A stretch of DNA of 64,000 nt. It comes from Candidatus Adamsella avium. GTDB lineage: Bacteria; Cyanobacteriota; Vampirovibrionia; Gastranaerophilales; CAJFVJ01. Made by a program: the position numbers and the translations under genes. The stretch spans positions 392,441 to 456,440 of the forward strand of contig CAJFVJ010000003.1 in assembly GCA_904420445.1 (NCBI GenBank), written 5' to 3'. The notes below the pieces were generated by a model. The model was given only the letters and a program-made list of their open reading frames with translations. It was not told the DNA's origin and made no database searches. How positions within the stretch are numbered: position 1 is the stretch's first letter; each line of letters begins with the position of its first letter. Of the stretch, positions 1-64,000 are shown piece after piece.

Positions 1-682
1 TCAAAAGCTTTGGATTTTCAGCCAATAATTTAGCATAAGCATCAAAACAGCTAAAATTCTTCAACTCCTCAACACAATTTTTTTCAGAAGCCAAAATTGT
101 ATAAACAATCTTTCTTATATTTTCCGAGTCCATCTCTCCGTCAAGAAAGCTGACAAACAATTCCCGTAAAGTGTTTACATCAAAATATTCTTCATACTCT
201 TTTGGGGTAGTTCTTGATATCACTCTGAAAATATTGTCCATAGGAAGAAGATTTTTTACTTCAACAAAGTAGTTATCTTCTTCTGAATTATCAAAATCAA
301 TGCGTTCAACAGGAATAAAACCGAAAAACTTGAATGTTGACATATCGGAATTTAACTGCGCAGCAACATAAACATCAGAAAGGATATCAGCTTCTCTCTG
401 TATTTTAGGGATAAAAATCTTGTTGTTTCTGACAAGACAAATATTTATACGAACGCCATCAATGCCTAAGTCTATACACTCAAAAGCCTCAAAAAACGGC
501 TTTATGTTTACAAGACTCTTTGATATATCAATATTCTCCCAGTAGTCTTTCAAGACTTCAACCGAAGAAAATAATGCAAGAGCAGCTCTGTAATACTCTT
601 CTGATGCTTCTTCTCCACCATAATTCTTTACAAATTCACAAGCTTTTTGTCTTATTAAATCAGTTATCTCTATTGACTTCAT
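1..682 (-). CDS. DUF1822-like hypothetical protein, C-terminus cut by window edge
   Basis: A minus-strand frame opens at an ATG at 682, preceded by AAGGA at a good distance, and runs without a stop past the left edge; 227 codons are visible. No signal peptide or membrane segment is seen. A helical N-terminal third is followed by a segment with YVAAQ at residues 105-109 and FGF at 120-122. That order resembles cyanobacterial DUF1822 proteins, in which a YVAVQ-like strand precedes a LLGF motif. The family match is by eye and tentative; no function is known for DUF1822. The gene is divergent from the small membrane protein at 900. Confidence 0.7.
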   Translation of the reverse strand, partial: MKSIEITDLIRQKACEFVKNYGGEEASEEYYRAALALFSSVEVLKDYWENIDISKSLVNIKPFFEAFECIDLGIDGVRINICLVRNNKIFIPKIQREADILSDVYVAAQLNSDMSTFKFFGFIPVERIDFDNSEEDNYFVEVKNLLPMDNIFRVISRTTPKEYEEYFDVNTLRELFVSFLDGEMDSENIRKIVYTILASEKNCVEELKNFSCFDAYAKLLAENPKLL

Positions 683-753
683 CCCAGAATCCTTTTTTAT
701 CCCCAATCAATATAATAATATATTATAGTGCTCGGATATTTTGTATTTTTACA

Positions 754-782
754 TTGAATTAATCGTCTATATGTAGTATACT
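754..782 (+). promoter_or_regulatory. Predicted sigma-70-type promoter for the gene at 900
   Basis: TTGAAT (754-759) and TATACT (777-782) are separated by exactly 17 bases. The start would lie near 790, giving a leader of about 110 nt before the ATG at 900. On the other strand TATAAT (727-722) could serve the gene at 682. Confidence 0.5.
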
Positions 783-899
783 GATAGCTTGTAGAGTTTG
801 TAAACTTTTTTAAATTTTGTTAACACTTTTATCAATAAATAACATTCATAGGTTTTCTAAAAGTAGTTTGGTTTTATTTTACAGTTAGAGGTATGCATT

Positions 900-1373
900 A
901 TGGTTAATGGTGTAAATAATACTACAGGGATTAGTTCTTATCCTCAAAGTTTTCAAGACTTAATTCAAAAACCGCAAAACTCAGCGCCTCAAGGTGCTCA
1001 ACCGACAGCAGCGGAAGGTGATAAGGTTGATATCTCGAAAAAATCAAAAGGTAAAAAAATCGCTGCGGGAATAGGCATTGCAGCTGCTGCCGTATTGGCA
1101 TTATCAACAGCTTTGCACAAGCTACAGCCGCAAATCTTTACTGATATGCTTGCAAAAGAAAACGCTGCAGGAACAATCGCAAGGGGTATAGACAATGTCG
1201 GCAAATTTATCTCTGATATCCCGGGGAAAATCTCAAAGCTATTCAACAGAAAAGCAGAACAGCAAGACCTGAATCAACCGAAAATAAAGCAGCCTGACAT
1301 GACTCAGCAGCAGGAGACACAAGAGATTCTTGGTGATTTTGAAGAAGCGTTTGGTGGTCCAGAACAGCCGTAA
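900..1373 (+). CDS. Small single-TM protein, unknown function
   Basis: The 157-aa protein is not recognised. Its first 50 residues are polar and rich in Q, P, S and N. A lysine cluster then leads into an Ala-rich hydrophobic helix (about residues 55-72), a short amphipathic region, and a Q-rich acidic tail. No signal peptide precedes the helix, so it is probably anchored with a cytoplasmic N-terminus. The ATG at 900 has AGAGG 8 bases upstream. Layout is like the proteins at 15721-16071 and 61023-62918 (polar Q/P region, Lys cluster, Ala-rich TM), which may be one lineage-specific family. A hairpin terminator follows. Confidence 0.75.
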   Translation: MVNGVNNTTGISSYPQSFQDLIQKPQNSAPQGAQPTAAEGDKVDISKKSKGKKIAAGIGIAAAAVLALSTALHKLQPQIFTDMLAKENAAGTIARGIDNVGKFISDIPGKISKLFNRKAEQQDLNQPKIKQPDMTQQQETQEILGDFEEAFGGPEQP

Positions 1374-1458
1374 AAAACACTGATGGAAATTAACTCTGAA
1401 AATAACAGGCTTATTAAACAACGATTAAAAAAATAAAAAATTGTTAAGTTTTTTAAAC

Positions 1459-1496
1459 AAAAGTGCTAAAAAGTATATACTTTTTAGCACTTTTTT
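1459..1496. terminator. Perfect AT-rich palindrome with T-run (terminator)
   Basis: Positions 1459-1494 form a 36-bp perfect palindrome with arms reading AAAAGTGCTAAAAAGTAT and its complement, followed by T residues. It can fold as an intrinsic terminator for the gene ending at 1373. Its right arm also lies just upstream of the promoter region for the gene at 1557. Confidence 0.6.
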
Positions 1497-1556
1497 AGAT
1501 AAGTTCGTTTTTATTTATATATAGAGTCTACACAAAACAGTTTGGAGGAACAAAAA

Positions 1557-1745
1557 ATGGCAAGAGTTCTTATTTCTATGCCGGAAGAATTTTTGAGCAA
1601 AATCGATGAAGTAGCAGACAACGAACAACGTTCCCGCAGTGAACTTATTCGTGAAGCACTGAGAACTTACATTCATCGCTCAAGAGTCCGGGAAAATACC
1701 ATAGCAGCAAAAAATGCATCCATACTGGAAGCATTACTGGATTAA
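1557..1745 (+). CDS. Ribbon-helix-helix (CopG/Arc-type) DNA-binding protein
   Basis: The 62-aa protein begins MARVLISMPEEFL and has the RHH layout: a short N-terminal strand for DNA contact, a helix (LSKIDEVADN), then a second helix starting at the typical turn RSRSELIREALRTYI. RHH proteins bind DNA as dimers and act as repressors or antitoxins. GGAGG 8 bases before the ATG at 1557 fixes this start over an in-frame TTG at 1542 that lies inside the ribosome-binding site. No toxin gene adjoins it, so it looks like a lone regulator. An AT-rich TATATATA segment at 1517-1524 is a likely -10 region and a strong terminator follows. Confidence 0.85.
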   Translation: MARVLISMPEEFLSKIDEVADNEQRSRSELIREALRTYIHRSRVRENTIAAKNASILEALLD

Positions 1746-1766
1746 AAAAGATTCACACCCACCAAC

Positions 1767-1797
1767 AAAAAACGAGGTCCAAACAGCCTCGTTTTTT
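1767..1797 (+). terminator. Intrinsic terminator
   Basis: AACGAGG and CCTCG arms around a short loop, flanked by an A-run before and TTTTTT after, directly behind the RHH gene. Confidence 0.8.
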
Positions 1798-1868
1798 ATA
1801 TTATTTATTTTCAAAAATAAAAATATAATATATTATTATTTTCATCAAGAATATTTTTTGGATGAAAT

Positions 1869-2981
1869 ATGAACTTCAACAACCCTGAACTCAAATACTG
1901 GCTTGCTTTCTCAAAATGCAACAGAGTAGGAAACGTCTTCATAGAAAAAATCTATGAAAGATTTAAATCTTTGAATGAAGCCTGGCATGCCTCATCCTCT
2001 GATTTGCTGTTTTATTCTGACCTTACACACAAACAGATTGAAGAATTTGCTCAGGAACGCAAAAAAATTAACCCTGAACAACTAATCGACGAACTCTTCG
2101 AAAAAGACATATCAGTCATAACAATCGCCGATGACAACTACCCTCCTCTATTGAAAGAAATTCCCAAAAGACCTGCTATCTTCTACTTTAGAGGAAATCT
2201 CAAAGAATGTAATCTTTCAAAAACACTCGCTGTAGTCGGAAGCAGGAAACTCAGCAAATATGCATCAGATGTTCTAACCCAACTCATCTCAGACTTTCCT
2301 TCAAAAGATATGACTATAATTAGCGGGATGGCACTGGGCGCTGATGCCTGCGCACATCAGGCTGCCCTCAAAAACGGCATAAAAACCATCGCTGTTCTTG
2401 GAAGCGGATTTGACCATATTTATCCCCGTGAAAATATCAACATCTACAAAAAAATTCTTGATGACAACGGTGCTGTTATCTCTGAATATTACTTTGATAT
2501 GTCTCCTCAGCCATGGATGTTTCCTCATCGAAACAGAATCGTAAGCGGCTTATCCCAGGGAACGCTCATCGTCGAAGCTGCTGAAAAAAGCGGAGCGCTC
2601 ATCACTGCAAGAACGGCTCTCGAGCAGAACAGAGAAGTCATGTGTATCCCCGGGGCAATCACAAACCCGAATACAAAAGGAATATATAAATTAATAAAAG
2701 AAGGTGCCTCAATCGTCACGGAACCTCAAGATATATTCAATTATCTGAACTGGGAAATCGAAGATAAAACTGCTTCCGAAAAAAATAAAACTACAGATTT
2801 TCTTGACAATGAAGAAAAAGTATATAAAACTTTAAGTTTAGATCCATCAACTCTTGATGAAATAATTTCAAAAACAAATCTGAGCGCAGAAGAAATTCTC
2901 ATAACACTGACAACTCTTGAGCTGAAAGGATTTATTCAAAAAACAGGAACACAACAGTACGCTAGGACACTGAAAAAATAA
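1869..2981 (+). CDS. dprA: DNA processing protein DprA
   Basis: The 370-aa protein is a complete DprA/Smf, the cytoplasmic factor that binds incoming single-stranded DNA and loads RecA during natural transformation. It has an N-terminal SAM-like helical region, a Rossmann-like core with GSRKLS (about residue 123), SGMALGADACAH (about 152), GSGFDHIYP and FPHRNRIVSGL followed by EAAEKSGALITARTA, and a C-terminal winged helix (about 310-370). Length is normal. The stop shares one base with the topA start, so the two are translationally coupled, the common dprA-topA order. DprA suggests possible competence, but no ComEA/ComEC genes are in the window. Confidence 0.97.
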   Translation: MNFNNPELKYWLAFSKCNRVGNVFIEKIYERFKSLNEAWHASSSDLLFYSDLTHKQIEEFAQERKKINPEQLIDELFEKDISVITIADDNYPPLLKEIPKRPAIFYFRGNLKECNLSKTLAVVGSRKLSKYASDVLTQLISDFPSKDMTIISGMALGADACAHQAALKNGIKTIAVLGSGFDHIYPRENINIYKKILDDNGAVISEYYFDMSPQPWMFPHRNRIVSGLSQGTLIVEAAEKSGALITARTALEQNREVMCIPGAITNPNTKGIYKLIKEGASIVTEPQDIFNYLNWEIEDKTASEKNKTTDFLDNEEKVYKTLSLDPSTLDEIISKTNLSAEEILITLTTLELKGFIQKTGTQQYARTLKK

Positions 2982-5260
2982 TGGCAAAAACAGCTGAAAA
3001 AAAAGAAACAAAAAAATCCGATAAAAAACCAAAAATCTTGCTGATAGTAGAGTCCCCTGCAAAAGCAAAGACTATCAAAAAAATTCTTGGCGACAACTAC
3101 GAAATCAAAGCAAGCTACGGACATATCAGAGATTTTCCCAAAAAAGTCCTCGGCTTTGACATAAAAGACTTTACGCCTACTTTTGAAGTTATCTCCGAAA
3201 AGAAAAAAGTAGTCAAAGAACTGAATGACTCTGCAAAAAAGGCTGATATAATCTACCTCGCACCAGACCCTGACCGTGAGGGAGAAGCTATTGCATGGCA
3301 TATTTCTGAAGTCCTGAACACAAAAGGCAAAGATGTCAAAAGAGTCGTGTTCAACGAAATCACCAAAAACGCAATCAAAGACGCCGTAGCCTCCCCGAGA
3401 ATGATTGATATGGATAAGGTGAAAGCCCAGCAAACCCGCCAGATTCTCGATAGACTCGTGGGTTATAAACTGAGCCCTCTCTTATGGGAAAAACTGAGAA
3501 ACTACAAACTCTCTGCAGGCAGAGTCCAGAGCGTCGCAGTAAAACTTATCTGCGACAGGGAAGAAGAAATTCTTGCATTTATACCTCAGGAATACTGGAC
3601 TATCTCAGGTGATTTTTCTTCAGATAAAGCAAAAAAAGACTTCAAAGCTGAGTTGATAAAATATAAAGATAAAAAAATTGAAATCAAAAACGAAGAAGAA
3701 GCTCAAAAAATAGTAAAAGCTCTCGAACAAAACAAAGAGTTTGATGTCTCAAAAGTCACCAAAAGACAAATAAACAAAAAACCGCAGCCGCCTTTTATCA
3801 CAAGTACCCTGCAAAGAGATATCTACAACAAACTAGGATATCCCGTTGCAAAAGTTATGCAGATAGCTCAAAAACTCTATGAAGGTATAGAACTCGGAGA
3901 TGACACCCCGATTGGTTTGATTACCTATATGAGAACGGACAGCACAAGGGTGTCTGATGAAGCTGTTGAGGCTGCAAAAAACTTCATTACAGATACTTAT
4001 GGCGAAAATTATTATCCGAAAGAAGCTCAGAACTATACATCGAAAAAAACAAAAAACGTACAGGATGCGCATGAAGCAATAAGACCGACTTACATAGATA
4101 AAACGCCCGAGTCTATCAAAAAATATCTCAGCGCAGACCAGTATAAAGTATATAAAATTATATGGGAGCGTTTTATTTCAAGCCAGATGGCAAATGCGCT
4201 GATTAACAGCACAAATGTCGAGCTGAGTGCTGATGACTATACTTTCAAACTGACAGGCAGTGTTATCGCCTTCGAAGGTTATATGAAAGTCTACAGCTCA
4301 TCAGAAGAAGAGAGCGAAGAGTCAAAAATTATCCCCGAGTTCAAAGAAGGTGATAAAGCCTCTCTCAAAAAAATCGACCCGAAACAGCATTTCACTCAGC
4401 CGCCGCCGAGATATACAGAAGCAAGCCTTGTTAAAACACTCGAAGAATACGGCATAGGCCGCCCGAGTACATACGCTCCGATTATCTCAAAAATCCAGCA
4501 AAGAGGATATGTCGTGAAAAATGACAGAGCCCTCTCACCGACGCCGCTCGGGAAAACTGTTAATGAGCAGCTCGTTTCGCATTTCTCAAACATAATCAAC
4601 TTTAAATTCACAGCTGATATGGAAGCAAAACTTGATGATATCGCTGACCAGAAAGTTGAATGGAAAGATGTCCTCGAAAACTTCTATGAGCCTTTTATAG
4701 AAACTCTTGATGAAGCAAGAAAAAATATGGGACAGGTTCAAATTTTGAGCGATAAAGTATGCCCGAATTGCGGAAAACCTATGGTTGTAAGGACAAGCAG
4801 ATGGAAAACACAGTTCCTCGGCTGCTCAGGGTACCCTGAGTGCAAAACAATGATGCCTCTAAGCGGCGAAAATAAAGTCACAGTCGAAGATAAACCATCT
4901 GATGAAAAATGCGAAAAATGCGGTTCTCCTATGGTCATCAAACAGGGACCTTACGGTGAATACCTCGGATGCACAAATGAAGAATGCAAACATAAAAAGA
5001 AAATTATCGTAAAAACAGGTGTCAAATGCCCGAAATGCAAAAAGGGAGATATCATACAAAGAAAATCCCGCTACGGCAAAATTTTCTACGGATGCAGCGA
5101 ATACCCTGCCTGCGATTTTGCACTCTGGAACGAACCGATTGATGAGAAATGCCCGGAATGCGGCTCAATCCTCACAAAAAAATTCACAAAACGCTTTGGC
5201 AACAACATTGTCTGCTCAAACAAAGACTGCGGCTACAAACGCCCTATGGATGAGGAATAA
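2981..5260 (+). CDS. topA: DNA topoisomerase I (type IA)
   Basis: This 759-aa cytoplasmic enzyme relaxes negative supercoils by single-strand passage. The TOPRIM domain begins at LLIVESPAKAKTI and holds the DPDREGEAIAWH metal motif. The catalytic tyrosine is Y316 in TYMRTDSTR. The C-terminal 180 residues carry four zinc-ribbon repeats with CxxC pairs (CPNCG, CEKCG, CPKCK, CPECG), one more than the three of E. coli TopA. It is second in the dprA-topA-aroE-MFS operon, starting inside the dprA stop codon and ending 3 bases before aroE. Confidence 0.98.
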   Translation: MAKTAEKKETKKSDKKPKILLIVESPAKAKTIKKILGDNYEIKASYGHIRDFPKKVLGFDIKDFTPTFEVISEKKKVVKELNDSAKKADIIYLAPDPDREGEAIAWHISEVLNTKGKDVKRVVFNEITKNAIKDAVASPRMIDMDKVKAQQTRQILDRLVGYKLSPLLWEKLRNYKLSAGRVQSVAVKLICDREEEILAFIPQEYWTISGDFSSDKAKKDFKAELIKYKDKKIEIKNEEEAQKIVKALEQNKEFDVSKVTKRQINKKPQPPFITSTLQRDIYNKLGYPVAKVMQIAQKLYEGIELGDDTPIGLITYMRTDSTRVSDEAVEAAKNFITDTYGENYYPKEAQNYTSKKTKNVQDAHEAIRPTYIDKTPESIKKYLSADQYKVYKIIWERFISSQMANALINSTNVELSADDYTFKLTGSVIAFEGYMKVYSSSEEESEESKIIPEFKEGDKASLKKIDPKQHFTQPPPRYTEASLVKTLEEYGIGRPSTYAPIISKIQQRGYVVKNDRALSPTPLGKTVNEQLVSHFSNIINFKFTADMEAKLDDIADQKVEWKDVLENFYEPFIETLDEARKNMGQVQILSDKVCPNCGKPMVVRTSRWKTQFLGCSGYPECKTMMPLSGENKVTVEDKPSDEKCEKCGSPMVIKQGPYGEYLGCTNEECKHKKKIIVKTGVKCPKCKKGDIIQRKSRYGKIFYGCSEYPACDFALWNEPIDEKCPECGSILTKKFTKRFGNNIVCSNKDCGYKRPMDEE

Positions 5261-5263
5261 ATT

Positions 5264-6109
5264 ATGTATAAGTTCGCACTAATCGGATATCCTCTCGGTC
5301 ACTCGCTTTCTCCGGTAATCCACCAGACAGCGATGGAATACTGTGATATGTTAGGCAGCTATGAACTTCTGCCGACACCGCCAGAGGACCTGGTCAGCAG
5401 AATAAAATACCTCAAAGTAAATAACTACAACGGATTTAACATAACAATCCCGCATAAAGTTCCTATAACTTTCTTTCTTTCTTCAATGGACGAAGTTGCA
5501 GACCTCGCAGGTGCCGTTAATACAGTTATAATTGACAAAGATAAAGAACTGCATGGTTACAACACAGACGTTCACGGATTTGTTAGCGGACTGAGCGAAA
5601 GCATGAAACTCCTTTTGAAATATCAGAAGGCGGTAATTTTCGGAACAGGAGGAGCCTCACGAGCTGTTGTCATCGGACTTTCGCAGGTTGGCATAAAAGA
5701 AATCGATTTCTATTCACGGGATATCTCCAAAATTGATGTTCTGAAAAAATTCTATTTGGAAAAATTCCCGCAGATAAAATTCAGATTCTTCCAGTATACT
5801 GAAAAAATTGACCTCTCTGATACAATGATTGCCGTCAATACAACTCCTCTCGGGATGCTTGGAAAATATGCAGGTGTTTCCCCTGTCGAGCAGTATGTTG
5901 TTGACTCGCTTCCTGATAAAGGCATTGTATACGACATTGTCTACAACCCTGTTGAAACGGAATTCATCAAACAGGCAAAAAAAAGAAAGCTCCAAACCGT
6001 ATCAGGCATAAACATGCTTGTCAATCAGGGGCTAAAAGCATTCGAGTTGTGGACAGGAAAAATCGTTCCTGCTAATATTGTCACTGAGGCAGTCTTAAAA
6101 AGATTATAA
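5264..6109 (+). CDS. aroE: Shikimate dehydrogenase
   Basis: The 281-aa enzyme reduces 3-dehydroshikimate to shikimate with NADPH in aromatic amino acid synthesis. Substrate-binding SLSP lies at residues 14-17, the catalytic pair is K65 (in NITIPHK) and D102 (in NTDVHGF), and the nucleotide-binding loop is FGTGGASRAV. NTTPLGM and a C-terminal GINMLVNQGLKAFELWTG segment complete the family pattern. Its ATG is 3 bases after the topA stop. The gene is 2 bases from the following MFS gene, and the four genes read as one operon. Confidence 0.96.
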   Translation: MYKFALIGYPLGHSLSPVIHQTAMEYCDMLGSYELLPTPPEDLVSRIKYLKVNNYNGFNITIPHKVPITFFLSSMDEVADLAGAVNTVIIDKDKELHGYNTDVHGFVSGLSESMKLLLKYQKAVIFGTGGASRAVVIGLSQVGIKEIDFYSRDISKIDVLKKFYLEKFPQIKFRFFQYTEKIDLSDTMIAVNTTPLGMLGKYAGVSPVEQYVVDSLPDKGIVYDIVYNPVETEFIKQAKKRKLQTVSGINMLVNQGLKAFELWTGKIVPANIVTEAVLKRL

Positions 6110-6111
6110 AA

Positions 6112-7287
6112 ATGGATGAACAAAAAAAACAGGAACGAGCCGCAGGACTGTTATCCCTCGGTCATTTTTCGATAGATAACTACAGCAACTATATAACTCC
6201 GCTGCTGCCGTTTATTGCAGCGAAGATGAATATCACAATATCAATAATCAGCTTGATTATAAGCTTTTCACATCTAGGAGCATCAATATTTCAACCTGTC
6301 TTCGGACATATTGCAGACCATTTCAAAAAAAGATTTTTTGTATTCTGGGGAATGATTCTTGCTGCAGTATTTATGCCCCTTGCTGCGATGACTGACAATG
6401 TCTGGTTTCTCGGGTTGTTTATCCTGACAGGCAGTATCGGCATAGGTTTCTACCACCCTCAGGCAAGCGGGCTTGTAAATAAATTCGGCATAAATAAAAT
6501 CAGCAAAAACATGGGCATCTTCCTTGCCTCAGGAACAATAGGCTACGCCTGCGGTCCCGTGTTTTCATCATTTATTGTCAAATACTTCGGATATGACAAC
6601 TCTTTTGTCGGTATTATCCCCGGGGTCATTGTTGCATTTTTGATTTATTTTCTTCTCCCGAAAATTCCGCAAAACTTTGTTGAAGCAAAAAAAGAAGATA
6701 CAAATCTCTCCATCGTTATCAAAGAAGTTTTGAAAAATAAAATTCTTATGATTCTAATCTGGGTTGCAATTGTCAAATCACTTGTTGCTATGACGTTTAC
6801 GTTTTTTATTCCTTTCGTTCTGAAGGATTATAACTACAGCGTTGTATCCATTGGTATTCTCATCAGCACTTTTTCTCTGCTCGGAGGACTCGGGTCATTC
6901 ATCGGAGGAAAAATTGTTCCTAAAACAGGTGCAAAATTATGCTATTACATATCGGTTCTGCCTATTTTGCCTATGTCGTTGGGATTTCTTTTCTTCCTAG
7001 ACAAGAGCGTACTGTGGTTTTCGATTTTGTTTGCACTATCAGGATTTTTCACCTTCTTCTCAGCTTCCGTTAATATGGTTATGGCTCAAAACCTGATGCC
7101 AGAGCATAAAGGTTTTATCTCAGGAATAATTGGCGGTTTCTGCTGGGGAGTAATAGGAATTATGCTCACACCGATAGGCTTTCTTGCAGAAAAAACAGGA
7201 ATTATCCCGATACTTGTGGCAATATCGTTCATCGCATTTGCTTCATCAATACTTGTTAAATACTTACCAGAAGATCGTGCTCTTTAG
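6112..7287 (+). CDS. MFS transporter, fosmidomycin-resistance (Fsr) type
   Basis: The 391-aa inner-membrane protein has about 12 hydrophobic segments. The N-terminal LLSLGHFSIDNYSNYITPLLPF pattern is typical of the Fsr branch of the major facilitator family, known for efflux of fosmidomycin and related compounds; the real substrate here cannot be read from sequence. It starts 2 bases after the aroE stop with no clear ribosome-binding site, so translation is probably coupled. Its last 32 bases overlap the end of the convergent thioesterase gene, an unusually tight junction. Confidence 0.9.
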   Translation: MDEQKKQERAAGLLSLGHFSIDNYSNYITPLLPFIAAKMNITISIISLIISFSHLGASIFQPVFGHIADHFKKRFFVFWGMILAAVFMPLAAMTDNVWFLGLFILTGSIGIGFYHPQASGLVNKFGINKISKNMGIFLASGTIGYACGPVFSSFIVKYFGYDNSFVGIIPGVIVAFLIYFLLPKIPQNFVEAKKEDTNLSIVIKEVLKNKILMILIWVAIVKSLVAMTFTFFIPFVLKDYNYSVVSIGILISTFSLLGGLGSFIGGKIVPKTGAKLCYYISVLPILPMSLGFLFFLDKSVLWFSILFALSGFFTFFSASVNMVMAQNLMPEHKGFISGIIGGFCWGVIGIMLTPIGFLAEKTGIIPILVAISFIAFASSILVKYLPEDRAL

Positions 7288-7693
7288 AGTCAATTGACTC
7301 AAAAAGAGGTTTATAAATAAACTCCGGCAGTCTTCGATAGAGTTTTCCGTCATTGTCAATAGCAACTACAGTGACAGATGCTTCTATAATCGTTGAATTA
7401 TCCTTAATTCTGCTTATTTTTTGAGAAAAAGTAATACTGAATTTCGACATCTTCTCTATGGTTGTTTCCATCAGGAGCTCTTCAAAATTCTTTGCCGAAT
7501 TTTTGTATTTGCAGTTCAAATCAACAACCGGGAAGACATAACCGTCTTTTTCAAGCTGTTCCGTGCTCAATCCGACAAGCGAGAGATACTCAACACGCCC
7601 CTGCTCCAACCACCTGAAATACCCGCCATGCCAGACAACTCCATAAGAATCAGTGTCGGCATAATAAACTTTAATCTTAGCAGAATGCTTCAT
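7256..7693 (-). CDS. Acyl-CoA thioesterase, YbgC/4HBT hot-dog family
   Basis: The 145-aa protein has the 4HBT active-site segment YADTDSYGVVWHGGYFRWLE near its start, with D15 at the place of the catalytic aspartate. Such enzymes hydrolyse acyl-CoA thioesters in the cytoplasm; YbgC is often linked to Tol-Pal, but no tol genes are present here. AGGAGG 8 bases before the ATG at 7693 fixes the start; the frame stays open further upstream only because it runs through the SRP RNA gene. With no terminator between them, the mRNA is probably a read-through of the SRP RNA transcript. Confidence 0.9.
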   Translation of the reverse strand: MKHSAKIKVYYADTDSYGVVWHGGYFRWLEQGRVEYLSLVGLSTEQLEKDGYVFPVVDLNCKYKNSAKNFEELLMETTIEKMSKFSITFSQKISRIKDNSTIIEASVTVVAIDNDGKLYRRLPEFIYKPLFESIDSKEHDLLVSI

Positions 7694-7712
7694 CTCTCTA
7701 CCTCCTATGAAG

Positions 7713-7806
7713 ACAAAAGAGGCGACACCCGAAAGTTTATGGCTTATTGCTGCTACGTTCCCGTCCTGACAAGGTTCACCGACTTCCGCCGTCGCCACCG
7801 TTTTGC
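7713..7806 (-). ncRNA. ffs: Signal recognition particle RNA (small bacterial type)
   Basis: Read on the minus strand, the region contains GGTGAACCTTGTCAGG, then GGGAACG, then TAGCAGCAATAAG: the conserved SRP RNA apical hairpin that binds Ffh. The ends pair through GGCGAC with GTCGCC plus flanking A/T pairs. This is the short form of about 95-100 nt. It guides membrane proteins to the translocon. An extended -10 TGCTAAAAT lies just upstream (7824-7816). Exact ends are estimated from pairing. Confidence 0.9.
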
Positions 7807-7815
7807 GGTAAGTTT

Positions 7816-7824
7816 ATTTTAGCA
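7816..7824 (-). promoter_or_regulatory. Extended -10 promoter element of the SRP RNA
   Basis: TGCTAAAAT on the minus strand fits TGn plus TAAAAT and is 10 bases before the start of the SRP RNA. The same string precedes tmRNA and the genes at 41419 and 47043. Confidence 0.6.
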
Positions 7825-7862
7825 TAAAAAACAAAAAATAAAAAAATACAAAAAATTTGGAT

Positions 7863-8003
7863 TTATATAGCAAATTCCGTCCCAAATTTCCCAAAACAAC
7901 GTCATACTGAGCATTAGCGAAGTATCTGAGCAAAAAGGATTCTTAGGGCTAAAGCCATAAGAATGACGGACTTTTATTAGTATCTGTGAAAATTGCTATA
8001 TAA
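7863..8003 (-). repeat. 140-bp interspersed element, copy A (inverted orientation)
   Basis: The element is bounded by TTATATAGCAA and its exact inverted copy TTGCTATATAA. The core carries GTCATACTGAGCATTAGCGA and, on the other arm, AGAATGAC, as in copies B, C and D but in reverse orientation. It contains no gene and fills the space between the SRP RNA and the TPR gene. Confidence 0.85.
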
Positions 8004-8045
8004 GTTCAAAAAAATTAACCCACGGGAACAAAAAATCTAAACCCC

Positions 8046-8216
8046 ATGGTCGATTATAAAAAACTCTCAAACCTCTACAATGAGATAGGAGATGAGAATA
8101 TAAAAAATTATTTGGGGAGCAAAAATTTCAATGGGGAAAGTGGTAGAGGATCTCAAAAAGAAATTCAATCAGGCTGTCGGCGCCAAAATAGAACAGAAAA
8201 CAGAAGAAAGAAATAA
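8046..8216 (+). CDS. Possible 56-aa leader ORF, or detached N-terminus of the TPR gene
   Basis: The frame starts MVDYKKLSNLYNEIGDENI and is hydrophilic and codon-like for about 30 residues before running into the TPR gene in another frame. It has no good ribosome-binding site. It may be a small overlapping ORF, or an older N-terminus split from the TPR protein by a frameshift near 8128. Confidence 0.3.
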   Translation: MVDYKKLSNLYNEIGDENIKNYLGSKNFNGESGRGSQKEIQSGCRRQNRTENRRKK

Positions 8217-8922
8217 CGAAGAATACAAATCTTTCATCAGAGCAGAAGCGATGAAGCTCAACAACATGTTTGAGGAGGCAATAGACGAATACAAAAAAGT
8301 CCTCAAACTCAACCCTCACCATCTTGAAGCAATGAGAGGGCTTGGCGTTGTCTACAAATATTCATCTGAAAATGAAAAAGCTCTTGAAATATTCAAAAAA
8401 GCAATCAATGAAATGCCTTTTGATAAAGTTATGTACAACGAAGCAGCCTCCTGCTGCATAAAACTAAACAGGGCAGAAGAAGCAAAAGCGCTGCTCAAAA
8501 AAGCAATCAAACTCGATAAAGAATACTCTGAAGCCCACTTTAACCTTGCTCTGGCGCATGAAATTCTTGAGGAAAATGAGCTGGCGTTCAAGGTTTATAC
8601 AAAACTCATCGAAATCAGACCGTCTTATATCCCGGCATATAATAACCTCGGCAGTCTGCATCTGAGAGAAGGCGACCCGAAAGAAGCACTGAAAGTCTTC
8701 AAAAAAATACTCAAAATAAACCCTGAGTTCCTGAAAGCAATCTTAGGCGCAGCATTATCTTATGATAAACTCGGCGAATTTTCTCTCGCCTCAAGATACT
8801 ACAAAAAATACCTCGAGAAAAAACCTTCTTCTGATAACGCTGTATACATAAACGAAAGACTCGAAGATATTGCCATGAAAAAATCTTCAAAATCACTGGC
8901 TCATCTGACTTTAGTTAAATAA
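8131..8922 (+). CDS. TPR-repeat protein
   Basis: The 263-aa soluble protein is made largely of tetratricopeptide repeats from about residue 30 to 240, with the usual spacing of A8, G8 and P32 residues (for example YKKVLKLNPHHLEA and FKKILKINPEFLKA). TPRs are protein-protein scaffolds; the partner is unknown. No signal peptide is present. GGGGAG lies 11 bases before the ATG, slightly far. The stop overlaps the end of the convergent CPBP gene by 12 bases. A similar but longer TPR protein is at 55945. Confidence 0.9.
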   Translation: MGKVVEDLKKKFNQAVGAKIEQKTEERNNEEYKSFIRAEAMKLNNMFEEAIDEYKKVLKLNPHHLEAMRGLGVVYKYSSENEKALEIFKKAINEMPFDKVMYNEAASCCIKLNRAEEAKALLKKAIKLDKEYSEAHFNLALAHEILEENELAFKVYTKLIEIRPSYIPAYNNLGSLHLREGDPKEALKVFKKILKINPEFLKAILGAALSYDKLGEFSLASRYYKKYLEKKPSSDNAVYINERLEDIAMKKSSKSLAHLTLVK

Positions 8923-9591
8923 AAGAGTATACGCAAGCAAATTATTAAAAAGATGTATCATAATGCAGGGAATAAGCGAGTGTGTCTGCAATCTGACAAA
9001 AGAAAGCGCCAATCCCAAAAACAGCACGCTCAAAAAAGCGGCTGAATACTCCCAGTATCCCGTATGCAAAACAGCAAACAAAAGAGCCGAGAGAAAAACT
9101 CCGATTTTTATACCAAGCTGTTTTGTCAAAATATTTTGCAAAAATCCTCTGAAAAAAATCTCCTCTCCGAACGGTGCAGCTATCAGCGTAAGCAAATATA
9201 CTTTACGCAGAAAAACAAAATCAGCATTCTCAAAAAAAGCAGGCATAGGAGGAGTTACACTCCCGAATAAAAAATTCAACATCGAACTGAAGAGAACAAC
9301 TACCAAAAATCCGACAACTGAATAAACAAAATACAACATTATATTGCTTCTTCGAAACCCGATAAATGACACTATTCCATTAGAATTTTCCCTGGAACAT
9401 TCATAAACAAAAACACTCGCAACAACTACAAAATTGAGTATGATTTGATTTGTCATATCATAAAGAGGAAGATTCAAAATATTCATATTAAGAAAACTCC
9501 CCGCTGAAAACAAAACCCCGCAGATGCAAAAAATGTATGCAACGACAAAAAACAAGTCGTTTATCAAATTTGTATTTTCTCTCTTGAACAT
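8911..9591 (-). CDS. CPBP-family intramembrane metalloprotease (CAAX/Abi type)
   Basis: The 226-aa polytopic membrane protein carries the three CPBP motifs: EEIFFRGFLQ (EExxxR), a following FAVLHTGYWE (FxxxH), and HLFNNLLAY near the C-terminus. The family is related to eukaryotic CAAX protease Rce1; bacterial members process peptides or act in bacteriocin immunity. An ATG at 9591 with AGGGA 9 bases upstream was chosen over a longer reading. It is divergent from the MlaD-type gene. No peptide substrate gene is visible nearby, so its target is unknown. Confidence 0.9.
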   Translation of the reverse strand: MFKRENTNLINDLFFVVAYIFCICGVLFSAGSFLNMNILNLPLYDMTNQIILNFVVVASVFVYECSRENSNGIVSFIGFRRSNIMLYFVYSVVGFLVVVLFSSMLNFLFGSVTPPMPAFFENADFVFLRKVYLLTLIAAPFGEEIFFRGFLQNILTKQLGIKIGVFLSALLFAVLHTGYWEYSAAFLSVLFLGLALSFVRLQTHSLIPCIMIHLFNNLLAYTLLFN

Positions 9592-9620
9592 AACAGATAT
9601 CCCTATTTTTGTGATTATTG

Positions 9621-9626
9621 TATAAT
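9621..9626 (+). promoter_or_regulatory. Consensus -10 box close to the MlaD-type start codon
   Basis: A perfect TATAAT ends 9 bases before the ATG at 9636. A transcript from it would start only a few bases before the ATG, so the mRNA may be leaderless. No convincing -35 or Shine-Dalgarno sequence is seen. Confidence 0.45.
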
Positions 9627-9635
9627 ATAGATAAG

Positions 9636-10556
9636 ATGAAAAAGTTTGCATTATACACTGCTGAAATTATTATATGGCTTGTTGCAATATATTTTATTGC
9701 ACAGGTCACTATATCAACGTTTTATCCTCAATTGACAGAGTATAGAGAATATACGGTAAAACTCAACGACATCGACGGTCTGATTGTCGGGTCGCCTGTA
9801 CGACTTATGGGTATGCAGATAGGAACCGTTTCAAAAATCACTTACAACGAAGATAAAATTCTTCTGACCATGAGAATAAGAAAAAAAGGCGTAAACCTCC
9901 CCCCGAGCACAACTTTTACTATCGAAGGGGCAAGCCTCGGAGGCAACAGGTCTATCGAACTTATCCCGCATGAAGACCAGAGCGAAGAACATATTTCTAT
10001 CAAAGAACATAAACGAATGATTTCAATGATAAAAGACGCAAATGAAGCAATTGATGATATGATTTCAGGATTTGTATCAATGCTTGAAATAGTCAATACA
10101 AGAACACCAAAGGAACTCGAAGAAAAAATAGCCTTCTTCAACGACCAGCTTGGCGAATTTGATACACTCTCTTCAAGGATTAATAAAGATATTGAAGCAG
10201 GCATCAAATCAAATCCAGAGAATATACGGAATATCAAAACAAATCTTGGAAAAATGGTGCAGACCTCATCTGACCCGAGGCTGAAAGACAGCATCATAAC
10301 CGTTGATAAATGCCTCAACTCAATACAAAAACAGAGCAAGTGCATGAGCGAAAAATCTCAAACACTTCAGGCTGACAAAATAAGAATACAAACACAACAA
10401 TCTCTCAGACAGATGCAGCAGGCAAATGAACTGAATGAAGAAGAAACAGAAAACATTCTCGACGCTATAAACGCAGCCTCAGAAGGAATAAACAGCTTTG
10501 CAAACTCACTGAACGAACTCACAAAAGACCTCAAAGCAAAAGAGAAAAAAGACTAA
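9636..10556 (+). CDS. MlaD/Mce-family lipid transport protein
   Basis: The 306-aa protein has one N-terminal membrane helix (about residues 5-27) followed by an Mce/MlaD domain (about 40-120: VKLNDIDGLIVGSPVRLMGMQIGTV, then TFTIEGASLGGNRSIELIP) and a long alpha-helical C-terminus. MlaD-like proteins form periplasmic hexameric rings that pass lipids between membranes with an MlaE/MlaF ABC transporter. Neither partner gene is in the window. The ATG at 9636 was preferred to an upstream TTG at 9618, which falls in the -10 region. The last 4 bases overlap convergent cobO. Confidence 0.92.
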   Translation: MKKFALYTAEIIIWLVAIYFIAQVTISTFYPQLTEYREYTVKLNDIDGLIVGSPVRLMGMQIGTVSKITYNEDKILLTMRIRKKGVNLPPSTTFTIEGASLGGNRSIELIPHEDQSEEHISIKEHKRMISMIKDANEAIDDMISGFVSMLEIVNTRTPKELEEKIAFFNDQLGEFDTLSSRINKDIEAGIKSNPENIRNIKTNLGKMVQTSSDPRLKDSIITVDKCLNSIQKQSKCMSEKSQTLQADKIRIQTQQSLRQMQQANELNEEETENILDAINAASEGINSFANSLNELTKDLKAKEKKD

Positions 10557-11122
10557 AACTCAATCCCTTTTCTTGCACAAACCCCTATATCCCAATAGTG
10601 CTTAACTGGTTTTATTTCTGATACAAGATGAGCCATCTCGACAATATCGGGATGCGCATGCCTGCCTGTCAAAACAATCTCAAGATTTTGAGGTTTGTTT
10701 TTCAAAAAATTTTTCATCTCATCAAGCGAAATCAACCCGAGTTCTATTGCAATATTTGCTTCATCAAGAATAATAAGCTGGTAATTTCCTGACTCGGCAG
10801 CTCTTTGCGCAAGCAACCAGCCCTTTGTCACCTCATCTTTATCTCTTTGAGAAACATTATCGGAATACACAATCCTGTCTAAACCTGCCTGAACTATCTC
10901 AAGACGGTTCATAAGACTCTTGCTGAGCTTGCGGAAAGAGTATAACTCGCCGTAGTCCTGACCGCCTTTGGTAAACAGTATAATCAACACATTCCAACCA
11001 CGTCCCAAAGCACGCATGGCAAGCCCTAATGACGCAGTCGTCTTCCCTTTGCCGTCCCCCGTATAAACCTGAATATATCCTCTTTGGTCAAAAGAAGGGT
11101 TTACCAAATTGTTATCTGTCAT
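10553..11122 (-). CDS. cobO: Corrinoid adenosyltransferase (CobO/BtuR type)
   Basis: The 189-aa enzyme transfers the adenosyl group of ATP to cob(I)alamin to give adenosylcobalamin. The P-loop TGDGKGKTT sits at residues 21-29 and is followed by SLGLAMRALGRG; later segments IILDEANIAI and VLTGRHAHPDIVEMA are diagnostic. Length is normal for CobO. It lies 15 bases after the XRE-regulator gene and is probably co-transcribed with it. No cobalamin riboswitch and no other cob gene is visible, so it may serve salvage of imported corrinoids. Confidence 0.95.
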   Translation of the reverse strand: MTDNNLVNPSFDQRGYIQVYTGDGKGKTTASLGLAMRALGRGWNVLIILFTKGGQDYGELYSFRKLSKSLMNRLEIVQAGLDRIVYSDNVSQRDKDEVTKGWLLAQRAAESGNYQLIILDEANIAIELGLISLDEMKNFLKNKPQNLEIVLTGRHAHPDIVEMAHLVSEIKPVKHYWDIGVCARKGIEF

Positions 11123-11137
11123 CTTCGTCGTCGTTTA

Positions 11138-11491
11138 TCACTCTTTTACAAGAGAGCCTTTCTTAAGAAAACCGATTATTGCATGTGCGGTGCTCTTTTT
11201 ATACTTGACGGGAGCTATCTGCATAAGCGCAATTGCCTCTGCTACAAGAGGGTCTTTATCATACCATCTTCTTTTCTGATGTTTTTTCCCTTCATTTAAA
11301 AACCATTCAACAGGTTTATTATATAACTCTGAAAGCTTCAAAAGCTCAAAAACATCAACTTTTCTTGAACCTGATTCAATTATCGATATTGCTGATATCG
11401 GCAGATTCATAAACTTCGCCACACTCTCCTGCTTCAGCCCCGATTCAAGACGCGCCTGTCTAAGACGTTCACAAAATTTTTCCCTATCCAT
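11138..11491 (-). CDS. XRE-family helix-turn-helix regulator
   Basis: The 117-aa protein has an N-terminal Cro/C1 HTH (about residues 5-62: LRQARLESGLKQESVAKFMNL, then SAISIIESGSRKV) and a short helical C-terminal region. AAAGG lies 8 bases before the ATG and a TATATA segment further up is a plausible -10. It is upstream of cobO in the same direction with a 15-base gap, so it may control cobO, itself, or both. It has no peptidase domain, unlike the S24 regulator at 38308. Confidence 0.9.
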   Translation of the reverse strand: MDREKFCERLRQARLESGLKQESVAKFMNLPISAISIIESGSRKVDVFELLKLSELYNKPVEWFLNEGKKHQKRRWYDKDPLVAEAIALMQIAPVKYKKSTAHAIIGFLKKGSLVKE

Positions 11492-11573
11492 CTTCTACCT
11501 TTATGTATATAATCTAAAATAAACACCTTTTCTGATATTATATTATAAAATTTATGAGAATGAAAAACAGATT

Positions 11574-12128
11574 ATGCAAAATAAAAAAATATTAAGAACT
11601 CTTGCAAAAGAAAAACGAAAAACTCTGAATATAAAAGAAATCAGCAGACAAATCAGAGAAAACATCAAAAATCTCCAGGAATATAAATATTCACGCAACA
11701 TCCTGCTGTATGCCCCCATCAACAATGAAGTCGATGTTTTGCAGCTGTTTGATGGAAACAAAAATTTTTATCTCCCGAAAGTAAACCCTGATAAAAAAAC
11801 ATTATCTGTCTTTTCTCATAAAAAAGACTCTGTCTTAATCAACAACTTTTTGGGTATACCTGAACCTGATGAAGAGAGAGAAACCAAAATTGCACCATCT
11901 GCTCTTGATATGGTAGTTGTCCCTGCATTAATGGCAGATAAAAGCGGATTCAGACTCGGTTATGGCGGCGGTTTTTATGACAGGTTTCTTCCTCTGCTCT
12001 CAACAAATTGTACAACAATAATCCCTATTCCTCACTCGATGTTGTGCACAGAATTGCCGCATGAAGCGCATGACAAAAGGGTAAACTACATAATCACCGA
12101 AAAAGAAATTTTTCAAATAAACTCTTGA
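11574..12128 (+). CDS. 5-formyltetrahydrofolate cyclo-ligase
   Basis: The 184-aa enzyme converts 5-formyl-THF to 5,10-methenyl-THF with ATP. An N-terminal basic region (KILRTLAKEKRKTL) and the signature GFRLGYGGGFYDRFL near the C-terminus identify the MTHFS/YgfA family. The start at 11574 lacks an obvious ribosome-binding site, but an AT-rich TATTATAAAAT segment precedes it closely, so the leader is short. The stop codon overlaps the -35 box of the tRNA-Val promoter. Confidence 0.94.
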   Translation: MQNKKILRTLAKEKRKTLNIKEISRQIRENIKNLQEYKYSRNILLYAPINNEVDVLQLFDGNKNFYLPKVNPDKKTLSVFSHKKDSVLINNFLGIPEPDEERETKIAPSALDMVVVPALMADKSGFRLGYGGGFYDRFLPLLSTNCTTIIPIPHSMLCTELPHEAHDKRVNYIITEKEIFQINS

Positions 12129-12153
12129 CTGATTTTTTTCAGCGTGTTACTTT
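12125..12153 (+). promoter_or_regulatory. Promoter of tRNA-Val
   Basis: TTGACT (12125-12130) and TACTTT (12148-12153) are 17 bases apart, with TG at 12145-12146 forming an extended -10. The tRNA begins 16 bases later. Confidence 0.6.
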
Positions 12154-12169
12154 AATCATACAGACCTGA

Positions 12170-12242
12170 GGGCGTTTAGCTCAGTTGGTAGAGCGTTTCG
12201 TTTACACCGAAAGGGTCGGGAGTTCGAGTCTCTCAACGCCCA
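12170..12242 (+). tRNA. tRNA-Val (UAC)
   Basis: A 73-nt cloverleaf: acceptor GGGCGUU with AACGCCC, D-arm GCUC...GAGC, anticodon stem UUUCG/CGAAA around loop UUUACAC (anticodon UAC), T-loop GUUCGAGUC. The discriminator is A and CCA is not encoded. A T-run follows. A recombinase remnant adjoins it on the 3' side. Confidence 0.96.
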
Positions 12243-12263
12243 GTTTTTTGAAGTTTCCTTTTT

Positions 12264-12638
12264 TTATAATAACATCAAAAGGTGGAAATGCTTGTGCGAT
12301 AATGTTTTCCCGTCGAATAAAAAGTTCGAACACACGAGTTTTAACATTTTTATTTTTTCTGAAGGCGTTTGGCGTAAATACGCACTATGAGCGTTTTTAC
12401 AGAGTTCGAACAGAGTTTCGGCGTTTTCTAAAAAAGTTCGATTGACACGTAGTGTTGAATTATATTTTATTAAAATTTCATCAAGTTCATTTTGCCATTG
12501 ATTTTTTTTATTAAAATAAAATTCATCTTCGATAATCCCGTCGGCTCTGTCTTCATATAGTTTTTGTATGCCGCTTTTCAGGAGTTTTATTCTTTTATTG
12601 AGGGCTTCAAGTGATTTTATATCGCCTGAATGTATAGT
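12264..12638 (-). pseudogene. C-terminal remnant of a site-specific serine recombinase
   Basis: An open minus-strand frame of 124 codons without any usable start encodes a typical C-terminal end of a large serine recombinase: a coiled-coil segment LNKRIKLLKSGIQKLYEDRADG and IIEDEFYFNKKNQWQNEL, then FLENAETLFELCKNAHSAYL and PSEKIKMLKLVCSNFLFDGK. The catalytic resolvase domain and the zinc ribbon are missing. The frame begins exactly behind the stop codon of the SFSG protein at 12639. Its position beside tRNA-Val suggests a decayed integrated element. Recognition is by family pattern, not a search. Confidence 0.75.
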
Positions 12639-13409
12639 TTAGTCAGGCTTTTTCATATCAACTATCTCTGCTTTGGGCAGATTTACATCGAGGATTATTT
12701 TCCCGCTGAACCAGTCATCAATCTGTTTGTCTGTTATTTGTCCGCTGTCTATTGCTTGCTGCAGTATCATAAACTTTTTGATTGTTGACTCAGAATCAGT
12801 GCAGACATCTGTTTCAAGCACCGCATCCGTGAATGCTGAGGTAGAGAGATGTTCAAAGAGCACATCATTCATCTTTCCAAGCCGGTCAAATGACTCCTGC
12901 AATCGTGGAAACTCAAGAAAATACGGCATAGCAAACGGTCGAATCTTTGGAAGAAATTTTTCATCAAGACCGTTCATTATTTCTATATTTCTTTTCAGTG
13001 TATCTGTATCATTATAATCAAATCCTATGTCCATCAACTCTCTTTTTCCGAGTTTTTTGGAATATCTTTCATCAAGTGATTTGAGTATCGTCAGTCTGTT
13101 TATTACGTTTTCTCTTGATTCAATGAATTCTTCAGGCGTAAAGAATGAAATCTTTGCTCCATTTTGAACAGCTTCTATTTCTTTTTGATATTTATCAATA
13201 AAATGGTCGCATTTTTCTTCTATTGTTTTCAAATTTTTAGGTCTTTGAGGCATATTGATTATCTGAGCACGCCCTATACTCTCAAGAGCATCCTGAGCAC
13301 TTGCTTCGGTTTGTTTTGATTTTTGAGGTTCTTTTTTTATATTTTTTTTGTCGTCATCATTCCCTGAGAAAGAAACTATTTGAGGGAGCGAAATTTTTTG
13401 TATGTTCAT
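12639..13409 (-). CDS. SFSG-tagged helical protein, unknown function
   Basis: The 256-aa protein is not recognised. It begins MNIQKISLPQIVSFSGND; after this the first 60 residues are polar and low in complexity, and the rest is predicted helical and acidic. No signal peptide or membrane segment is seen. AAGGAA 8 bases before the ATG at 13409 fixes the start. The short VSFSG string near the N-terminus also occurs in the proteins at 15042 and 48569, which otherwise share nothing obvious. The gene is the first of a minus-strand group of lineage-specific genes. Confidence 0.75.
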   Translation of the reverse strand: MNIQKISLPQIVSFSGNDDDKKNIKKEPQKSKQTEASAQDALESIGRAQIINMPQRPKNLKTIEEKCDHFIDKYQKEIEAVQNGAKISFFTPEEFIESRENVINRLTILKSLDERYSKKLGKRELMDIGFDYNDTDTLKRNIEIMNGLDEKFLPKIRPFAMPYFLEFPRLQESFDRLGKMNDVLFEHLSTSAFTDAVLETDVCTDSESTIKKFMILQQAIDSGQITDKQIDDWFSGKIILDVNLPKAEIVDMKKPD

Positions 13410-13472
13410 AACCGTTCCTTTTTTGTATGTTTTTTTTAACAAAACAAACGGACTTGAAAAATTGTCAGAAGA

Positions 13473-14108
13473 TTAAAATTTTATAAACCACTCTATTAGC
13501 GGTTTTGATTTGCCGCAGACAAATCCGAGTTCTTTTGTGATTTCGGGATTTGTCAACGTTTTTAGGCTCAGATTATAGGCGCATGGGAGAGTTTTGATTC
13601 CTGATTTTTTCCACATTTCATCGGAGATTATATTTCTTTTGCCATCATAAACAGCTGAATAGTTTAGTCCTATTTTTGCGCAGTCAGGAATTTTATTTTT
13701 TTGTATGCCGTTTTCTTCAACAAAAAACATAAGCCCGTGTGTTCTGCATATAATCGGGCGAAACTCATATATGCAGCAGATGTCATCAATCAAAAAAGGG
13801 CAGGCATGGCGAAAACGCAGTTGTTTATTCGTTTTTGCCTGCGAGATGAGGCGCTCTATTTTCTTTTTGATTTCGGCTTTTTTGTCTTGAGGGAGTTTTT
13901 CATATCCTGACATAAGGTATTCCATCTCTATTTCTGAGAGAGGAAATTCTCCGTTTTTGCAGCAGTGAGCACACCCTTTCCGGCAGCAAATGTATGGTTT
14001 TTGTTCATCAAAATGTTTTTTGATGACTCTTTCTTCAAGAAGATTCAGATATATTTTGTAATTTTCAAGCTCCATAGCTGGAATTTTATCACAATTCATA
14101 CTTAACAT
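13473..14108 (-). CDS. YkgJ-family cysteine-cluster protein
   Basis: The 211-aa protein carries the zinc/iron-binding cysteine cluster of the YkgJ (UPF0153) family: ICCRKGCAHCCKNGEFPLSEIE near residue 40, then ACPFLIDDICCIYEFRPIICRTHG around residues 105-130. Members are thought to coordinate a metal; the biochemical role is not settled. The start is uncertain between 14108 and later in-frame ATGs, because none has a strong ribosome-binding site. It lies between two lineage-specific genes. Confidence 0.88.
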   Translation of the reverse strand: MLSMNCDKIPAMELENYKIYLNLLEERVIKKHFDEQKPYICCRKGCAHCCKNGEFPLSEIEMEYLMSGYEKLPQDKKAEIKKKIERLISQAKTNKQLRFRHACPFLIDDICCIYEFRPIICRTHGLMFFVEENGIQKNKIPDCAKIGLNYSAVYDGKRNIISDEMWKKSGIKTLPCAYNLSLKTLTNPEITKELGFVCGKSKPLIEWFIKF

Positions 14109-14267
14109 TCCATACTCAGCCGGGTTGTAAGGAAGAAAGAGGAGCTTCTTCAGTATGGAGGTTCACATTTTTTGAACTCTGATTACTCTTAGTGGCAATA
14201 TTTTTTGACTTTTTGTTTTTATATAAACATAGGGGAACTACTGCATTTAGGTTACGGATTTTTAAAA

Positions 14268-15038
14268 TTGAATAGAATAAATTCTGTTTTAAATTTAAAT
14301 AACTTATCAAACATCGGATTTGGAGAAGCTCCGTATAATCAATATACGCATCAATCATCTCCTCTGAAAAATGACTCATTTGAATGTTCTTCCAAAAAGG
14401 AGAATACGGGCTTATTTTCAAATCCGATAAAAAAATGTATTACTCTATATAGTCCGTCGTTATTTCTCAATCAATATATGACAGAAAAAACGATTTCGAA
14501 TGCAATTGTAACAAACCCGAGAATTAAAGAACTGCTCGGCTCAAAAGGACTGAATCCGGTGATATATATGCAAAATCTTGACTCATCGAAGAGTCATTTT
14601 ATAGAAACTTATGATAAAGCGAAAGCTCTTGCAAACAGGCATAATCTCAAAGATGATGATTTGACGGCCGCATTGCAGGGCGCTCTTCTGCATGATATAG
14701 GAAAAGTATTCATCCCTCCGGAAATTTTGAACAAACCATCAGAGCTGACACCAGATGAGAAGGCTGTTGTTGATTTGCACACTGAACTTGGCGCAGAAAT
14801 TCTCAAAACTACTGATTTGAGTGAAAAAACAATCGAAGCTGTACGTCTTCATCACACATCATTTGATGATGTGCAAAAAGCTAAGAATTTGCCTGCTCAA
14901 ATAGTATCTGTAGCTGATTCTTATTCAGCTTTGAAAGAGGACAGACCATACAAACCAAAGATGGATGATGTGATGGCAAAACAAACAATGCAGAAGGATA
15001 AAGAACTCAATCAGCAGCTTGTTGAAGAAGCTTTTTGA
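14268..15038 (+). CDS. HD-domain phosphohydrolase, degenerate HD-GYP type
   Basis: The HD domain spans about residues 110-220 of the chosen reading: LLHDIGKVFIPPEILNKPSELT, DLHTELGAEIL, and AVRLHH. These match the metal-binding part of HD-GYP c-di-GMP phosphodiesterases, but the GYP loop is absent: the HH pair is followed by TSFDDVQKAKNLP and then VSVADSYSALKEDRPYKP. It may hydrolyse a different nucleotide or be inactive. No in-frame ATG exists before residue 70; a TTG at 14268 (giving MNRINSVLNLNNLSNIGFG) is the best guess and matches the N-terminal style of neighbouring proteins. A TTG at 14205 is possible. Confidence 0.75.
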   Translation: MNRINSVLNLNNLSNIGFGEAPYNQYTHQSSPLKNDSFECSSKKENTGLFSNPIKKCITLYSPSLFLNQYMTEKTISNAIVTNPRIKELLGSKGLNPVIYMQNLDSSKSHFIETYDKAKALANRHNLKDDDLTAALQGALLHDIGKVFIPPEILNKPSELTPDEKAVVDLHTELGAEILKTTDLSEKTIEAVRLHHTSFDDVQKAKNLPAQIVSVADSYSALKEDRPYKPKMDDVMAKQTMQKDKELNQQLVEEAF

Positions 15039-15041
15039 AGA

Positions 15042-15692
15042 TTATTTTTTCATAACTTCAGATAAAATACTTCTAAACTCTTCATTTTTCTTTAATTCTT
15101 TAAAAAATCCTGCCATTTTTTTTAGTGCATCTATGCCTTCTTGCGTGGATTCAACAGGTTTTTTCATCATATCATCCATAAAATCGAACATATCTAAAAA
15201 AGTTCCCTTCATTTCAAAATCGTCAAATTCAGGGGAAGAAAGTTGTTGCCTCATTGTTTGTATATAGTTTGACATATTCTCCATTGTTTGTTGTTCAGTA
15301 GCAGGATCAATCTTTCCTTTTGTAGTAAGTTGTCTAAAGTATTCCAAACCGTCTTCTCCAACCTGTCTAAGCTGTTTTGCTTCATCCGACAGCTCTTCAG
15401 GGATGTCCTCTGAGTCAATAGATTTTATAATTTTTTTAAAAAAATTCTTTCCGTTGTCAAAAAATTGTGTAATCCCTTTTTGAACTTTTTTTGAAAGTCC
15501 GAGTTCTGATAATGCTTTTTCAAACGGAGTTTTTCTTAGCGGTAATCCGCTAAAAGAAACAGTATCGGCATTTTTTTGAATGCCATAAGAATTTAAATTA
15601 TAGTTGCTTTGGCTTATAGACAAATTGAAGGAGTTCTGAGTTTTATTTCTGCCTGTAGCAGGGTGAGAAAAATTTACCGGAGTAATATACAT
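15042..15692 (-). CDS. SFSG-tagged helical protein, unknown function
   Basis: The 216-aa protein is not recognised. A polar, Asn/Ser-rich N-terminal stretch of about 43 residues ends in DTVSFSG, followed by a mainly helical region with many acidic and Met residues (FLDMFDFMDDMMKK). No signal peptide or TM is seen. AGGAT lies 10 bases before the ATG. It converges with the HD-domain gene (3-base gap) and is followed upstream by the single-TM protein gene at 15721 in the same direction, 28 bases apart, so the two may be co-transcribed. Confidence 0.78.
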   Translation of the reverse strand: MYITPVNFSHPATGRNKTQNSFNLSISQSNYNLNSYGIQKNADTVSFSGLPLRKTPFEKALSELGLSKKVQKGITQFFDNGKNFFKKIIKSIDSEDIPEELSDEAKQLRQVGEDGLEYFRQLTTKGKIDPATEQQTMENMSNYIQTMRQQLSSPEFDDFEMKGTFLDMFDFMDDMMKKPVESTQEGIDALKKMAGFFKELKKNEEFRSILSEVMKK

Positions 15693-15720
15693 ATAACCAA
15701 ATCCTTTCCTTTCTTTTTTG

Positions 15721-16071
15721 TTAGCTAAACAAGTCGTTTGTCACATCTAACAACTCTCTAAGAGCATTCTCCAGTTCAGGAGGCGCTTTAGGGGCTCTGT
15801 GTTTTAATACGGCAGCTGTCGCTATAGAGGCAACTGCGATGACTGCTGCAGCAACTGCAATTATTTTCGCTTTTTTGGTCGAAAATAATTTTTTTGCTTT
15901 TTCCAATAAATTGTTTTTCTCTTCTTTTGGGGTTTTTTCGATAAGATTTTGTTTTTGAGGCAATTGTTGATTTTGCTTTACTTCAACAGGCTTGGATGGA
16001 AGTTGTCCTTGAGTTCTTGGCTTCTCAAAATCGCTGAAAGGACTTTTTGGGGGAATGTTATTTACTGCCAT
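15721..16071 (-). CDS. Small single-TM protein, unknown function
   Basis: The 116-aa protein has a polar P/Q/K-rich first half, a Lys-rich stretch and one Ala/Val-rich membrane helix (about residues 74-92, KIIAVAAAVIAVASIATAAV), then a short C-terminal tail. This is the same plan as the protein at 900-1373. AAGGA lies 7 bases before the ATG. It precedes the SFSG protein gene at 15042 in a likely two-gene unit. No function can be assigned. Confidence 0.8.
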   Translation of the reverse strand: MAVNNIPPKSPFSDFEKPRTQGQLPSKPVEVKQNQQLPQKQNLIEKTPKEEKNNLLEKAKKLFSTKKAKIIAVAAAVIAVASIATAAVLKHRAPKAPPELENALRELLDVTNDLFS

Positions 16072-16181
16072 AATAATGTCCTTATTTTATGCACAGTAGA
16101 GTAAAGTTGATAAATAAAAAAAGTTACCAACAGAAAACCAATTATGAAATAATTATTTACATCTCAAAAAATACAAAAAAA

Positions 16182-16254
16182 TAGCGGCAACGGGATTCGA
16201 ACCCGTGTCAGCAGAATGAGGGTCTGCGATCCTGAACCACTAGACGATGCCGCT
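16182..16254 (-). tRNA. tRNA-Glu (CUC) with C33
   Basis: A 73-nt cloverleaf on the minus strand: acceptor AGCGGCA with UGCCGCU, D-arm GUCUAGUGGUUCAGGAU typical of tRNA-Glu, anticodon stem GCAGA/UCUGC, T-arm ACGGG UUCGAAU CCCGU, discriminator A, no encoded CCA. The anticodon loop is CCCUCAU, which gives anticodon CUC but places C instead of the near-invariant U at position 33. TGATACAAT (16285-16277) is an extended -10. Confidence 0.88.
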
Positions 16255-16321
16255 ATGTTGTTTTATGACATTAGAAATTGTATCAAACGACAAAATAAAA
16301 TCAAGTACAAAATTTGGGGAT

Positions 16322-16461
16322 TTATATAGCAAATTCAGAAGATACTCTTAAAATTCGGTCATTCTGAGGGCTTTAGTCTGAAGAGTCCTTTTTGTTTAGA
16401 TACTTTGATAACGCTTAGTATGAGTCGTTTTGGAAAATTTGGGGCAGAATTTGCTATATAA
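16322..16461 (+). repeat. 140-bp interspersed element, copy B
   Basis: Ends are TTATATAGCAA and TTGCTATATAA. The core reads GTCATTCTGAGGGCTTTAGT and later GCTTAGTATGAGTCGTTTT, the same order as copies C and D. It fills the gap between tRNA-Glu and the MFS gene. Confidence 0.88.
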
Positions 16462-16487
16462 GTTCAAAAATTTTCAGAGCAAATTTT

Positions 16488-16499
16488 TTGCTATATAAT
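16488..16499 (+). promoter_or_regulatory. Solitary repeat end containing TATAAT
   Basis: A lone copy of TTGCTATATAA lies 27 bases after copy B; its last bases form TATAAT (16494-16499), about 30 bases before the MFS start codon. It could act as the -10 box of that gene. Confidence 0.4.
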
Positions 16500-16527
16500 T
16501 TTTTTGGAAAATTTTTGAGAGGGAAAA

Positions 16528-17694
16528 ATGAGAAAGAGTGCATGTCTTTTGCCGCTGGCTCTTGGTACTTTCGGGCTTGGGCTGACAGAGTATGTAATGA
16601 TGGGAATTTTGCCTGATACAGCAAAAGCTATGGGGGTGACAATTCCCGCTGCGGGCAATTTTATATCTTTTTATGCTCTCGGGGTTGTCTTTGGCTCCAT
16701 TCTGCTTGTTATGTTCGGACGAAATAAATCTCTCAAAAATGTACTTATTGCTCTTGTATCCGTTTTTACCATTGCAAATTTGCTGACGGCTTTTGCAAAC
16801 AACTATTTTGTCTTCTGTCTTCTAAGATTTATTGCAGGATTGCCGCATGGTGCCTTCTTCGGCGTCGGAGCGATTGTTGCAGACAAACTCGCAGACAGAG
16901 GAAAAGGAAATCAAGCTGTTGCTACAATGGTATCCGGGATGACTATTTCAAACCTTGCAGGTATTCCGTTTGGAACATTCATCAGTCATAACTTTTCATG
17001 GCGTCTTACTTTTCTTCTTGTAGGGTTATTCGGCTTTTTTGTGCTGTATTCTATAATTCGTATGATACCTCATATTTCCCCTCTGCCTGATACAGGATTT
17101 CGGGGGCAGTTTAGAATATTCAAATCTCTTGCTCCATGGCTGTTGATAGCGGCTGTTATTATGGGCAATGGCGGCATATTCTGCTGGTATAGCTACATAA
17201 ATCCTCTTCTTGTTAATGTTTCCAGCATTGCACCTCAATATGTTTCTTTGATGATGATTCTTGCAGGAGCAGGCATGTGTGTTGGGAATTTTTACGGGGG
17301 AAAATTGTCAGATAAATTCTCTCCTTCAATAGTCGCCGCCATTACACAGCTAAGCGCCTGTATAGCTCTTGTGCTTATATTTTTCTTTTCATCAAATGCT
17401 TTCGTATCTGTATTTTTGATGTGTGTATGTACTGCATGTTTGTTTGCGGTGTCCGCTCCTCAGCAGTTGTTATTAATCAAAAATGCGAAAGGCGGGGAGA
17501 TGCTTGGAGCATCTTGTTCTCAGATATCTTTCAATTTAGGCAATGCAATAGGTGCTTATGTCGGCGGACTGCCTGTTGAACACGGACTCAGTTACAACTA
17601 CACGGCAGCACCGGGGGCTCTCTTTGCTTTTGTCGGGTTTGCTATTTTATTCTATTTTTATAAACGATATGAATATAAAAAGGTCGAAAGCTGA
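16528..17694 (+). CDS. MFS transporter, AraJ/sugar-efflux-like
   Basis: The 388-aa inner-membrane protein has about 12 hydrophobic segments. The N-terminal LALGTFGLGLTEYVMMGILP and the LLRFIAGLPHGAFFGVGAIVA segment are typical of the AraJ/YdhP/chloramphenicol-efflux branch of the major facilitator family. These are proton-driven exporters of sugars or drugs; the substrate is unknown. GAGAGGG precedes the ATG. The gene stands alone between copy B of the repeat and the RNA candidate at 17822. An inverted repeat TTATTAAG...CTTAATAA lies behind it (about 17739-17770) and may end transcription. Confidence 0.92.
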   Translation: MRKSACLLPLALGTFGLGLTEYVMMGILPDTAKAMGVTIPAAGNFISFYALGVVFGSILLVMFGRNKSLKNVLIALVSVFTIANLLTAFANNYFVFCLLRFIAGLPHGAFFGVGAIVADKLADRGKGNQAVATMVSGMTISNLAGIPFGTFISHNFSWRLTFLLVGLFGFFVLYSIIRMIPHISPLPDTGFRGQFRIFKSLAPWLLIAAVIMGNGGIFCWYSYINPLLVNVSSIAPQYVSLMMILAGAGMCVGNFYGGKLSDKFSPSIVAAITQLSACIALVLIFFFSSNAFVSVFLMCVCTACLFAVSAPQQLLLIKNAKGGEMLGASCSQISFNLGNAIGAYVGGLPVEHGLSYNYTAAPGALFAFVGFAILFYFYKRYEYKKVES

Positions 17695-17821
17695 CGTTTT
17701 CAAAAGACTTCCACTCAGAAAAATTTTTAAACATAATTATTAAGAAGTATTACAAAAATATATACTTAATAAATATTTTTTAGCACTTTTTTATAGTATT
17801 CAGCGTTTATATATACATAGA

Positions 17822-18005
17822 GAGGAAAACAAAACTACAAGAGAGCTGAAAATCTAAAGTCTACACAAGAGAGAACGAAGAGAGAAATCAAAAACCTACC
17901 GCAGAGAGAACAAGAAAAAAGAGAGAAACTACCACACACCACATACTTAACCTAACAGAGAAATTCTACAAAGCTAAAAATCGACCGACGGGTCGTTTTT
18001 TTTTT
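17822..18005 (+). ncRNA. Candidate small RNA, purine-rich and ATG-free
   Basis: This 180-base stretch contains no ATG and few T residues, and carries repeated AGAGA/AGAGAG strings (near 17821, 17841, 17869, 17880, 17903, 17921, 17956). A TATATATACAT segment (17808-17818) is a plausible -10 and a strong hairpin terminator closes it. The lack of ORFs, biased composition, promoter and terminator suggest an unstructured regulatory RNA. No known RNA family was recognised. It is convergent with the MerR gene. Confidence 0.5.
17976..18005. terminator. Strong terminator, likely bidirectional
   Basis: CGACC (17982-17986) and GGTCG (17991-17995) form a GC stem with a 4-base loop, flanked by A5 and T10. 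It ends the RNA candidate on the plus strand and can end the MerR gene on the minus strand. Confidence 0.85.
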
Positions 18006-18011
18006 GCTTTT

Positions 18012-18431
18012 TTATACTGCTTTATCGTTATTGAAATCTTTATTGTTCATCGGGTTCCATACATCTTCAAGGTTATTTTTAATTAAATTTTGATAAAACT
18101 TTTCTTTATAATCCAACAATGCAAGTTGTTTTTTTAAATCTTCCATCTGCTGCTGCGCTTTAATTTTTGTAGCCTGAATAATCCCGTATCGTTCAGGTAT
18201 TGTTGAGTCACCGACTATACACAAATCAATATATCTTTTTATCGCCTTATTCTCTGTACCGACAGAACGCAGGCATTTGACTATTCTGACCCATTCCAAA
18301 TCACTCTCGGAGAACTGGCGTATATTATTTGCATCTCTTTTAATAAACGGAAAGAAACCGCTCTTTGCCCAAAATCTGAGAGTATGCTCAGAGACATTCA
18401 TTTTTTCGGCAACTTCTTTTATTGTATACAT
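18012..18431 (-). CDS. MerR-family transcriptional regulator
   Basis: The 139-aa protein starts MYTIKEVAEKMNVSEHTLRFWAKSG, the winged HTH of MerR proteins, with a recognition wing around RQFSESDLEW, followed by a dimerisation coiled coil (about residues 85-115). No metal-binding cysteines are present, so it is of the effector or stress type rather than a metal sensor. GGAAG lies 8 bases before the ATG. Repeat copy C lies upstream, beyond its promoter region. The target may be its own promoter, the nearby MFS gene or the RNA candidate. Confidence 0.92.
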   Translation of the reverse strand: MYTIKEVAEKMNVSEHTLRFWAKSGFFPFIKRDANNIRQFSESDLEWVRIVKCLRSVGTENKAIKRYIDLCIVGDSTIPERYGIIQATKIKAQQQMEDLKKQLALLDYKEKFYQNLIKNNLEDVWNPMNNKDFNNDKAV

Positions 18432-18507
18432 ATCAGCTTCCTTGTTTTTCTGAGTAAAAATATATTATCACAAAAAATATCTGATAGTAACTCTCAAGAA
18501 AAGAAAC

Positions 18508-18646
18508 TTATATAGCAAATTCTACTGATTCTATTAAAAGTCCGTCATTCTGAGGGCTTTAGTCAGAAGAATTCTTGTTGTTTAGATATTTTGCTAACGC
18601 ACAGTATGACGTTGTTTTGGGATTTTGGGCGGAATTTGCGGTATAA
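18508..18646 (+). repeat. 140-bp interspersed element, copy C
   Basis: Ends are TTATATAGCAA and TTGCGGTATAA (one end slightly diverged). The core includes GTCATTCTGAGGGCTTTAGT, GAAGAATTCTT and CAGTATGACGTTG. It lies between the MerR and LysR genes. Confidence 0.88.
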
Positions 18647-18663
18647 ATCACCGGCAAAAGGAT

Positions 18664-19554
18664 TTATAAAAATCTCTCCCTCAGCTTGGATAAAAAGAGA
18701 TTAGCGGCAGGAGAGAAAATCTGATATTTTTTCCATACAATATCGAGTCCTGACTCGAGCTTTGGAGAAAGAGGTCTGAAAGCTATATTACTTGTGTGCA
18801 TGGTGTTTACAAGTTTATCCAAAGTCAGAGCATATCCGATTCCTTCTTCAACCATAATTCTTGCATTATAGACAAGATTGTATGTAGCTGCCACGTTCAT
18901 TTTTTCAAAATTCCCGCCGAACCATTCAAGAAAGTCATTCTTTACTGATGTTCTCCTCACAACCTGCCTTGAGCATATGAGCGGCAAGTCATATAAATCA
19001 TCAAGTTTTATTTCTTTTTTCAATGCAAGAGCGCTGTCTTTTTTCATGAGAACGCCCCACACATCTTTTGATGGAAGCGTGATATATTCATATTTTGATA
19101 AATCAGTAGGCTGGATTAAAATTCCAAAGTCCAAAAGCCCCTTGTCCAAACGTTCGGTAACATCCTCAGCATTCCCGCTGTAAAGATGATATTTGATTGC
19201 CGGATATTCTTCCCTCATATCTTTTATTACCTCAGCAATGTATTTCATTGACTCTGTTTCTCCTCCGCCGATATAAATATCACCGCTTACGGTATCTGAG
19301 ATTGAGCGGAATACTGACTCCGTTTTGTCAACCATATCAACTATTTCTTCAGCTCTTTTGCGCAGAATCATTCCTTCAGGTGTCAGTGAAATATTGTGGC
19401 TTCCTCTGATAAAAAGCTTTTGTCCGAGTTCTTTTTCCAGATCCTGAAGCTGCCTTGAGAGCGTAGGCTGCGTGAGATGCAAAAAATTTGCAGCCCTTGT
19501 AATGCTTCCTTCTCTCGCTACTGTGAGAAAGTATCTCAACACTCTTATTTCCAT
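18664..19554 (-). CDS. LysR-family transcriptional regulator
   Basis: The 296-aa protein has the N-terminal LysR HTH (MEIRVLRYFLTVAREGSITRAA, LHLTQPTLSRQLQDLEKELG) and a C-terminal periplasmic-binding-like effector domain from about residue 90. GAGGG precedes the ATG. It is divergent from the small-protein/hydrolase/permease/DUF3737 genes, the usual layout for a LysR activator of its neighbour. A palindrome ATGCCTGTCAAGCAT in the shared promoter region is the likely binding site. The cluster has relatives in gut Firmicutes as far as I recall. Confidence 0.94.
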   Translation of the reverse strand: MEIRVLRYFLTVAREGSITRAANFLHLTQPTLSRQLQDLEKELGQKLFIRGSHNISLTPEGMILRKRAEEIVDMVDKTESVFRSISDTVSGDIYIGGGETESMKYIAEVIKDMREEYPAIKYHLYSGNAEDVTERLDKGLLDFGILIQPTDLSKYEYITLPSKDVWGVLMKKDSALALKKEIKLDDLYDLPLICSRQVVRRTSVKNDFLEWFGGNFEKMNVAATYNLVYNARIMVEEGIGYALTLDKLVNTMHTSNIAFRPLSPKLESGLDIVWKKYQIFSPAANLFLSKLRERFL

Positions 19555-19598
19555 AATACACCCTCTTTTGCTCTGCTTTATCTTATCATTCTTGTGTT

Positions 19599-19628
19599 AT
19601 GCCTGTCAAGCATTATGTAGTATATAAT
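19599..19628 (+). promoter_or_regulatory. Putative LysR operator and -10 box for the divergent operon
   Basis: ATGC-N7-GCAT (19599-19613) is a LysR-style interrupted palindrome. A consensus TATAAT follows at 19623-19628, upstream of the gene at 19682, so the operator covers the -35 region as expected for an activator. Confidence 0.45.
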
Positions 19629-19681
19629 ATAAGTATTTGCTATTTCTTTAAAACAGGTCATAATAAAAAAATAAGGAAGAA

Positions 19682-19906
19682 ATGATTATGATGCAGACAG
19701 CAAATATTATCTCTAATCTGAAAGATGCGGGATGTTCTGATATGTTGATAGAAAAGTTTCTCAACCTGCTGCAAATCGGAACACAAAAAGAGCAGCTGCG
19801 TTTATTGAACGAACACAGGTGCCGTCTGCTTGATTCAATTCACAAAAATCAGAAGAAACTTGATTGTCTTGATTATCTGATTTTTGAGATGAAGCAGCAA
19901 AACTAA
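19682..19906 (+). CDS. Small conserved protein of LysR/hydrolase clusters
   Basis: The 74-aa protein resembles the C-terminal coiled coil of MerR regulators without the DNA-binding part: GTQKEQLRLLNEHRCRLL, then DSIHKNQKKLDCLDYLIFEM. Stand-alone proteins of this kind occur in Firmicutes beside LysR and hydrolase or flavodoxin genes; their role is unknown. AAGGAAG precedes the ATG. It is the first gene of an operon with the alpha/beta hydrolase (53-base gap). Confidence 0.8.
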   Translation: MIMMQTANIISNLKDAGCSDMLIEKFLNLLQIGTQKEQLRLLNEHRCRLLDSIHKNQKKLDCLDYLIFEMKQQN

Positions 19907-19959
19907 AAAACGCTGAACAGCAACAAAACACTGTTCGGATGGTACTGAAGGAGGAACCA

Positions 19960-20832
19960 ATGGATATAATAAGAGTAAATACACCTAGAGGTCTTGAGCT
20001 AAAAGGTGCGATGTGGGGAAACACATCAATGGATACGGTTGTCATTATGATGAGCGGAATATGCTCCAATGTATTCCAGAATGACCTGCTTCCTGCAACG
20101 GGAGAGCTGCTTTCCAAAAATAATATAGCTTTTATCGCAGGACATGCGATGGATGCCTTCTCTTTCTTCTGCTACTCTGACATAAATCTGAAAAAGCAGG
20201 TAAATACGGGAGTTGTTTTTGATGACTTTTCTCTTGTATACGAAGATGTTGAGGCTTATGTCAAATATGCCAAAGAACTAGGCTTCAAAAACATCGTTCT
20301 TGCAGGACATTCCCTCGGGTCAAACAAAATTATTAACTACCTCGGAAATACACCTGATAACTTTGTAGACTATTTCATTGTTACGGCGCCGATAGATTTG
20401 GGGCACTGGTGGAAAGTTATGCCAAACATTGATGTATGCCTCAAACTTGCAGAACAATTTGTCGAAGAAGGCAGAAACAAAGAAATTCTCCCGTATCTCT
20501 TCGGAGGATTTTCGCCGATGAGCGCAGAAACAGTCCTGTCTTTTTATAATGCGTATAACCTCAAGAATTGTCCGGTAATCAGCGGCGATGGAGAAACTGA
20601 CTCTCTGCATTCGATTAAAGTCAACGGAGCATTTGTTATCGGAGAGAAAGACAGCCTGACAAACGGTGATGCAAGAGCTTTCATGGAAAATATAAACTCA
20701 TACTGCAAGCACCCTGAAGAAAACAGAGTTGTTGTTATCCAGGGGGCTTCTCATATCTTCTACGGTAAACATAACGAATACGCAAAAGTCATACTCGGTC
20801 TGGTCGAAGAATCTGTCCTCCTTCCTGCATAA
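19960..20832 (+). CDS. Alpha/beta hydrolase
   Basis: The 290-aa protein has an alpha/beta-hydrolase core with the nucleophile elbow GHSLGS (in VLAGHSLGSNKIINYLG), and a C-terminal GASHIF segment that supplies the catalytic histidine. A large lid-like insertion lies between residues 150 and 210. GAGGA just before the ATG at 19960 fixes this start over an in-frame GTG or ATG at 19939. The substrate is unknown. It is followed 12 bases later by an EamA permease, which suggests uptake or export of a related small molecule. Confidence 0.9.
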   Translation: MDIIRVNTPRGLELKGAMWGNTSMDTVVIMMSGICSNVFQNDLLPATGELLSKNNIAFIAGHAMDAFSFFCYSDINLKKQVNTGVVFDDFSLVYEDVEAYVKYAKELGFKNIVLAGHSLGSNKIINYLGNTPDNFVDYFIVTAPIDLGHWWKVMPNIDVCLKLAEQFVEEGRNKEILPYLFGGFSPMSAETVLSFYNAYNLKNCPVISGDGETDSLHSIKVNGAFVIGEKDSLTNGDARAFMENINSYCKHPEENRVVVIQGASHIFYGKHNEYAKVILGLVEESVLLPA

Positions 20833-20844
20833 GATGAGGAAAAT

Positions 20845-21798
20845 ATGAATAAGACACCTTCAAAAAAATTATTTATACTCTGCAACTTGTCGCTGCTTGC
20901 TGCTGCGATGATATCAGGTCTGTCTTTTGTTGCTCAAAAATTAGGGATGACTTATGTCGGACCTTTTACGTTCAACACTTTGAGATGTTTTATCGGAAGT
21001 TTGTGTCTTCTCCCGATAATCTTTATGTTCAGCATATTGACTCCTGATTCATCAAAAAAATATTCGGACAAAGAACTTTTGAAAGGCGGCATTTTTGCAG
21101 GAATTGTTTTGTTCATTGCTTTTTCGATAAATCAGTACTGCATGATTTATGCTCAGGCAGGGAAAGCAGGTTTTATTACGTCTTTATACATTCTCTTTGT
21201 TCCTGTGATTGCAGTATTTCTGAAACACAAGCTCGGGATAAACGTAAAAATCAGCATAGCGGCAGCACTTTTAGGAATGTATCTACTCTGTGCGAAAGGT
21301 GCCATGAGTTTTGATATGTGGGATATTTTTCTCCTCCTCAGTGCTTTTTTCTTTGCTCTGCATATAGTTGTTGTCAGCCACTATTCAAAAAAAGCTAATG
21401 CGCTGAAATTATCCGGAGTTCAGTTTTTGACGGCAGGTGTTTTATCGCTGCCTTTTATGTTTATATTCGAAGAGCCTTCTTTGAGTGCGATTATCGCCGG
21501 ATACAAACCGATTTTGTTCATAGGTGTCGTTGTAACGGGGGCTGCTTATACATTGCAAATTTTCGGGCATAAAGCCACCCATCCCGTCCTTGCAACTCTG
21601 ATACTCAGCTCAGAAGCAGTATTCGCAGTCATCGGAGGAATGCTGATTTTGCACGAAACTCTCACCATGCGAGAAATTGCAGGATGTGTGATTATGGCTG
21701 CTGCGATTATCTTATCCCAAATACAGATAAAAATTTTTAATACAAATAATATAAAGGAGATTTCTAATGAGAAAACAAATAAAGAACCAATCCTTTGA
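20845..21798 (+). CDS. EamA-family (DMT) permease
   Basis: The 317-aa membrane protein has ten hydrophobic segments in two EamA repeats; the first includes ISGLSFVAQKLGMTYVGPFTFN and the second ends with SSEAVFAVIGGMLILHETL. DMT permeases export amino acids, nucleosides or other metabolites. GAGGA precedes the ATG. The last 32 bases overlap the DUF3737 gene, so both are translated from one mRNA. Confidence 0.93.
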   Translation: MNKTPSKKLFILCNLSLLAAAMISGLSFVAQKLGMTYVGPFTFNTLRCFIGSLCLLPIIFMFSILTPDSSKKYSDKELLKGGIFAGIVLFIAFSINQYCMIYAQAGKAGFITSLYILFVPVIAVFLKHKLGINVKISIAAALLGMYLLCAKGAMSFDMWDIFLLLSAFFFALHIVVVSHYSKKANALKLSGVQFLTAGVLSLPFMFIFEEPSLSAIIAGYKPILFIGVVVTGAAYTLQIFGHKATHPVLATLILSSEAVFAVIGGMLILHETLTMREIAGCVIMAAAIILSQIQIKIFNTNNIKEISNEKTNKEPIL

Positions 21799-22630
21799 TG
21801 AAGAACGTTCGCTTTACAATCTGAAAAACACTGATGTTATTAACTGCATTTTTGCAGGTCCTGCAGACGGCGAGTCTGTTTTGAAAGAGTGCAGAAATTT
21901 TGCTGTCAAAAACTCAAAGTTCTCTCTTCGTTATTCGCTCTGGCATGCAAAAGGCTTTGAACTTGATAGCTCATCTCTTGATGATAAAACAAGAGCGCCT
22001 ATCTGGTACTCTTCAAAAGGAATTATCTCAAACTCTCAAATTGACGGAATTAAATGCCTGAGAGAATGCAAAGACATTACTGTAAACAACTGCACAATCA
22101 ACTCTCCGGAGTTCGGATGGAGATGCAAAAATGTGAAGATTACACATTCAACAATTGACGCTATGTATTTTTTGTTTGAATCAAAAAATGTTAAAATCAA
22201 CAATCTCAATATGGCAGGGAAATACTCTTTTCAGTATATGAACAACATACACATCTCTGACTCTGTCCTTGATACAAAGGATGCTTTCTGGCACAGCAAA
22301 AATATTCTTGTCGAAAACTCTGTTGTCAAAGGGGAATATCTCGGGTGGTTCTCTGAAAATCTCACGTTTATAAACTGCAAAATCTCAGGAACTCAGCCTC
22401 TTTGTTATTGCAAAAATCTCAAACTGATAAACTGTACTATGGAAAATACTGACCTCGCTTTTGAATATTCTGATGTAGAAGCTGATATAAAAGGACATAT
22501 CCTCTCCGTTAAAAATCCAAAATCAGGGACAATTACGGCAGACAGCGTCGGAGAAGTTATTATGGCGGATGCTGTAATGAAATGCAAAGGAGTTGTCAAC
22601 ATCAGAGAAAAGAAAGAAATCTGTGCGTAA
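21767..22630 (+). CDS. DUF3737 right-handed beta-helix protein
   Basis: The 287-aa protein is a string of short beta-helix turns (for example CKDITVNNCTI, CKNVKITHSTI, SKNVKINNLNM, SKNILVENSVV), with many C/S-K-N-I/V steps. This is the pattern of DUF3737 proteins, common in Firmicutes and Bacteroidetes; no activity is known. There is no signal peptide, so it is cytoplasmic. AAAGGAGA 8 bases before the ATG marks the start inside the EamA gene. It is the last gene of the LysR-controlled cluster. Confidence 0.9.
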   Translation: MRKQIKNQSFDEERSLYNLKNTDVINCIFAGPADGESVLKECRNFAVKNSKFSLRYSLWHAKGFELDSSSLDDKTRAPIWYSSKGIISNSQIDGIKCLRECKDITVNNCTINSPEFGWRCKNVKITHSTIDAMYFLFESKNVKINNLNMAGKYSFQYMNNIHISDSVLDTKDAFWHSKNILVENSVVKGEYLGWFSENLTFINCKISGTQPLCYCKNLKLINCTMENTDLAFEYSDVEADIKGHILSVKNPKSGTITADSVGEVIMADAVMKCKGVVNIREKKEICA

Positions 22631-22631
22631 T

Positions 22632-22732
22632 GTCATACTGAGCGAAGCGGAGTATCTTTTTGAATAGTCATGGATTCTTCTGGCAAGCGCCCTCAGAATG
22701 ACCTGTTATACTGAGGGTAAGTGAAGTATCGA
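22632..22732. repeat. Partial copy of the 140-bp element core
   Basis: GTCATACTGAGCGAAGCGGAGTATC at the left and CTCAGAATGAC at 22692-22702 form an imperfect inverted repeat related to the core of copies A-D, followed by a second GTTATACTGAGGGTAAGTGAAGTATCG. The terminal TTATATAGCAA sequences are absent. Confidence 0.6.
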
Positions 22733-22803
22733 GCTGTACAAAAACGGAGATTTGGAGAGTATGCAGGCATGGGGCATTTTTCAGACTATGAAGTGAGTGA
22801 CTC

Positions 22804-23346
22804 TCAGGTGTCAACGTTTTCTTGTTCTTTTGTTCTCATGCGGTTTAGATTTCCTTTGAGTTTTCTGACAGCTGAAACAATCATGCCGGGTTTTCTCAGA
22901 ACGTATAAATCTTCCGAGAACGCTGCCGAGCATTTTTTCAGCTGGTCAGAGATTGTCTGCTGTTCGTCTTTCAAAATATAGTCATCTTTTTGTGTTTCGC
23001 AGTGATTGCGCATATCTGCGAGTTTTTCTAGCAGGCTGTTTTCAAAGGAATAAATTTTGTTTATGAACAAAAAAAGACTTTCATCCCTCATAACAGACAT
23101 ATCGTCAAGAATTTTTGCTATCCTCGAAAAGTTAGTGTTCTCAAGAACAGTATTCTCACCATCCTGCGAAAACATTTGCATAATTGTATAAAGAAATTGT
23201 TTGTATCTGCTGAAATGTTCTATTTTCAGCCTGAATAGGTTTTGTTTGTTTTGCTCTTCGACAGCGAGCCATTGCCACCATGCAAACAGGACAAGACAAA
23301 AAGTCAGTATAAGATTTGTTATTATGTTTATTTCCTGAAGTTTCAT
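22804..23346 (-). CDS. Single-TM protein, unknown function
   Basis: The 180-aa protein (ATG at 23346) is not recognised. It starts MKLQEINIITNLILTFCLVLFAWWQW, an N-terminal membrane helix without a cleavage site, followed by a helical cytoplasmic or periplasmic region. The start is uncertain: the ATG has no ribosome-binding site, and an upstream TTG at 23388 would add 14 residues. The gene stands alone between a partial repeat and repeat copy D. Confidence 0.65.
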   Translation of the reverse strand: MKLQEINIITNLILTFCLVLFAWWQWLAVEEQNKQNLFRLKIEHFSRYKQFLYTIMQMFSQDGENTVLENTNFSRIAKILDDMSVMRDESLFLFINKIYSFENSLLEKLADMRNHCETQKDDYILKDEQQTISDQLKKCSAAFSEDLYVLRKPGMIVSAVRKLKGNLNRMRTKEQENVDT

Positions 23347-23432
23347 AGGAGGGATTGTAAGTTTTTCTTCCTTTATTGACAATAGCAAGAGAGGCTTAGG
23401 TCTGATGTTTTTTGAGAATAAAAAAATGGAAC

Positions 23433-23573
23433 TTATATGGCAAATTCCACAGATATCATTAAAAGTCTGTCATTCTGAGGGTTTTGGCCCGAAGAATTCT
23501 TTTTGGTTTAGATACTTCGCCAATGCTCCGTATGACGTTATTTGGGAAATTTTTGGTGGAATTTGCCATATAA
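23433..23573 (+). repeat. 140-bp interspersed element, copy D
   Basis: Ends are TTATATGGCAA and TTGCCATATAA, differing from copies A and B by a matched change in both arms. The core includes GTCATTCTGAGGGTTTTGG, GAAGAATTCTTTTTGG and CGTATGACGTTATTTGG. It lies before the IscU-like gene. Confidence 0.9.
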
Positions 23574-23681
23574 ATTCCAAAAAAATTTGATGGCAAAATT
23601 ATTTGGTTATATTATTATTAAAGTATATTACGGTTAATCATTATTTTGTTGTGAATACAACTATGAAATAAAGGAGGTCAC

Positions 23682-24383
23682 ATGGATCGTATTCAAGTTA
23701 CTGAAGAAGTAAAAGAAATGTGTTGTGTAAAAAGAGGCGTCAAAGGTGAGCCTGCTCCTATCCCTCAAGAAGGTGAATGGACAAAAGCCAAGAAAATCGA
23801 AGATATTTCAGGCTTAACTCACGGCTGCGGATGCTGTGCTCCTCAACAGGGTACTTGCAAATTGACACTCAACGTAAAAGACGGTGTTATTCAAGAAGCG
23901 CTTGTAGAAACTCTCGGATGTTCTGGGATGACTCACTCTGCTGCTATGGCAGGCGAAATTCTCCCCGGTAAAACAATCCTCGAAGCGTTGAATACAGACC
24001 TTGTCTGTGATGCTATCAACGTTGCAATGAGAGAGTTGTTCCTCCAGATTGTCTACGGACGTACTCAGACAGCTTTTTCTGATAACGGTCTTCCTGTCGG
24101 CGCAGGTCTTGAAGATTTGGGTAAGGGACTTCGTTCTCAGGTCGGTACTATTTTTTCTACAAAACAAAAAGGACCAAGATATCTTGAAGTTGCAGAAGGT
24201 TATATCCTTGAATTAGGTCTTGATAAAAACGATGAGATTATCGGATATAAGTTCATAAATCTTGGCAAGATGATGGATGCAATCAAAAAAGGCACAGACC
24301 CGAAAGAAGCATTCGAATCAAACATCGGAACTTATGGCAGATTTGCGGAAGCCGTAAAGAAAATTGATCCGAGAAAAGAATAA
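23682..24383 (+). CDS. IscU/NifU-like iron-sulfur scaffold protein (GGGtGRT partner)
   Basis: The 233-aa protein has an IscU-like fold around an N-terminal cysteine group (C49, C51, C52 in GLTHGCGCCAP, then C59) and a later GCSGMTH motif, in the manner of scaffolds that assemble Fe-S clusters. The C-terminal region (IIGYKFINLGKMMDAI) is particular to the group that sits next to GGGtGRT proteins. A strong AAAGGAGG ribosome-binding site precedes the ATG. The next gene follows after 50 bases; the two are a recurrent pair of unknown joint function. Confidence 0.85.
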   Translation: MDRIQVTEEVKEMCCVKRGVKGEPAPIPQEGEWTKAKKIEDISGLTHGCGCCAPQQGTCKLTLNVKDGVIQEALVETLGCSGMTHSAAMAGEILPGKTILEALNTDLVCDAINVAMRELFLQIVYGRTQTAFSDNGLPVGAGLEDLGKGLRSQVGTIFSTKQKGPRYLEVAEGYILELGLDKNDEIIGYKFINLGKMMDAIKKGTDPKEAFESNIGTYGRFAEAVKKIDPRKE

Positions 24384-24433
24384 ACTTTAAGATAAACAGG
24401 TGGTACTAGAAAATTAATTAAGAGGAAAAATAT

Positions 24434-25432
24434 ATGATTAAATTTGAAGGACAAGACAGACGTCAGGCAAAACTCAATAAAATTTTGCCCGAATACGGCT
24501 TCAAATCTTTGGAAGAAGCAAGAGATTTCTGCCTCTCTAAAGGTGTTGATGTTGATAAAATCGTAAAAGGCATTCAACCGATTGCATTTGAAAATGCAGT
24601 TTGGGCTTATACCCTCGGTGCCGCAATTGCTTTGAAAAAAGGTGCCAAATCAGCTGCCGATGCTGCAAGTTTGATTGGAGAAGGTCTTCAGGCTTTCTGT
24701 GTTCCGGGTTCAGTCGGCGACCAGAGAAAAGTCGGTCTTGGTCATGGCAACCTCGGAGCTATGTTGTTGAGGGAAGAAACTGAATGTTTCTGCTTCCTTG
24801 CTGGTCATGAATCTTTCGCAGCTGCTGAAGGTGCTATCGGTATTGCAAGAAACGCAAACAAAGTAAGACAAAAACCATTAAGAGTAATCCTCAACGGTCT
24901 TGGTAAAGATGCCGCTTATATCATCTCAAGAATTAACGGATTTACTCATGTTGAAACACAATATGATTACAAAACAGGTGAACTGAAGGTTGTTAAAGAA
25001 ACACCGTTCTCTGACGGAGAAAGAGCTAAAGTTAAATGCTACGGTGCTGATGATGTTTCTGAAGGTGTTGCTATCATGATTAAAGAAGGTGTTGATGTTT
25101 CTATTACAGGTAACTCAACTAACCCGACACGTTTCCAACACCCTGTCGCCGGTACTTACAAAAAATGGGCTGTAGAAAACGGCAAAAAATACTTCTCAGT
25201 TGCTTCAGGCGGCGGTACAGGAAGAACCCTGCACCCCGATAACGTAGCAGCAGGACCTGCATCTTACGGTATGACTGATACTATGGGAAGAATGCACTCT
25301 GATGCTCAATTTGCAGGTTCTTCATCCGTTCCTGCTCACGTTGAGATGATGGGTATTATCGGTATGGGCAACAACCCGATGGTTGGTGCAACCGTTGCTG
25401 TTGCAGTTGCTGTTTCAAAAGCTTTAGCATAA
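24434..25432 (+). CDS. GGGtGRT protein
   Basis: The 332-aa protein carries the family signature SGGGTGRTLHPDNVAAG (GGGTGRT at residues 259-265), then PASYGMTDTMGRMHSDAQFAG and EMMGIIGMGNNPMVGATVAVA. The family (GGGtGRT, PF14057 as I recall) is conserved in anaerobes and has no known activity. It is soluble, with no signal peptide. AAGAGGAAAAATAT precedes the ATG. It follows the IscU-like gene and is closed by a good terminator, so the pair is its own operon. Clean codon choice suggests good expression. Confidence 0.93.
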   Translation: MIKFEGQDRRQAKLNKILPEYGFKSLEEARDFCLSKGVDVDKIVKGIQPIAFENAVWAYTLGAAIALKKGAKSAADAASLIGEGLQAFCVPGSVGDQRKVGLGHGNLGAMLLREETECFCFLAGHESFAAAEGAIGIARNANKVRQKPLRVILNGLGKDAAYIISRINGFTHVETQYDYKTGELKVVKETPFSDGERAKVKCYGADDVSEGVAIMIKEGVDVSITGNSTNPTRFQHPVAGTYKKWAVENGKKYFSVASGGGTGRTLHPDNVAAGPASYGMTDTMGRMHSDAQFAGSSSVPAHVEMMGIIGMGNNPMVGATVAVAVAVSKALA

Positions 25433-25449
25433 GTTTTTTGAAAATACAC

Positions 25450-25479
25450 AAAAAGCAGGTCATCAAGACCTGCTTTTTT
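25450..25479 (+). terminator. Intrinsic terminator
   Basis: AAGCAGGT and ACCTGCTT form the stem around a 7-base loop, with A-run before and T6 after, ending the IscU-like/GGGtGRT unit. Confidence 0.88.
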
Positions 25480-25542
25480 GTTGAATAAAATATTGCCGTT
25501 TGATAGACTGTAATTGAGATAAGGCAGAGAGGAAATTATTTT

Positions 25543-26028
25543 ATGTCTATAGAAAAAGTAAGAGAATACCTGAAGAAATATGGAAAAGAAAACGATATTC
25601 TTGAATTTTCGGAATCAAGCGCTACTGTTGAACTCGCAGCAAAAGCAGCTGGTGTAATACCTGCCCGCATCGTAAAGACTCTTTCCTTCAAAAGCGACGA
25701 TGGCTGCATTCTCATATGTGCTGCCGGTGATACAAAGATTGATAACAAAAAATTCAAAGATTTTTTCTCGATTAAGGCAAAGATGCTTACGCCTGAAGAA
25801 GTAGTTGAGTTTACGGGTCATGCTATAGGCGGAGTTTGTCCTTTTGGCATAGAAAACCCGCAGGTAAATGTTTTTTGCGATGACTCGATTAAGCGTTTTG
25901 AAACGGTATTTCCTGCTGCAGGCAGTTCAAACTCTGCAATAGAACTTTCTCCAGATGAGCTGTATCGAATATCAAACAGTAAATCCTGGATTGATGTGTG
26001 CAAAATCAAAGAAGAAAGTGCTGTATAA
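25543..26028 (+). CDS. YbaK/EbsC-type aminoacyl-tRNA deacylase
   Basis: The 161-aa protein belongs to the YbaK/ProX editing family: an N-terminal ELAAKAAGVIPARIVKTLSFKS segment with the conserved lysine, DTKIDNKKFKDFF, and GHAIGGVCPFGIEN followed by FPAAGSSNSAIELSP. YbaK-like enzymes hydrolyse mischarged Cys-tRNA(Pro) or similar aminoacyl-tRNAs in the cytoplasm. AGGAAA precedes the ATG. It stands alone between the GGGtGRT gene and the SprA-related gene. Confidence 0.95.
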   Translation: MSIEKVREYLKKYGKENDILEFSESSATVELAAKAAGVIPARIVKTLSFKSDDGCILICAAGDTKIDNKKFKDFFSIKAKMLTPEEVVEFTGHAIGGVCPFGIENPQVNVFCDDSIKRFETVFPAAGSSNSAIELSPDELYRISNSKSWIDVCKIKEESAV

Positions 26029-26136
26029 GAAATGTTAAAATAAGTTTTAATATTTCTTTGTAAAAATAATGAAATTTTTGAATATTTATGTTACTATCGT
26101 AGTATCAAAAAATATTTTTTGAAGAGGTTAAGGTAA

Positions 26137-26580
26137 GTGGCACTTAGTTTATTGAATATCTATTCGAACAATCTGAACAAAACCCTTGAGCGTCAGAACA
26201 ATCAGAACAACAAAAAAGCGCAGCAGTCGAGAGAAACCCAAAAAGAAGCTCTCATCTCAAAGAATTATAACGACATCTACAGACATGAAGCTGCCCATAA
26301 AGCAGCAGCAGGCTCTTTCGGAGGAGCAATTGTCATCGAAAAAAATTCTGAAGGTATCCCTGTAGGCGGGCATGTCGACATCAAAATGCCTGCTTTGAAT
26401 CCGAAAGACCCTGATAAAACAATCAGCGATGCAAGAACTGTTATCGGTGCTGCTATGGCGCCTGCTGACCCGTCATCTCAGGATTATAAAGTTGCCGCTC
26501 AGGCAAGATCAATCATGAGCCAGGCAGAATATATGAAACAACATCCTAAGGTCGGACAAAAATTGAATGTTCAGGCATAA
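26137..26580 (+). CDS. SprA-related protein with HEAAH motif
   Basis: The 147-aa protein starts at GTG (26137) behind GAGG and AAGG. A polar, Asn/Gln-rich N-terminal stretch of 48 residues leads to RHEAAHKAAAGSFGG (H50, E51, H54), then GIPVGGHVDIKMPALNPKDPDKTI and AAMAPADPSSQDYKVAAQA. These segments follow the SprA-related family in order; HEAAH fits the zincin HExxH motif. Members are usually larger, so this is a minimal form. No signal peptide is seen. Whether it is an active protease is unknown. Confidence 0.8.
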   Translation: MALSLLNIYSNNLNKTLERQNNQNNKKAQQSRETQKEALISKNYNDIYRHEAAHKAAAGSFGGAIVIEKNSEGIPVGGHVDIKMPALNPKDPDKTISDARTVIGAAMAPADPSSQDYKVAAQARSIMSQAEYMKQHPKVGQKLNVQA

Positions 26581-26694
26581 AAAATTTTTTTCAAAAATAT
26601 AGACACCTGTCTGATGTTATTGTTTGAAACTTTCTATATCATGAATCTTTAAATAAAAAAGATATCATTTGATATCGAAAGGCTGGTGGCAATA

Positions 26695-28365
26695 ATGTTC
26701 ACAAGGCGTTTTCTGCGATTTTCTTTCTATTTTTCGGTATTTGGTTTAATTCTTTTTATCGTTTTCAGTCCTGATTTCCCGATGGATATGTTTGAAGGGC
26801 TTTTGATTTTTGCCGTTATTTTCTTTGTCGGCAGTTTTGTTGAAAGCAAACGTCAGCTCAAAAATCAACATAAATTTATTATTGAGATATTTGACTATAT
26901 CCCTGATGCCATGTTCTTGCTTGATAAGAAACATCGTTTTATGGCAAGCAACGATATTTTTCTTGATATGTTCAAAATCAGGAATAAAAAGAAAATCAAG
27001 GGCAGGACTTATTATGATTTTCTTGAGCGTGATGTTGCTGATGAGCTGATTGAAATAAACAACAAAATATTTCAAAAAAAATACGGCGTCAGCTACATAA
27101 AACGCATAAACTTTGATGAATGCGAAAAAATTTTTGATGTGAGAAAAATTCCTTTTGTTGTGAATGATGAACCGGAGGGAATAATTACTCTTGCAAGGGA
27201 TATAACCCAGGAAAAACTGCTCGAGCAGCAGTTGAATGAAAGACAATTTCAAATGCACTCTTTGTTGAATAACATTGATTCGATAGTTTATCTAAAAGAC
27301 AGAGAAGGGCGGGTTGTTATCGGAAACAGGAAGTTTGAAGAATTTATGCATCTGAAATTGGAGGATATAATCGGAAAGTCACTGTGTATTGCTGATAATG
27401 ATATTACCTCCATGGATAAAGAAGTAATAGAAGAACGAAAAACGGTAAGCCAGGAAAAGGAAGTTCTTACCCTTGACGGCAAGAAATGGATGGAATTCAG
27501 AAAATCTCCAGTTGTTGATGAATATGGAAATGTCCTTGGAATAACTGTTCTTGTACATGATATCTCTGAGAGAAAGACCATAGAAAAATATCTCTTGCAA
27601 ACACAGGAAGAAGCAATACAGGCAAATAAGCTGAAAAGCGAACTGATAGCAAACATCAGTCATGAAATAAGAACTCCGATAGGAGGGATAATCGGCTTTC
27701 TTGAACTTTTGAATTTATCAATAAAAGATGAAAAGCCCAAAAGATTGCTTTCAAATGCAATGAAATCTTCAAAACACCTTCTCAAGCTGATTGATTCTCT
27801 GCTTGATTTCTCGAAAATTGAAACAGGAGGAATTGAGTTGAGCTGTTCAAGTTTTTGTCTGAGAGAACTTGTTATTGAAGTTCTTGAAGAAATAAAGACA
27901 AGAAAAAACAGCAAAGAGCTTGATATTGAGCTTGATTTTGATGAAAACATATCTCCTGTGTTATATGGAGATGCTCTTAAATTGTCACGGGTGTTTAATA
28001 ACATTCTTGATAATGCAATAAAATTCACTGAATACGGGAGGATAAACTTCTTCTGCAAAATGATTGAGGATACCGATTATTATTCAAAAATCTACTTTGA
28101 GATAACAGATACGGGCATTGGAGTTGATGAGAAAATTAAGGATACTATATTTGACTCCTTTGTTCAGGCTGATTCTTCAATTACAAAAAAATATGAGGGA
28201 GTAGGTCTTGGATTGACTATCTGCAAACATCTCCTGAAAATTATGGGAAGTGAAATCCATATTGAAAGCACCAAAGGAGTCGGAACAAAAGTATTTTTTG
28301 ATGTTATTCTGAGGAAAACTGCTATTATCAGAGAGATTCATCAAACATGCTTAAATATAAAATAA
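26695..28365 (+). CDS. Membrane-anchored sensor histidine kinase with two PAS domains
   Basis: The 556-aa protein has two membrane helices in the first 45 residues, two PAS domains (about 70-180 and 190-300), a HisKA domain with SHEIRTP (H323), and a HATPase with NILDNAIKF, DTGIGV and GVGLGLTICK. It should autophosphorylate and pass phosphate to a response regulator, but it has no receiver domain and no regulator gene lies nearby. The ATG at 26695 with GGTGG upstream was chosen over the GTG at 26686. Its end overlaps the convergent PilZ gene by 38 bases. Confidence 0.94.
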   Translation: MFTRRFLRFSFYFSVFGLILFIVFSPDFPMDMFEGLLIFAVIFFVGSFVESKRQLKNQHKFIIEIFDYIPDAMFLLDKKHRFMASNDIFLDMFKIRNKKKIKGRTYYDFLERDVADELIEINNKIFQKKYGVSYIKRINFDECEKIFDVRKIPFVVNDEPEGIITLARDITQEKLLEQQLNERQFQMHSLLNNIDSIVYLKDREGRVVIGNRKFEEFMHLKLEDIIGKSLCIADNDITSMDKEVIEERKTVSQEKEVLTLDGKKWMEFRKSPVVDEYGNVLGITVLVHDISERKTIEKYLLQTQEEAIQANKLKSELIANISHEIRTPIGGIIGFLELLNLSIKDEKPKRLLSNAMKSSKHLLKLIDSLLDFSKIETGGIELSCSSFCLRELVIEVLEEIKTRKNSKELDIELDFDENISPVLYGDALKLSRVFNNILDNAIKFTEYGRINFFCKMIEDTDYYSKIYFEITDTGIGVDEKIKDTIFDSFVQADSSITKKYEGVGLGLTICKHLLKIMGSEIHIESTKGVGTKVFFDVILRKTAIIREIHQTCLNIK

Positions 28366-28837
28366 TTGTAGAGTTGACAGTATCGAGATTTACAAACTTT
28401 ATGCCCGCTCTGTCATCTGAAGGGACTCTCACGACCACCCCCTGAATTTCAAAAGGCATATCTCTGTATTCAAAATCAATGTTTATCTCTTCTCCGACGT
28501 TGGCTCTTGAAGATGTTTCAATCAGCATACCGTTTTTTGAGATGTCTATAACATCGACAACTTTGGTGTTTGTTTCGCTGCTTGAAGAGTCGACTATTTT
28601 AAACATAGTGTTCTTTAAAGGAACTCTGATGTCTTTTCTCAGAGTTTTGCTTCGTGCATTGTTTATATCTTCTGTGATACTGCGTCTGTTCAGGGTTTCA
28701 ACAGGATGATTGAAGCCTGCAAACCCGTCTTTGTTTATCAAAATATTGAGTCCGACAGGTTTGAGGGCATTTTGAGCCGTTGCCGTATTTATCGCAAAAA
28801 ATAATAGAACTATAATGAAAAAACACTTTTTAAGCAT
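28328..28837 (-). CDS. PilZ-domain protein with an N-terminal signal peptide
   Basis: The 169-aa protein begins with a typical signal peptide (two Lys, a hydrophobic core, then TATAQ with likely cleavage after A21). The PilZ domain follows, with both c-di-GMP-binding motifs intact: RKDIR (R67-R71) and DISKNG (D98, S100, G103), then VVVRVPSDDRAGIKFVNL. PilZ domains normally work in the cytoplasm, so export would be odd. The N-terminus could instead be a membrane anchor. An extended -10 TGCTAGAAT (28853-28845) precedes the ATG. Confidence 0.85.
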   Translation of the reverse strand: MLKKCFFIIVLLFFAINTATAQNALKPVGLNILINKDGFAGFNHPVETLNRRSITEDINNARSKTLRKDIRVPLKNTMFKIVDSSSSETNTKVVDVIDISKNGMLIETSSRANVGEEINIDFEYRDMPFEIQGVVVRVPSDDRAGIKFVNLDTVNSTIILYLSMFDESL

Positions 28838-28922
28838 GATTTTTATTCTAGCATTCTTTACTTTAATAATTCAATAATGATAATATAATTTTATTCGGAT
28901 AAGGTAGAGTTTGAGAGTGTTT

Positions 28923-30686
28923 ATGCAAAAAAAAATTTTTATGGCATTGATTTTTTTGTATATGATTGCCATCTCAGCAAACAATATTTCGCTATCAGAA
29001 GATATCCCTCTCAAAAATCCGAATGCGGTTCCCGAGTTGAAAAAATATGAACAGTCAGCTGAAGTAAAAGAAGTTATCGAATTATCAAAAGAAAATTTAT
29101 CTGAGGAAAAACAGCTTGATACAATGAAAAGCCTCACAAATGTCGAAGAGGCAAAAAACTATGTTCAGGAACCAGATGATGTTGAAAAATTTCTCATAAA
29201 ACAGGTCGAATTCCCGACAAAATCTGAAGTTTTTACGGAAACGCAGCTCCAGCAGCTTGTTGTTCCGATTATAGATGAAGAAGTTTCTCTCAAAGAAATT
29301 CAATCCGTTGTGAATGATATCTCAAAATTTTATATTATCAACGACTATATTACATCTTATGCCTATCTTCCCCCGCAGGATTTTTCATCAGGTATTGTAA
29401 AAATCGAACTCTCAGAAGGAAAAGTCGGTGATATATCAATATCAGGAAATAAATATACAAAAACAAAATACATAGAAGACAGACTCCACGCTGAAAGCGG
29501 GAAAATCTTCAAACTGAGAGCGCTTGAAGAAGACCTCATCAAATTTAACAACACAAACTCGGTTAAGCTTGATGCAAGAATATCTCAGGGGAAAGACCTG
29601 AACTCTACCGATATAAAAATCAGCGCAGATGACCCGTTTCCCTTTCATCTTACAGGAGTATTTGATAACGCAGGAAGAGACGGCTCTGGTCTGTTGAGAG
29701 GCGGAGCTGTTTTGAGCGCAGACAGCCTCTTTGGAGTCAGAGATAAGATGACAATAGGCTCTTTTCTCGGAAGACACTCTCAGGTTGCGTTCGGGGATTA
29801 TCACATACCGATAAACAAATACGGAACAAACGCAGGGTTCTTATTTTCTTATAATAACCTGAGCACACTTGGAGGTATGTATGACAGATATTCAGGGAAT
29901 GCTTTCTCTTACAGCGGATATATTACCCATCCGATAATCAGCAAATCTGATTTTACCCTTGATAGTTTTTCATCTGCAAACTTTAAATATTCAACAACTT
30001 TCTTTGATAAAAATGAAATTGACGATACAAACGTTTTTTCTCTGACCCAGGGAATCAGCCTTCGAAAAGACACTCCTAAGGGAATATGGTACTCAGGGCA
30101 TTACGCTTCTGTCGGGATGTATATGCTCAGCGGGCAGCATAACTTCTTCAAATACGAAGGAAATATCACAAGACTGCATGACTTCGGACACGGGATTATA
30201 GGACAATTCAGATTGGGCGGACAATACTCTCCAAACAGAAACTTACCATGGATTGAACAATACCAGCTCGGCGGGATGTCAACAGTGAGAGGATTTTCAG
30301 AAAGTCTTCTCTTAGGGAAAAGCGGTTATATGGCAAGTGCAGAACTGCTTTTGCCTCTGCCTTTTTTACCTGAAAAAGCAGGGAATAAGAAATTGGGTTA
30401 TGTAAATCTTCGAAAAATCATAAAAGGCGCCGTTTTTGCAGACCATGGAGGAGTATTCCCATCAGGTCTGTATGATGAAGGTTTGAGCAAACATCATTTT
30501 CTCACAAGTGTCGGACTCGGGCTGAGAATAGCCCTGAAAGAGAATCTCAGCGCAAGGCTATACTGGGGCTTCGGACTCGGGAATAACAGATATGAATCTT
30601 CACAGCCTACGGGAAGATTTCATTTCGAGCTGAGTTCCTCGCCTGATTTCAGCAAATTGTTAAAACGCCATAATGACAAGCTTTAG
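28923..30686 (+). CDS. Two-partner-secretion outer-membrane transporter (ShlB/FhaC/HecB type)
   Basis: The 587-aa protein has a signal peptide (KKIFMALIFLYMIAISANNIS), a helical linker rich in Lys and Glu, two POTRA domains (about 95-250, including VKIELSEGKVGDISISGNKYTKT), and an Omp85-type beta-barrel with RLGGQYSP, QYQLGGMSTVRGFSES and the usual C-terminal strands. Such TpsB proteins export a large TpsA exoprotein; no TpsA gene is adjacent. The ATG at 28923 was chosen; a TTG at 28911 with AAGG 6 bases upstream is an alternative. Confidence 0.92.
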   Translation: MQKKIFMALIFLYMIAISANNISLSEDIPLKNPNAVPELKKYEQSAEVKEVIELSKENLSEEKQLDTMKSLTNVEEAKNYVQEPDDVEKFLIKQVEFPTKSEVFTETQLQQLVVPIIDEEVSLKEIQSVVNDISKFYIINDYITSYAYLPPQDFSSGIVKIELSEGKVGDISISGNKYTKTKYIEDRLHAESGKIFKLRALEEDLIKFNNTNSVKLDARISQGKDLNSTDIKISADDPFPFHLTGVFDNAGRDGSGLLRGGAVLSADSLFGVRDKMTIGSFLGRHSQVAFGDYHIPINKYGTNAGFLFSYNNLSTLGGMYDRYSGNAFSYSGYITHPIISKSDFTLDSFSSANFKYSTTFFDKNEIDDTNVFSLTQGISLRKDTPKGIWYSGHYASVGMYMLSGQHNFFKYEGNITRLHDFGHGIIGQFRLGGQYSPNRNLPWIEQYQLGGMSTVRGFSESLLLGKSGYMASAELLLPLPFLPEKAGNKKLGYVNLRKIIKGAVFADHGGVFPSGLYDEGLSKHHFLTSVGLGLRIALKENLSARLYWGFGLGNNRYESSQPTGRFHFELSSSPDFSKLLKRHNDKL

Positions 30687-30801
30687 CCGTTTTGTTAATT
30701 TATGTAACGATATATACTTTTTATGAATTTTGTATATATTATTTGTTTTTATATAAATGTAAGTTATGAATCTACAAAGCGGTAAAAAGGAGATATAAAA
30801 T

Positions 30802-32064
30802 ATGGGTTTAGCAGCATCTCAGGCTCATTTGGACTTGCTCACACTGAGAAAAAGCGATTTAGAATATCTTGTTATGCAGATAAGTGACAGAAGACTGCAA
30901 CTTACCCGTGATATGGAAAGTCTTGCCGCAGAAAAAGCAAGAAAACTTTCTAACAGAATTTTGTATGTAAAAACTACCGATTCTAACGGTGAAGAACTTA
31001 CACTTTCTTTGAACGAAGAAAACCTCAAGAAAGTAAACCTGATGGTTTTGAATATGGCAGACAATCAGGTAATTGATTTATCTAAAGAAAAGAATGATCA
31101 GGGCGAACCTGTTACATCATGGAATATAGAAAACAATTTAAGAAACGGCAAATGGCGTTTGGCAAGACTTGATGAGGATTACTCAGCTTCTGATGCCGGA
31201 TATGGTTACAATTCTGATAATGGATATAATTCAGATATAGCAAACAATACAAAAGGAACAATCACAACTCAAACCATAAATGATCAGGTTGCTGTTAACT
31301 CAGTATCTGTTGATGCATGGGGTTCTGGCAAAAATGACTGTCTTGATAGAATTATTATGAATAACTATCCTGATATAGAACCTTATTCATCAGAGTTTAT
31401 GAAAAAAAGACAGGAGTTGATGAATGCAAACCCGAATATTTATTATAACCCTAATAGAAATGCAGCAAGAGCATACGGAGTAACAACAGTTCCTCTTACA
31501 GACTCAAACAGACATAATGCAATATTATATACAGGTGAAACCTTCAATCTGGTAGGAGCAACAAAAGGCGGAGTCAGAACAATAGAAATAGACAACGGAC
31601 CTGTTTATCATGATGACGGTTCTTATACAACAGGCGACGGAGTCCGCCACTATCAGGATAAATCTTATACAACGACTGATGGTATAAGACATTATGCAGA
31701 CGGTTCTTATGAATCAAACGGTGTTCGTTATTATTCTGACGGGTCATATGCGCTTGATGGAGTAAAAATAGCCGCAGACGGTTCATATACAAAAGACGGC
31801 AAAAAATATTATGTCAAAGAAGCAATCAAAAACTATGACTGGAGAACCGGTCCTGATATAAGCGATGAATATTATACCGATGATGATGAAGCAGCTATTG
31901 CAAAATATGATGCAGAAACTGCAAAGATAAAATCAAAAGATCAGGAATTTGATATGCAGCAAAAAACTGCAGAAACACAGCAGAAGGCAGTCACAAACGA
32001 AATAGACGGAGCACAAAAACTTATAGAAAAAACTATAGAGATGAGTTTCAAATTATTTGCTTGA
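30802..32064 (+). CDS. Repeat protein with coiled-coil ends, unknown function
   Basis: The 420-aa protein starts MGLAASQAHLDLLTLRKSDLEY and continues as a long helix to about residue 50; the last 45 residues are again a helical coil ending EKTIEMSFKLFA. Between them, residues 270-345 hold about six short repeats of the form DGSY-x-DGVRYY. Helical ends around a variable middle recall self-assembling surface filament proteins such as flagellins, but no homology is claimed. There is no signal peptide. AAAAGGAGA precedes the ATG and a TATATACTTTTTA segment lies upstream at 30711-30723. Confidence 0.8.
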   Translation: MGLAASQAHLDLLTLRKSDLEYLVMQISDRRLQLTRDMESLAAEKARKLSNRILYVKTTDSNGEELTLSLNEENLKKVNLMVLNMADNQVIDLSKEKNDQGEPVTSWNIENNLRNGKWRLARLDEDYSASDAGYGYNSDNGYNSDIANNTKGTITTQTINDQVAVNSVSVDAWGSGKNDCLDRIIMNNYPDIEPYSSEFMKKRQELMNANPNIYYNPNRNAARAYGVTTVPLTDSNRHNAILYTGETFNLVGATKGGVRTIEIDNGPVYHDDGSYTTGDGVRHYQDKSYTTTDGIRHYADGSYESNGVRYYSDGSYALDGVKIAADGSYTKDGKKYYVKEAIKNYDWRTGPDISDEYYTDDDEAAIAKYDAETAKIKSKDQEFDMQQKTAETQQKAVTNEIDGAQKLIEKTIEMSFKLFA

Positions 32065-32178
32065 TTTACTTAGTTATATATTTCCTTTATTCATTTTTAT
32101 ACTTTTCAGCTTTACAAAGTTGAAAAGTTTCTTTTTTTATATTATTATTCACTTATTGCATACATATTCGGAAACCTT

Positions 32179-33513
32179 ATGTCCATAGATATTTCGCTTA
32201 TATTAAATCTGTTCATAATCACTTTCCTGTTACTTTTAAATGCTTTTTTTGTCGCCGCAGAGTTTGCACTTGTAGGCGTTCGCAAAACACGTATCCTACA
32301 GCTTTCAAATGAAGGAAATTTTGACGCAAAACTTGCTCTTGATGCCATAAAAAATATCGACAGATATATCGCCGCCGTACAGCTCGGGATTACTATATCG
32401 AGTTTGGGCATAGGCTGGGTCGGTGAGTCGACAATTGCACGATTGATTCATCCGTTGTTCAGTTTTCTGCCTGATTCTTTCGAATCTCTTACAACTCATA
32501 CGGTTGCAATTACCGTTGCATTTGCACTGATTACCGTTTTGCATGTTGTTATCGGCGAGCTGATGCCAAAGTCTATAGCTCTGCAGTTTCCAGAAGGAAC
32601 AACTCTTTTTGTTGCAAAGCCGATGTATGTGGTGACAAGGCTGTTTGCTCCTATGATTTTTCTTTTGAACGGTTTGGGAAATATTCTGCTCCGTATGTGC
32701 GGAATAGAACCTGCTTCAGGGCATCATCTGGTGCATTCGACAGAAGAGTTGAATATGCTGATTGATGCGAGTTATAAAGGCGGTGTGCTGAATGAAAAAG
32801 AAACAGAGATGCTTCAGAACGTGTTCAAGTTTTCCGATTTGACAGCAGAGCAGATAATGATTCCCCGTCCCGATATGGTCTGTATTCCTCTTGATATTTC
32901 TCAGGAGAATTTGAGCAAAATTCTTATCGAAAATCAGTACACAAGATATCCCGTTTATGGCAGCGACCTTGACCATATAGTCGGATTTTTGCACATAAAA
33001 GATATTTATCCCATCATTGCTGAACATAAAAAAATAGAACTCTCTTCTATTTTGAGAGAAGCGTTTTTCATTCCTGAAACAATGACCATAGATAATCTCG
33101 CTGTTGAATTCCAGAAACGCCGCTTCCAGATGGCGATTGTTGTTGATGAGTTCGGCGGTACAAGCGGGCTTGTTACTCTTGAAGATGTTCTTGAAGAAAT
33201 ATTCGGAGAGGTGCAGGATGAGTTTGATGAAGAAGAAAAAGATGTCAAACAAACAGGCGAGAATGTCTATGAAATTTGCGGAAAGATGAGAACCGATGAA
33301 TTCAACGAGTATTTCAACGTATCCCTTGATGATGATGAAGATGTTAAAACAATAGGCGGATATTTCGTGAAAAAACTCGGACGTATTGCAAAAGAAAACG
33401 ACGAAATATCAGATGAGTTTTTCACTTATCGTGTTGTAAAAACAGACTCGGCAAGAGTTCTCAAGTTGCGAATAGAACGACTCATCAAGGCTGAAAATCC
33501 CGTAGCAGAATAA
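32179..33513 (+). CDS. CNNM/CorC-type (HlyC/CorC) membrane protein
   Basis: The 444-aa inner-membrane protein has a DUF21/CNNM domain with three or four membrane helices (about 1-190), two CBS domains (about 215-340, IMIPRPDMVCIPL and GFLHIKDIYP, then VVDEFGGTSGLVTLEDVLEEI) and a C-terminal CorC_HlyC domain. Related proteins take part in magnesium and cobalt efflux. The hemolysin label often used for this group is historical and not supported here. GGAAA lies close before the ATG. Confidence 0.95.
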   Translation: MSIDISLILNLFIITFLLLLNAFFVAAEFALVGVRKTRILQLSNEGNFDAKLALDAIKNIDRYIAAVQLGITISSLGIGWVGESTIARLIHPLFSFLPDSFESLTTHTVAITVAFALITVLHVVIGELMPKSIALQFPEGTTLFVAKPMYVVTRLFAPMIFLLNGLGNILLRMCGIEPASGHHLVHSTEELNMLIDASYKGGVLNEKETEMLQNVFKFSDLTAEQIMIPRPDMVCIPLDISQENLSKILIENQYTRYPVYGSDLDHIVGFLHIKDIYPIIAEHKKIELSSILREAFFIPETMTIDNLAVEFQKRRFQMAIVVDEFGGTSGLVTLEDVLEEIFGEVQDEFDEEEKDVKQTGENVYEICGKMRTDEFNEYFNVSLDDDEDVKTIGGYFVKKLGRIAKENDEISDEFFTYRVVKTDSARVLKLRIERLIKAENPVAE

Positions 33514-33515
33514 AA

Positions 33516-33743
33516 TCAGTTGTCGTAGGCTCCCTGTTCTTTGGCGAGTTTGATAGCTTCCGTCATTTTTTTTGAGTCATCAGTTTCGATAACAAAAGTT
33601 GCTTCAGAATTATCTTCCCGCCTTTTGCCTACTTTGATATCAGTTGCATAACATTCGATGCCAAGGTCGCTGATTTCATCAAGAAGCTTTGACAGAACAA
33701 GCGAGTCGATTATGTGTCCTTTTAGTTTTAGTTGTTTTTTCAT
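33516..33743 (-). CDS. Stand-alone LOR/SDH-type small domain
   Basis: The 75-aa protein reads KKQLKLKGHIIDSLVLSKLLDEI, then IECYATDIKVGKRREDNSEATFVI, matching the small regulatory-looking domain found at one end of LOR/SDH proteins (TIGR00300) and of cyanobacterial ArgZ/AgrE. Here it is free of any enzyme domain. The ATG at 33743 has AGGA 7 bases upstream. It follows the PilC gene by 31 bases and may be in its operon; it converges with the CorC gene (2-base gap). Role unknown, possibly amino-acid sensing. Confidence 0.75.
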   Translation of the reverse strand: MKKQLKLKGHIIDSLVLSKLLDEISDLGIECYATDIKVGKRREDNSEATFVIETDDSKKMTEAIKLAKEQGAYDN

Positions 33744-33774
33744 TTTTATATCCTGAAAAATAAAGTTCATACAA

Positions 33775-34830
33775 TTACATAGGAATAGAGTTGAGCATTG
33801 CAAGGTTTGATTTAACAAATACAACAAGCATATAAAGAACAAATATTCCGAATATTACTATCAAAATTGGTTCAATCAGCTTGACAAGAGCTTTGATAGC
33901 GGCGTCAACTTTTTCTTCGAGAGTCTTTGATACTGTTTGCAGCATCTGACCGAGTTTGCCTGAATTCTCGCCTGATGAGATAATTGCAATCATATCAAAC
34001 GGAACAATATCCGTCATTTTTAGAGTTTTTGCTATAGTAAGCCCTTTTTCTATTTTTATCGGAATTTGTTTGAATTTTCCGTAAATATAAGAATTTTTTA
34101 CGGAGGATGTCGCAAGCTCTAAAGAACGAACTATCGGTATGCCTGCGTCGTAGGTGACCTGAAATATGGCAAAGAAGTGCATGAGATTGAGGTATTTTAT
34201 GAGGTTTGATAAAACAGGAATTTTTACTGCCATTTTATCAACAAAATCTTTGCAGACTTTTTGTTTCATTGCATAGATAAAGGCGACTACCGCTGCAGCA
34301 ACAGCAAGTCCTATAAGTATAAAATTGCTAAAAATAAATGCCCTGAAAGCAAGCAAAAATACAAGAGAGGCAGGAAGTTGTCCTCCGTTGCCTGTTATTG
34401 TTTCAGCAAAAGAAGGGAATACCCAGCCCAAAAATATGACTATAACAATAAGCCCGATAAGTGTCAGTATGCATGGATATATCATTGCAAAGATTATTTT
34501 ATCTCTGATTTGTTTTTCGGATTCGAGGATTGTCAAAAGACGCTTCCAGTTTTTGTCCATTTCTCCGGACTCTTCGCCTGCTCTTGCAATTGCCATAAAT
34601 GTATCTCCGAAAGTATCATGAAATTTTTCAAGAGCTTTATAAAGGCTGTTTCCTTTTGAAATAGCTGAGGTTAAACTGTGTGCAAGATATTTTATTTTTC
34701 GATTTGAACAATCCTGCTCAACAAGATGTAATGCCTCCGAAACAGGAATTTCTGCCTGAAAATAATTTGTTAGCATTGATACAAATGTTATTTTTTCTGA
34801 TAGAGATAATTTAAAATCTTTTTTAGTCAT
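33775..34830 (-). CDS. Type IV pilus/type II secretion inner-membrane protein (PilC/GspF)
   Basis: The 351-aa protein has two T2SSF domains, each ending in hydrophobic segments: the first opens with FVSMLTNYFQAEIPVSEALHL, the second with FFAIFQVTYDAGIPIVRSLELA. Three membrane helices are visible. PilC/GspF forms the platform that the pilus or pseudopilus ATPases act upon. The other pil or gsp genes are not in the window. GGAT precedes the ATG. With DprA, it fits a competence or twitching machine encoded elsewhere. Confidence 0.94.
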   Translation of the reverse strand: MTKKDFKLSLSEKITFVSMLTNYFQAEIPVSEALHLVEQDCSNRKIKYLAHSLTSAISKGNSLYKALEKFHDTFGDTFMAIARAGEESGEMDKNWKRLLTILESEKQIRDKIIFAMIYPCILTLIGLIVIVIFLGWVFPSFAETITGNGGQLPASLVFLLAFRAFIFSNFILIGLAVAAAVVAFIYAMKQKVCKDFVDKMAVKIPVLSNLIKYLNLMHFFAIFQVTYDAGIPIVRSLELATSSVKNSYIYGKFKQIPIKIEKGLTIAKTLKMTDIVPFDMIAIISSGENSGKLGQMLQTVSKTLEEKVDAAIKALVKLIEPILIVIFGIFVLYMLVVFVKSNLAMLNSIPM

Positions 34831-34872
34831 AAATTTTATCCGTTATTTTATTAACAACAACAATAATACACT

Positions 34873-35622
34873 TTATTTTTTTGCTGCACAATACTCCGTA
34901 TTTTGTAACCAGTTCTTGCATAGATTGACAAAGTATATCTTATTTTCAAGGAACAGGTCTTCCGCATGAGCGCCATTTTTGACTATTTCGAGTTGTTTTT
35001 TTGTGTTTGCGTTTTTATACAGCTCTTCAGTATGCCAGCATCCGACAGTCGGGTCTTTCTCCCCTGCGATGAAGAGTATCGGAGCTTTTATTTTATCGAT
35101 GATCTCTTTAGGAGCCGGTTTATCTTTTGAGAATAATCCTCTTAAACTTGGTCTTATTGAAAACCATCTTTTGAGCTCGCATTTTTTCAGCGTTGACACC
35201 CAGGCTTCTTTTTTCCAGCAGTGGTTTTCTATTTTATCAAAAGAAGAAGGCGGGCTTACTGCAATTATTTTTGAGATGTTGTTTTCTTTTTTTGCCCCTG
35301 CTGTCAACACAAGTGCTGCACCTAAAGAGAAACCCAGAAGGTTGATATTTTTGTAATATTCTTTTGCATAGTTTATGACTGCGTTAATGTCAGCTATTTC
35401 CTTTTGCGTAAAAGTGTACGCTCCTGTGCTTCTGCCATGTCCTCGAAAATCCATTGTAATGACATCAAAGTCATCAGAGAGCATCTCAGAAAGTTCTGAG
35501 AAAGCTTTTGAATCTTTAGTCATAAACCAACCGGGGGCTATGATGATACATTCATCATGCCCGCCGGTATAAAGATTTATTGCTATTTTGAGCGATTTTG
35601 AATTTAGAAACAGTTCCTTCAT
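34873..35622 (-). CDS. Alpha/beta hydrolase
   Basis: The 249-aa cytoplasmic protein has the elbow GFSLGAALVLTAG, a preceding MDFRGHGRS turn and the late segments FIAGEKDPTVG and NGAHAEDLF that supply the acid and histidine of the triad. The substrate is unknown; the chain is unlike that of the hydrolase at 19960. Its ATG overlaps the stop of the upstream secreted-protein gene by 4 bases, so the pair is translationally coupled. Confidence 0.92.
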   Translation of the reverse strand: MKELFLNSKSLKIAINLYTGGHDECIIIAPGWFMTKDSKAFSELSEMLSDDFDVITMDFRGHGRSTGAYTFTQKEIADINAVINYAKEYYKNINLLGFSLGAALVLTAGAKKENNISKIIAVSPPSSFDKIENHCWKKEAWVSTLKKCELKRWFSIRPSLRGLFSKDKPAPKEIIDKIKAPILFIAGEKDPTVGCWHTEELYKNANTKKQLEIVKNGAHAEDLFLENKIYFVNLCKNWLQNTEYCAAKK

Positions 35623-36779
35623 TTCATATCTTTTTTGTATGTGCAGAGGAAAGCATATTCAAGATCGCTGTTTTTATCTTGAGAAACTTTCCATATAGCA
35701 AAGTTTGAATAGTCAAAATCTCTTATAACCTTTTGGTTCAAATCATAGTCAATGGATCTCAAAATTTTTGTTTTCTTGTTTGCGCAGTCATATTGAACAA
35801 GTGACATATTGTAGAGAACTTTTTTGGTGTCAATAAGCTCAAAAGAGCCGTCATTATACTCTTTTACCCAAACAGTAGAGATTCCTTTGTCTGATGTTTT
35901 TACAGATGTTAAATCAAAATATTTGTTTTCGGCAATTTTATGCCAGTTTGGATTTTCTGACATAGGGTAAATATCTGAAACCAGTACGGTTTTTGATGTT
36001 GTAGTGCTTTCTCCTGTTTTTGTCGGAGAGAAGAGTTTTGCAAGATCCGCTCTGTTGAAAGTGTTGCCTTTTGCTTTTACATAATCATAAACAAGGCAGG
36101 CATTTCTTTGAATATACTGCTCTGTAGAATCAGGATTAACTGCTTCAAATGCATATTGTGCCGGATTTTTTGCAACATTCGGGAAATCAGAACCTGATTT
36201 TCTATCACCAATAACATTTCCCTGCTCGTCGTATAAAACTTTGTCAAGATAAGTAATAGTGTTGTTTTTGCAGTTTGAAACAAGAAAATAATCTTCATGT
36301 CCTGTTGTTGTTCTTTCAACAGCTTTCAGAGCATTGCCTTTACCGAGTTTTACCCAGTATCCGATAAGTCCGTCGTCAGAATATTCAAAGTTTCTCAGGT
36401 TAAAGAAAGAATCCCTTCCTATTTCAACCCAGTCACCGAGGTCTTCTTGCTGAGGTGCTGCTGTTTGAGACGGTTGAACGGTCATTGCTGGAGCAGAAGT
36501 TTTTGTATTATCTGGTGATGGTGCATCCATCTTCGGAGGTGCAGCCTTTTCTTTATCTGAAACAGGTGTTATATTGCTATTTGCAGCAGGCTGTTGAGTT
36601 TGTTCATCAGAAGAAGGTATTTCACTTTTCTGCTGTGTAGATTGAACAGCAGGAGCTGTTTTTTCTTGTATTGGAACAGCTGTCTGCGGTGTAGTTGTAT
36701 CAGTTGTCTGAGCGTTTACAAGTGCGCAGAGAGATGCTCCTATGACAACTGCAGAGATAAATACGGCAATCTTTTTCAT
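35619..36779 (-). CDS. Exported protein with two surface-adhesin-E-like domains
   Basis: The 386-aa protein has a signal peptide (KKIAVFISAVVIGASLCALVNAQ), a long linker rich in T, Q, P and A (to about residue 110), and two related domains of about 120 residues, each with W-V-E-I or W-H-K-I, a central VWVK/YWVK strand, a two-cysteine pattern and a Y-D step. This resembles surface-adhesin-E domains and the protein at 37854. It should be periplasmic or surface-exposed. It starts 90 bases after the DUF1353 gene's end and overlaps the hydrolase gene downstream. Confidence 0.8.
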   Translation of the reverse strand: MKKIAVFISAVVIGASLCALVNAQTTDTTTPQTAVPIQEKTAPAVQSTQQKSEIPSSDEQTQQPAANSNITPVSDKEKAAPPKMDAPSPDNTKTSAPAMTVQPSQTAAPQQEDLGDWVEIGRDSFFNLRNFEYSDDGLIGYWVKLGKGNALKAVERTTTGHEDYFLVSNCKNNTITYLDKVLYDEQGNVIGDRKSGSDFPNVAKNPAQYAFEAVNPDSTEQYIQRNACLVYDYVKAKGNTFNRADLAKLFSPTKTGESTTTSKTVLVSDIYPMSENPNWHKIAENKYFDLTSVKTSDKGISTVWVKEYNDGSFELIDTKKVLYNMSLVQYDCANKKTKILRSIDYDLNQKVIRDFDYSNFAIWKVSQDKNSDLEYAFLCTYKKDMK

Positions 36780-36866
36780 AATTTACTAAAACCTCATATT
36801 TCTTTTTCAATATGATATCACAAAGTTTTGGCAAAAGAAATAAAGACAGGGATGTCATTTATAATT

Positions 36867-37418
36867 CTAAAAGTTTGAGAGAGTTTTCTGCGGTTGTTTA
36901 TAAAGATTATTCAGGTCGATTTGTTTTTTTCCGGTTTTAAGCCATCCGAGGTTAAAATTTACGCCAAATCGCAGGAGTTTTATACGTTTGCTGTTGATTG
37001 AGCCGACAGAGTCCATCATTCGTTCAAATTTATCGTTTGCTTTTTTGAAAGTAGTAGGACATATTTCGAGGTATTGAGGAGGGATATTTTCGCATATAGT
37101 GATAGTTGTTCCGTATTTATTTTTTTCTTTGAGGTAGCCTTTTTCTCTCAGCTGTTGTTCAGAAAGATTAACAACAATTTCCGAGTGATATTGGCATTCA
37201 TAGTCATGACCTATTGCCGGGCGGATGTCCCATTGCATTCTTCCTCCGCCTAACCAGGCAAGCCAGTTCGGAATGGTGTAGCCGTCGGTTAAGTAGTTCC
37301 TCGGAACGAGGAATATTCTTTTATCATCGTCGAAAAAGAGCTGATTGTGTTTTGTATACCATTTGTTTTCCTGCTCAGACTGTCTGAGTTCCGCTTTATC
37401 AGTTAAAAATTTACCCAT
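36867..37418 (-). CDS. DUF1353-like protein
   Basis: The 183-aa protein carries the DUF1353 pattern: IFLVPRNYLTDGYTIPNWLAWLGG, then DIRPAIGHDYECQY, with the conserved TD-x-x-IP and HDY motifs. DUF1353 proteins occur mainly in phages and prophages and are of unknown function. The ATG at 37418 has GGAGA 7 bases upstream, which removes about 40 upstream residues. It lies between exported-protein genes and not far from a phage-type repressor at 38308, which supports a small prophage relic or domesticated set. Confidence 0.75.
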   Translation of the reverse strand: MGKFLTDKAELRQSEQENKWYTKHNQLFFDDDKRIFLVPRNYLTDGYTIPNWLAWLGGGRMQWDIRPAIGHDYECQYHSEIVVNLSEQQLREKGYLKEKNKYGTTITICENIPPQYLEICPTTFKKANDKFERMMDSVGSINSKRIKLLRFGVNFNLGWLKTGKKQIDLNNLYKQPQKTLSNF

Positions 37419-37497
37419 TAGATTCTCCAAAATTATGTAAAATCTCAGGTACAATTTTATATGCTTGTTAGCGAAAAAATAATAAGTCAGAGAATTA

Positions 37498-37854
37498 TTA
37501 TTTTTTAGAACAAACGATGTTATACCACGTTTCGCCAAGAGAGTTTTTTATAACGGGATAGAGAATATCTTTTTTGAGCGCATCTTTGCTTGTGAATGGT
37601 TCCCCATCAGAATAAGTCAGTTTCCCTGCTTTGTCAAAGCCTGAAACAGAGAGGATACGGAATTCTTTTGAGTTGCATTTGAAGATTACTTTTTCGATGA
37701 TATGGTCAATATCTTCATCATTAATATTTGTTTTGATTTCACAGAGTTTGTAGTTTTTCTTCAGCTTTTTGCAGTGTATATTATCCGAATCAGAAGCAAA
37801 AGAAACACTCTGCAAAGCGCAGAAAACAAGCAGAAAAAAGACAAAAATTTTCAT
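37498..37854 (-). CDS. Small exported protein, unknown function
   Basis: The 118-aa protein starts with a signal peptide (MKIFVFFLLVFCALQSVSFAS) and has three cysteines and a compact mixed domain ending in WYNIVCSKK. It is not recognised, though the WYNIVC end recalls the C-termini of the adhesin-E-like proteins. Its ATG shares a base with the stop of the upstream gene (TAATG), so it is coupled to that gene. Likely periplasmic. Confidence 0.75.
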   Translation of the reverse strand: MKIFVFFLLVFCALQSVSFASDSDNIHCKKLKKNYKLCEIKTNINDEDIDHIIEKVIFKCNSKEFRILSVSGFDKAGKLTYSDGEPFTSKDALKKDILYPVIKNSLGETWYNIVCSKK

Positions 37855-38252
37855 TATTTCTTTTTCTTTGTAATTTTGTATTTGCACAATATACCGCCTT
37901 CCGTTTCGAAGGTCGTATTCGGTTTTATTGTCTGCCATGAGAGTCTTGGTCTGCCTTTTGAAAGTTCTTTATCTCTTGAATTGTATGTAATGATTTTATC
38001 TACTTTAACTTTTTTGTTTCTGCAATCATACTGATGGTACATGAGGGTGTAGGCAACGTTTTGATTTGGGGAGAGTTTCATGTTGTTTTTGTTGATGATT
38101 TTTACCCAGACAGAAACAACATCTCCGGTTCTTTTTATTGAAGGCAGGTATAAAAATCTTGTTTCGCTGATTACTAACCAGTCAGCAGAAGAAGCTGCAA
38201 CTGCATGCAGGCAAACAAGTGAAAAAATCAGAGCAGCAATTATTTTTTTCAT
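37854..38252 (-). CDS. Exported surface-adhesin-E-like protein
   Basis: The 132-aa protein has a signal peptide (KKIIAALIFSLVCLHAVAAS) and a single domain beginning DWLVISETRFLYL, with VSVWVKI, YHQYDCRNKKVKV and an end with GGILCKYKI. The order and the cysteine pair match the two domains of the protein at 35619, so the two are paralogous. It is probably periplasmic or surface-attached. It starts an operon with the small exported protein at 37498. Confidence 0.82.
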   Translation of the reverse strand: MKKIIAALIFSLVCLHAVAASSADWLVISETRFLYLPSIKRTGDVVSVWVKIINKNNMKLSPNQNVAYTLMYHQYDCRNKKVKVDKIITYNSRDKELSKGRPRLSWQTIKPNTTFETEGGILCKYKITKKKK

Positions 38253-38307
38253 AAAAAAATCCTTTTTCTTTTCTACAGAGATATTATACTATCAAAGTAT
38301 TTTATTT

Positions 38308-38934
38308 TTACAGCCCTCTGCTGAGATTTTTTATTATGCGTCCTTTGATGTCGAGAGTAACTTCGTCTGATTGTCTGATTGTTTCTGTCGGATATTTTTC
38401 TTTGTTATCGGAGATAATTTCGAGGTCGCCGTTGATTTTCTGACGCAGCCTTTTGATGAACCAGTCCTCGTTGATAGTAATCAAAAATATCCCGCCGTTG
38501 TGAAAGTCTTTTCTCTCAGTATCCACAAGGAGAATATCACCGTCTTCGATTGATGGTGACATACTATCGCCTGAGGCTTGAAAAGTTTTGAGGCTTTTTG
38601 GGGTTGAAATTTTGAAAATATTTTTGATGAGGTCGTTTCCCAACTTGACAGGTGTCACCTCAACGTCGTGATAAACAGATGTCCCATGTCCGCAGCTAGG
38701 TGAAATGTTGATGTGTTCGACGATTGTAAAATCAGCTTCCTCAACCTCATCAGGGAGGTTAAATTTGATGTCAAAATATTCTTCAAGCTGCTTGAGCTGC
38801 TCGAGAGTCAGTTCTTTTTCTTTTATCTGGTTTGCATATTGTCTTGAGACTCCAAGCGCCTGAGCAATGTCAGTGTAGCTCACTTTGCTTTTTTTCAGTC
38901 CCGTAATTTCTTCTATTGCCTGGTGTAGTTTCAT
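38308..38934 (-). CDS. LexA/CI-like S24 repressor with HTH
   Basis: The 208-aa protein has an N-terminal HTH (TDIAQALGVSRQYANQIKEKE, about residues 21-43) and a C-terminal S24 peptidase domain with SGDSMSPSIEDGD (S124) and the catalytic lysine in FIKRLRQ (K161). A Cys-Gly pair (C81-G82 in SPSCGHG) is at the expected place for RecA-stimulated self-cleavage, the same dipeptide as in UmuD. The ATG at 38934 behind GGAGAAGG was chosen. It is divergent from a small Cro-like HTH gene and is probably induced by DNA damage. Confidence 0.92.
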   Translation of the reverse strand: MKLHQAIEEITGLKKSKVSYTDIAQALGVSRQYANQIKEKELTLEQLKQLEEYFDIKFNLPDEVEEADFTIVEHINISPSCGHGTSVYHDVEVTPVKLGNDLIKNIFKISTPKSLKTFQASGDSMSPSIEDGDILLVDTERKDFHNGGIFLITINEDWFIKRLRQKINGDLEIISDNKEKYPTETIRQSDEVTLDIKGRIIKNLSRGL

Positions 38935-38959
38935 GAAAACCTTCTCCATATCTTATCTA

Positions 38960-39010
38960 TTTGCAATTGTAAATTAAATACTTGACATTTGCAAGTAAAT
39001 ATTTTAATTT
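38960..39010 (+). promoter_or_regulatory. Operator/promoter between the S24 repressor and HTH genes
   Basis: TTGACA (38982-38987) and TAATTT (39005-39010) are 17 bases apart and drive the plus-strand genes. A palindrome CTTG-N7-CAAG (38981-38995) covers the -35 box, and a second near-palindrome TTTGCAATTGTAAA lies at 38960-38973. These are the likely repressor sites. Confidence 0.55.
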
Positions 39011-39138
39011 ATTAATAACAAAACATTCAAATCATAAAATAAAGATAAATTTTGTGAGAACTTATTTTAGACAATCAAAGATAAGCAGAAGAGTTGTGCT
39101 GTCTTTCTTTGAGGTGCAAAAAAGAGAAAGGTGAGATT

Positions 39139-39285
39139 ATGATTAAGACAAAAGTAAGCGGAGAATCAAAGGTATATTTCTTTATTGAATTAACAAATTA
39201 TTATAAACAGGTTAACAACGGGCATGTTTCGCTGCCTTCGCACATTGAGGCGATAAATACAATCAGAAATTTTTTGTATGACTAA
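39139..39285 (+). CDS. Small protein ahead of the HTH gene
   Basis: The 48-aa protein (MIKTKVSGESKVYFFIELTN...) is not recognised. AAGGTGA 6 bases before the ATG at 39139 supports translation. It is followed 14 bases later by the HTH gene and both lie under the promoter controlled by the S24 repressor, so it may be an early-phage-type accessory protein. Short length limits confidence. Confidence 0.6.
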   Translation: MIKTKVSGESKVYFFIELTNYYKQVNNGHVSLPSHIEAINTIRNFLYD

Positions 39286-39299
39286 GGAGATATGAGAGT

Positions 39300-39521
39300 A
39301 TGATAAAAAACAATCTAAAAGAAGCAACAAGAGAATTTCGGGGATGGAGTGTTTATCGATTGGCACAGAAGCTTGATTTGCCGCATCAAACAGTTTATAG
39401 CTGGGTGTGGAACAAGACACAGCCATCGGGGGAGAATGTGTTAAAGATTTGCAGACTGTTAAACTGCAAATATGAAGATATATATCCCGTATTCAAAGAG
39501 CATTCGACTCTTTGTCGATAA
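39300..39521 (+). CDS. Small XRE/Cro-like HTH protein
   Basis: The 73-aa protein is almost entirely a Cro/C1-type HTH: WSVYRLAQKLDLPHQTVYSWVWNKTQPSGENVLKICRLLN, followed by a short tail. AAGGAGA precedes the ATG. It faces away from the S24 repressor across a shared operator, the arrangement of a phage lysogeny switch (CI against Cro). A terminator follows, so the plus-strand unit contains only this gene and the 48-aa ORF. Confidence 0.85.
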   Translation: MIKNNLKEATREFRGWSVYRLAQKLDLPHQTVYSWVWNKTQPSGENVLKICRLLNCKYEDIYPVFKEHSTLCR

Positions 39522-39564
39522 GATTTTTTTAGCTGACGAATGAATGAAACTCCCTCACACAAGG

Positions 39565-39591
39565 AACTCCCGAAAGAGTCGGGAGTTTTTC
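39565..39591 (+). terminator. Intrinsic terminator
   Basis: AACTCCCGA and TCGGGAGTT arms with a 5-base loop and T-run behind the Cro-like gene; it may also serve the minus-strand gene ending at 39599. Confidence 0.85.
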
Positions 39592-39598
39592 TTTTTGG

Positions 39599-40159
39599 TT
39601 ACTTTTCTGTCAGGTAGTAAGTTTTTGCGCCGTATTGAACTTTTTTTAATTTTTTTGCACTTATTATTTCATATAATATTGTCCATCCTATGAGAGAGAA
39701 AAATATTAATAAAAAAGCTACCCAAATTTGATGATTTTTTTTCTTTTTTACACTGAAATTTTTATTTTGGGAGGTCAAGTATTGGTTAAAATCCATTTCC
39801 GCCGTATAAAGATCTGCTACACCAAGGTCGTATGAATCAAATATTTCAAGACATCTTCTTTCAGGCGTTTTTGCACAAAGTGTGTAGTGAGTCCTGGCTG
39901 TTTCACCGTCAGAGCTTTCTCTTATTTCTGATTTTGTATAGACTTTTTCTATTTTTGATAATTTTATAAACGATTCTGTCGGAGATAAATCAATAATTCT
40001 TTTGCTTGAGATAGTGCACATATTTTTGCTGCGCTCGCATAGCAGTTCTTTATCTTCCGCCGTAAAAAACAGAACGAGCGAAAAAATAAAGAAACCAAGC
40101 GCCACCAGAGCAAAAGGAAGTGATAGAAATAATTTTTTTTTCAATAACTCTGTTGACAT
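39599..40159 (-). CDS. Two-TM protein, paralog 1 of a local family
   Basis: The 186-aa protein is not recognised. It has a membrane helix near each end (about residues 12-32 and 145-165) and a middle region with LLCERSKNMCTISSKRIIDLSP, FIKLSKIEKVYTKS, and THYTLCAKTPERRCLEIF. Almost the same pattern occurs in the protein at 40862, and a looser one at 40201. The cysteine pairs suggest a disulfide-stabilised outer loop between the helices. AAAGGAAC precedes the ATG at 40159. Function unknown. Confidence 0.78.
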   Translation of the reverse strand: MSTELLKKKLFLSLPFALVALGFFIFSLVLFFTAEDKELLCERSKNMCTISSKRIIDLSPTESFIKLSKIEKVYTKSEIRESSDGETARTHYTLCAKTPERRCLEIFDSYDLGVADLYTAEMDFNQYLTSQNKNFSVKKKKNHQIWVAFLLIFFSLIGWTILYEIISAKKLKKVQYGAKTYYLTEK

Positions 40160-40200
40160 AAAAATGTTCCTTTCAGTTTTTTGCAGGGCAATGATTTTTG

Positions 40201-40737
40201 TTATGAGCCGTAGTACCGACGTCTTTTTGAAGATTTTTTTGATATGGCAGTAAATGGCAAAAGACATCCCATGATTATGAATGTAACTATAAGAGGAATA
40301 TTTGCTTCGTTGCTGCTTGCGATTTCATACCTATCTTGAGTTTTGTTTGCAAAAAGATAGTTGTTAATACTGTCTTTTTGGCTTAAAGCTGTTTCTTTAT
40401 CAGTGGAGTAATAGAAAGTGCAGACAGGCTCTTTTTGTGTGTAAAAACACAGCTGGTAAAAAATTTTATCGTATGTTCTTTTTTCTCCGTCTACTTTTCT
40501 TGTTCGTTTTTCCGTCTTTTGCATAATTATTGCTTTTTTTATGGACGAGATGGGAACTTCTTTGTAGACAGCAAAGTCTTTGTCAAAAGTTCTCTTTTTG
40601 GTTAGCATACAGCTATTTATGCTTTTTTGGCATATCAGTTTGTAATTTGTTACGGTGACGATGCCGTAAAAAAAACAGGCACTAATCCATATAACGCTGA
40701 AAATTAAGGCGGGTATTAAACGTGGAACATTAATCAT
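40201..40737 (-). CDS. Two-TM protein, paralog 2 of a local family
   Basis: The 178-aa protein has membrane helices at about residues 8-30 and 146-166 and a middle region with LICQKSINSCMLTKKRTF, ISSIKKAIIMQKTE, and YQLCFYTQKEPVCTFYY. The C-x6-C and C-x8-C spacing and the order of elements match its two neighbours, although identity is lower. AGGAAAG precedes the ATG. It lies 41 bases upstream of paralog 1 in the same direction. Confidence 0.78.
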   Translation of the reverse strand: MINVPRLIPALIFSVIWISACFFYGIVTVTNYKLICQKSINSCMLTKKRTFDKDFAVYKEVPISSIKKAIIMQKTEKRTRKVDGEKRTYDKIFYQLCFYTQKEPVCTFYYSTDKETALSQKDSINNYLFANKTQDRYEIASSNEANIPLIVTFIIMGCLLPFTAISKKSSKRRRYYGS

Positions 40738-40861
40738 ACCGAAACTTTCCTAATTCGTAAATAAACAATATTGTAACATGCAGTTATGCGATGTTATGCA
40801 AAAATAATTCAGAAGATGTATATATCGGATATTTGTATTTATTGGGCATTTAATGAGTTTA

Positions 40862-41419
40862 TTAACGGCTTTGTATTTCTTTTAGGTCTTTTACGTCTTT
40901 AAATTTTAACATAAGAAAACCGGGCACAAACAGTCCAAGAGCTAGTATATATAGTCCTGTAAGTATATCTTTTGTTTTCGATATTTCAGCTTTGAGGTAT
41001 TGTTCGTTTGAGTTCAAATAGCTGTTAATTTTTTCATCCGCTTTATATATGTCATCTAATCGGAATTCTGTTCCGTTAAATAATTGCAAACATTTCTTCT
41101 CGGTAGTTTCAAGACAAAGGTAATAATGTGTTTTTGTTTCTTCGACAAAACGTCCGTAAGTACTTGAATAGGTGCGCCTTGTCTTTGTTTTTGAGGAGGT
41201 ATAAGAACGTTTTATTTTTGATAGTTTTATATAAGATATATTAGGAGAAATGTCTATTATTCTCTGGGATTTAATTGTACATAAATCTTTGCTGCGCTCG
41301 CAGGTTATGCTTTTTGTGGTTGCTGAAAAAATTGCAAACATTCCTGCGCTTGAGAATAATAACATCCCCAAAAAAAGAGCCAGCATAATAAATAGTTTTT
41401 TTCTTTGCAATTTATTCAT
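40862..41419 (-). CDS. Two-TM protein, paralog 3 of a local family
   Basis: The 185-aa protein has membrane helices at about 8-30 and 150-172. The middle region reads TCERSKDLCTIKSQRIIDISP, YIKLSKIKRSYTSS, and HYYLCLETTEKKCLQLF, clearly paralogous to the protein at 39599. An extended -10 TGCTAAAAT (41491-41483) with TATATA beside it lies upstream and is a good candidate promoter for the three-gene array. No Shine-Dalgarno sequence is obvious. Function unknown. Confidence 0.78.
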   Translation of the reverse strand: MNKLQRKKLFIMLALFLGMLLFSSAGMFAIFSATTKSITCERSKDLCTIKSQRIIDISPNISYIKLSKIKRSYTSSKTKTRRTYSSTYGRFVEETKTHYYLCLETTEKKCLQLFNGTEFRLDDIYKADEKINSYLNSNEQYLKAEISKTKDILTGLYILALGLFVPGFLMLKFKDVKDLKEIQSR

Positions 41420-41482
41420 AAGTATGATAAATCCTTAAGATTCCTCCCACAGCGCTATTCTCCAAATTTGAAAACCAGAATC

Positions 41483-41491
41483 ATTTTAGCA
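41483..41491 (-). promoter_or_regulatory. Extended -10 promoter element
   Basis: TGCTAAAAT on the minus strand, preceded by TATA, about 64 bases before the ATG at 41419; identical to the element before the SRP RNA and tmRNA. Confidence 0.5.
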
Positions 41492-41532
41492 TATATACCT
41501 TGTCAAAAGGAATAATTTAGAAGACGTATAGA

Positions 41533-41970
41533 TTATAGTAGGTTTTCTTCAATTATTTCTGCTGCGTATTCAACAAATTTTGCGCAGGGACGTTTTGCAT
41601 AATATTCTTTTGTTCGTTTTTCCGGGATATACCCGTCAGGTTCTTTGTTGAGAAGCTCCCTGCATATTATTGTACCGTGTTTTTGTCTGAATTTTTCGGC
41701 AAGTTCCTGGATAAGTTTGTAGTGTTTTGCTTTGACTTCATCGTTGTTGTTTTCGGTGTAGCCGTATTTCAATCCGGCTATCATAAACATTGTGCTGACA
41801 GCCCCGCAAACTTCTCTGAGTCTTCCCATTCCTCCTCCAAAAGAGGATGAAAGTTTGAGTCCTTGTTCGAAGCTTATGTCAAAATCTCCACAAAATGCGC
41901 AGAAGACAGATTGGGCACAGTTGTAGCCATTGAGGAAAAGATCTTTTGCTTTTTTTGATTTTTCACCCAT
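41533..41970 (-). CDS. C_GCAxxG_C_C family protein
   Basis: The 145-aa protein carries the family motifs GYNCAQSV near residue 15, then SFGGGMGRLREVCGAVSTM around residues 43-61, and late cysteines in TIICRELL and KRPCAKFV. Such proteins are linked to redox or metal handling in anaerobes; their activity is not established. It follows the cupin gene by 20 bases in the same direction and probably shares its mRNA. The ribosome-binding site is weak. Confidence 0.93.
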   Translation of the reverse strand: MGEKSKKAKDLFLNGYNCAQSVFCAFCGDFDISFEQGLKLSSSFGGGMGRLREVCGAVSTMFMIAGLKYGYTENNNDEVKAKHYKLIQELAEKFRQKHGTIICRELLNKEPDGYIPEKRTKEYYAKRPCAKFVEYAAEIIEENLL

Positions 41971-41990
41971 TGTATTTTCTCTTGAGAATA

Positions 41991-42305
41991 TCAGTTGTGT
42001 ACGTGTTTTGGTCTGAGCAGGAGCATTTTTGTATCTTTGACGGCTTTGAGTCCGTGGGGCGTTTGGGCGGGCATAACTATCATTTCGCCTTCATTGAGGT
42101 GATAAGTTTTGTCGCCTATGGTTATTTCTGCAGAGCCTTCTATAATTTGAGCAACTTCGTCTTTTTCATCACAGTGAATTGCACGTTGTGAGCCTGCTTT
42201 GAATGATATCAGTGTAAGCGAGCTCTGCTCATTGTCGAAGACGAATTTTTTGTTGATGGAGTCAGTGTATTCGATATCTTTTAGGTTTATGACTTGCTGA
42301 TGCAT
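41991..42305 (-). CDS. Small cupin-domain protein
   Basis: The 104-aa protein is a single cupin barrel: the first motif includes AIHCDEKDEVAQIIEG and the second PAQTPHGLKAV. Metal ligands are likely H, E and the later H. Cupins of this size act as isomerases, dioxygenases or ligand sensors; nothing here decides which. GGGAG 8 bases before the ATG supports the start, and TATACAAT upstream is a plausible -10. It heads a two-gene unit with the CGCAxxGCC protein. Confidence 0.92.
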   Translation of the reverse strand: MHQQVINLKDIEYTDSINKKFVFDNEQSSLTLISFKAGSQRAIHCDEKDEVAQIIEGSAEITIGDKTYHLNEGEMIVMPAQTPHGLKAVKDTKMLLLRPKHVHN

Positions 42306-42486
42306 AAGAGTTCTCCCTGTGTGATACAGAGATTGTATAACCTTGGAGGAGAAAAAGCAAATCGGAGGAATATATAAACATATTTTAATAAAAATAGTAG
42401 AAAATATAACATATGAAATAAAACATCTAAAGCATTATTTGGAAAACTTAATCAGTTGAAACACAGCTTTTGGTTTGTAAAAGGCA

Positions 42487-42509
42487 CAAAAAAAGAGCCT
42501 TTATGGCTC
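42487..42509 (-). terminator. tmRNA terminator
   Basis: On the minus strand AGAGCC and GGCTCT pair around a 5-base loop and are followed by T7, 9 bases after the tmRNA 3' end. Confidence 0.85.
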
Positions 42510-42517
42510 TATCAAAA

Positions 42518-42915
42518 ATGGAGACGGCGGGAATCGAACCCGCGTCCAAAACGGACATAATTAGACGTCTACGAGCGTAGGTTATAAATTGATTTCACCC
42601 AAAGACGGATACAACCGACTCCTAACTATGGGCTGAGCAATTTAACCGTGCCCGGCTTGAGAGAAAGCTTAATGCGCACATACTCTCATAGAACGCACGC
42701 AGCCGGTATGGTTGACCGAATAATCCGACCGGCAGGGATTATCCAGTGGCCGATGCTTAAGTTCGATTAAGCAGCCATTGCCGGAGCAAAAGCGAATTCG
42801 GCATTGATGACATTAGATTTGCCATTTATTGTTTTTTGCTTGTTTGTAACGGAGAACAGCACTCCGACTCGCAGCCTGATTATGCGAACCGCCCTGTCAA
42901 GACCAAAACGTCCCC
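42518..42915 (-). ncRNA. ssrA: tmRNA
   Basis: The 398-nt RNA is read on the minus strand. Its ends pair as a tRNA-like acceptor (GGGGACG with CGUCUCC, discriminator A, no encoded CCA), with the T-arm GCGGG UUCGAUU CCCGC. The tag frame encodes GKSNVINAEFAFAPAMAA followed by TAA, ending in AMAA instead of the usual ALAA. With SmpB it rescues stalled ribosomes and marks the peptide for proteolysis. The single-chain form is used. The start is 33 bases downstream of TGCTAAAAT, so 5' processing is expected. Confidence 0.96.
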
Positions 42916-42947
42916 ATATAAAATTTTCAATGTGCCTGATTTATTTT

Positions 42948-42956
42948 ATTTTAGCA
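42948..42956 (-). promoter_or_regulatory. Extended -10 promoter element of tmRNA
   Basis: TGCTAAAAT on the minus strand, just behind the stop codon of the small gene at 42960-43109. It is the only consensus-like element before tmRNA. Confidence 0.55.
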
Positions 42957-42959
42957 TAA

Positions 42960-43109
42960 CTATTCATAAAATTTCTTTTTCTTCGAAAATGAAGCATCAG
43001 GAAAATTCGAGTTGGAGAGCACTATCTCTCGATATTCATTCTTATCAATATCAACCCCGATGTTTTTTAAATTGAATTTATTTTTTCCCTTCTTCTTTTC
43101 GTTGGACAT
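42960..43109 (-). CDS. Small Lys-rich protein upstream of tmRNA
   Basis: A 49-aa frame from the ATG at 43109 reads MSNEKKKGKNKFNLKN, then IGVDIDKNEYREIVLS and a Lys-rich end. AGGGA lies 8 bases before the ATG and codon use is like that of the neighbours. It is not recognised. Support is the ribosome-binding site and position only. Confidence 0.5.
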   Translation of the reverse strand: MSNEKKKGKNKFNLKNIGVDIDKNEYREIVLSNSNFPDASFSKKKKFYE

Positions 43110-43225
43110 AAAAACATCCCTAAAATAATTGTAACAAATTATGTCATATTATCACAATATCATAAAGAAAAGAATTATTCATCCGATAAGAAAAATACTA
43201 CGTTGTTATCTATTGGAGAAAAAAA

Positions 43226-45226
43226 ATGAGTGTAGATATTAATCAGCTTGCGCTAAAAAGCAATGAAGTATTAAACAAACAAAAATCATCAAAAAAAATA
43301 AAAGATAAACTCACAGGCAAAGGAATGGATTTGACGAACGGTCTATCAGAAAAAGAATTGAAAAAAATTGACAAAAACGGAGATGGCAAAGTAACCCAAA
43401 AAGAATTTACAGAAAATTTTGATAAGAGAGACCAGAAGACAGCCAAAAAGCTTTACCAGGAATACTTTGAAGCTTTCAAAGAAAAAACAACAGAAAAAGA
43501 AGCCTCAAAAAGTGCTGCTGCACAACAAAAAGCTGCAAAATCAGCAAAAAAAGCAAGCCTCCTGAATGATACAAAAGTCAGTGAAGCTCAAATAACCCAG
43601 TATAAAAACGGACAAACAAAGACAAAAACAACAAAAGATAAAAATGGCAATACAGTAGTAATCAACTACAATAAAAACGGTCAAAAATCATCCAAAATAA
43701 CAACAGCTAAAGACGGAACACAAACAGAAATAAGCTATAAAGACAACAAACCCGTAAAAAGAAGCGTATCAGACAAACAAGGAAAAGTTGAAACAGAAAC
43801 GACTTATTCTTACAATGAAAAAGGAGTTATCAAGAAAAAACAAACAACAGACTTTGATAATAATACTCACAAAACAACAACTTATAATGAGAACAAAAAG
43901 CCCCAAAAAACTATAACAACAACACAATCAGGAGAAACCATTTCAAAAACCTCTTATTCTTATGACTCAAAAGGCAATCTCGCCTCAAAGGCTAAAACCA
44001 ACAGTATAACAGGTGCCAAAACAACTTATACCTATGATAAAAACGGTCACCTTGATACAAAAACAACAGTAGCAAAAAACGGAAATACAACATCTGTAGA
44101 CTACGGAAAAATAACCTCACAAAATGGAGAACAATCAAGAATAGCAACCATTACAAAGAATGGAAAAACATACACAGAAAAACAAATTTTTACAAATGGA
44201 AAAGTATCAAAAAAACAACGCTATGAAGGAGTGGTAAGCCAAAAAGAACTTTCTTCAAAAAATTCTCCTCAGCCAATTTCAGAAACTCAAATTTCAAGAG
44301 ATGCTCTCGGCAGAATTTCTGAAACTGTTCAAGTCTTATACAACAAAGACGGGAACGCCAAATCTGTTAAAATAGGTTCTTATAACAAAGGTCGTACTCT
44401 ATCAAAAAGCATATACGGCATAGACGAAGAAAACGCCTCTGACGCAAAAACCATCACAACAGATAATTACCAAAAATATCTCGGGAAAAAAGAAAAAGTA
44501 TCTCACTATGATAACTATGGAAACTTCGTGAGAACAGGTGATGTTCTCTCAGAAGAAGAAGCCGCCAAAAACCTTGAAAAAGCCCTTGAGAATGCCAGGG
44601 CTGCATATACTCAAGAAATAAGCGCTTATCCTGAACTGACTGAGGCACGCAATTTAAATATGAAATATACAAACGCTTATCTTGAATATGAAATAGCCGG
44701 CTACAACGGTGAAGACCAAAAAGCAGAGCAAATACTAGAAGAAGAGATGCTGCCTCTTTATGCAGAGCTGGAAGATTTACCGGAAGACCTTCATGTTGAA
44801 GCAGAAAACAGAAAAAAAGCAACTAAAGCACTAAAAGCTGCCTTTGAAGACTATGAAGCAGCCTTAGGCGTTGAAGCTGATCAGGATGTGAAAGCTATAA
44901 AAGACGCCTTATTTGAATCTCTATTCTGGACTGTCAGTACATCAAAATCTGCGGAAGCTTACGATGAAATAAAAGAACAGGACAAACTCATAGAAGAAAT
45001 GGCGCCTCTTGAAGACGAATACGCTGATATCCTCAAAGAAAAAGGAGATACAAAAACAGCAGAATTCTACGACAAACTCGCAGATCAACACAAATCTATA
45101 GTAAAAGATATCAATGACCCAAATTCAGAACATGTGGACAAAACAGATGCTGCAAAATTTCAAAAAGAAACTTCAAAACTCTTTGAAGAATACAAACAGG
45201 CAATAGAAAAAGCTCTTAAAAATTAG
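43226..45226 (+). CDS. EF-hand protein with YD-like repeats and coiled-coil C-terminus
   Basis: The 666-aa protein has a canonical EF-hand loop, DKNGDGKVTQKE (D49-E60), in its N-terminal domain, then from about residue 120 to 440 a run of short beta repeats of the form T-x-Y-x-x-x-G-x-x-x-x-K (YSYNEKGVIKKK, YTYDKNGHLDTK), similar to RHS/YD or MORN_2-type repeats, and a helical, acidic C-terminal third. There is no signal peptide. Calcium binding by the loop is likely. AT-rich sequence and GGAG precede the ATG; a strong terminator follows. A shorter protein with similar repeats is at 57826. Confidence 0.85.
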   Translation: MSVDINQLALKSNEVLNKQKSSKKIKDKLTGKGMDLTNGLSEKELKKIDKNGDGKVTQKEFTENFDKRDQKTAKKLYQEYFEAFKEKTTEKEASKSAAAQQKAAKSAKKASLLNDTKVSEAQITQYKNGQTKTKTTKDKNGNTVVINYNKNGQKSSKITTAKDGTQTEISYKDNKPVKRSVSDKQGKVETETTYSYNEKGVIKKKQTTDFDNNTHKTTTYNENKKPQKTITTTQSGETISKTSYSYDSKGNLASKAKTNSITGAKTTYTYDKNGHLDTKTTVAKNGNTTSVDYGKITSQNGEQSRIATITKNGKTYTEKQIFTNGKVSKKQRYEGVVSQKELSSKNSPQPISETQISRDALGRISETVQVLYNKDGNAKSVKIGSYNKGRTLSKSIYGIDEENASDAKTITTDNYQKYLGKKEKVSHYDNYGNFVRTGDVLSEEEAAKNLEKALENARAAYTQEISAYPELTEARNLNMKYTNAYLEYEIAGYNGEDQKAEQILEEEMLPLYAELEDLPEDLHVEAENRKKATKALKAAFEDYEAALGVEADQDVKAIKDALFESLFWTVSTSKSAEAYDEIKEQDKLIEEMAPLEDEYADILKEKGDTKTAEFYDKLADQHKSIVKDINDPNSEHVDKTDAAKFQKETSKLFEEYKQAIEKALKN

Positions 45227-45233
45227 CAAGAAC

Positions 45234-45270
45234 AAAAAGAGGAATTTCTTCTAAGAAATTCCTCTTTTTT
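45234..45270. terminator. Intrinsic terminator
   Basis: AAAAAGAGGAATTTCTT pairs with AAGAAATTCCTCTTTTT around a short loop, behind the EF-hand protein gene. The following 284 bases up to pgi contain no gene, only the pgi promoter. Confidence 0.88.
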
Positions 45271-45497
45271 AATAAATTAGCTTTTCTTTTATCTTTATAA
45301 ATTCTTTCAAAATCAAATGTATTATCTAAGAAAACAGTAAAAATAAACTTTTTTCTCAGAGCCAAATATTTTCTGCATTTTTGCCAAGCGCAAGGGGGAA
45401 AGATTAAGTTTGGTACGGGACTGCATTCATAAAAAACTACATTTTGAAAAACTCTCTATATCATCAAAGACTTTTTTGACAGTTTGTAACTTTATTA

Positions 45498-45526
45498 TTG
45501 CAAATACCCATCTTGCGTTGCATAAT
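45498..45526 (+). promoter_or_regulatory. Predicted pgi promoter
   Basis: TTGCAA (45498-45503) and CATAAT (45521-45526) are 17 bases apart, about 30 bases before the pgi ATG. Confidence 0.45.
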
Positions 45527-45554
45527 AAATACAAAATATATAGGAGTAATCTTT

Positions 45555-46790
45555 ATGGAAAATGCAACTATGGAAAATGTAAACGTAAAAATCGGTTCGC
45601 TCGACCTCTCAAAATACGCTCAACTTGCTAAAGAAGCAGTCGAAGACGTTTCATCAAGAGCAGGCAGAAGCGGACAATTTCTGAACTGGATAGACTTCCT
45701 TCCAAACAACCAGCTCAACAACCTGAATGCACTCTATGACCTCGCCGCAAAAGCAAAAGAAGGCAAATATACTGACCTTGCTATCTTGGGCATAGGCGGT
45801 TCAAGACATACAACGGAATCTATGATGAAACTTTTGGGAATGGATGCTCATATCCACTTCTACTCATCAGTAGACCCTGAGAGCTTCAAAAGATTTATCA
45901 ACACTCTTGATCTCGATAAGACAAAATTCCTTGTAGTATCAAAATCAGGCGGAACTCTTGAAACAACAACAGCATATGAAAGCGCAAAAAAACTTATGCA
46001 AGAACATCTCGGAAAAGATGATGTTTCTGATAGATTTATCGCTATGACAGACATATCAAGCGAAAAAAGCAATCTGAGAAGAATTGTAAACTCAGGAGAA
46101 ATAAAACTTTCAGGCTTAGTACATGATGATGTAGGCGGAAGATTCTCTATCTTCGATGATGCAACCATCTTCACTCTTGCTTATGCAGGCGTACCGAAAG
46201 AAGATACTGCAAATATGCTCAAAGCTTCACTGAACGCTCAAAAAGACTTCCTTAACCAGGATATCAACAAAAACGAAGCTCTCAAGCTTGCAGCCTTCAA
46301 TGTGGAAGCAAAAAACTCCGGCAAAAATAAACACTTTATCGAATACTTCGGCGATGCTTTCATGGGAACTACTCTCTGGGAAAAACAACTCAAGAACGAA
46401 TCTTTGAAAGCTCAAATTTCAACAGATACAAACGTTGGTCCGGGATACCTCCACTACAATGCTGAAGCAGACCTCGATGAAGCAAACAAAGACTCTTTCT
46501 TCACATTTGTTTATGCAAAACCGCAGGATAAAGTAACTTCAGCCGTCCTCGAAGGTGTAATCTCAGCTTACAGCGCACAACATCCCGTATCTCAAATCGA
46601 AATCAAAGACTTCAGCGTAGAATCTATCGCAAGATTCATCGAGCTGAAACACTTCGAAACTCTCTACACAGGAAACATCCTGAGAAGAGAAAAAGGAAAT
46701 ATAACTCCTAAAACTGAGGCTATGCCTGAAGTGCTCCAGCCAAACGTTGAAAAATACAAAAAAGAAGTCAAAAAAGCAATGCAAAAATAA
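45555..46790 (+). CDS. pgi: Glucose-6-phosphate isomerase
   Basis: The 411-aa cytoplasmic enzyme interconverts glucose-6-phosphate and fructose-6-phosphate. SIS-domain signatures are ILGIGGSRHTTESM, VVSKSGGTLETTTAYESA and VGGRFSIFDDATIF; a late ELKHFETLYTGNI segment follows. It is of the short type (about 410-450 residues), unlike the 550-residue E. coli enzyme. AGGAG 8 bases before the ATG at 45555 fixes the start. It is flanked by terminators, so it forms a single-gene unit. Confidence 0.95.
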   Translation: MENATMENVNVKIGSLDLSKYAQLAKEAVEDVSSRAGRSGQFLNWIDFLPNNQLNNLNALYDLAAKAKEGKYTDLAILGIGGSRHTTESMMKLLGMDAHIHFYSSVDPESFKRFINTLDLDKTKFLVVSKSGGTLETTTAYESAKKLMQEHLGKDDVSDRFIAMTDISSEKSNLRRIVNSGEIKLSGLVHDDVGGRFSIFDDATIFTLAYAGVPKEDTANMLKASLNAQKDFLNQDINKNEALKLAAFNVEAKNSGKNKHFIEYFGDAFMGTTLWEKQLKNESLKAQISTDTNVGPGYLHYNAEADLDEANKDSFFTFVYAKPQDKVTSAVLEGVISAYSAQHPVSQIEIKDFSVESIARFIELKHFETLYTGNILRREKGNITPKTEAMPEVLQPNVEKYKKEVKKAMQK

Positions 46791-46805
46791 AAAAACTTCT
46801 TCAAC

Positions 46806-46841
46806 AAAAAATCCCTCTGATATTTATTCAGAGGGATTTTT
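46806..46841. terminator. Intrinsic terminator
   Basis: AAATCCCTCTGA and TCAGAGGGATTTT arms around a 7-base loop, behind pgi; both flanks allow bidirectional use. Confidence 0.88.
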
Positions 46842-47004
46842 ATTATCATCAAACTTATTCCCCCTCCGCTTCTCTCAATATGACTCGAAATGAAGTCAAA
46901 AAATCATTCTGAGTCTGAAGGACAAAGAATCTCTAACTCAAAGATATTTCCACACTGCGCTCAACTTAGCTTCCTTTGATTATCTTCCTCTATTCACCAT
47001 AAAA

Positions 47005-47013
47005 TGCTAAAAT
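47005..47013 (+). promoter_or_regulatory. Extended -10 promoter element
   Basis: TGCTAAAAT, 30 bases before the ATG at 47043, the plus-strand counterpart of the element found before stable RNA genes. Confidence 0.5.
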
Positions 47014-47042
47014 AAAAACCAAACCACAAAAAAGGAAAATAT

Positions 47043-47441
47043 ATGGACTACAAACTTATACAAATGAAAGTATTCGGGGATGAAAGAGGAAAACTCGTTT
47101 CTCTTGAAGCAAACAAAAACATCCCCTTCGAAATTAAACGTGTCTACTACATATTCGACACACTTCCCGATCAGGAAAGAGGACAACACGCCCACAAAAC
47201 ACTTGAACAAATTATCGTAGCAATGGATGGAGCCTGCCAGTTTGTCCTTGATGATGGAAAAACGAGAGAAACTCTCTGGCTTAACAGACCTGATGTAGGA
47301 CTCTATATCGGCAAAAATATGTGGAGAGAAATGCGCCACTTCTCTTACGGCTGCAAACTCATGATACTCGCAAGCGAATACTTCGATGAAAAAGAATATA
47401 TCAGAAACTACGACGACTTCCTGAAAGAGGTGAAAAAATGA
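47043..47441 (+). CDS. dTDP-sugar 3,4-ketoisomerase-like cupin (FdtA/QdtA type)
   Basis: The 132-aa protein matches the FdtA/QdtA/WxcM C-terminal family: [38 protein letters not shown] (the active-site histidines), and [20 protein letters not shown]. These cupins move a keto group in dTDP-4-keto-6-deoxyglucose on the way to dideoxy-amino sugars of surface glycans. AAAGGAAA precedes the ATG. It overlaps the next gene by 4 bases. The matching aminotransferase and the dTDP-glucose genes are not in the window. Confidence 0.92.
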
Positions 47442-47872
47442 TACATCCCCTCTCTGATGTACAAAGCAAAAATATAGGCGAAAACACAAATATCTGGCAG
47501 TTCTGCGTCATCCTCAAAAATGCCCAAATCGGCGCAAATTGCAATATCTGCTCGCATGTATTCATCGAAAATGACGTAAAAATAGGAAATAACGTTACCA
47601 TAAAAAACGGCGTCCAAATCTGGGATGGAATAGAAATTGAAGATAATGTATTCATCGGTCCGAATGTCACTTTCTGCAACGACAGATATCCAAAATCAGG
47701 GAACAAAAACTTCAAACTCGAAAAAATTATCATAAAAAAAGGCGCCTCTATCGGCGCAAACTCAACGATTCTTCCAGGGGTTACAATAGGAGAAAACGCA
47801 ATGATAGCAGCAGGCAGTATCGTAACAAAAAATGTCGAAAAAAACACAACACTCATACAAAAAAGGACGTAA
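47438..47872 (+). CDS. Hexapeptide acyltransferase (WxcM N-terminal/FdtC-like)
   Basis: The 144-aa protein is a left-handed beta-helix with hexapeptide steps ([49 protein letters not shown]). Sequence and context point to the 3-N-acetyltransferase (FdtC/QdtC) that acts after FdtA. The C-terminus is short: it ends [16 protein letters not shown] without the usual GNPA segment. It overlaps fdtA-like by 4 bases and precedes a second acetyltransferase by 5 bases. Confidence 0.88.
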
Positions 47873-47877
47873 AATTC

Positions 47878-48429
47878 ATGAACGAAAAAGAAAAAATGAT
47901 ATCAGGTCTAATGTACAACCCGAATACAGAAGACCTCATCAACGACAGAGCAAGAGCAAAAGACCTCTGCTTCAAGTTCAACACCCTGCCACCATCAGAG
48001 AGAGAAGCAAGAAAAAACATCATCAAACAGCTTTTTTCAAAAACAACGGATGAATTTCTCATCGAATCTTCCTTCTACTGCGACTACGGCTACAACATAG
48101 AAATCGGCAACAACTTTTATACAAACCACAACTGCGTAATTCTAGACTGCGCAAAAGTCACCTTTGGAGATAACGTATTTATCGGTCCGAACTGCGGATT
48201 TTATACCGCAATTCACCCTGTTGACGTAGAAGAAAGAAACTCTGGGATAGAAAGTGCAAAACCTATTTCCATCGGAAATAACGTCTGGATTGGCGGCAAC
48301 GTAACAGTCCTCCCCGGGGTAACCATAGGCGACAACACAGTAATCGGCGCAGGAAGCGTCGTAACAAAAAATATTCCTCCGAATGTCGTCGCTGTCGGAA
48401 ACCCATGCCGGATTATCAAACAAATTTAA
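47878..48429 (+). CDS. Maltose O-acetyltransferase-like sugar acetyltransferase
   Basis: The 183-aa protein has the N-terminal helical Mac domain (MISGLMYNPNTEDLINDRARAKDL) and hexapeptide coils with FYTNHNCVILDCAKVTFGD, AIHPVD (catalytic His) and the C-terminal GNNVWIGGNVTVLPGVTIGD, GSVVTKNIPPN and AVGNPCRII. It transfers acetyl from acetyl-CoA to sugars or sugar ends of oligosaccharides. GGACG lies 10 bases before the ATG. With its two neighbours it forms a three-gene sugar-tailoring operon closed by a terminator. Confidence 0.94.
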   Translation: MNEKEKMISGLMYNPNTEDLINDRARAKDLCFKFNTLPPSEREARKNIIKQLFSKTTDEFLIESSFYCDYGYNIEIGNNFYTNHNCVILDCAKVTFGDNVFIGPNCGFYTAIHPVDVEERNSGIESAKPISIGNNVWIGGNVTVLPGVTIGDNTVIGAGSVVTKNIPPNVVAVGNPCRIIKQI

Positions 48430-48438
48430 CCTAAAATC

Positions 48439-48476
48439 AAAGAGAAAGAGGCTGATAAAACAGCCTCTTTCTCTTT
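48439..48476. terminator. Intrinsic terminator
   Basis: A 16-bp perfect stem AAAGAGAAAGAGGCTG with a 6-base loop, behind the acetyltransferase operon. Confidence 0.88.
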
Positions 48477-48568
48477 GGCTGCAATAATTTCCAAAAATAA
48501 AAAAAATCTTATCAATTTTTTTTCATCACATACCTTATATTTATATCCCAATCTCAGAAAGGCAGACT

Positions 48569-50758
48569 ATGAACATATCCCCGATTACAATCTTCTCATT
48601 ACCTCAGCAGAAAAATCCACAAAAAACAGAAAAATATACACTCAAACAACCAGCGCTATCAGATGTCTTTATCCGTTCATCAAAACCGCAAAACACCTCA
48701 TTCTCTGGCAATCAACCCAATCAAATTACTATTGATGAGTTTTATATCTCGGATACGGACAATCAAACATATCAAAAATATATTGACCAGAAACTTGAGA
48801 AACCGGCTCTTCCTTATGCCTATGACGAGCTTCCTCAAGTAATCGGAGCAACAAAAAATATCTTCGGAGAAATCGAAGAGGTTTATAACTACGACCGTGA
48901 CAAACTTCAGAAAAAGGCTGTCTACACAGGTCCTTATGTTCCGACAAAAAAAGATCCGGCAGCCAAAACAATCAACACTGAAGAACTGAAAGATGAATTC
49001 AAAAAAACAAACTCTCTTGACTATACAATTCCAATAGCCAAAAACAGCCACTACAAACCTGAACACTCAAAAAATGCGAACCTTACAAAAGCTCAGGAAC
49101 AATATCTCAACAAAACCTCAAATACTGACCTGACAATACGCTATGGAGCAGCTGTAAACTGGTCTGATTCAAAAATAGCAAGAGATATAATGCAAAATTT
49201 CTACGACGGACACAACAAAACCTTAGAAGGCACTCACCTCAACATACAATACGACCGTACTACAAAAAAATACACGGTAAGAATAGAAGGAAACGGTACA
49301 TATCCCTATGACTTTATACAATATATCGGCAAAGGAACAAAATTTGAAGATGCAAAATCAGCAGGAGGCTTTGGAGAAGGCTCAAAAATCCTCGCCTGCA
49401 ATCTTCTTGCCCGTCAAGACCAAAAAGGCAAATTTTCAACAGACTATGTACAATACTCAAGCGCTGACTGGGAAATTGACCTCACAAGAAGCTCCGATGA
49501 CAAAGACTCAGCTATAATGCAAAGAACACTCACAAAAGTTCCCGAACAAAACGGAAACGCTATCGAGTTTAATACAAGCGATAAAAATCTTGTTCTAAGA
49601 CTTATAGACAGCCTGAACTGGTTTGAAAGCCCTTATAATAAAGATTTTCAAAACCTTGATTTTGACAACGGAATTTTTGGTCTAAAAATTCTCCCTGACA
49701 AAGAAAAAGGAAATCTATACCTCACCCAGAGATTTGAATACGAAGAAAGCGACAGCTGGGATAATTCTATTCAAAATGCTGATTTAATTTTCAGAAAAAA
49801 ACCTGAAGGCTCTATTTTCTCTGTATCAAGAGATAGAACCTACCTGAATGAGTATGATATCGAAAAGATTTCAGAAAATATGGTTGATGAATTTTCTGAT
49901 GATGAAATTCTCGATTTGATAATAAAACTTGACTCTATCTGGAAATCTCCCAAACGTAATGATGCAATGACAAAAATAGCAGCAGCTCTTGCGTCTGAGG
50001 CATCTTCAAGGGAAATAGGAATTGACTTCAAAGACAAAAAATTTGTAGCAGTACCGAAATTTACCGGTGAAAAAGACCTTGAATTTCTCTCACTCCTTGG
50101 TTATACCCCTGTCAATATGGCAATGAGATATCTTGTTCCAACCCTTGAAGAAATTAACACAACAATGAGCACTCATATTCCGGTAGAACCTACCGAAAAT
50201 GAAATTAAAAAAATGATACTCCTCACAGAGGCAACAAAACTCATTCAATCATCAACTTCAAAGCAAATAGGACTAGGTATTTACAAAGCATTTCACGACA
50301 ACATTGCTCCTTATAATGAAGAATATATAATGCAAAGTACTAAAGAAGATCTCCGGTTCTTGAGACAACTCCAAAATCTTCAGAAAGACGCTGTTTTCTC
50401 CGAGTTATTTTCTCGGGACGACTGCGAGCAACCTGTATTTTTATATGACAAAACGAAGGAAGGCAAACTTGATAACTCTGTTGCTCACGCAATAACAGGA
50501 TATGATAAAGAGCTTCAAACAACTATGTACCAGGGTCACTGGATTGATAGAAACTATCTCAACTCAGGAAACTTTTACAAACTGCTTGCAACCTATCTGC
50601 ATGAAATTAACCACCAGCACGGCGGCGACGGTTCATCAGAGTTTACTTATGCTTTGACAGAAGAACTAGGAATAATCCTCTCAATTCTCTCCTCCCAACC
50701 AGAAACAGCGTCAAAGTTGAATATGCTCGCTCAAAAATTCGAGCAAATACCCTCCTAA
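48569..50758 (+). CDS. GHKL-ATPase with C-terminal HExxH motif and SFSG N-terminus
   Basis: The 729-aa protein is not in any family I can name. Its polar N-terminus contains NTSFSG near residue 46. A GHKL (Hsp90/MORC-like) ATP-binding fold follows: DIMQNFYDG with N210, VRIEGNGT (an E in place of the usual D of DxGxG), and AGGFGEGSK (G266-G271). The C-terminal part has LHEINHQHGGDGSSEF with H678, E679 and H682, a zincin-like HExxH. AAGG lies 7 bases before the ATG. It stands alone after the sugar operon. No signal peptide is seen. Confidence 0.82.
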   Translation: MNISPITIFSLPQQKNPQKTEKYTLKQPALSDVFIRSSKPQNTSFSGNQPNQITIDEFYISDTDNQTYQKYIDQKLEKPALPYAYDELPQVIGATKNIFGEIEEVYNYDRDKLQKKAVYTGPYVPTKKDPAAKTINTEELKDEFKKTNSLDYTIPIAKNSHYKPEHSKNANLTKAQEQYLNKTSNTDLTIRYGAAVNWSDSKIARDIMQNFYDGHNKTLEGTHLNIQYDRTTKKYTVRIEGNGTYPYDFIQYIGKGTKFEDAKSAGGFGEGSKILACNLLARQDQKGKFSTDYVQYSSADWEIDLTRSSDDKDSAIMQRTLTKVPEQNGNAIEFNTSDKNLVLRLIDSLNWFESPYNKDFQNLDFDNGIFGLKILPDKEKGNLYLTQRFEYEESDSWDNSIQNADLIFRKKPEGSIFSVSRDRTYLNEYDIEKISENMVDEFSDDEILDLIIKLDSIWKSPKRNDAMTKIAAALASEASSREIGIDFKDKKFVAVPKFTGEKDLEFLSLLGYTPVNMAMRYLVPTLEEINTTMSTHIPVEPTENEIKKMILLTEATKLIQSSTSKQIGLGIYKAFHDNIAPYNEEYIMQSTKEDLRFLRQLQNLQKDAVFSELFSRDDCEQPVFLYDKTKEGKLDNSVAHAITGYDKELQTTMYQGHWIDRNYLNSGNFYKLLATYLHEINHQHGGDGSSEFTYALTEELGIILSILSSQPETASKLNMLAQKFEQIPS

Positions 50759-50865
50759 AATCCTCAAAAACGAGTAATTTGTATCTTTTTTTGCATAAAC
50801 AATTACTTATGCTCTATAATTAATCATAAAAAGAATAATATTATCAGGAGAAGGAGTTTTATGCT

Positions 50866-51348
50866 ATGAGAGAAGAATTACTGTCGATTATAGAAAGAAA
50901 CAGCAGAATAGACCTGAAAGAACTGGCGGTTATCCTCGGAGTCGAAGAAATCGATGTTGTGAACGAACTCTCTGCTCTTGAGAAAGAAGGAATTATCTGC
51001 GGATATCATACCCTGATTGACTGGGATAAAACTTCTCTCGAAAAAGTTACTGCGCTCATAGAAGTCAGAGTTACTCCACAGCGTGGACAGGGATTTGATA
51101 AAATAGCCGAGAGAATATACAAATATCCGGAAGTCAGAACGGTTTATCTCATCTCTGGCGGATATGACCTCCTTGTCACTCTTGAGGAAAAATCCCTAAA
51201 AGAAATATCAAACTTTGTTTCTGATAAACTCTCGACTCTGGAGAGCGTACTGAGTACGGCCACCCATTTTATCCTCAAAAGATATAAAGACCACGGAACA
51301 ATCCTCGATAAAAAACATGAAGATGAAAGAGAGGTCATCACTCCATGA
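50866..51348 (+). CDS. Lrp/AsnC-family regulator
   Basis: The 160-aa protein has an N-terminal winged HTH (IDLKELAVILGVEEIDVVNELSALEKEGII) and an AsnC-type ligand-binding RAM domain (KVTALIEVRVTPQRGQGFDKIAERI, VRTVYLISGGYDLLV). Such proteins sense amino acids and act as octamers or dimers. AAGGAG precedes the ATG. Its stop overlaps the aminotransferase ATG by 4 bases, so the pair is co-translated and the regulator probably controls this operon. Confidence 0.95.
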   Translation: MREELLSIIERNSRIDLKELAVILGVEEIDVVNELSALEKEGIICGYHTLIDWDKTSLEKVTALIEVRVTPQRGQGFDKIAERIYKYPEVRTVYLISGGYDLLVTLEEKSLKEISNFVSDKLSTLESVLSTATHFILKRYKDHGTILDKKHEDEREVITP

Positions 51349-52532
51349 AATACCCTCTCTCTGATAAAGTTGTTACCCTGAAACCATCAGGCATAAGAAA
51401 ATTTTTTGATATTGTAAGCGAGATGAAAGATGCTATATCTCTCGGTGTTGGAGAACCTGATTTTGAAACCCCGTGGCACATCAGGGATGAAGGGATTTAT
51501 GCTCTTGAAAAAGGCAGAACTTTTTACACGTCAAATTCAGGACTGAAAGAACTCAGGCAGGAAATCGCAAACTACCAGAAAAGGACTCAAAATATTGACT
51601 ATGACCCGATGTCAGAAATTATTGTTACGGTAGGCGGTTCAGAAGCAATTGATATAGGTCTTCGAGCACTCATCAACCCCGGCGATGAAGTTATCATCCC
51701 TCAGCCGTCTTATGTCTCATATGAACCATGTGCAATTCTCGCAGATGCAACCCCTGTCATAATCAATCTTAAAGCCGAAAACGAATTCAGGCTGACAGCT
51801 CAAGAACTGAGAGAAGCAATTACGGACAAGACAAAAATTCTCATTTTGCCCTATCCTAATAATCCGACAGGCGCAATTATGGAGCAAAAAGACCTCGAAG
51901 AAATATCTGAAGTTATCATAGAAAAAAATCTCCTCGTTATGTCTGATGAAATTTACAGCGCTCTGACATATAAAGGTAACCACGTATCTATAGCAAGCCT
52001 TCCAGGGATGAAAGAAAGAACAATCCTCATCAACGGTTTTTCAAAAGCTTATGCAATGACAGGCTGGCGTCTTGGTTATGCCTGCGCACCGGCAGAAATC
52101 ATCGAACAGATGACTAAAATCCATCAATATGCAATTATGTGCGCCCCTACAACCAGCCAGTATGCTGCTGTAGAAGCTCTAAGAAAAGGTGACAACGACG
52201 TTGAAGAAATGAGAAAAGCATATAATCAGAGAAGAAGATTTCTTATTAATGCATTCAAAGAAATGAATCTCGAATGCTTCGAACCATATGGTGCATTCTA
52301 CGTCTTCCCCTGCATAAAAGAATTCTGTATGACAAGCGAAGAATTTGCAACACGCTTTCTTGAAGAACAAAAAGTGGCGGCAGTCCCTGGAAATGCTTTC
52401 GGTGAAAGCGGTGAAGGTTTTTTGAGAATATCCTATGCCTATTCTTTAGACAACCTCAAAGAGGCAATCTCAAGGCTCAAACAATTTGTGACAAAATTGA
52501 GAGAAGAACAAAAACAAAAAACAGCACTCTGA
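51345..52532 (+). CDS. PLP-dependent aminotransferase, class I
   Basis: The 395-aa enzyme is of the aspartate/aromatic fold type I group: GVGEPDFETPWHI, TVGGSEAIDIGLRALI, PYPNNPTGAIM, SDEIYSALTY, and the PLP lysine K234 in LINGFSKAYAMTGWRLGY. A C-terminal FLRISYAYSLDNLKEAI includes the arginine that binds the substrate carboxylate. The exact amino acid is not set by sequence. The Lrp-aminotransferase pair is widespread in Firmicutes and other phyla. Confidence 0.95.
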   Translation: MKYPLSDKVVTLKPSGIRKFFDIVSEMKDAISLGVGEPDFETPWHIRDEGIYALEKGRTFYTSNSGLKELRQEIANYQKRTQNIDYDPMSEIIVTVGGSEAIDIGLRALINPGDEVIIPQPSYVSYEPCAILADATPVIINLKAENEFRLTAQELREAITDKTKILILPYPNNPTGAIMEQKDLEEISEVIIEKNLLVMSDEIYSALTYKGNHVSIASLPGMKERTILINGFSKAYAMTGWRLGYACAPAEIIEQMTKIHQYAIMCAPTTSQYAAVEALRKGDNDVEEMRKAYNQRRRFLINAFKEMNLECFEPYGAFYVFPCIKEFCMTSEEFATRFLEEQKVAAVPGNAFGESGEGFLRISYAYSLDNLKEAISRLKQFVTKLREEQKQKTAL

Positions 52533-52537
52533 GTCTT

Positions 52538-53932
52538 CTAGAATCTGAAATATATAAACGGATTATACGTAGATGAGGCAACAGAAGCCGCTGAAAGAAC
52601 AAAAAGAACAATCAGCCATAAATTCACAAAACACCTCAGGAATTTGTTTTTTACCTCAAGAATACCTCTGAAAACAGGAATTGAGCAGATAAGTGCCGCT
52701 GCAAAAATTATTATCTCAAATCTGTCAATATAATATGGAAGAGCATAAGAAATATCATGTATTCGCTCTAAACAGAACATATTTTTTATATAAACAACTG
52801 CATAAGACAAATCCTCTGATCTAAATATTACCCACCCTAAAACAAATACAAATATGGTATAGATATGCTTTATCACCCCAACAAAAATATTTTCAGTATC
52901 TCTGCTCCACCCGCTCATTTTTTCAAAAATAATAAACACCCCATTCCACAGCCCCCACACAACAAAACTCCAGCTGGCGCCATGCCAGAGCCCCGTAAGC
53001 AAAAAGACAACAAAAAGATTAACATAAGTCCTGCCGGGAGATATCCTGTTTCCGCCGAGGGGGATGTATAAATATTGTTTGAACCATGTCGATAGAGATA
53101 TATGCCACCTTCTCCAGAATTCTGTTATTGATTTTGAAATATATGGATAGTTGAAATTCTCCATAAATTTAAATCCGAAAATAAACCCAAGCCCTATAGC
53201 CATATCAGAATATCCTGAAAAATCAAAATACAACTGGAAAGTATAAGCACAAGCACCTAACCACGCTATCGCAGGCGAAAAAGTATCGGCAGGCTGAGAA
53301 AAAATCTTATCAGCAACTGCCCCGAGAGTGTTCGCTATTAACATCTTCTTTGATAAACCGATAATAAAACGCTTTACGCCATACTGAACTTTATCAAAAT
53401 TTACCTCACGACTGTCTATCTGCTCTGCTACATCATGATATTTTATAATCGGCCCCGCTACTAACTGAGGGAATAAACATATAAATAATGCCAGTTTATA
53501 CAAATTCTTCTGAGCAGAGCACTCTCCTCTATATACATCTATCAGATAAGACATAGCCTGAAAAGTATAAAAAGAAATACCTATCGGCATAATTACTTCA
53601 ATGAATTTTATATCAGAGGACAACAAATTATTCAAATTTTCCAAGACAAAGTTGAAATACTTGAAATAAAACAAAAAACTCAAATTTGCGACAACAGAAA
53701 CAACAAGCGTAATCTTTTTGAATTTCGGATATTTTTCAAGAAACAAAGCTCCGAAATAGTTGATGAATATTATCATGAGCATCACAAAAAGATATCTTGC
53801 CTCACCCCACGCATAAAATAAAATACTCGCAGCAAGCAATATAAAATTGTGCCACTCTTTTTTTGATACAAAACAAAGCAGACATACTGCAGGCAGGAAT
53901 AAAAATATAAAAGACATCGAACTGAAAAGCAT
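52538..53932 (-). CDS. MBOAT-family O-acyltransferase (AlgI type)
   Basis: The 464-aa polytopic inner-membrane protein has the AlgI/DltB family segments: FSSMSFIFLFLPAVCLL, MPIGISFYTFQAMSYLIDVYRG, FDFSGYSDMAIGLG, FWRRWHISLSTWFKQYLYIPLGGNR and the catalytic histidine in LLTGLWHGASW. It moves acetyl groups across the membrane for O-acetylation of a polysaccharide. Its ATG directly follows the stop of the AlgJ/AlgX-like gene, so the two are coupled. It converges with the aminotransferase gene (5-base gap). Confidence 0.95.
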   Translation of the reverse strand: MLFSSMSFIFLFLPAVCLLCFVSKKEWHNFILLAASILFYAWGEARYLFVMLMIIFINYFGALFLEKYPKFKKITLVVSVVANLSFLFYFKYFNFVLENLNNLLSSDIKFIEVIMPIGISFYTFQAMSYLIDVYRGECSAQKNLYKLALFICLFPQLVAGPIIKYHDVAEQIDSREVNFDKVQYGVKRFIIGLSKKMLIANTLGAVADKIFSQPADTFSPAIAWLGACAYTFQLYFDFSGYSDMAIGLGFIFGFKFMENFNYPYISKSITEFWRRWHISLSTWFKQYLYIPLGGNRISPGRTYVNLFVVFLLTGLWHGASWSFVVWGLWNGVFIIFEKMSGWSRDTENIFVGVIKHIYTIFVFVLGWVIFRSEDLSYAVVYIKNMFCLERIHDISYALPYYIDRFEIIIFAAALICSIPVFRGILEVKNKFLRCFVNLWLIVLFVLSAASVASSTYNPFIYFRF

Positions 53933-55660
53933 CTACCTATCCTCCCGTACATAGAGTGTATCAAGCTTATAGAGCCCGCTGTAAGACAAACACAGCACCA
54001 GTATATCAGGTTTGAATTTTTTGATATCTTCTTCAAATCTCTTCATCGAAAACTGCTCTTCATCTTTCAAAAACGGAGAATATGTATATATTCTCTCACT
54101 CTCTTTGAAACTGTAGAGGAAAAACTCTGTCATATTATCTCCGAAAGAATCTCCCATCAATATTCCCCTGTACCTGCCTTTTTCATATTTATAAAACTTG
54201 TGCGGGTATTTTTTATAGTCATCGAATACAACCGTTTTCAGATTATCAGCATCCTTATGCAGATAATATCGATACCATACATTCAACAATCTCAAATCAT
54301 TCAGGTTTAAATAAGATATATAAGACCTCCCGTTGTGGAAAACCCTCGGAAACTCCGAGCGAATCCTGTTTGAGCGGAATGTAAAATAATCCTCTTCACT
54401 GCCCACCGGAATATCAGGGAAATCTTTTCTTATCTCTTTCATAAGTTTTTTATAACTTACAAAAGCGGCGTCCTCACTCCAGTGATGATCTCCCTTGTAG
54501 AACATATACTCTTTTTTTGAAGCCTCTATCATATCTTCATATGGATAAATAATTTTTACACCGAGCTTACCTCTCAGATAGCTCTGCATAATCTTACTTC
54601 TCTCAACTTCAAAAGTTTTGCCGACAAAAGGATACATCTCTTTATGATATACAGCTGACTTATCAGGCGGAAGCAGAATGTAGAGTTTGATGCCATTGCT
54701 CTTGCAGAACTCCATAAATTTCCCGATACTGTATTCATATTTATCAAGCTTTTCTTCTGAGAGATAAGCCCCCGATTTTGACTGGTGCAGATGACTGTGC
54801 ATCCATCCGTTCTGCTTATTCAAAAATCCCATCTTGGTTGAATAATAATCTTTCGCAAGATGATACCGTAAATCCATATAGGCTCTTACTACCCGTTCTC
54901 TCAAGAAAAATCTGTCACCATAGAATTTATCAAAGTTTCGTCCATAGTCAAAATTGATTTTCCCCTCAGCAAAAAGAGGTTTGTATTTTGCCAGTGCCCT
55001 GTTCTCAACAACAGAATATTCTTCCTCTGAAATACGAAGCATCGGAAAAAACAAAAGAGAAAAAAATATCACAACAACAAACATATCTGAATATCTGCAT
55101 TCTTTACCAAAACAACCGGCAATTTTGAAGAAGAAAACCAAAAAAGCCCCCAAAGCAATCAGAAAAAATACAGGAAAATTAATCTTTATCGAAGGAGATT
55201 TTATATCAACCTCCCCGCTATATGATAGAGTAAAATACTGATTTTCAGGAATAAGAGAAACAAAATCCTCTCCACTCTCCATCTTTGCATCTTTTGATGA
55301 GAATTTTCCAAAATCAGTAATTACAACTTCATCATTTCCTGATGAAAATCTGATTTTATCAATAACAATCCTATCAGCTTTGATATGAGGGCAATTTGTC
55401 GTGATAATTAAACTAAAATTCTTTAAATCTTTAGAATCAGTATGTTTTAAAAAAGCTCTTAAATAATTTTTATCTCCTGCTGGGAAGAGTCTTTCATAGT
55501 CATCTTTTGTAGAGATAAAAAATTCAAACTCCGTACTTGGGCTGTTCTTCAGAGATAACTCAACTTCCATCGGATTTTGAGAAATCCATAAGCTCATAGA
55601 TACAAAAAGAAAAAATATCATGAATATAAAACTTATTGCTATTTTCTTTTTCATATCCAT
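53933..55660 (-). CDS. AlgJ/AlgX-like O-acetyltransferase with SGNH-type domain
   Basis: The 575-aa protein has one membrane helix at its N-terminus, a long beta-rich region and a second hydrophobic stretch, then an AlgX/AlgJ or DHHW-type SGNH domain: WMHSHLHQSKSGAYLSEEK, ILLPPDKS, KGDHHWSEDAAF and ILMGDSFGDNM, with the nucleophile serine in GDSF and the DHHW motif. It is the periplasmic partner of the MBOAT protein. The start is set at ATG 55660; a second ATG two codons later is possible. Confidence 0.9.
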   Translation of the reverse strand: MDMKKKIAISFIFMIFFLFVSMSLWISQNPMEVELSLKNSPSTEFEFFISTKDDYERLFPAGDKNYLRAFLKHTDSKDLKNFSLIITTNCPHIKADRIVIDKIRFSSGNDEVVITDFGKFSSKDAKMESGEDFVSLIPENQYFTLSYSGEVDIKSPSIKINFPVFFLIALGAFLVFFFKIAGCFGKECRYSDMFVVVIFFSLLFFPMLRISEEEYSVVENRALAKYKPLFAEGKINFDYGRNFDKFYGDRFFLRERVVRAYMDLRYHLAKDYYSTKMGFLNKQNGWMHSHLHQSKSGAYLSEEKLDKYEYSIGKFMEFCKSNGIKLYILLPPDKSAVYHKEMYPFVGKTFEVERSKIMQSYLRGKLGVKIIYPYEDMIEASKKEYMFYKGDHHWSEDAAFVSYKKLMKEIRKDFPDIPVGSEEDYFTFRSNRIRSEFPRVFHNGRSYISYLNLNDLRLLNVWYRYYLHKDADNLKTVVFDDYKKYPHKFYKYEKGRYRGILMGDSFGDNMTEFFLYSFKESERIYTYSPFLKDEEQFSMKRFEEDIKKFKPDILVLCLSYSGLYKLDTLYVREDR

Positions 55661-55733
55661 CTCTTCTAAACATGTAACTTTTTTATTCTAAAAAAAAACA
55701 TATAAGTTGTAAATTTTATTACATTTTCAACCA

Positions 55734-55760
55734 CAAAAAAAGCTCTCATCGAAGAGAGCT
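55734..55760 (-). terminator. Intrinsic terminator of tRNA-Leu
   Basis: AGCTCTC and GAGAGCT arms around a short loop with a T-run on the minus strand, directly after tRNA-Leu. Confidence 0.85.
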
Positions 55761-55769
55761 CTGATAAAC

Positions 55770-55855
55770 TGCCGAAGGCCGGACTCGAACCGGCACGTAG
55801 GGTGAGCTACGCCAGATTTTGAGTCTGGTGCGTCTACCGATTTCGCCACTTCGGC
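55770..55855 (-). tRNA. tRNA-Leu (CAA)
   Basis: An 86-nt class II tRNA: acceptor GCCGAAG with CUUCGGC, D-arm with GGCGAAAUCGGUAGACGC, anticodon stem CCAGA/UCUGG around loop CUCAAAA (anticodon CAA), long variable arm, T-loop GUUCGAGUC. The discriminator is A and CCA is not encoded. TGATAAAAT (55877-55869) is the extended -10 upstream. Confidence 0.96.
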
Positions 55856-55868
55856 TTGGTGTAGTTTT

Positions 55869-55877
55869 ATTTTATCA
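55869..55877 (-). promoter_or_regulatory. Extended -10 promoter element of tRNA-Leu
   Basis: TGATAAAAT on the minus strand, 13 bases before the tRNA start. Confidence 0.55.
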
Positions 55878-55906
55878 AAAGAAACTTTTTTTTCAAGCTT
55901 TTTTCT

Positions 55907-55915
55907 TGTTATAAT
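55907..55915 (+). promoter_or_regulatory. Extended -10 promoter element for the TPR gene
   Basis: TGTTATAAT, 29 bases before the ATG at 55945, a perfect TGn-TATAAT. Confidence 0.55.
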
Positions 55916-55944
55916 AAATTCCATCAAAACAGAGGAAGTTCACC

Positions 55945-57825
55945 ATGTCTACAAATGAAACGGAATTACTGCTGATACAAGCATCAGCCCTGACTGCAGA
56001 AAAAAAATATAAAGAAGCTCTTGAAAAATATAAAGAAGTTCTCAAATCGGATTCTCAAAATCTCGAAGCCTTAAAAAATTCAGGTATAAACTACTTTCTT
56101 CTGGATGATATTGATAAAGCTCTTGACTGCTTCATAAAATTCAAAAACATTAACGAAGATGACGCAACAGTAAGATATTATATAGGTTCTATCTACACTC
56201 TCAACGGAGAGATGAACCTTGCTATAGACGAGTTCAAAAAAGTTATAGCCCTAAGAGAAGAATATATAGACGCTTATCGTTCTCTTGCAATGATTTATAT
56301 TTCGCTAAAGAATAACAACGCAGCAATAGAAGTCCTTAAACAGGCGATTTTATTTGATGATAAAGACCCTCAAACAATAAAACTGCTTGCTTCTGCATAT
56401 CTCAACAACCAAGAAGATGAAGAATCCTTCAAAATTCTTCAATCAGCACTAGAAAAAGGGATAGAAAATGCGGATATTTACAATATGCTTGGTTCTTCTT
56501 TCGTTGTAAAAGAACAGCCTCAGGAAGGACTCATTTATTTTCAGAAAGCTCTTGAACTAAAACCCGATGATTATACAGCAATAATTAGCAGCGCTTTGAT
56601 TTATGGAATAATGCTTGATTTTGATAAAGCAATCGAATATCACAAAAAAGCTCTCGAATTATTCCCGACTAACATGGAGCTGCAAATAAACGCAGCCATC
56701 GACTGGTATGTAAACGGATACCTTGATGAAGCGAAACAGCTTATGCTCGAAGTATTGAAGATAGACCCGAACGAAGCAAGAGCTATGTATCAAATAGCTC
56801 TCATCTATCATGAACTCTATGATTATGATAACGCTCTTTTATTCCTCAAAAAAATTGCGCAAATAAACCACTCTGATGTCATCTCTCTTAAAATGGCAGA
56901 AGTTTATGCAGATATGAGAGAATATGATAAGGCTTATGAAATTATGGACAAGCTCATCAAAAAAAGTGCAACGGAAGCCGAGTATTATTATAAATACGCA
57001 ATAATATGCACAAAGGCAAAAGATACCGCAGCAGCAGAAAAATACTTCAAAAAATTTATCGCCCTTAAAGGTGATGATGCTACAGCAAGAAAAGACCTCG
57101 CTGTTCTCTATATTTCAACACACCAAATGGATTATGCAAAAGAAGAATTTGAAAAAGCTTATGAACTCGCACCTGAAGACCCTTGGGTCTGCTTTGAATA
57201 CGGAAATTTCTTTTTCCTCGAAGGAAACTATCAAAAAGCTCTTGAGTTATATAACAAAGCTATTCAAATTAACCCTCTTCAAACAGAATATTTTATTGCA
57301 AAAGCAGTGTTGCTGAACAAAATTCAAAAATTCGACGAGGCAATAAACATCCTCAAACCCATCGCAGACAGACAAAACAGACATCCTCAGGTTTTGTACA
57401 CCCTAGCCTGGGCATATCTGCAAAAAGATGACCTGATTGAATCAAAAAAAGTTCTCGAAAACTATATCCATGACGGACGCTCGGGTCTTGAAATGCTTAA
57501 CCTCTATGTTATAGTCCTAGATAGACTAGGAGAATATGAAGAAGCCCTGAAAGTTGTAGATATTATGCTCGCACAAAACCCCAACAATATGTCTTTGATG
57601 TTGAGCAAAGCGAAATACCTCGGTAAAAAAGGCGATGTATCGCAGGCAGAAGAAACCTACCTGACTGTTCTGTCTATACTTCCTGAATATGAAGACGCAA
57701 TAACAGGACTACTTTCTCTCTACAAAGAAAACGGCCTGATTCCAAAAGCAAAAGACTTCATCAAAAAAATAAACGCCGACTCTTTCTCAGACCAGGCGAA
57801 AGAGTTAATTAAATCTTTTGAATAA
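55945..57825 (+). CDS. Large TPR-repeat protein
   Basis: The 626-aa soluble protein is built of about 15-17 tetratricopeptide repeats from end to end (for example YKEALEKYKEVLKSDSQNLEA, YQKALELYNKAIQINPLQTE, YEEALKVVDIMLAQNPNN). No catalytic domain, signal peptide or membrane segment is present. It is a scaffold for protein interaction of unknown partner; a shorter relative is at 8131. GGAAG precedes the ATG. It converges with the MORN-like gene (no gap). Confidence 0.93.
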   Translation: MSTNETELLLIQASALTAEKKYKEALEKYKEVLKSDSQNLEALKNSGINYFLLDDIDKALDCFIKFKNINEDDATVRYYIGSIYTLNGEMNLAIDEFKKVIALREEYIDAYRSLAMIYISLKNNNAAIEVLKQAILFDDKDPQTIKLLASAYLNNQEDEESFKILQSALEKGIENADIYNMLGSSFVVKEQPQEGLIYFQKALELKPDDYTAIISSALIYGIMLDFDKAIEYHKKALELFPTNMELQINAAIDWYVNGYLDEAKQLMLEVLKIDPNEARAMYQIALIYHELYDYDNALLFLKKIAQINHSDVISLKMAEVYADMREYDKAYEIMDKLIKKSATEAEYYYKYAIICTKAKDTAAAEKYFKKFIALKGDDATARKDLAVLYISTHQMDYAKEEFEKAYELAPEDPWVCFEYGNFFFLEGNYQKALELYNKAIQINPLQTEYFIAKAVLLNKIQKFDEAINILKPIADRQNRHPQVLYTLAWAYLQKDDLIESKKVLENYIHDGRSGLEMLNLYVIVLDRLGEYEEALKVVDIMLAQNPNNMSLMLSKAKYLGKKGDVSQAEETYLTVLSILPEYEDAITGLLSLYKENGLIPKAKDFIKKINADSFSDQAKELIKSFE

Positions 57826-58506
57826 TTATCTTTTGAAAATTCTCTGAAAAATATTCTTTTTCTTGGGGGATGTATCTTTATCTTTGCTCTTATCTTTTGA
57901 TACATATTCCTGAATAACCTCATTTGTCAAAGGATCTATTTCTTTGAAGCGTTGAACGGTCTTTCCGTCTTTTTTGAAATAAGTTTCTGTTGTTCTCTTT
58001 CCCGTGTTTTCATCAAAAGTTACTATTGATTTTGGTTTGCCGTTTTTATCAAATGACGTGGTTCTTATCATATGACCCGTTTTTTGAGAGTAATTCATAA
58101 TTGCTGAAATTTTTCCGTCATCATCAAGCCATTTTTCACTGTATAACTTGCCTTTTTTATAGTTAATTATCCTTGATGCCGCATCACTCTTGTAAAAACG
58201 CCCGTAACCTCTGATAGGAGTATTATCTTTAGAGGTCATAACGACAACACTCATCCCGTCATCAGATGTTTTTGACGGAATACCCGAGTTATCAAGCTCT
58301 TCTTTTATTTGATCAAGCGTAGCTCTTTTTTCTTCTTTTCTTCCGATAATACCTGATTTATTTAACGCAGATAACACCTCAAGAGTATTCAATAACTCTT
58401 TTTGCTTATCTGAAAGATTTCTCTCCGGACTATTTTGCGCACTATCTTTTTTATCAGACGAAAAAATAATCGTCGAATTTATCGTATTTACTCTGTTTAC
58501 AATCAT
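57826..58506 (-). CDS. MORN-like repeat protein, unknown function
   Basis: The 226-aa protein starts MIVNRVNTINSTIIFSSD, then a helical region and, from about residue 100 to 200, strands with the period Y-x-x-G-K-x-x-x-E (LYSEKWLDDDGKISAIMNYS, RTTSFDKNGKPKSIVTFDE, TETYFKKDGKTVQRFKE), similar to the repeats of the protein at 43226. A basic tail ends in FQRIFKR. No signal peptide is seen. GAGGCAGAG precedes the ATG. Function unknown. Confidence 0.78.
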   Translation of the reverse strand: MIVNRVNTINSTIIFSSDKKDSAQNSPERNLSDKQKELLNTLEVLSALNKSGIIGRKEEKRATLDQIKEELDNSGIPSKTSDDGMSVVVMTSKDNTPIRGYGRFYKSDAASRIINYKKGKLYSEKWLDDDGKISAIMNYSQKTGHMIRTTSFDKNGKPKSIVTFDENTGKRTTETYFKKDGKTVQRFKEIDPLTNEVIQEYVSKDKSKDKDTSPKKKNIFQRIFKR

Positions 58507-58531
58507 CTCTGCCTCTTCCCCTTTTTCTCTT

Positions 58532-59248
58532 CTAATTAAGCTTAGGTATCTTCATATTAAACACTTCTTCCAAATTCAGATTATTTATAATTGAATCAAT
58601 CAAAAACTCTGCACCGCACCCATCAGAAATAGAAGAAATATCAGGTATAATACCGAATAACTTCACCCCTGAAAACTTTCTGATTAATGAAGGAGCTGTT
58701 TTGATAGCCTCATCTTTTGTATTCAAAGGATATCTGTTGATAATTACACCAAGAACATTTATCCCCATACTCTGAGCCATCTTCACAGTCATAAGAGTAT
58801 GATTGATTGTGCCTAATGTAGCCCTTGCAACAATCACAACAGGTAAGTTCAGCATCTTAACTATATCACACATCAACATCTCATTATTCACAGGAACCAT
58901 CAAACCGCCTGCTCCCTCTGTTATAACTATATCAGAAGTCTGCTTCAGTTCACCAAAATCTTTCAATACTTTTTTCTTGTCAATAACAATCCCCTCAAGC
59001 TCTGCTGCAACAGAAGGTGTCGTTGGCGCTTTCATTATGTAGCTGTATTTTGTTTTTATATTATTATCAATCTGTTTTACAAAAGACAAATCAGGAGAAA
59101 TAAGCTGCTTATTCCCCTCTATCGCCCCGCTTTGAAACGGTTTATACACACTTATTTCATATCCGAGGCTTTGCATTACTGCTGCAAGCCCCGCTGTTAT
59201 AACAGTTTTTCCTACATCTGTATCAGTTCCCGTAACAAAAATATCCAT
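58532..59248 (-). CDS. bioD: Dethiobiotin synthetase
   Basis: The 238-aa enzyme forms dethiobiotin from diaminopelargonic acid, CO2 and ATP. The P-loop TGTDTDVGKT is at residues 6-15 with K14; YKPFQSG, ITEGAGGLMVPVN and ARATLGTINHTLMT are further family segments. GAGG 6 bases before the ATG at 59248 fixes the start. No other bio gene is within the window, so biotin synthesis genes are dispersed or incomplete. Confidence 0.95.
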   Translation of the reverse strand: MDIFVTGTDTDVGKTVITAGLAAVMQSLGYEISVYKPFQSGAIEGNKQLISPDLSFVKQIDNNIKTKYSYIMKAPTTPSVAAELEGIVIDKKKVLKDFGELKQTSDIVITEGAGGLMVPVNNEMLMCDIVKMLNLPVVIVARATLGTINHTLMTVKMAQSMGINVLGVIINRYPLNTKDEAIKTAPSLIRKFSGVKLFGIIPDISSISDGCGAEFLIDSIINNLNLEEVFNMKIPKLN

Positions 59249-59385
59249 CTGAGCCTCAGTCAATCAATTCAAATAAATAATTTATAACATTATAATTATA
59301 AACATAAAAAGTTAACAAATAATATATTGTTTTCTATGTTTATTGTAGATTAAAAACAGATAAACAGAATAATGAGGCGAAAAAC

Positions 59386-60915
59386 ATGAATAATCAAAAA
59401 GTAGTACTCGCTATAATGGACGGATGGGGAATCCGTGAAGAAAAAGAAGGCAACGCTATCAAAGAAGCAAATACCCCGAATTTTGACATGCTTTGCAAAA
59501 CATATCCGCATACAAAAATCTATGCGGAAGGCGAACACGTAGGTCTTCCAGCCGGTCAGATGGGCAACTCTGAAGTAGGCCACCTCAACCTCGGAGCCGG
59601 AAGAATTGTCTTTCAAGAGCTTTCAAGAATAAACAATGAGATAAAAACAGGAAACTTCTTCAAAAACGAAGCATTCCTGAAAGCAGCAGACCATGTAAAA
59701 AAATATAACTCGGCTCTCCATATCTACGGACTCGTCAGCCCGGGCGGCGTACACAGTTCTATGGATCATATCTTTGCATTGATTGATTTTGCAAAGAAAG
59801 AAAATATCAAAAACTTCTACGTACATGCATTCCTCGATGGAAGAGATACACCGCCTCAAAGTGCTGTCACTTACCTGAAAGAAGTCGAAGAAAAACTCAA
59901 AGAAAACGGTTTTGCGCCTGTTGCAACAATTTCAGGCAGATATTATGCAATGGACAGAGATAACAGATGGGAGAGAGTCGAAAAAGCTTATGACGCACTG
60001 ACTTCTATGACAGGAGAAAAAGCCTCCTCTGCTGTTGAAGCTGTCGAAAAATCTTATGCGGCAGGAACAACCGACGAATTTGTCCTCCCTACAATCATAG
60101 GTGATGAAAATTCAAGAATAAAAGATAACGATGCAATAATATTCTTCAACTTCAGACCTGATAGAGCAAGAGAAATAACAAGAGCCTTCACTCAATCAGA
60201 CTTCAGCGGATTTGAAAGAAAAGTTGCACCAAAAAACCTTTTCTACGTAACAATGACGCAATATGACGAAACATTTACTCTCGATATAGCCTTCAAACCT
60301 GAACATATGACAAATATTCTCGGCGAAGTGCTTTCAAAAAACGGAGTAAAACAACTTAGAACAGCTGAAACGGAAAAATATGCACACGTCACTTTCTTCT
60401 TCAACGGCGGAGAAGAAAAACCCTTCGAAAACGAAGAAAGAATTCTCGTTAACTCTCCAAAAGTACCGACTTATGATATGCAGCCTGAGATGAGTGCTTA
60501 TGAAGTAAAAGACAACGTCCTCAAAGCTCTCGACAGTGATAAATACGGAGTAATCATCGTAAACTTTGCTAACCCTGATATGGTTGGTCATACAGGTGTT
60601 GAAGCTGCCGCTATCAAAGCAATCGAAGCTGTTGATACCTGCATAGGCGAGATTGTCAAAAAAGTTGTTGAAAAAGGCTACGTAATGTATCTCACGGCAG
60701 ACCATGGAAATGCAGAATGTATGATTGACCCGAAAACAAAAAAACCATTCACTGCTCATACAACAAATATGGTTCCATTCATCGCAATCAATCTCAAAGA
60801 TAAAAATGCACAATTGAGAGAGGGCGCTTCCCTCTGCGATGTAGCTCCGACTATCCTGAAAACAATGGATATAGAACAGCCGAAAGAAATGACCGGCAAA
60901 TCAATTTTGATATAA
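59386..60915 (+). CDS. gpmI: 2,3-bisphosphoglycerate-independent phosphoglycerate mutase
   Basis: The 509-aa enzyme interconverts 3- and 2-phosphoglycerate in glycolysis using Mn. The alkaline-phosphatase-type domain has MDGWGIR, MGNSEVGHLNLGAGRIV with the phospho-acceptor S62, FNFRPDRAREITRAF, NFANPDMVGHTG and TADHGNAECM. The inserted iPGM domain (about 80-300) includes HAFLDGRDTPPQSA. Length is normal. GAGGCG precedes the ATG and a terminator follows. Confidence 0.97.
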   Translation: MNNQKVVLAIMDGWGIREEKEGNAIKEANTPNFDMLCKTYPHTKIYAEGEHVGLPAGQMGNSEVGHLNLGAGRIVFQELSRINNEIKTGNFFKNEAFLKAADHVKKYNSALHIYGLVSPGGVHSSMDHIFALIDFAKKENIKNFYVHAFLDGRDTPPQSAVTYLKEVEEKLKENGFAPVATISGRYYAMDRDNRWERVEKAYDALTSMTGEKASSAVEAVEKSYAAGTTDEFVLPTIIGDENSRIKDNDAIIFFNFRPDRAREITRAFTQSDFSGFERKVAPKNLFYVTMTQYDETFTLDIAFKPEHMTNILGEVLSKNGVKQLRTAETEKYAHVTFFFNGGEEKPFENEERILVNSPKVPTYDMQPEMSAYEVKDNVLKALDSDKYGVIIVNFANPDMVGHTGVEAAAIKAIEAVDTCIGEIVKKVVEKGYVMYLTADHGNAECMIDPKTKKPFTAHTTNMVPFIAINLKDKNAQLREGASLCDVAPTILKTMDIEQPKEMTGKSILI

Positions 60916-60950
60916 ACAAAAAAGACCTCAATTGAGGTCTTTTTTGTTTT
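60914..60950. terminator. Intrinsic terminator, perfect palindrome
   Basis: AAAAGACCTCAATTGAGGTCTTTT with further A/T pairs and T-run, directly behind gpmI. Confidence 0.88.
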
Positions 60951-61022
60951 TGAAAAATGGCAATTTTTATTTACGTCCGGTTTTTATTATTATAAGGGAA
61001 CAATTTATTAAAGGTTAGAATA

Positions 61023-62918
61023 TTGAGTATAGGTATTAATAATAACGGAACAAACGTTCAATATCCGTATAATCAGCAAAATCAACAGCTGACTCAGCAG
61101 CAAAAAGATAACTTCGGAGCTCTTTCTCCTGAAACACAGGCAAATTTGCAAAAGGTCAGCGCAAGCGCTAAAGAAACAGCTCAAGACAGCTGGTTTGGCA
61201 ATATTCTCAAAGGTTTTGGCATAGAAGACCCGAAAAAAGCAGCTATATCCATCTTAGGAGCCGTAGGTGTCGTATTCGGTTTGAGCGCTGCTATGAACAA
61301 AGCTGTCCGCAGCGGAAAGATTTTCGAACTAGGGAAACATCTCGACAACTTTGCAGAAAAAAATAAAGTGGTCAAAACCATTTCTACAGGTATAAAAAAT
61401 TTCTTTAAACCTATTAAAAAGAAATTTGCAAAATCAGACTTTGCCCAGCTGAAAGGGCATATGCTTACGCCGAAAAACTCAATGGCAAAACCGATTTTGA
61501 AAGGAACCTGGGGCGAAGCTGTTGATACGGTTACTGATGCGATGACTTCTATGATTACGAAAGAAGGCGATACATCAAAACTTGCTGAAGCTCTCAAAAA
61601 GCTGACAGGCAAAGACAATGTTGATAATCTTGTTGACCTCGTCAAAGATGTTCAGAAAAACAACGACCTGAAATTTGAAAACTTTACAAAAATATATGAT
61701 GAAATCAAAAAGAACCCGAAAGTTCTTAAAGACGGCAAATTTGACATAGACAAATTTGTAGGATTTTTATCTGGTGATGAAATTAAGGGAATCACTCAAA
61801 AAACAACAGGCGGAATGTTTGTCAGACAAAACGTCAATATGTCTGATGCGCTGAAAAAAGTTGCCATCCTCAAAGGCGACGGAGCAAAAACAGGACTCGG
61901 ACAAAAAGCTCAGCAAATACTCCTGAGAGGCGTTGAAGGAATGTCTAACGGAGTAACAAGCCGTTCTCTTATGGGATTGTTGATGGGACTCGGGATTTAC
62001 AACGGTGTTTTCAATAAGGCACAGGATGCACCAAAAGGAGAAAAAGTATCCACTTTCGCTGAAGAAGCTGTAGGAGATATGGGAAGTTATATGCTCTTCC
62101 CGGTTGCAGGTTCTATTCTCTATGGTGCATCAACTTTGAAATATCTCGGTTCAAAATCTTCACAAATTGCAAAATATAAAGACGGACTCAAAAAATTATC
62201 AGAACAAGCTGCCAACGGTTTATCAAAAGCCGATGTTAAAGCGCAGTATAAAGCACTAAAACAAGGATTAAATAAAGGCGTAAAATGGTATCAAAAGCCA
62301 ATAAGAGCCCTTGCTAATTTCTTATCAACAGGTCTTGAAGACAATCCTGTAAACGGTAAAGTTCTGAAAAAACTCAAAGGAATAGGCGGCGGTGCTATGA
62401 GATTTGCTCTTGTTATGTTCGCTATTTCTCCGCTTCTTATCAAACCTGTTATGGCTGCTTGCCACAAGATTTTCGGCAAACCGACAAATACAAACTATCC
62501 TAACAAACAGGATAAAATCAGACAGCAGCAAGAAGAAGCAATGAAGCAGATTCAGAACATGACTCCTGAGCAGCAATATCAAGCACTTGTACAGCTTTCT
62601 CAACTGCCTGAAATAGCAAACAATCCTCAACAAAAAGCTTATGTTGACCAGATGCTGGCAATTTATCAGGCGCAGATGCAGCAACAACCGCTGCAGCAGC
62701 CAAATGCTCAACAGGGGACAACTGCACCGACAATTCAGCCGGTCACGCCGCAGGTAACCCCAAATGCTGTACAGCCGCAACCTACGACAACAGCTCCGGC
62801 AGCATCTCAACCGATAAGCCCATCAATAAATCAAAATCAGTCAATAGACGCAGGAAGGACTTACATCCCATCAGATGAACCAGGTCCAGGACTTGCGAGA
62901 AGAGATTTGAACAACTAA
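61023..62918 (+). CDS. Large membrane-associated protein, unknown function
   Basis: The 631-aa protein starts at TTG (61023) with AAAGGT 6-9 bases upstream. A Gln/Asn-rich N-terminus is followed by an Ala/Gly-rich membrane helix (about 75-95, AAISILGAVGVVFGLSAAM), a long helical domain, further hydrophobic segments near 350-370 and 460-480, and a C-terminal tail of about 120 residues rich in Q, P and T. The plan matches the smaller proteins at 900 and 15721. No known domain is recognised. Its end overlaps the convergent YqeG gene by 4 bases. Confidence 0.8.
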   Translation: MSIGINNNGTNVQYPYNQQNQQLTQQQKDNFGALSPETQANLQKVSASAKETAQDSWFGNILKGFGIEDPKKAAISILGAVGVVFGLSAAMNKAVRSGKIFELGKHLDNFAEKNKVVKTISTGIKNFFKPIKKKFAKSDFAQLKGHMLTPKNSMAKPILKGTWGEAVDTVTDAMTSMITKEGDTSKLAEALKKLTGKDNVDNLVDLVKDVQKNNDLKFENFTKIYDEIKKNPKVLKDGKFDIDKFVGFLSGDEIKGITQKTTGGMFVRQNVNMSDALKKVAILKGDGAKTGLGQKAQQILLRGVEGMSNGVTSRSLMGLLMGLGIYNGVFNKAQDAPKGEKVSTFAEEAVGDMGSYMLFPVAGSILYGASTLKYLGSKSSQIAKYKDGLKKLSEQAANGLSKADVKAQYKALKQGLNKGVKWYQKPIRALANFLSTGLEDNPVNGKVLKKLKGIGGGAMRFALVMFAISPLLIKPVMAACHKIFGKPTNTNYPNKQDKIRQQQEEAMKQIQNMTPEQQYQALVQLSQLPEIANNPQQKAYVDQMLAIYQAQMQQQPLQQPNAQQGTTAPTIQPVTPQVTPNAVQPQPTTTAPAASQPISPSINQNQSIDAGRTYIPSDEPGPGLARRDLNN

Positions 62919-63403
62919 TTAATTCTTATAAATGCTCTTTCGAGTTTTCTCAAGAACTTAATAATATTATGTTCCTGATGCTTCATTAACGGGTCGACAA
63001 GAACAGTAATCATATTCAACCTGTGACCGACCCAGATATCAGTAAGCGGTCTGTCACCAACCATAACAGCCTGCTCGGGAGTTATCCCGAATGAACTCAA
63101 AACCTCTTTGACTATCTTTGTGCTTGGTTTTGCAGCATTGAAATAAATCGGAAAATCACTGACTTTTTTGACTTCTTCAAGGTATTTCAAATTATGGTTG
63201 TTGCTAACAACGGCAATTTTGAAATCCTGTTTGACCCGCTCAAGCCATTCTTTTATTTCTTGAGGGAAAAAACCTGTCTTCGGGGGCATGATTGTATTGT
63301 CCAAATCGAACAAAAATGCTTTCACTCCCCGTTTTTTCATCTCATCGAGGTTTATTTCTCTAACATGTTCATAGATATAAGTAGGCTTTAACTTAAACGG
63401 CAT
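62915..63403 (-). CDS. YqeG-family HAD phosphatase
   Basis: The 162-aa protein is a HAD IIIA phosphatase: FLFDLDNTIMPPKTG with catalytic D33 and D35, VVSNNHNLKYLEEV, KPSTKIVKEVL and VMVGDRPLTDIWVGHRLNM. It is related to phosphatidylglycerophosphate phosphatase of other lineages. AAGGAAG precedes the ATG at 63403, which lies inside the end of the U32 peptidase gene (11-base overlap), so the two form an operon. Confidence 0.94.
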   Translation of the reverse strand: MPFKLKPTYIYEHVREINLDEMKKRGVKAFLFDLDNTIMPPKTGFFPQEIKEWLERVKQDFKIAVVSNNHNLKYLEEVKKVSDFPIYFNAAKPSTKIVKEVLSSFGITPEQAVMVGDRPLTDIWVGHRLNMITVLVDPLMKHQEHNIIKFLRKLERAFIRIN

Positions 63404-64000
63404 CCGCTTCTTCCTTTACACTTCTAATTATAGCATTTTCATAATTATTTTCTAAACGTCCCATCGGGTCAAATTTGATAAACACTTCCTGATTGGTATT
63501 TGCAACATCAAGAGAATTTCCGTAAATGTCTTTTATTTCAACCGATTTTGTAACAATCTCATCATCAGGAGAGAAAATCTCAACTCTGTCGCCAAGGTTC
63601 ATTTTAAATTTCATAAGAGTCTTGAAAAATTCTCCGTCTTTTCCTTGAATTACTCCTAGAAATGTAGCTCTTGAATGCGCTTTGTTAGTTACATAGTTAT
63701 ACTCATCTTCAGGCAGCTCCCCGTTCACAAAACCTGTTGTATATCCTCTGTTTGCCACTTTTTTCAACTCGTCAACAAGAGCATCATAATCAACAGCTTC
63801 ATTATTTTTTATACCGTCGAGAGCTTTTCTATAAGCCCGTGCAACCACAGCGGCATAATACATGCTCTTTGTGCGCCCCTCTATTTTGAAAGAATGAACA
63901 CCCGCTTTTATCAACTCTGGAAGCTCTTTTATAAGACACAAGTCTTTGGGGCTCAAAATCAAAGTACCATGTTCTGTTTCTTCTATCGGAAAATATTCAT
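63393..64000 (-). CDS. U32-family peptidase, C-terminal part
   Basis: The minus-strand frame is open to the right edge (EYFPIEETEHGTLI is the first visible segment) and ends at 63393. The visible part has SPKDLCLIKELPELIKAG, HSFKIEGRTKSMYYAAVVARAY, YTTGFVNGE and a C-terminal beta domain. U32 proteins such as TrhP/YegQ and collagenase-like peptidases act on tRNA hydroxylation or proteolysis; the part needed to separate these is outside the window. Confidence 0.92.
   Translation of the reverse strand, partial: EYFPIEETEHGTLILSPKDLCLIKELPELIKAGVHSFKIEGRTKSMYYAAVVARAYRKALDGIKNNEAVDYDALVDELKKVANRGYTTGFVNGELPEDEYNYVTNKAHSRATFLGVIQGKDGEFFKTLMKFKMNLGDRVEIFSPDDEIVTKSVEIKDIYGNSLDVANTNQEVFIKFDPMGRLENNYENAIIRSVKEEADAV

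Follow-up and report, generated by a model that had tools for sequence, protein, structure and literature searches.

What kind of protein joins an Hsp90-like clamp domain to a metalloprotease motif in a single chain, and what might such a protein do in a gut bacterium? The question is raised by a gene of Candidatus Adamsella avium (Gastranaerophilales), which lies in a stretch of 64,000 nucleotides referred to here as the window. An earlier note, made from the DNA letters, had described one 729-residue chain at 48569-50758 with an SFSG leader, N210, GGFGEGSK and LHEINHQHGGD. The reading frame proved exact, all of these elements are present (SFSG at residues 44-47, N210 within RDIMQNFYDG), and the motifs of the GHKL half and of the HExxH end are invariant in 26 relatives. 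An Hsp90 M-like middle domain can be added to the domains named at that time. The reading frame starts with ATG, and the features of the locus are as follows.

48438..48477, no strand assigned: inverted repeat of 17 pairs, lying between the GHKL-zincin gene and the acyltransferase gene upstream of it
48556..48562, plus strand: AGAAAGG, a likely ribosome-binding site separated from the ATG by 6 nt (sequence)
48569..50758, plus strand: whole gene, stop codon included; its 729-aa product combines GHKL, an Hsp90-like middle domain and a zincin in a single chain
48569..48751, plus strand: disordered N-terminal leader, residues 1-61 (AF2 model, pLDDT about 27-40)
48698..48709, plus strand: SFSG motif of the leader, residues 44-47 (sequence)
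49115..49582, plus strand: GHKL (Hsp90 N-terminal-like) domain, residues about 183-338 (AF2, Foldseek, PHROG, hhalign)
49181..49210, plus strand: N-box RDIMQNFYDG, residues 205-214
49283..49297, plus strand: degenerate DxGxG box, I-E-G-N-G, residues 239-243
49364..49384, plus strand: G-box GGFGEGS, residues 266-272
49583..50179, plus strand: Hsp90 middle-domain-like region, residues about 339-537 (AF2, Foldseek, hhalign)
49829..49837, plus strand: R421-D422-R423 motif of the middle domain, common to phage RIIA-like and plasmid relatives
50180..50755, plus strand: zincin-like domain, residues 538-729 (AF2 fragment model, homology to the relatives' zincin)
50600..50644, plus strand: active-site stretch HEINHQHGGDGSSEF, residues 678-692, with H678, E679, H682, the candidate third ligand D687, S/T689 and F692

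The gene is real, because a related Gastranaerophilales genome carries an 85%-identical orthologue in identical gene order and the dN/dS between the two is 0.21. This ratio applies to the whole length and is about 0.21-0.22 in each of the N-terminal, GHKL/middle and zincin thirds; by this measure the entire protein is under purifying selection. The GC content of the gene (0.375) is close to that of the window (0.371), and the Adamsella genome contains one copy. As read from the open reading frames, this solitary gene is flanked by an acyltransferase gene on one side and an Lrp-type regulator gene on the other, within metabolic or housekeeping surroundings that comprise pgi, FdtA-like, acyltransferase, Lrp and aminotransferase genes. 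The inverted repeat at 48438..48477 gives a terminator-like match called on the minus strand only. No adjoining phage genes were found among the open reading frames of the neighbourhood, and comparison of related loci identified no conserved operon partner, the neighbours being common only to very close species.

The 729-aa protein has no match among Pfam, NCBIfam and PADLOC models or PDB sequences; matches to baeRF12 and MBL_MAP1B were rejected as below cut-off and spanning unrelated regions. Relatives are nevertheless numerous within its own lineage. A scan of genome contigs recovered 25 of them, mostly in Gastranaerophilales bins, and matches occur in 60 of the 286 genomes of the order. A phylum-wide sample added one genome outside the order but within the class (G416), encoding a protein of 812 aa that ends HEITHKYGGDETAVF as in the family. 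This sole member found outside the order (locus L041 1-14001) stands in a different context, flanked by proteins read as large AAA-type ATPase-like proteins. In an alignment of 26 modules with a mean column identity of 34%, W198, R205, D206, Q209, N210, F211, G266, G269, E270 and G271 are invariant, as are R421, R423, H678, E679, H682, G685, D687 and F692. The motifs are beyond chance because they are invariant across 26 relatives at so low a mean identity.

Two layouts occur in the lineage. Single modules of about 700-890 aa mostly carry an N-terminal hydrophobic helix, and many of these relatives are probably located at the membrane, since most have this helix; neither the 729-aa protein nor its close orthologue has an N-terminal membrane helix. 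Giants of about 1,200 to 4,400 aa contain the module doubled, with HExxH kept in the first copy and lost in the second, which retains the GHKL signature. The HExxH site is thus under selection where present, because the first module keeps it while the second has lost it. One giant (locus L014 2-8878; 2959 aa, open at the contig start) has two GHKL modules with the zincin in the first, together with an ADP-ribosyltransferase exoenzyme domain (PF03496, E 8.6e-10); another has a weak LysM match. A second HExxH region of a different kind (RHELTHINDKK) lies in the N-terminal part of a further giant (locus L003 1-9357), along with a stretch that resembles RelA/SpoT by eye; neither of these has a Pfam match. 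A Hydrogenedentes fragment (L027) was left out, as all it holds is an N-box stretch followed by a stop.

The leader of the 729-aa protein belongs to a disordered-looking type, 'M-x-I-x-x-I/V ... V/T-x-F-x-G', that is common to unrelated proteins of the lineage. In the window it is borne by the proteins at 12642-13409 (minus strand) and 15045-15692 (minus strand) and by that starting at 48569 (plus strand), and elsewhere in the lineage by those at L049 2121, L046 9733 and L003 9414. Per 1000 positions, the pattern [VIT]xFx[GA] is seen about 2.0 times within the first 60 residues and about 0.9 times farther along, a difference inflated by family homologues. The shared leader might be a sorting or processing signal.

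The C-terminal site follows a zincin pattern, in which HExxH and a loop of variable length precede D-x-[S/T]-x-x-F, the last opening the next helix. H678, E679 and H682 are invariant and lie on a predicted helix (residues 669-684), and the whole arrangement, HExxH...D-x-[ST]-x-x-F, is invariant or almost so in first modules; one of these (locus L015) keeps HExxH and has GSD in place of GGD. D687 is present in all 26 lineage first modules and in all 11 distant zincin-bearing rows, and is a candidate third metal ligand. Glu679 is equally constant (26/26 and 11/11), which argues for catalysis rather than structural zinc, because a structural zinc site would not need this residue. Judged by its residues, the protease site of the 729-aa protein is intact.

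Structure prediction, proposed in the earlier note as a check, was applied to the whole chain and to its C-terminal end. An AlphaFold2 model built from 41 rows has a pLDDT of 77, with a high-confidence core and the leader (residues 1-61) disordered, and Foldseek placed TRAP1/Hsp90 first among PDB structures (prob 1.00, E 9.6e-8), a match that fits the Hsp90/histidine-kinase-like ATPase fold of the GHKL superfamily. Among viral models the best matches were small phage proteins (E 2.5e-13 to 2.5e-10) and RIIA-annotated proteins (KVP40; E 8e-7). Whole-model TM-scores were low, about 0.23-0.28, because the placement of the domains differs. The C-terminal 192 residues modelled separately reached a pLDDT of 85.5; their best PDB folds include selecase, jannalysin, Wss1 and HtpX, all weak (E 0.13 and worse) and among unrelated helical proteins. 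These four are small or minimal zincins, and the modelled fold match alone is only suggestive. Designed TIM barrels in the PDB, matched by the family profile over short stretches, were rejected as chance.

The GHKL half raises the question of nucleotide use. The earlier note had called this half an Hsp90/MORC-like ATPase with E in place of D in the DxGxG motif. The fold is borne out, and motif I (the N-box, E-x-x-x-N) is present with N210 invariant, although Asp206 replaces the relatives' general-base Glu in all lineage rows. The glycine-rich lid of motif III is also present, with G266, G269, E270 and G271 invariant in G-x-F-G-E-G. Motif II is absent as such, the pattern being I/V239-x-G241-x-G/S with G241 kept. 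The assignment of the change to E240 did not hold: when phage and plasmid relatives with an intact DxGxG are aligned to the family, their Asp falls on I239, and E240 is the variable residue after it (S, E, N, T, D or K). Position 239 is Ile in 22 and Val in 4 of the 26 family rows, and one or the other of these in all 41 lineage modules. At the motif-IV position, 25 of the 26 first modules have Asn330 in place of the Thr that 20 of 24 phage and plasmid rows have. Plasmid relatives retain the canonical nucleotide residues, and their loss in the gut branch is a real difference within the family. Binding or use of ATP by that branch is doubtful, since both the adenine-contacting Asp and the motif-IV Thr have been lost, and with it the ATPase activity that the note had assumed.

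That note knew of no family with the order GHKL-middle-zincin, but the architecture is no orphan, since phages and bacterial and haloarchaeal plasmids, besides the order itself, have full-length relatives. With the 729-aa protein as tblastn query nothing was found in phages and plasmids; the distant members were reached via a HExxHxxGGD codon pattern and via the proteins of relatives. The codon-pattern scan of viral contigs, which used no GHKL information, returned 10 stretches, three of which (L060, L063 and L064) encode a GHKL domain followed by a C-terminal zincin motif, while one (L056) repeats a family member already in hand (L028). The order was found in Moorella phage MTATph1 (WPA89660.1) and Exiguobacterium phage vB_EalM-132 (AYP68649.1), and in plasmids of Alkaliphilus, Aneurinibacillus, Streptomyces, Salinibacter (pSR56, WP_231847039.1), Croceicoccus (p2, WP_047824690.1), Euzebya and Priestia. 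Hosts of the plasmid members belong to Bacillota, Actinomycetota, Rhodothermota, Pseudomonadota and haloarchaea, the haloarchaeal copies being about 46% identical to the Croceicoccus protein. The Alkaliphilus protein has three GHKL modules and one zincin. Two or three tandem GHKL modules with one C-terminal zincin were seen in Bacillota plasmid proteins (L068 461-3775 and L069 1889-4765), for which a single-chain clamp is possible from the arrangement. A 115-aa protein of a Citrobacter braakii conjugative plasmid (locus L128 3007-3354) matches the zincin end only, at 44% identity, and is perhaps a remnant or a stand-alone zincin.

Profile comparisons tie these proteins to the gut lineage over their full length. 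A profile of eight phage and plasmid proteins aligned with the family by hhalign at 98.6% (E 6.8e-16, 414 columns), collinear over the whole chain, and the zincin part alone at 96.2% (E 2.8e-9). The phage/plasmid profile, containing no Gastranaerophilales sequences, recovered members of the order from genomes of the phylum at E down to 1.1e-12. On viral contigs it found 36 relatives, 28 of which have HExxH more than 150 residues past the G-box, near the C-terminus; viral scans with two single proteins (L073 and L068) gave no relatives. PHROG 6077, which has no assigned function, matches the GHKL part in 24 of the 26 members (best 3.5e-12). Four small phage RIIA-like proteins from annotated records align over the ATPase and middle domains, RDR included (hhalign 96.7%, E 3.2e-10), and lack the zincin. 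One phage relative has a weak match to TmtA (PADLOC). Where relatives are annotated at all, they are called 'ATP-binding protein' or 'hypothetical protein'; no curated model of a GHKL-zincin fusion was found, nor did the literature that was searched contain a description of one, and the HEF_HK/paraMORC paper treats other GHKL proteins and does not mention a peptidase.

In an unrooted tree of 57 rows on the GHKL and middle domains, the gut lineage makes up one side, with full support. Those small phage proteins that lack the zincin group together (97/95) and adjoin a zincin-bearing phage row (98/99), a placement that fits loss of the zincin in the former, on a tree that is unrooted and has several long branches. 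The sequence comparisons taken together indicate that GHKL-middle-zincin is almost certainly an old, uncurated family of mobile elements, of which the 729-aa protein is a diverged gut-lineage variant.

Some relatives stand beside genes of intergenomic conflict. On Salinibacter plasmid pSR56 (locus L077 3929-5371) the GHKL-zincin gene lies between hsdS and hsdR of a type I restriction system, followed by a gene for a SprT-family metalloprotease, and on a Natrinema zhouii plasmid (locus L126 4980-6374) it is followed by one hypothetical gene and then by Piwi-domain and phospholipase D genes. Both contexts, out of the few that were viewed, would fit conflict biology. Because the ancestry of the protein lies among phage and plasmid proteins, it is more likely to serve in conflict with mobile elements than in housekeeping. 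The link to a conflict system raised by the earlier note is thus plausible as background, given the phage and plasmid relatives, the restriction operon, the Piwi and phospholipase D genes and the giants with ADP-ribosyltransferase.

Hsp90 and MutL are ATP-driven dimeric clamps. In the reading preferred here, which we consider about evenly balanced between true and false, the 729-aa protein would be a clamp-gated metalloprotease. Its N-terminal and middle domains would form a dimeric clamp, as in Hsp90, MutL and VcSduA, and the clamp would close on a presumed target. Closure would present the target to the C-terminal HExxH...D site, or activate that site, which is taken to bind zinc and to be gated in this way, and the captured target would then be cut. 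Because both the DxGxG Asp and the motif-IV Thr have been substituted in the gut branch, its clamp is probably powered in some way other than the usual hydrolysis of ATP. The presence of several GHKL modules in tandem for one zincin (three in the Alkaliphilus protein, two in the giants) would suit an intramolecular clamp. The housekeeping surroundings, the single copy and the lack of a conserved partner or a defence island count against the clamp-gated protease, as do the doubtful binding of ATP, the weak fold match of the zincin fragment, a third zinc ligand that is no more than a candidate, and the low whole-model TM-scores.

The replaced nucleotide residues could also mean that the GHKL half binds no nucleotide, or another ligand, and serves as a fixed scaffold or sensor, with an active zincin regulated by partners or by autoprocessing. 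The Ile or Val in every lineage module and the predominance of Asn at Thr330 speak for such a pseudo-ATPase, and the phage RIIA-like relatives, too, mostly have S, T or N for the Asp; but N210, D206 and the G-box are invariant even in the second modules that have lost the protease site, which points to a pocket that still has a ligand, and we regard a pseudo-ATPase as rather unlikely. In another reading, HExxH...D would hold zinc in a structural or regulatory role within an Hsp90-like chaperone and have no peptidase activity. The persistence of second modules without HExxH and the weak zincin fold match are compatible with such a non-peptidase, which is very improbable against a general-base Glu679 constant in every first module and every distant zincin-bearing row. 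That the protein is an ordinary Hsp90-family (HtpG) chaperone with a chance HExxH is scarcely credible despite Hsp90/TRAP1 heading the PDB fold matches: it has no Pfam HSP90 match, a zincin replaces the dimerisation domain, and the HExxH is invariant in relatives. This conservation and the absent Hsp90 sequence match refute the ordinary chaperone.

Delivery into another cell is a further alternative, in which the protein would be an exported or injected effector and the leader, or the membrane helix of relatives, part of the delivery. The multidomain giants, one with PF03496 and one with the weak LysM match, would accord with it, as would the likeness of the leader to N-termini of unrelated lineage proteins. 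That leader is, however, also found on ordinary-looking proteins, the neighbours are metabolic, neither a signal peptide nor a secretion partner came to light for the 729-aa gene, and a GHKL clamp would normally require a cytoplasmic ligand; we hold an exported effector to be improbable.

A wider, more tentative and on balance unlikely proposal is that the RIIA-type GHKL proteins of phages, plasmids and the gut order are one class of clamp-gated proteases. The zincin would be the clamp's ancestral effector and lost in the small phage RIIA-like proteins, rII counter-defence may descend from a clamp that captured proteins to have them proteolysed, and the gut lineage would have become driven by a ligand rather than by ATP, with doubled copies fused into giant conflict proteins. 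If clamp gating is correct, enzymes whose metalloprotease is gated by an Hsp90-like clamp form a class that has been overlooked across phages, plasmids, bacteria and archaea. It would be tied to the long-unexplained RIIA proteins, making RIIA-type function open to direct biochemical test, and its gut branch would be a GHKL machine without the canonical adenine contact and with its effector intact.

Among named systems, the closest is the plasmid and phage 'ATP-binding protein' family, which is collinear with the 729-aa protein in its GHKL domain, the R(D/E)R of the middle domain and a C-terminal zincin with HExxH...D-x-[ST]-x-x-F. Unlike the gut lineage, most of its members have an intact DxGxG, the motif-IV Thr and Glu at the position of D206; they have one to three GHKL modules, and their single-module forms, at 440-480 aa, lack the N-terminal extension of 180 residues. 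The small phage RIIA-like proteins (PHROG 6077) and T4-type RIIA share the GHKL and middle domains, G-x-F-G-E-G-x-K and RDR, and the small proteins resemble the gut lineage in the missing DxGxG Asp of most; the small ones, as read here, end without a zincin, and the 729-aa gene neither lies in phage surroundings nor has an evident RIIB gene beside it. RIIA orthologues are described as combining GHKL with a variable C-terminal domain and acting in counter-defence (PMC7824862).

The zincin resembles minigluzincins (selecase, jannalysin), Wss1/WLM, SprT-like and DUF6782 proteins in its HExxH helix followed by a second helix, with weak fold and profile matches, all under curated cut-offs; where those families have Glu or His, the third-ligand candidate here is an Asp, located at a loop whose length varies. 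The giants are like the polyvalent proteins of phages and conjugative elements, very large chains with zincin-like metallopeptidases, ADP-ribosyltransferases and other domains (PMC5512222), whereas the 729-aa protein is small, and a search of that paper by term revealed no GHKL module. With Hsp90/TRAP1 (HtpG) it shares the fold and order of the N-terminal and middle domains, and differs in having no match to HSP90 models (Pfam, NCBIfam), a zincin in place of the C-terminal dimerisation domain, and altered nucleotide motifs. VcSduA, the GHKL-Shedu anti-phage nuclease, differs in that its effector is a PD-(D/E)xK nuclease rather than a zincin, and no PADLOC model matches the 729-aa protein; it is alike in carrying a C-terminal effector enzyme on a GHKL clamp, and its authors hypothesise that the clamp controls the C-terminal nuclease (PMC12137116).
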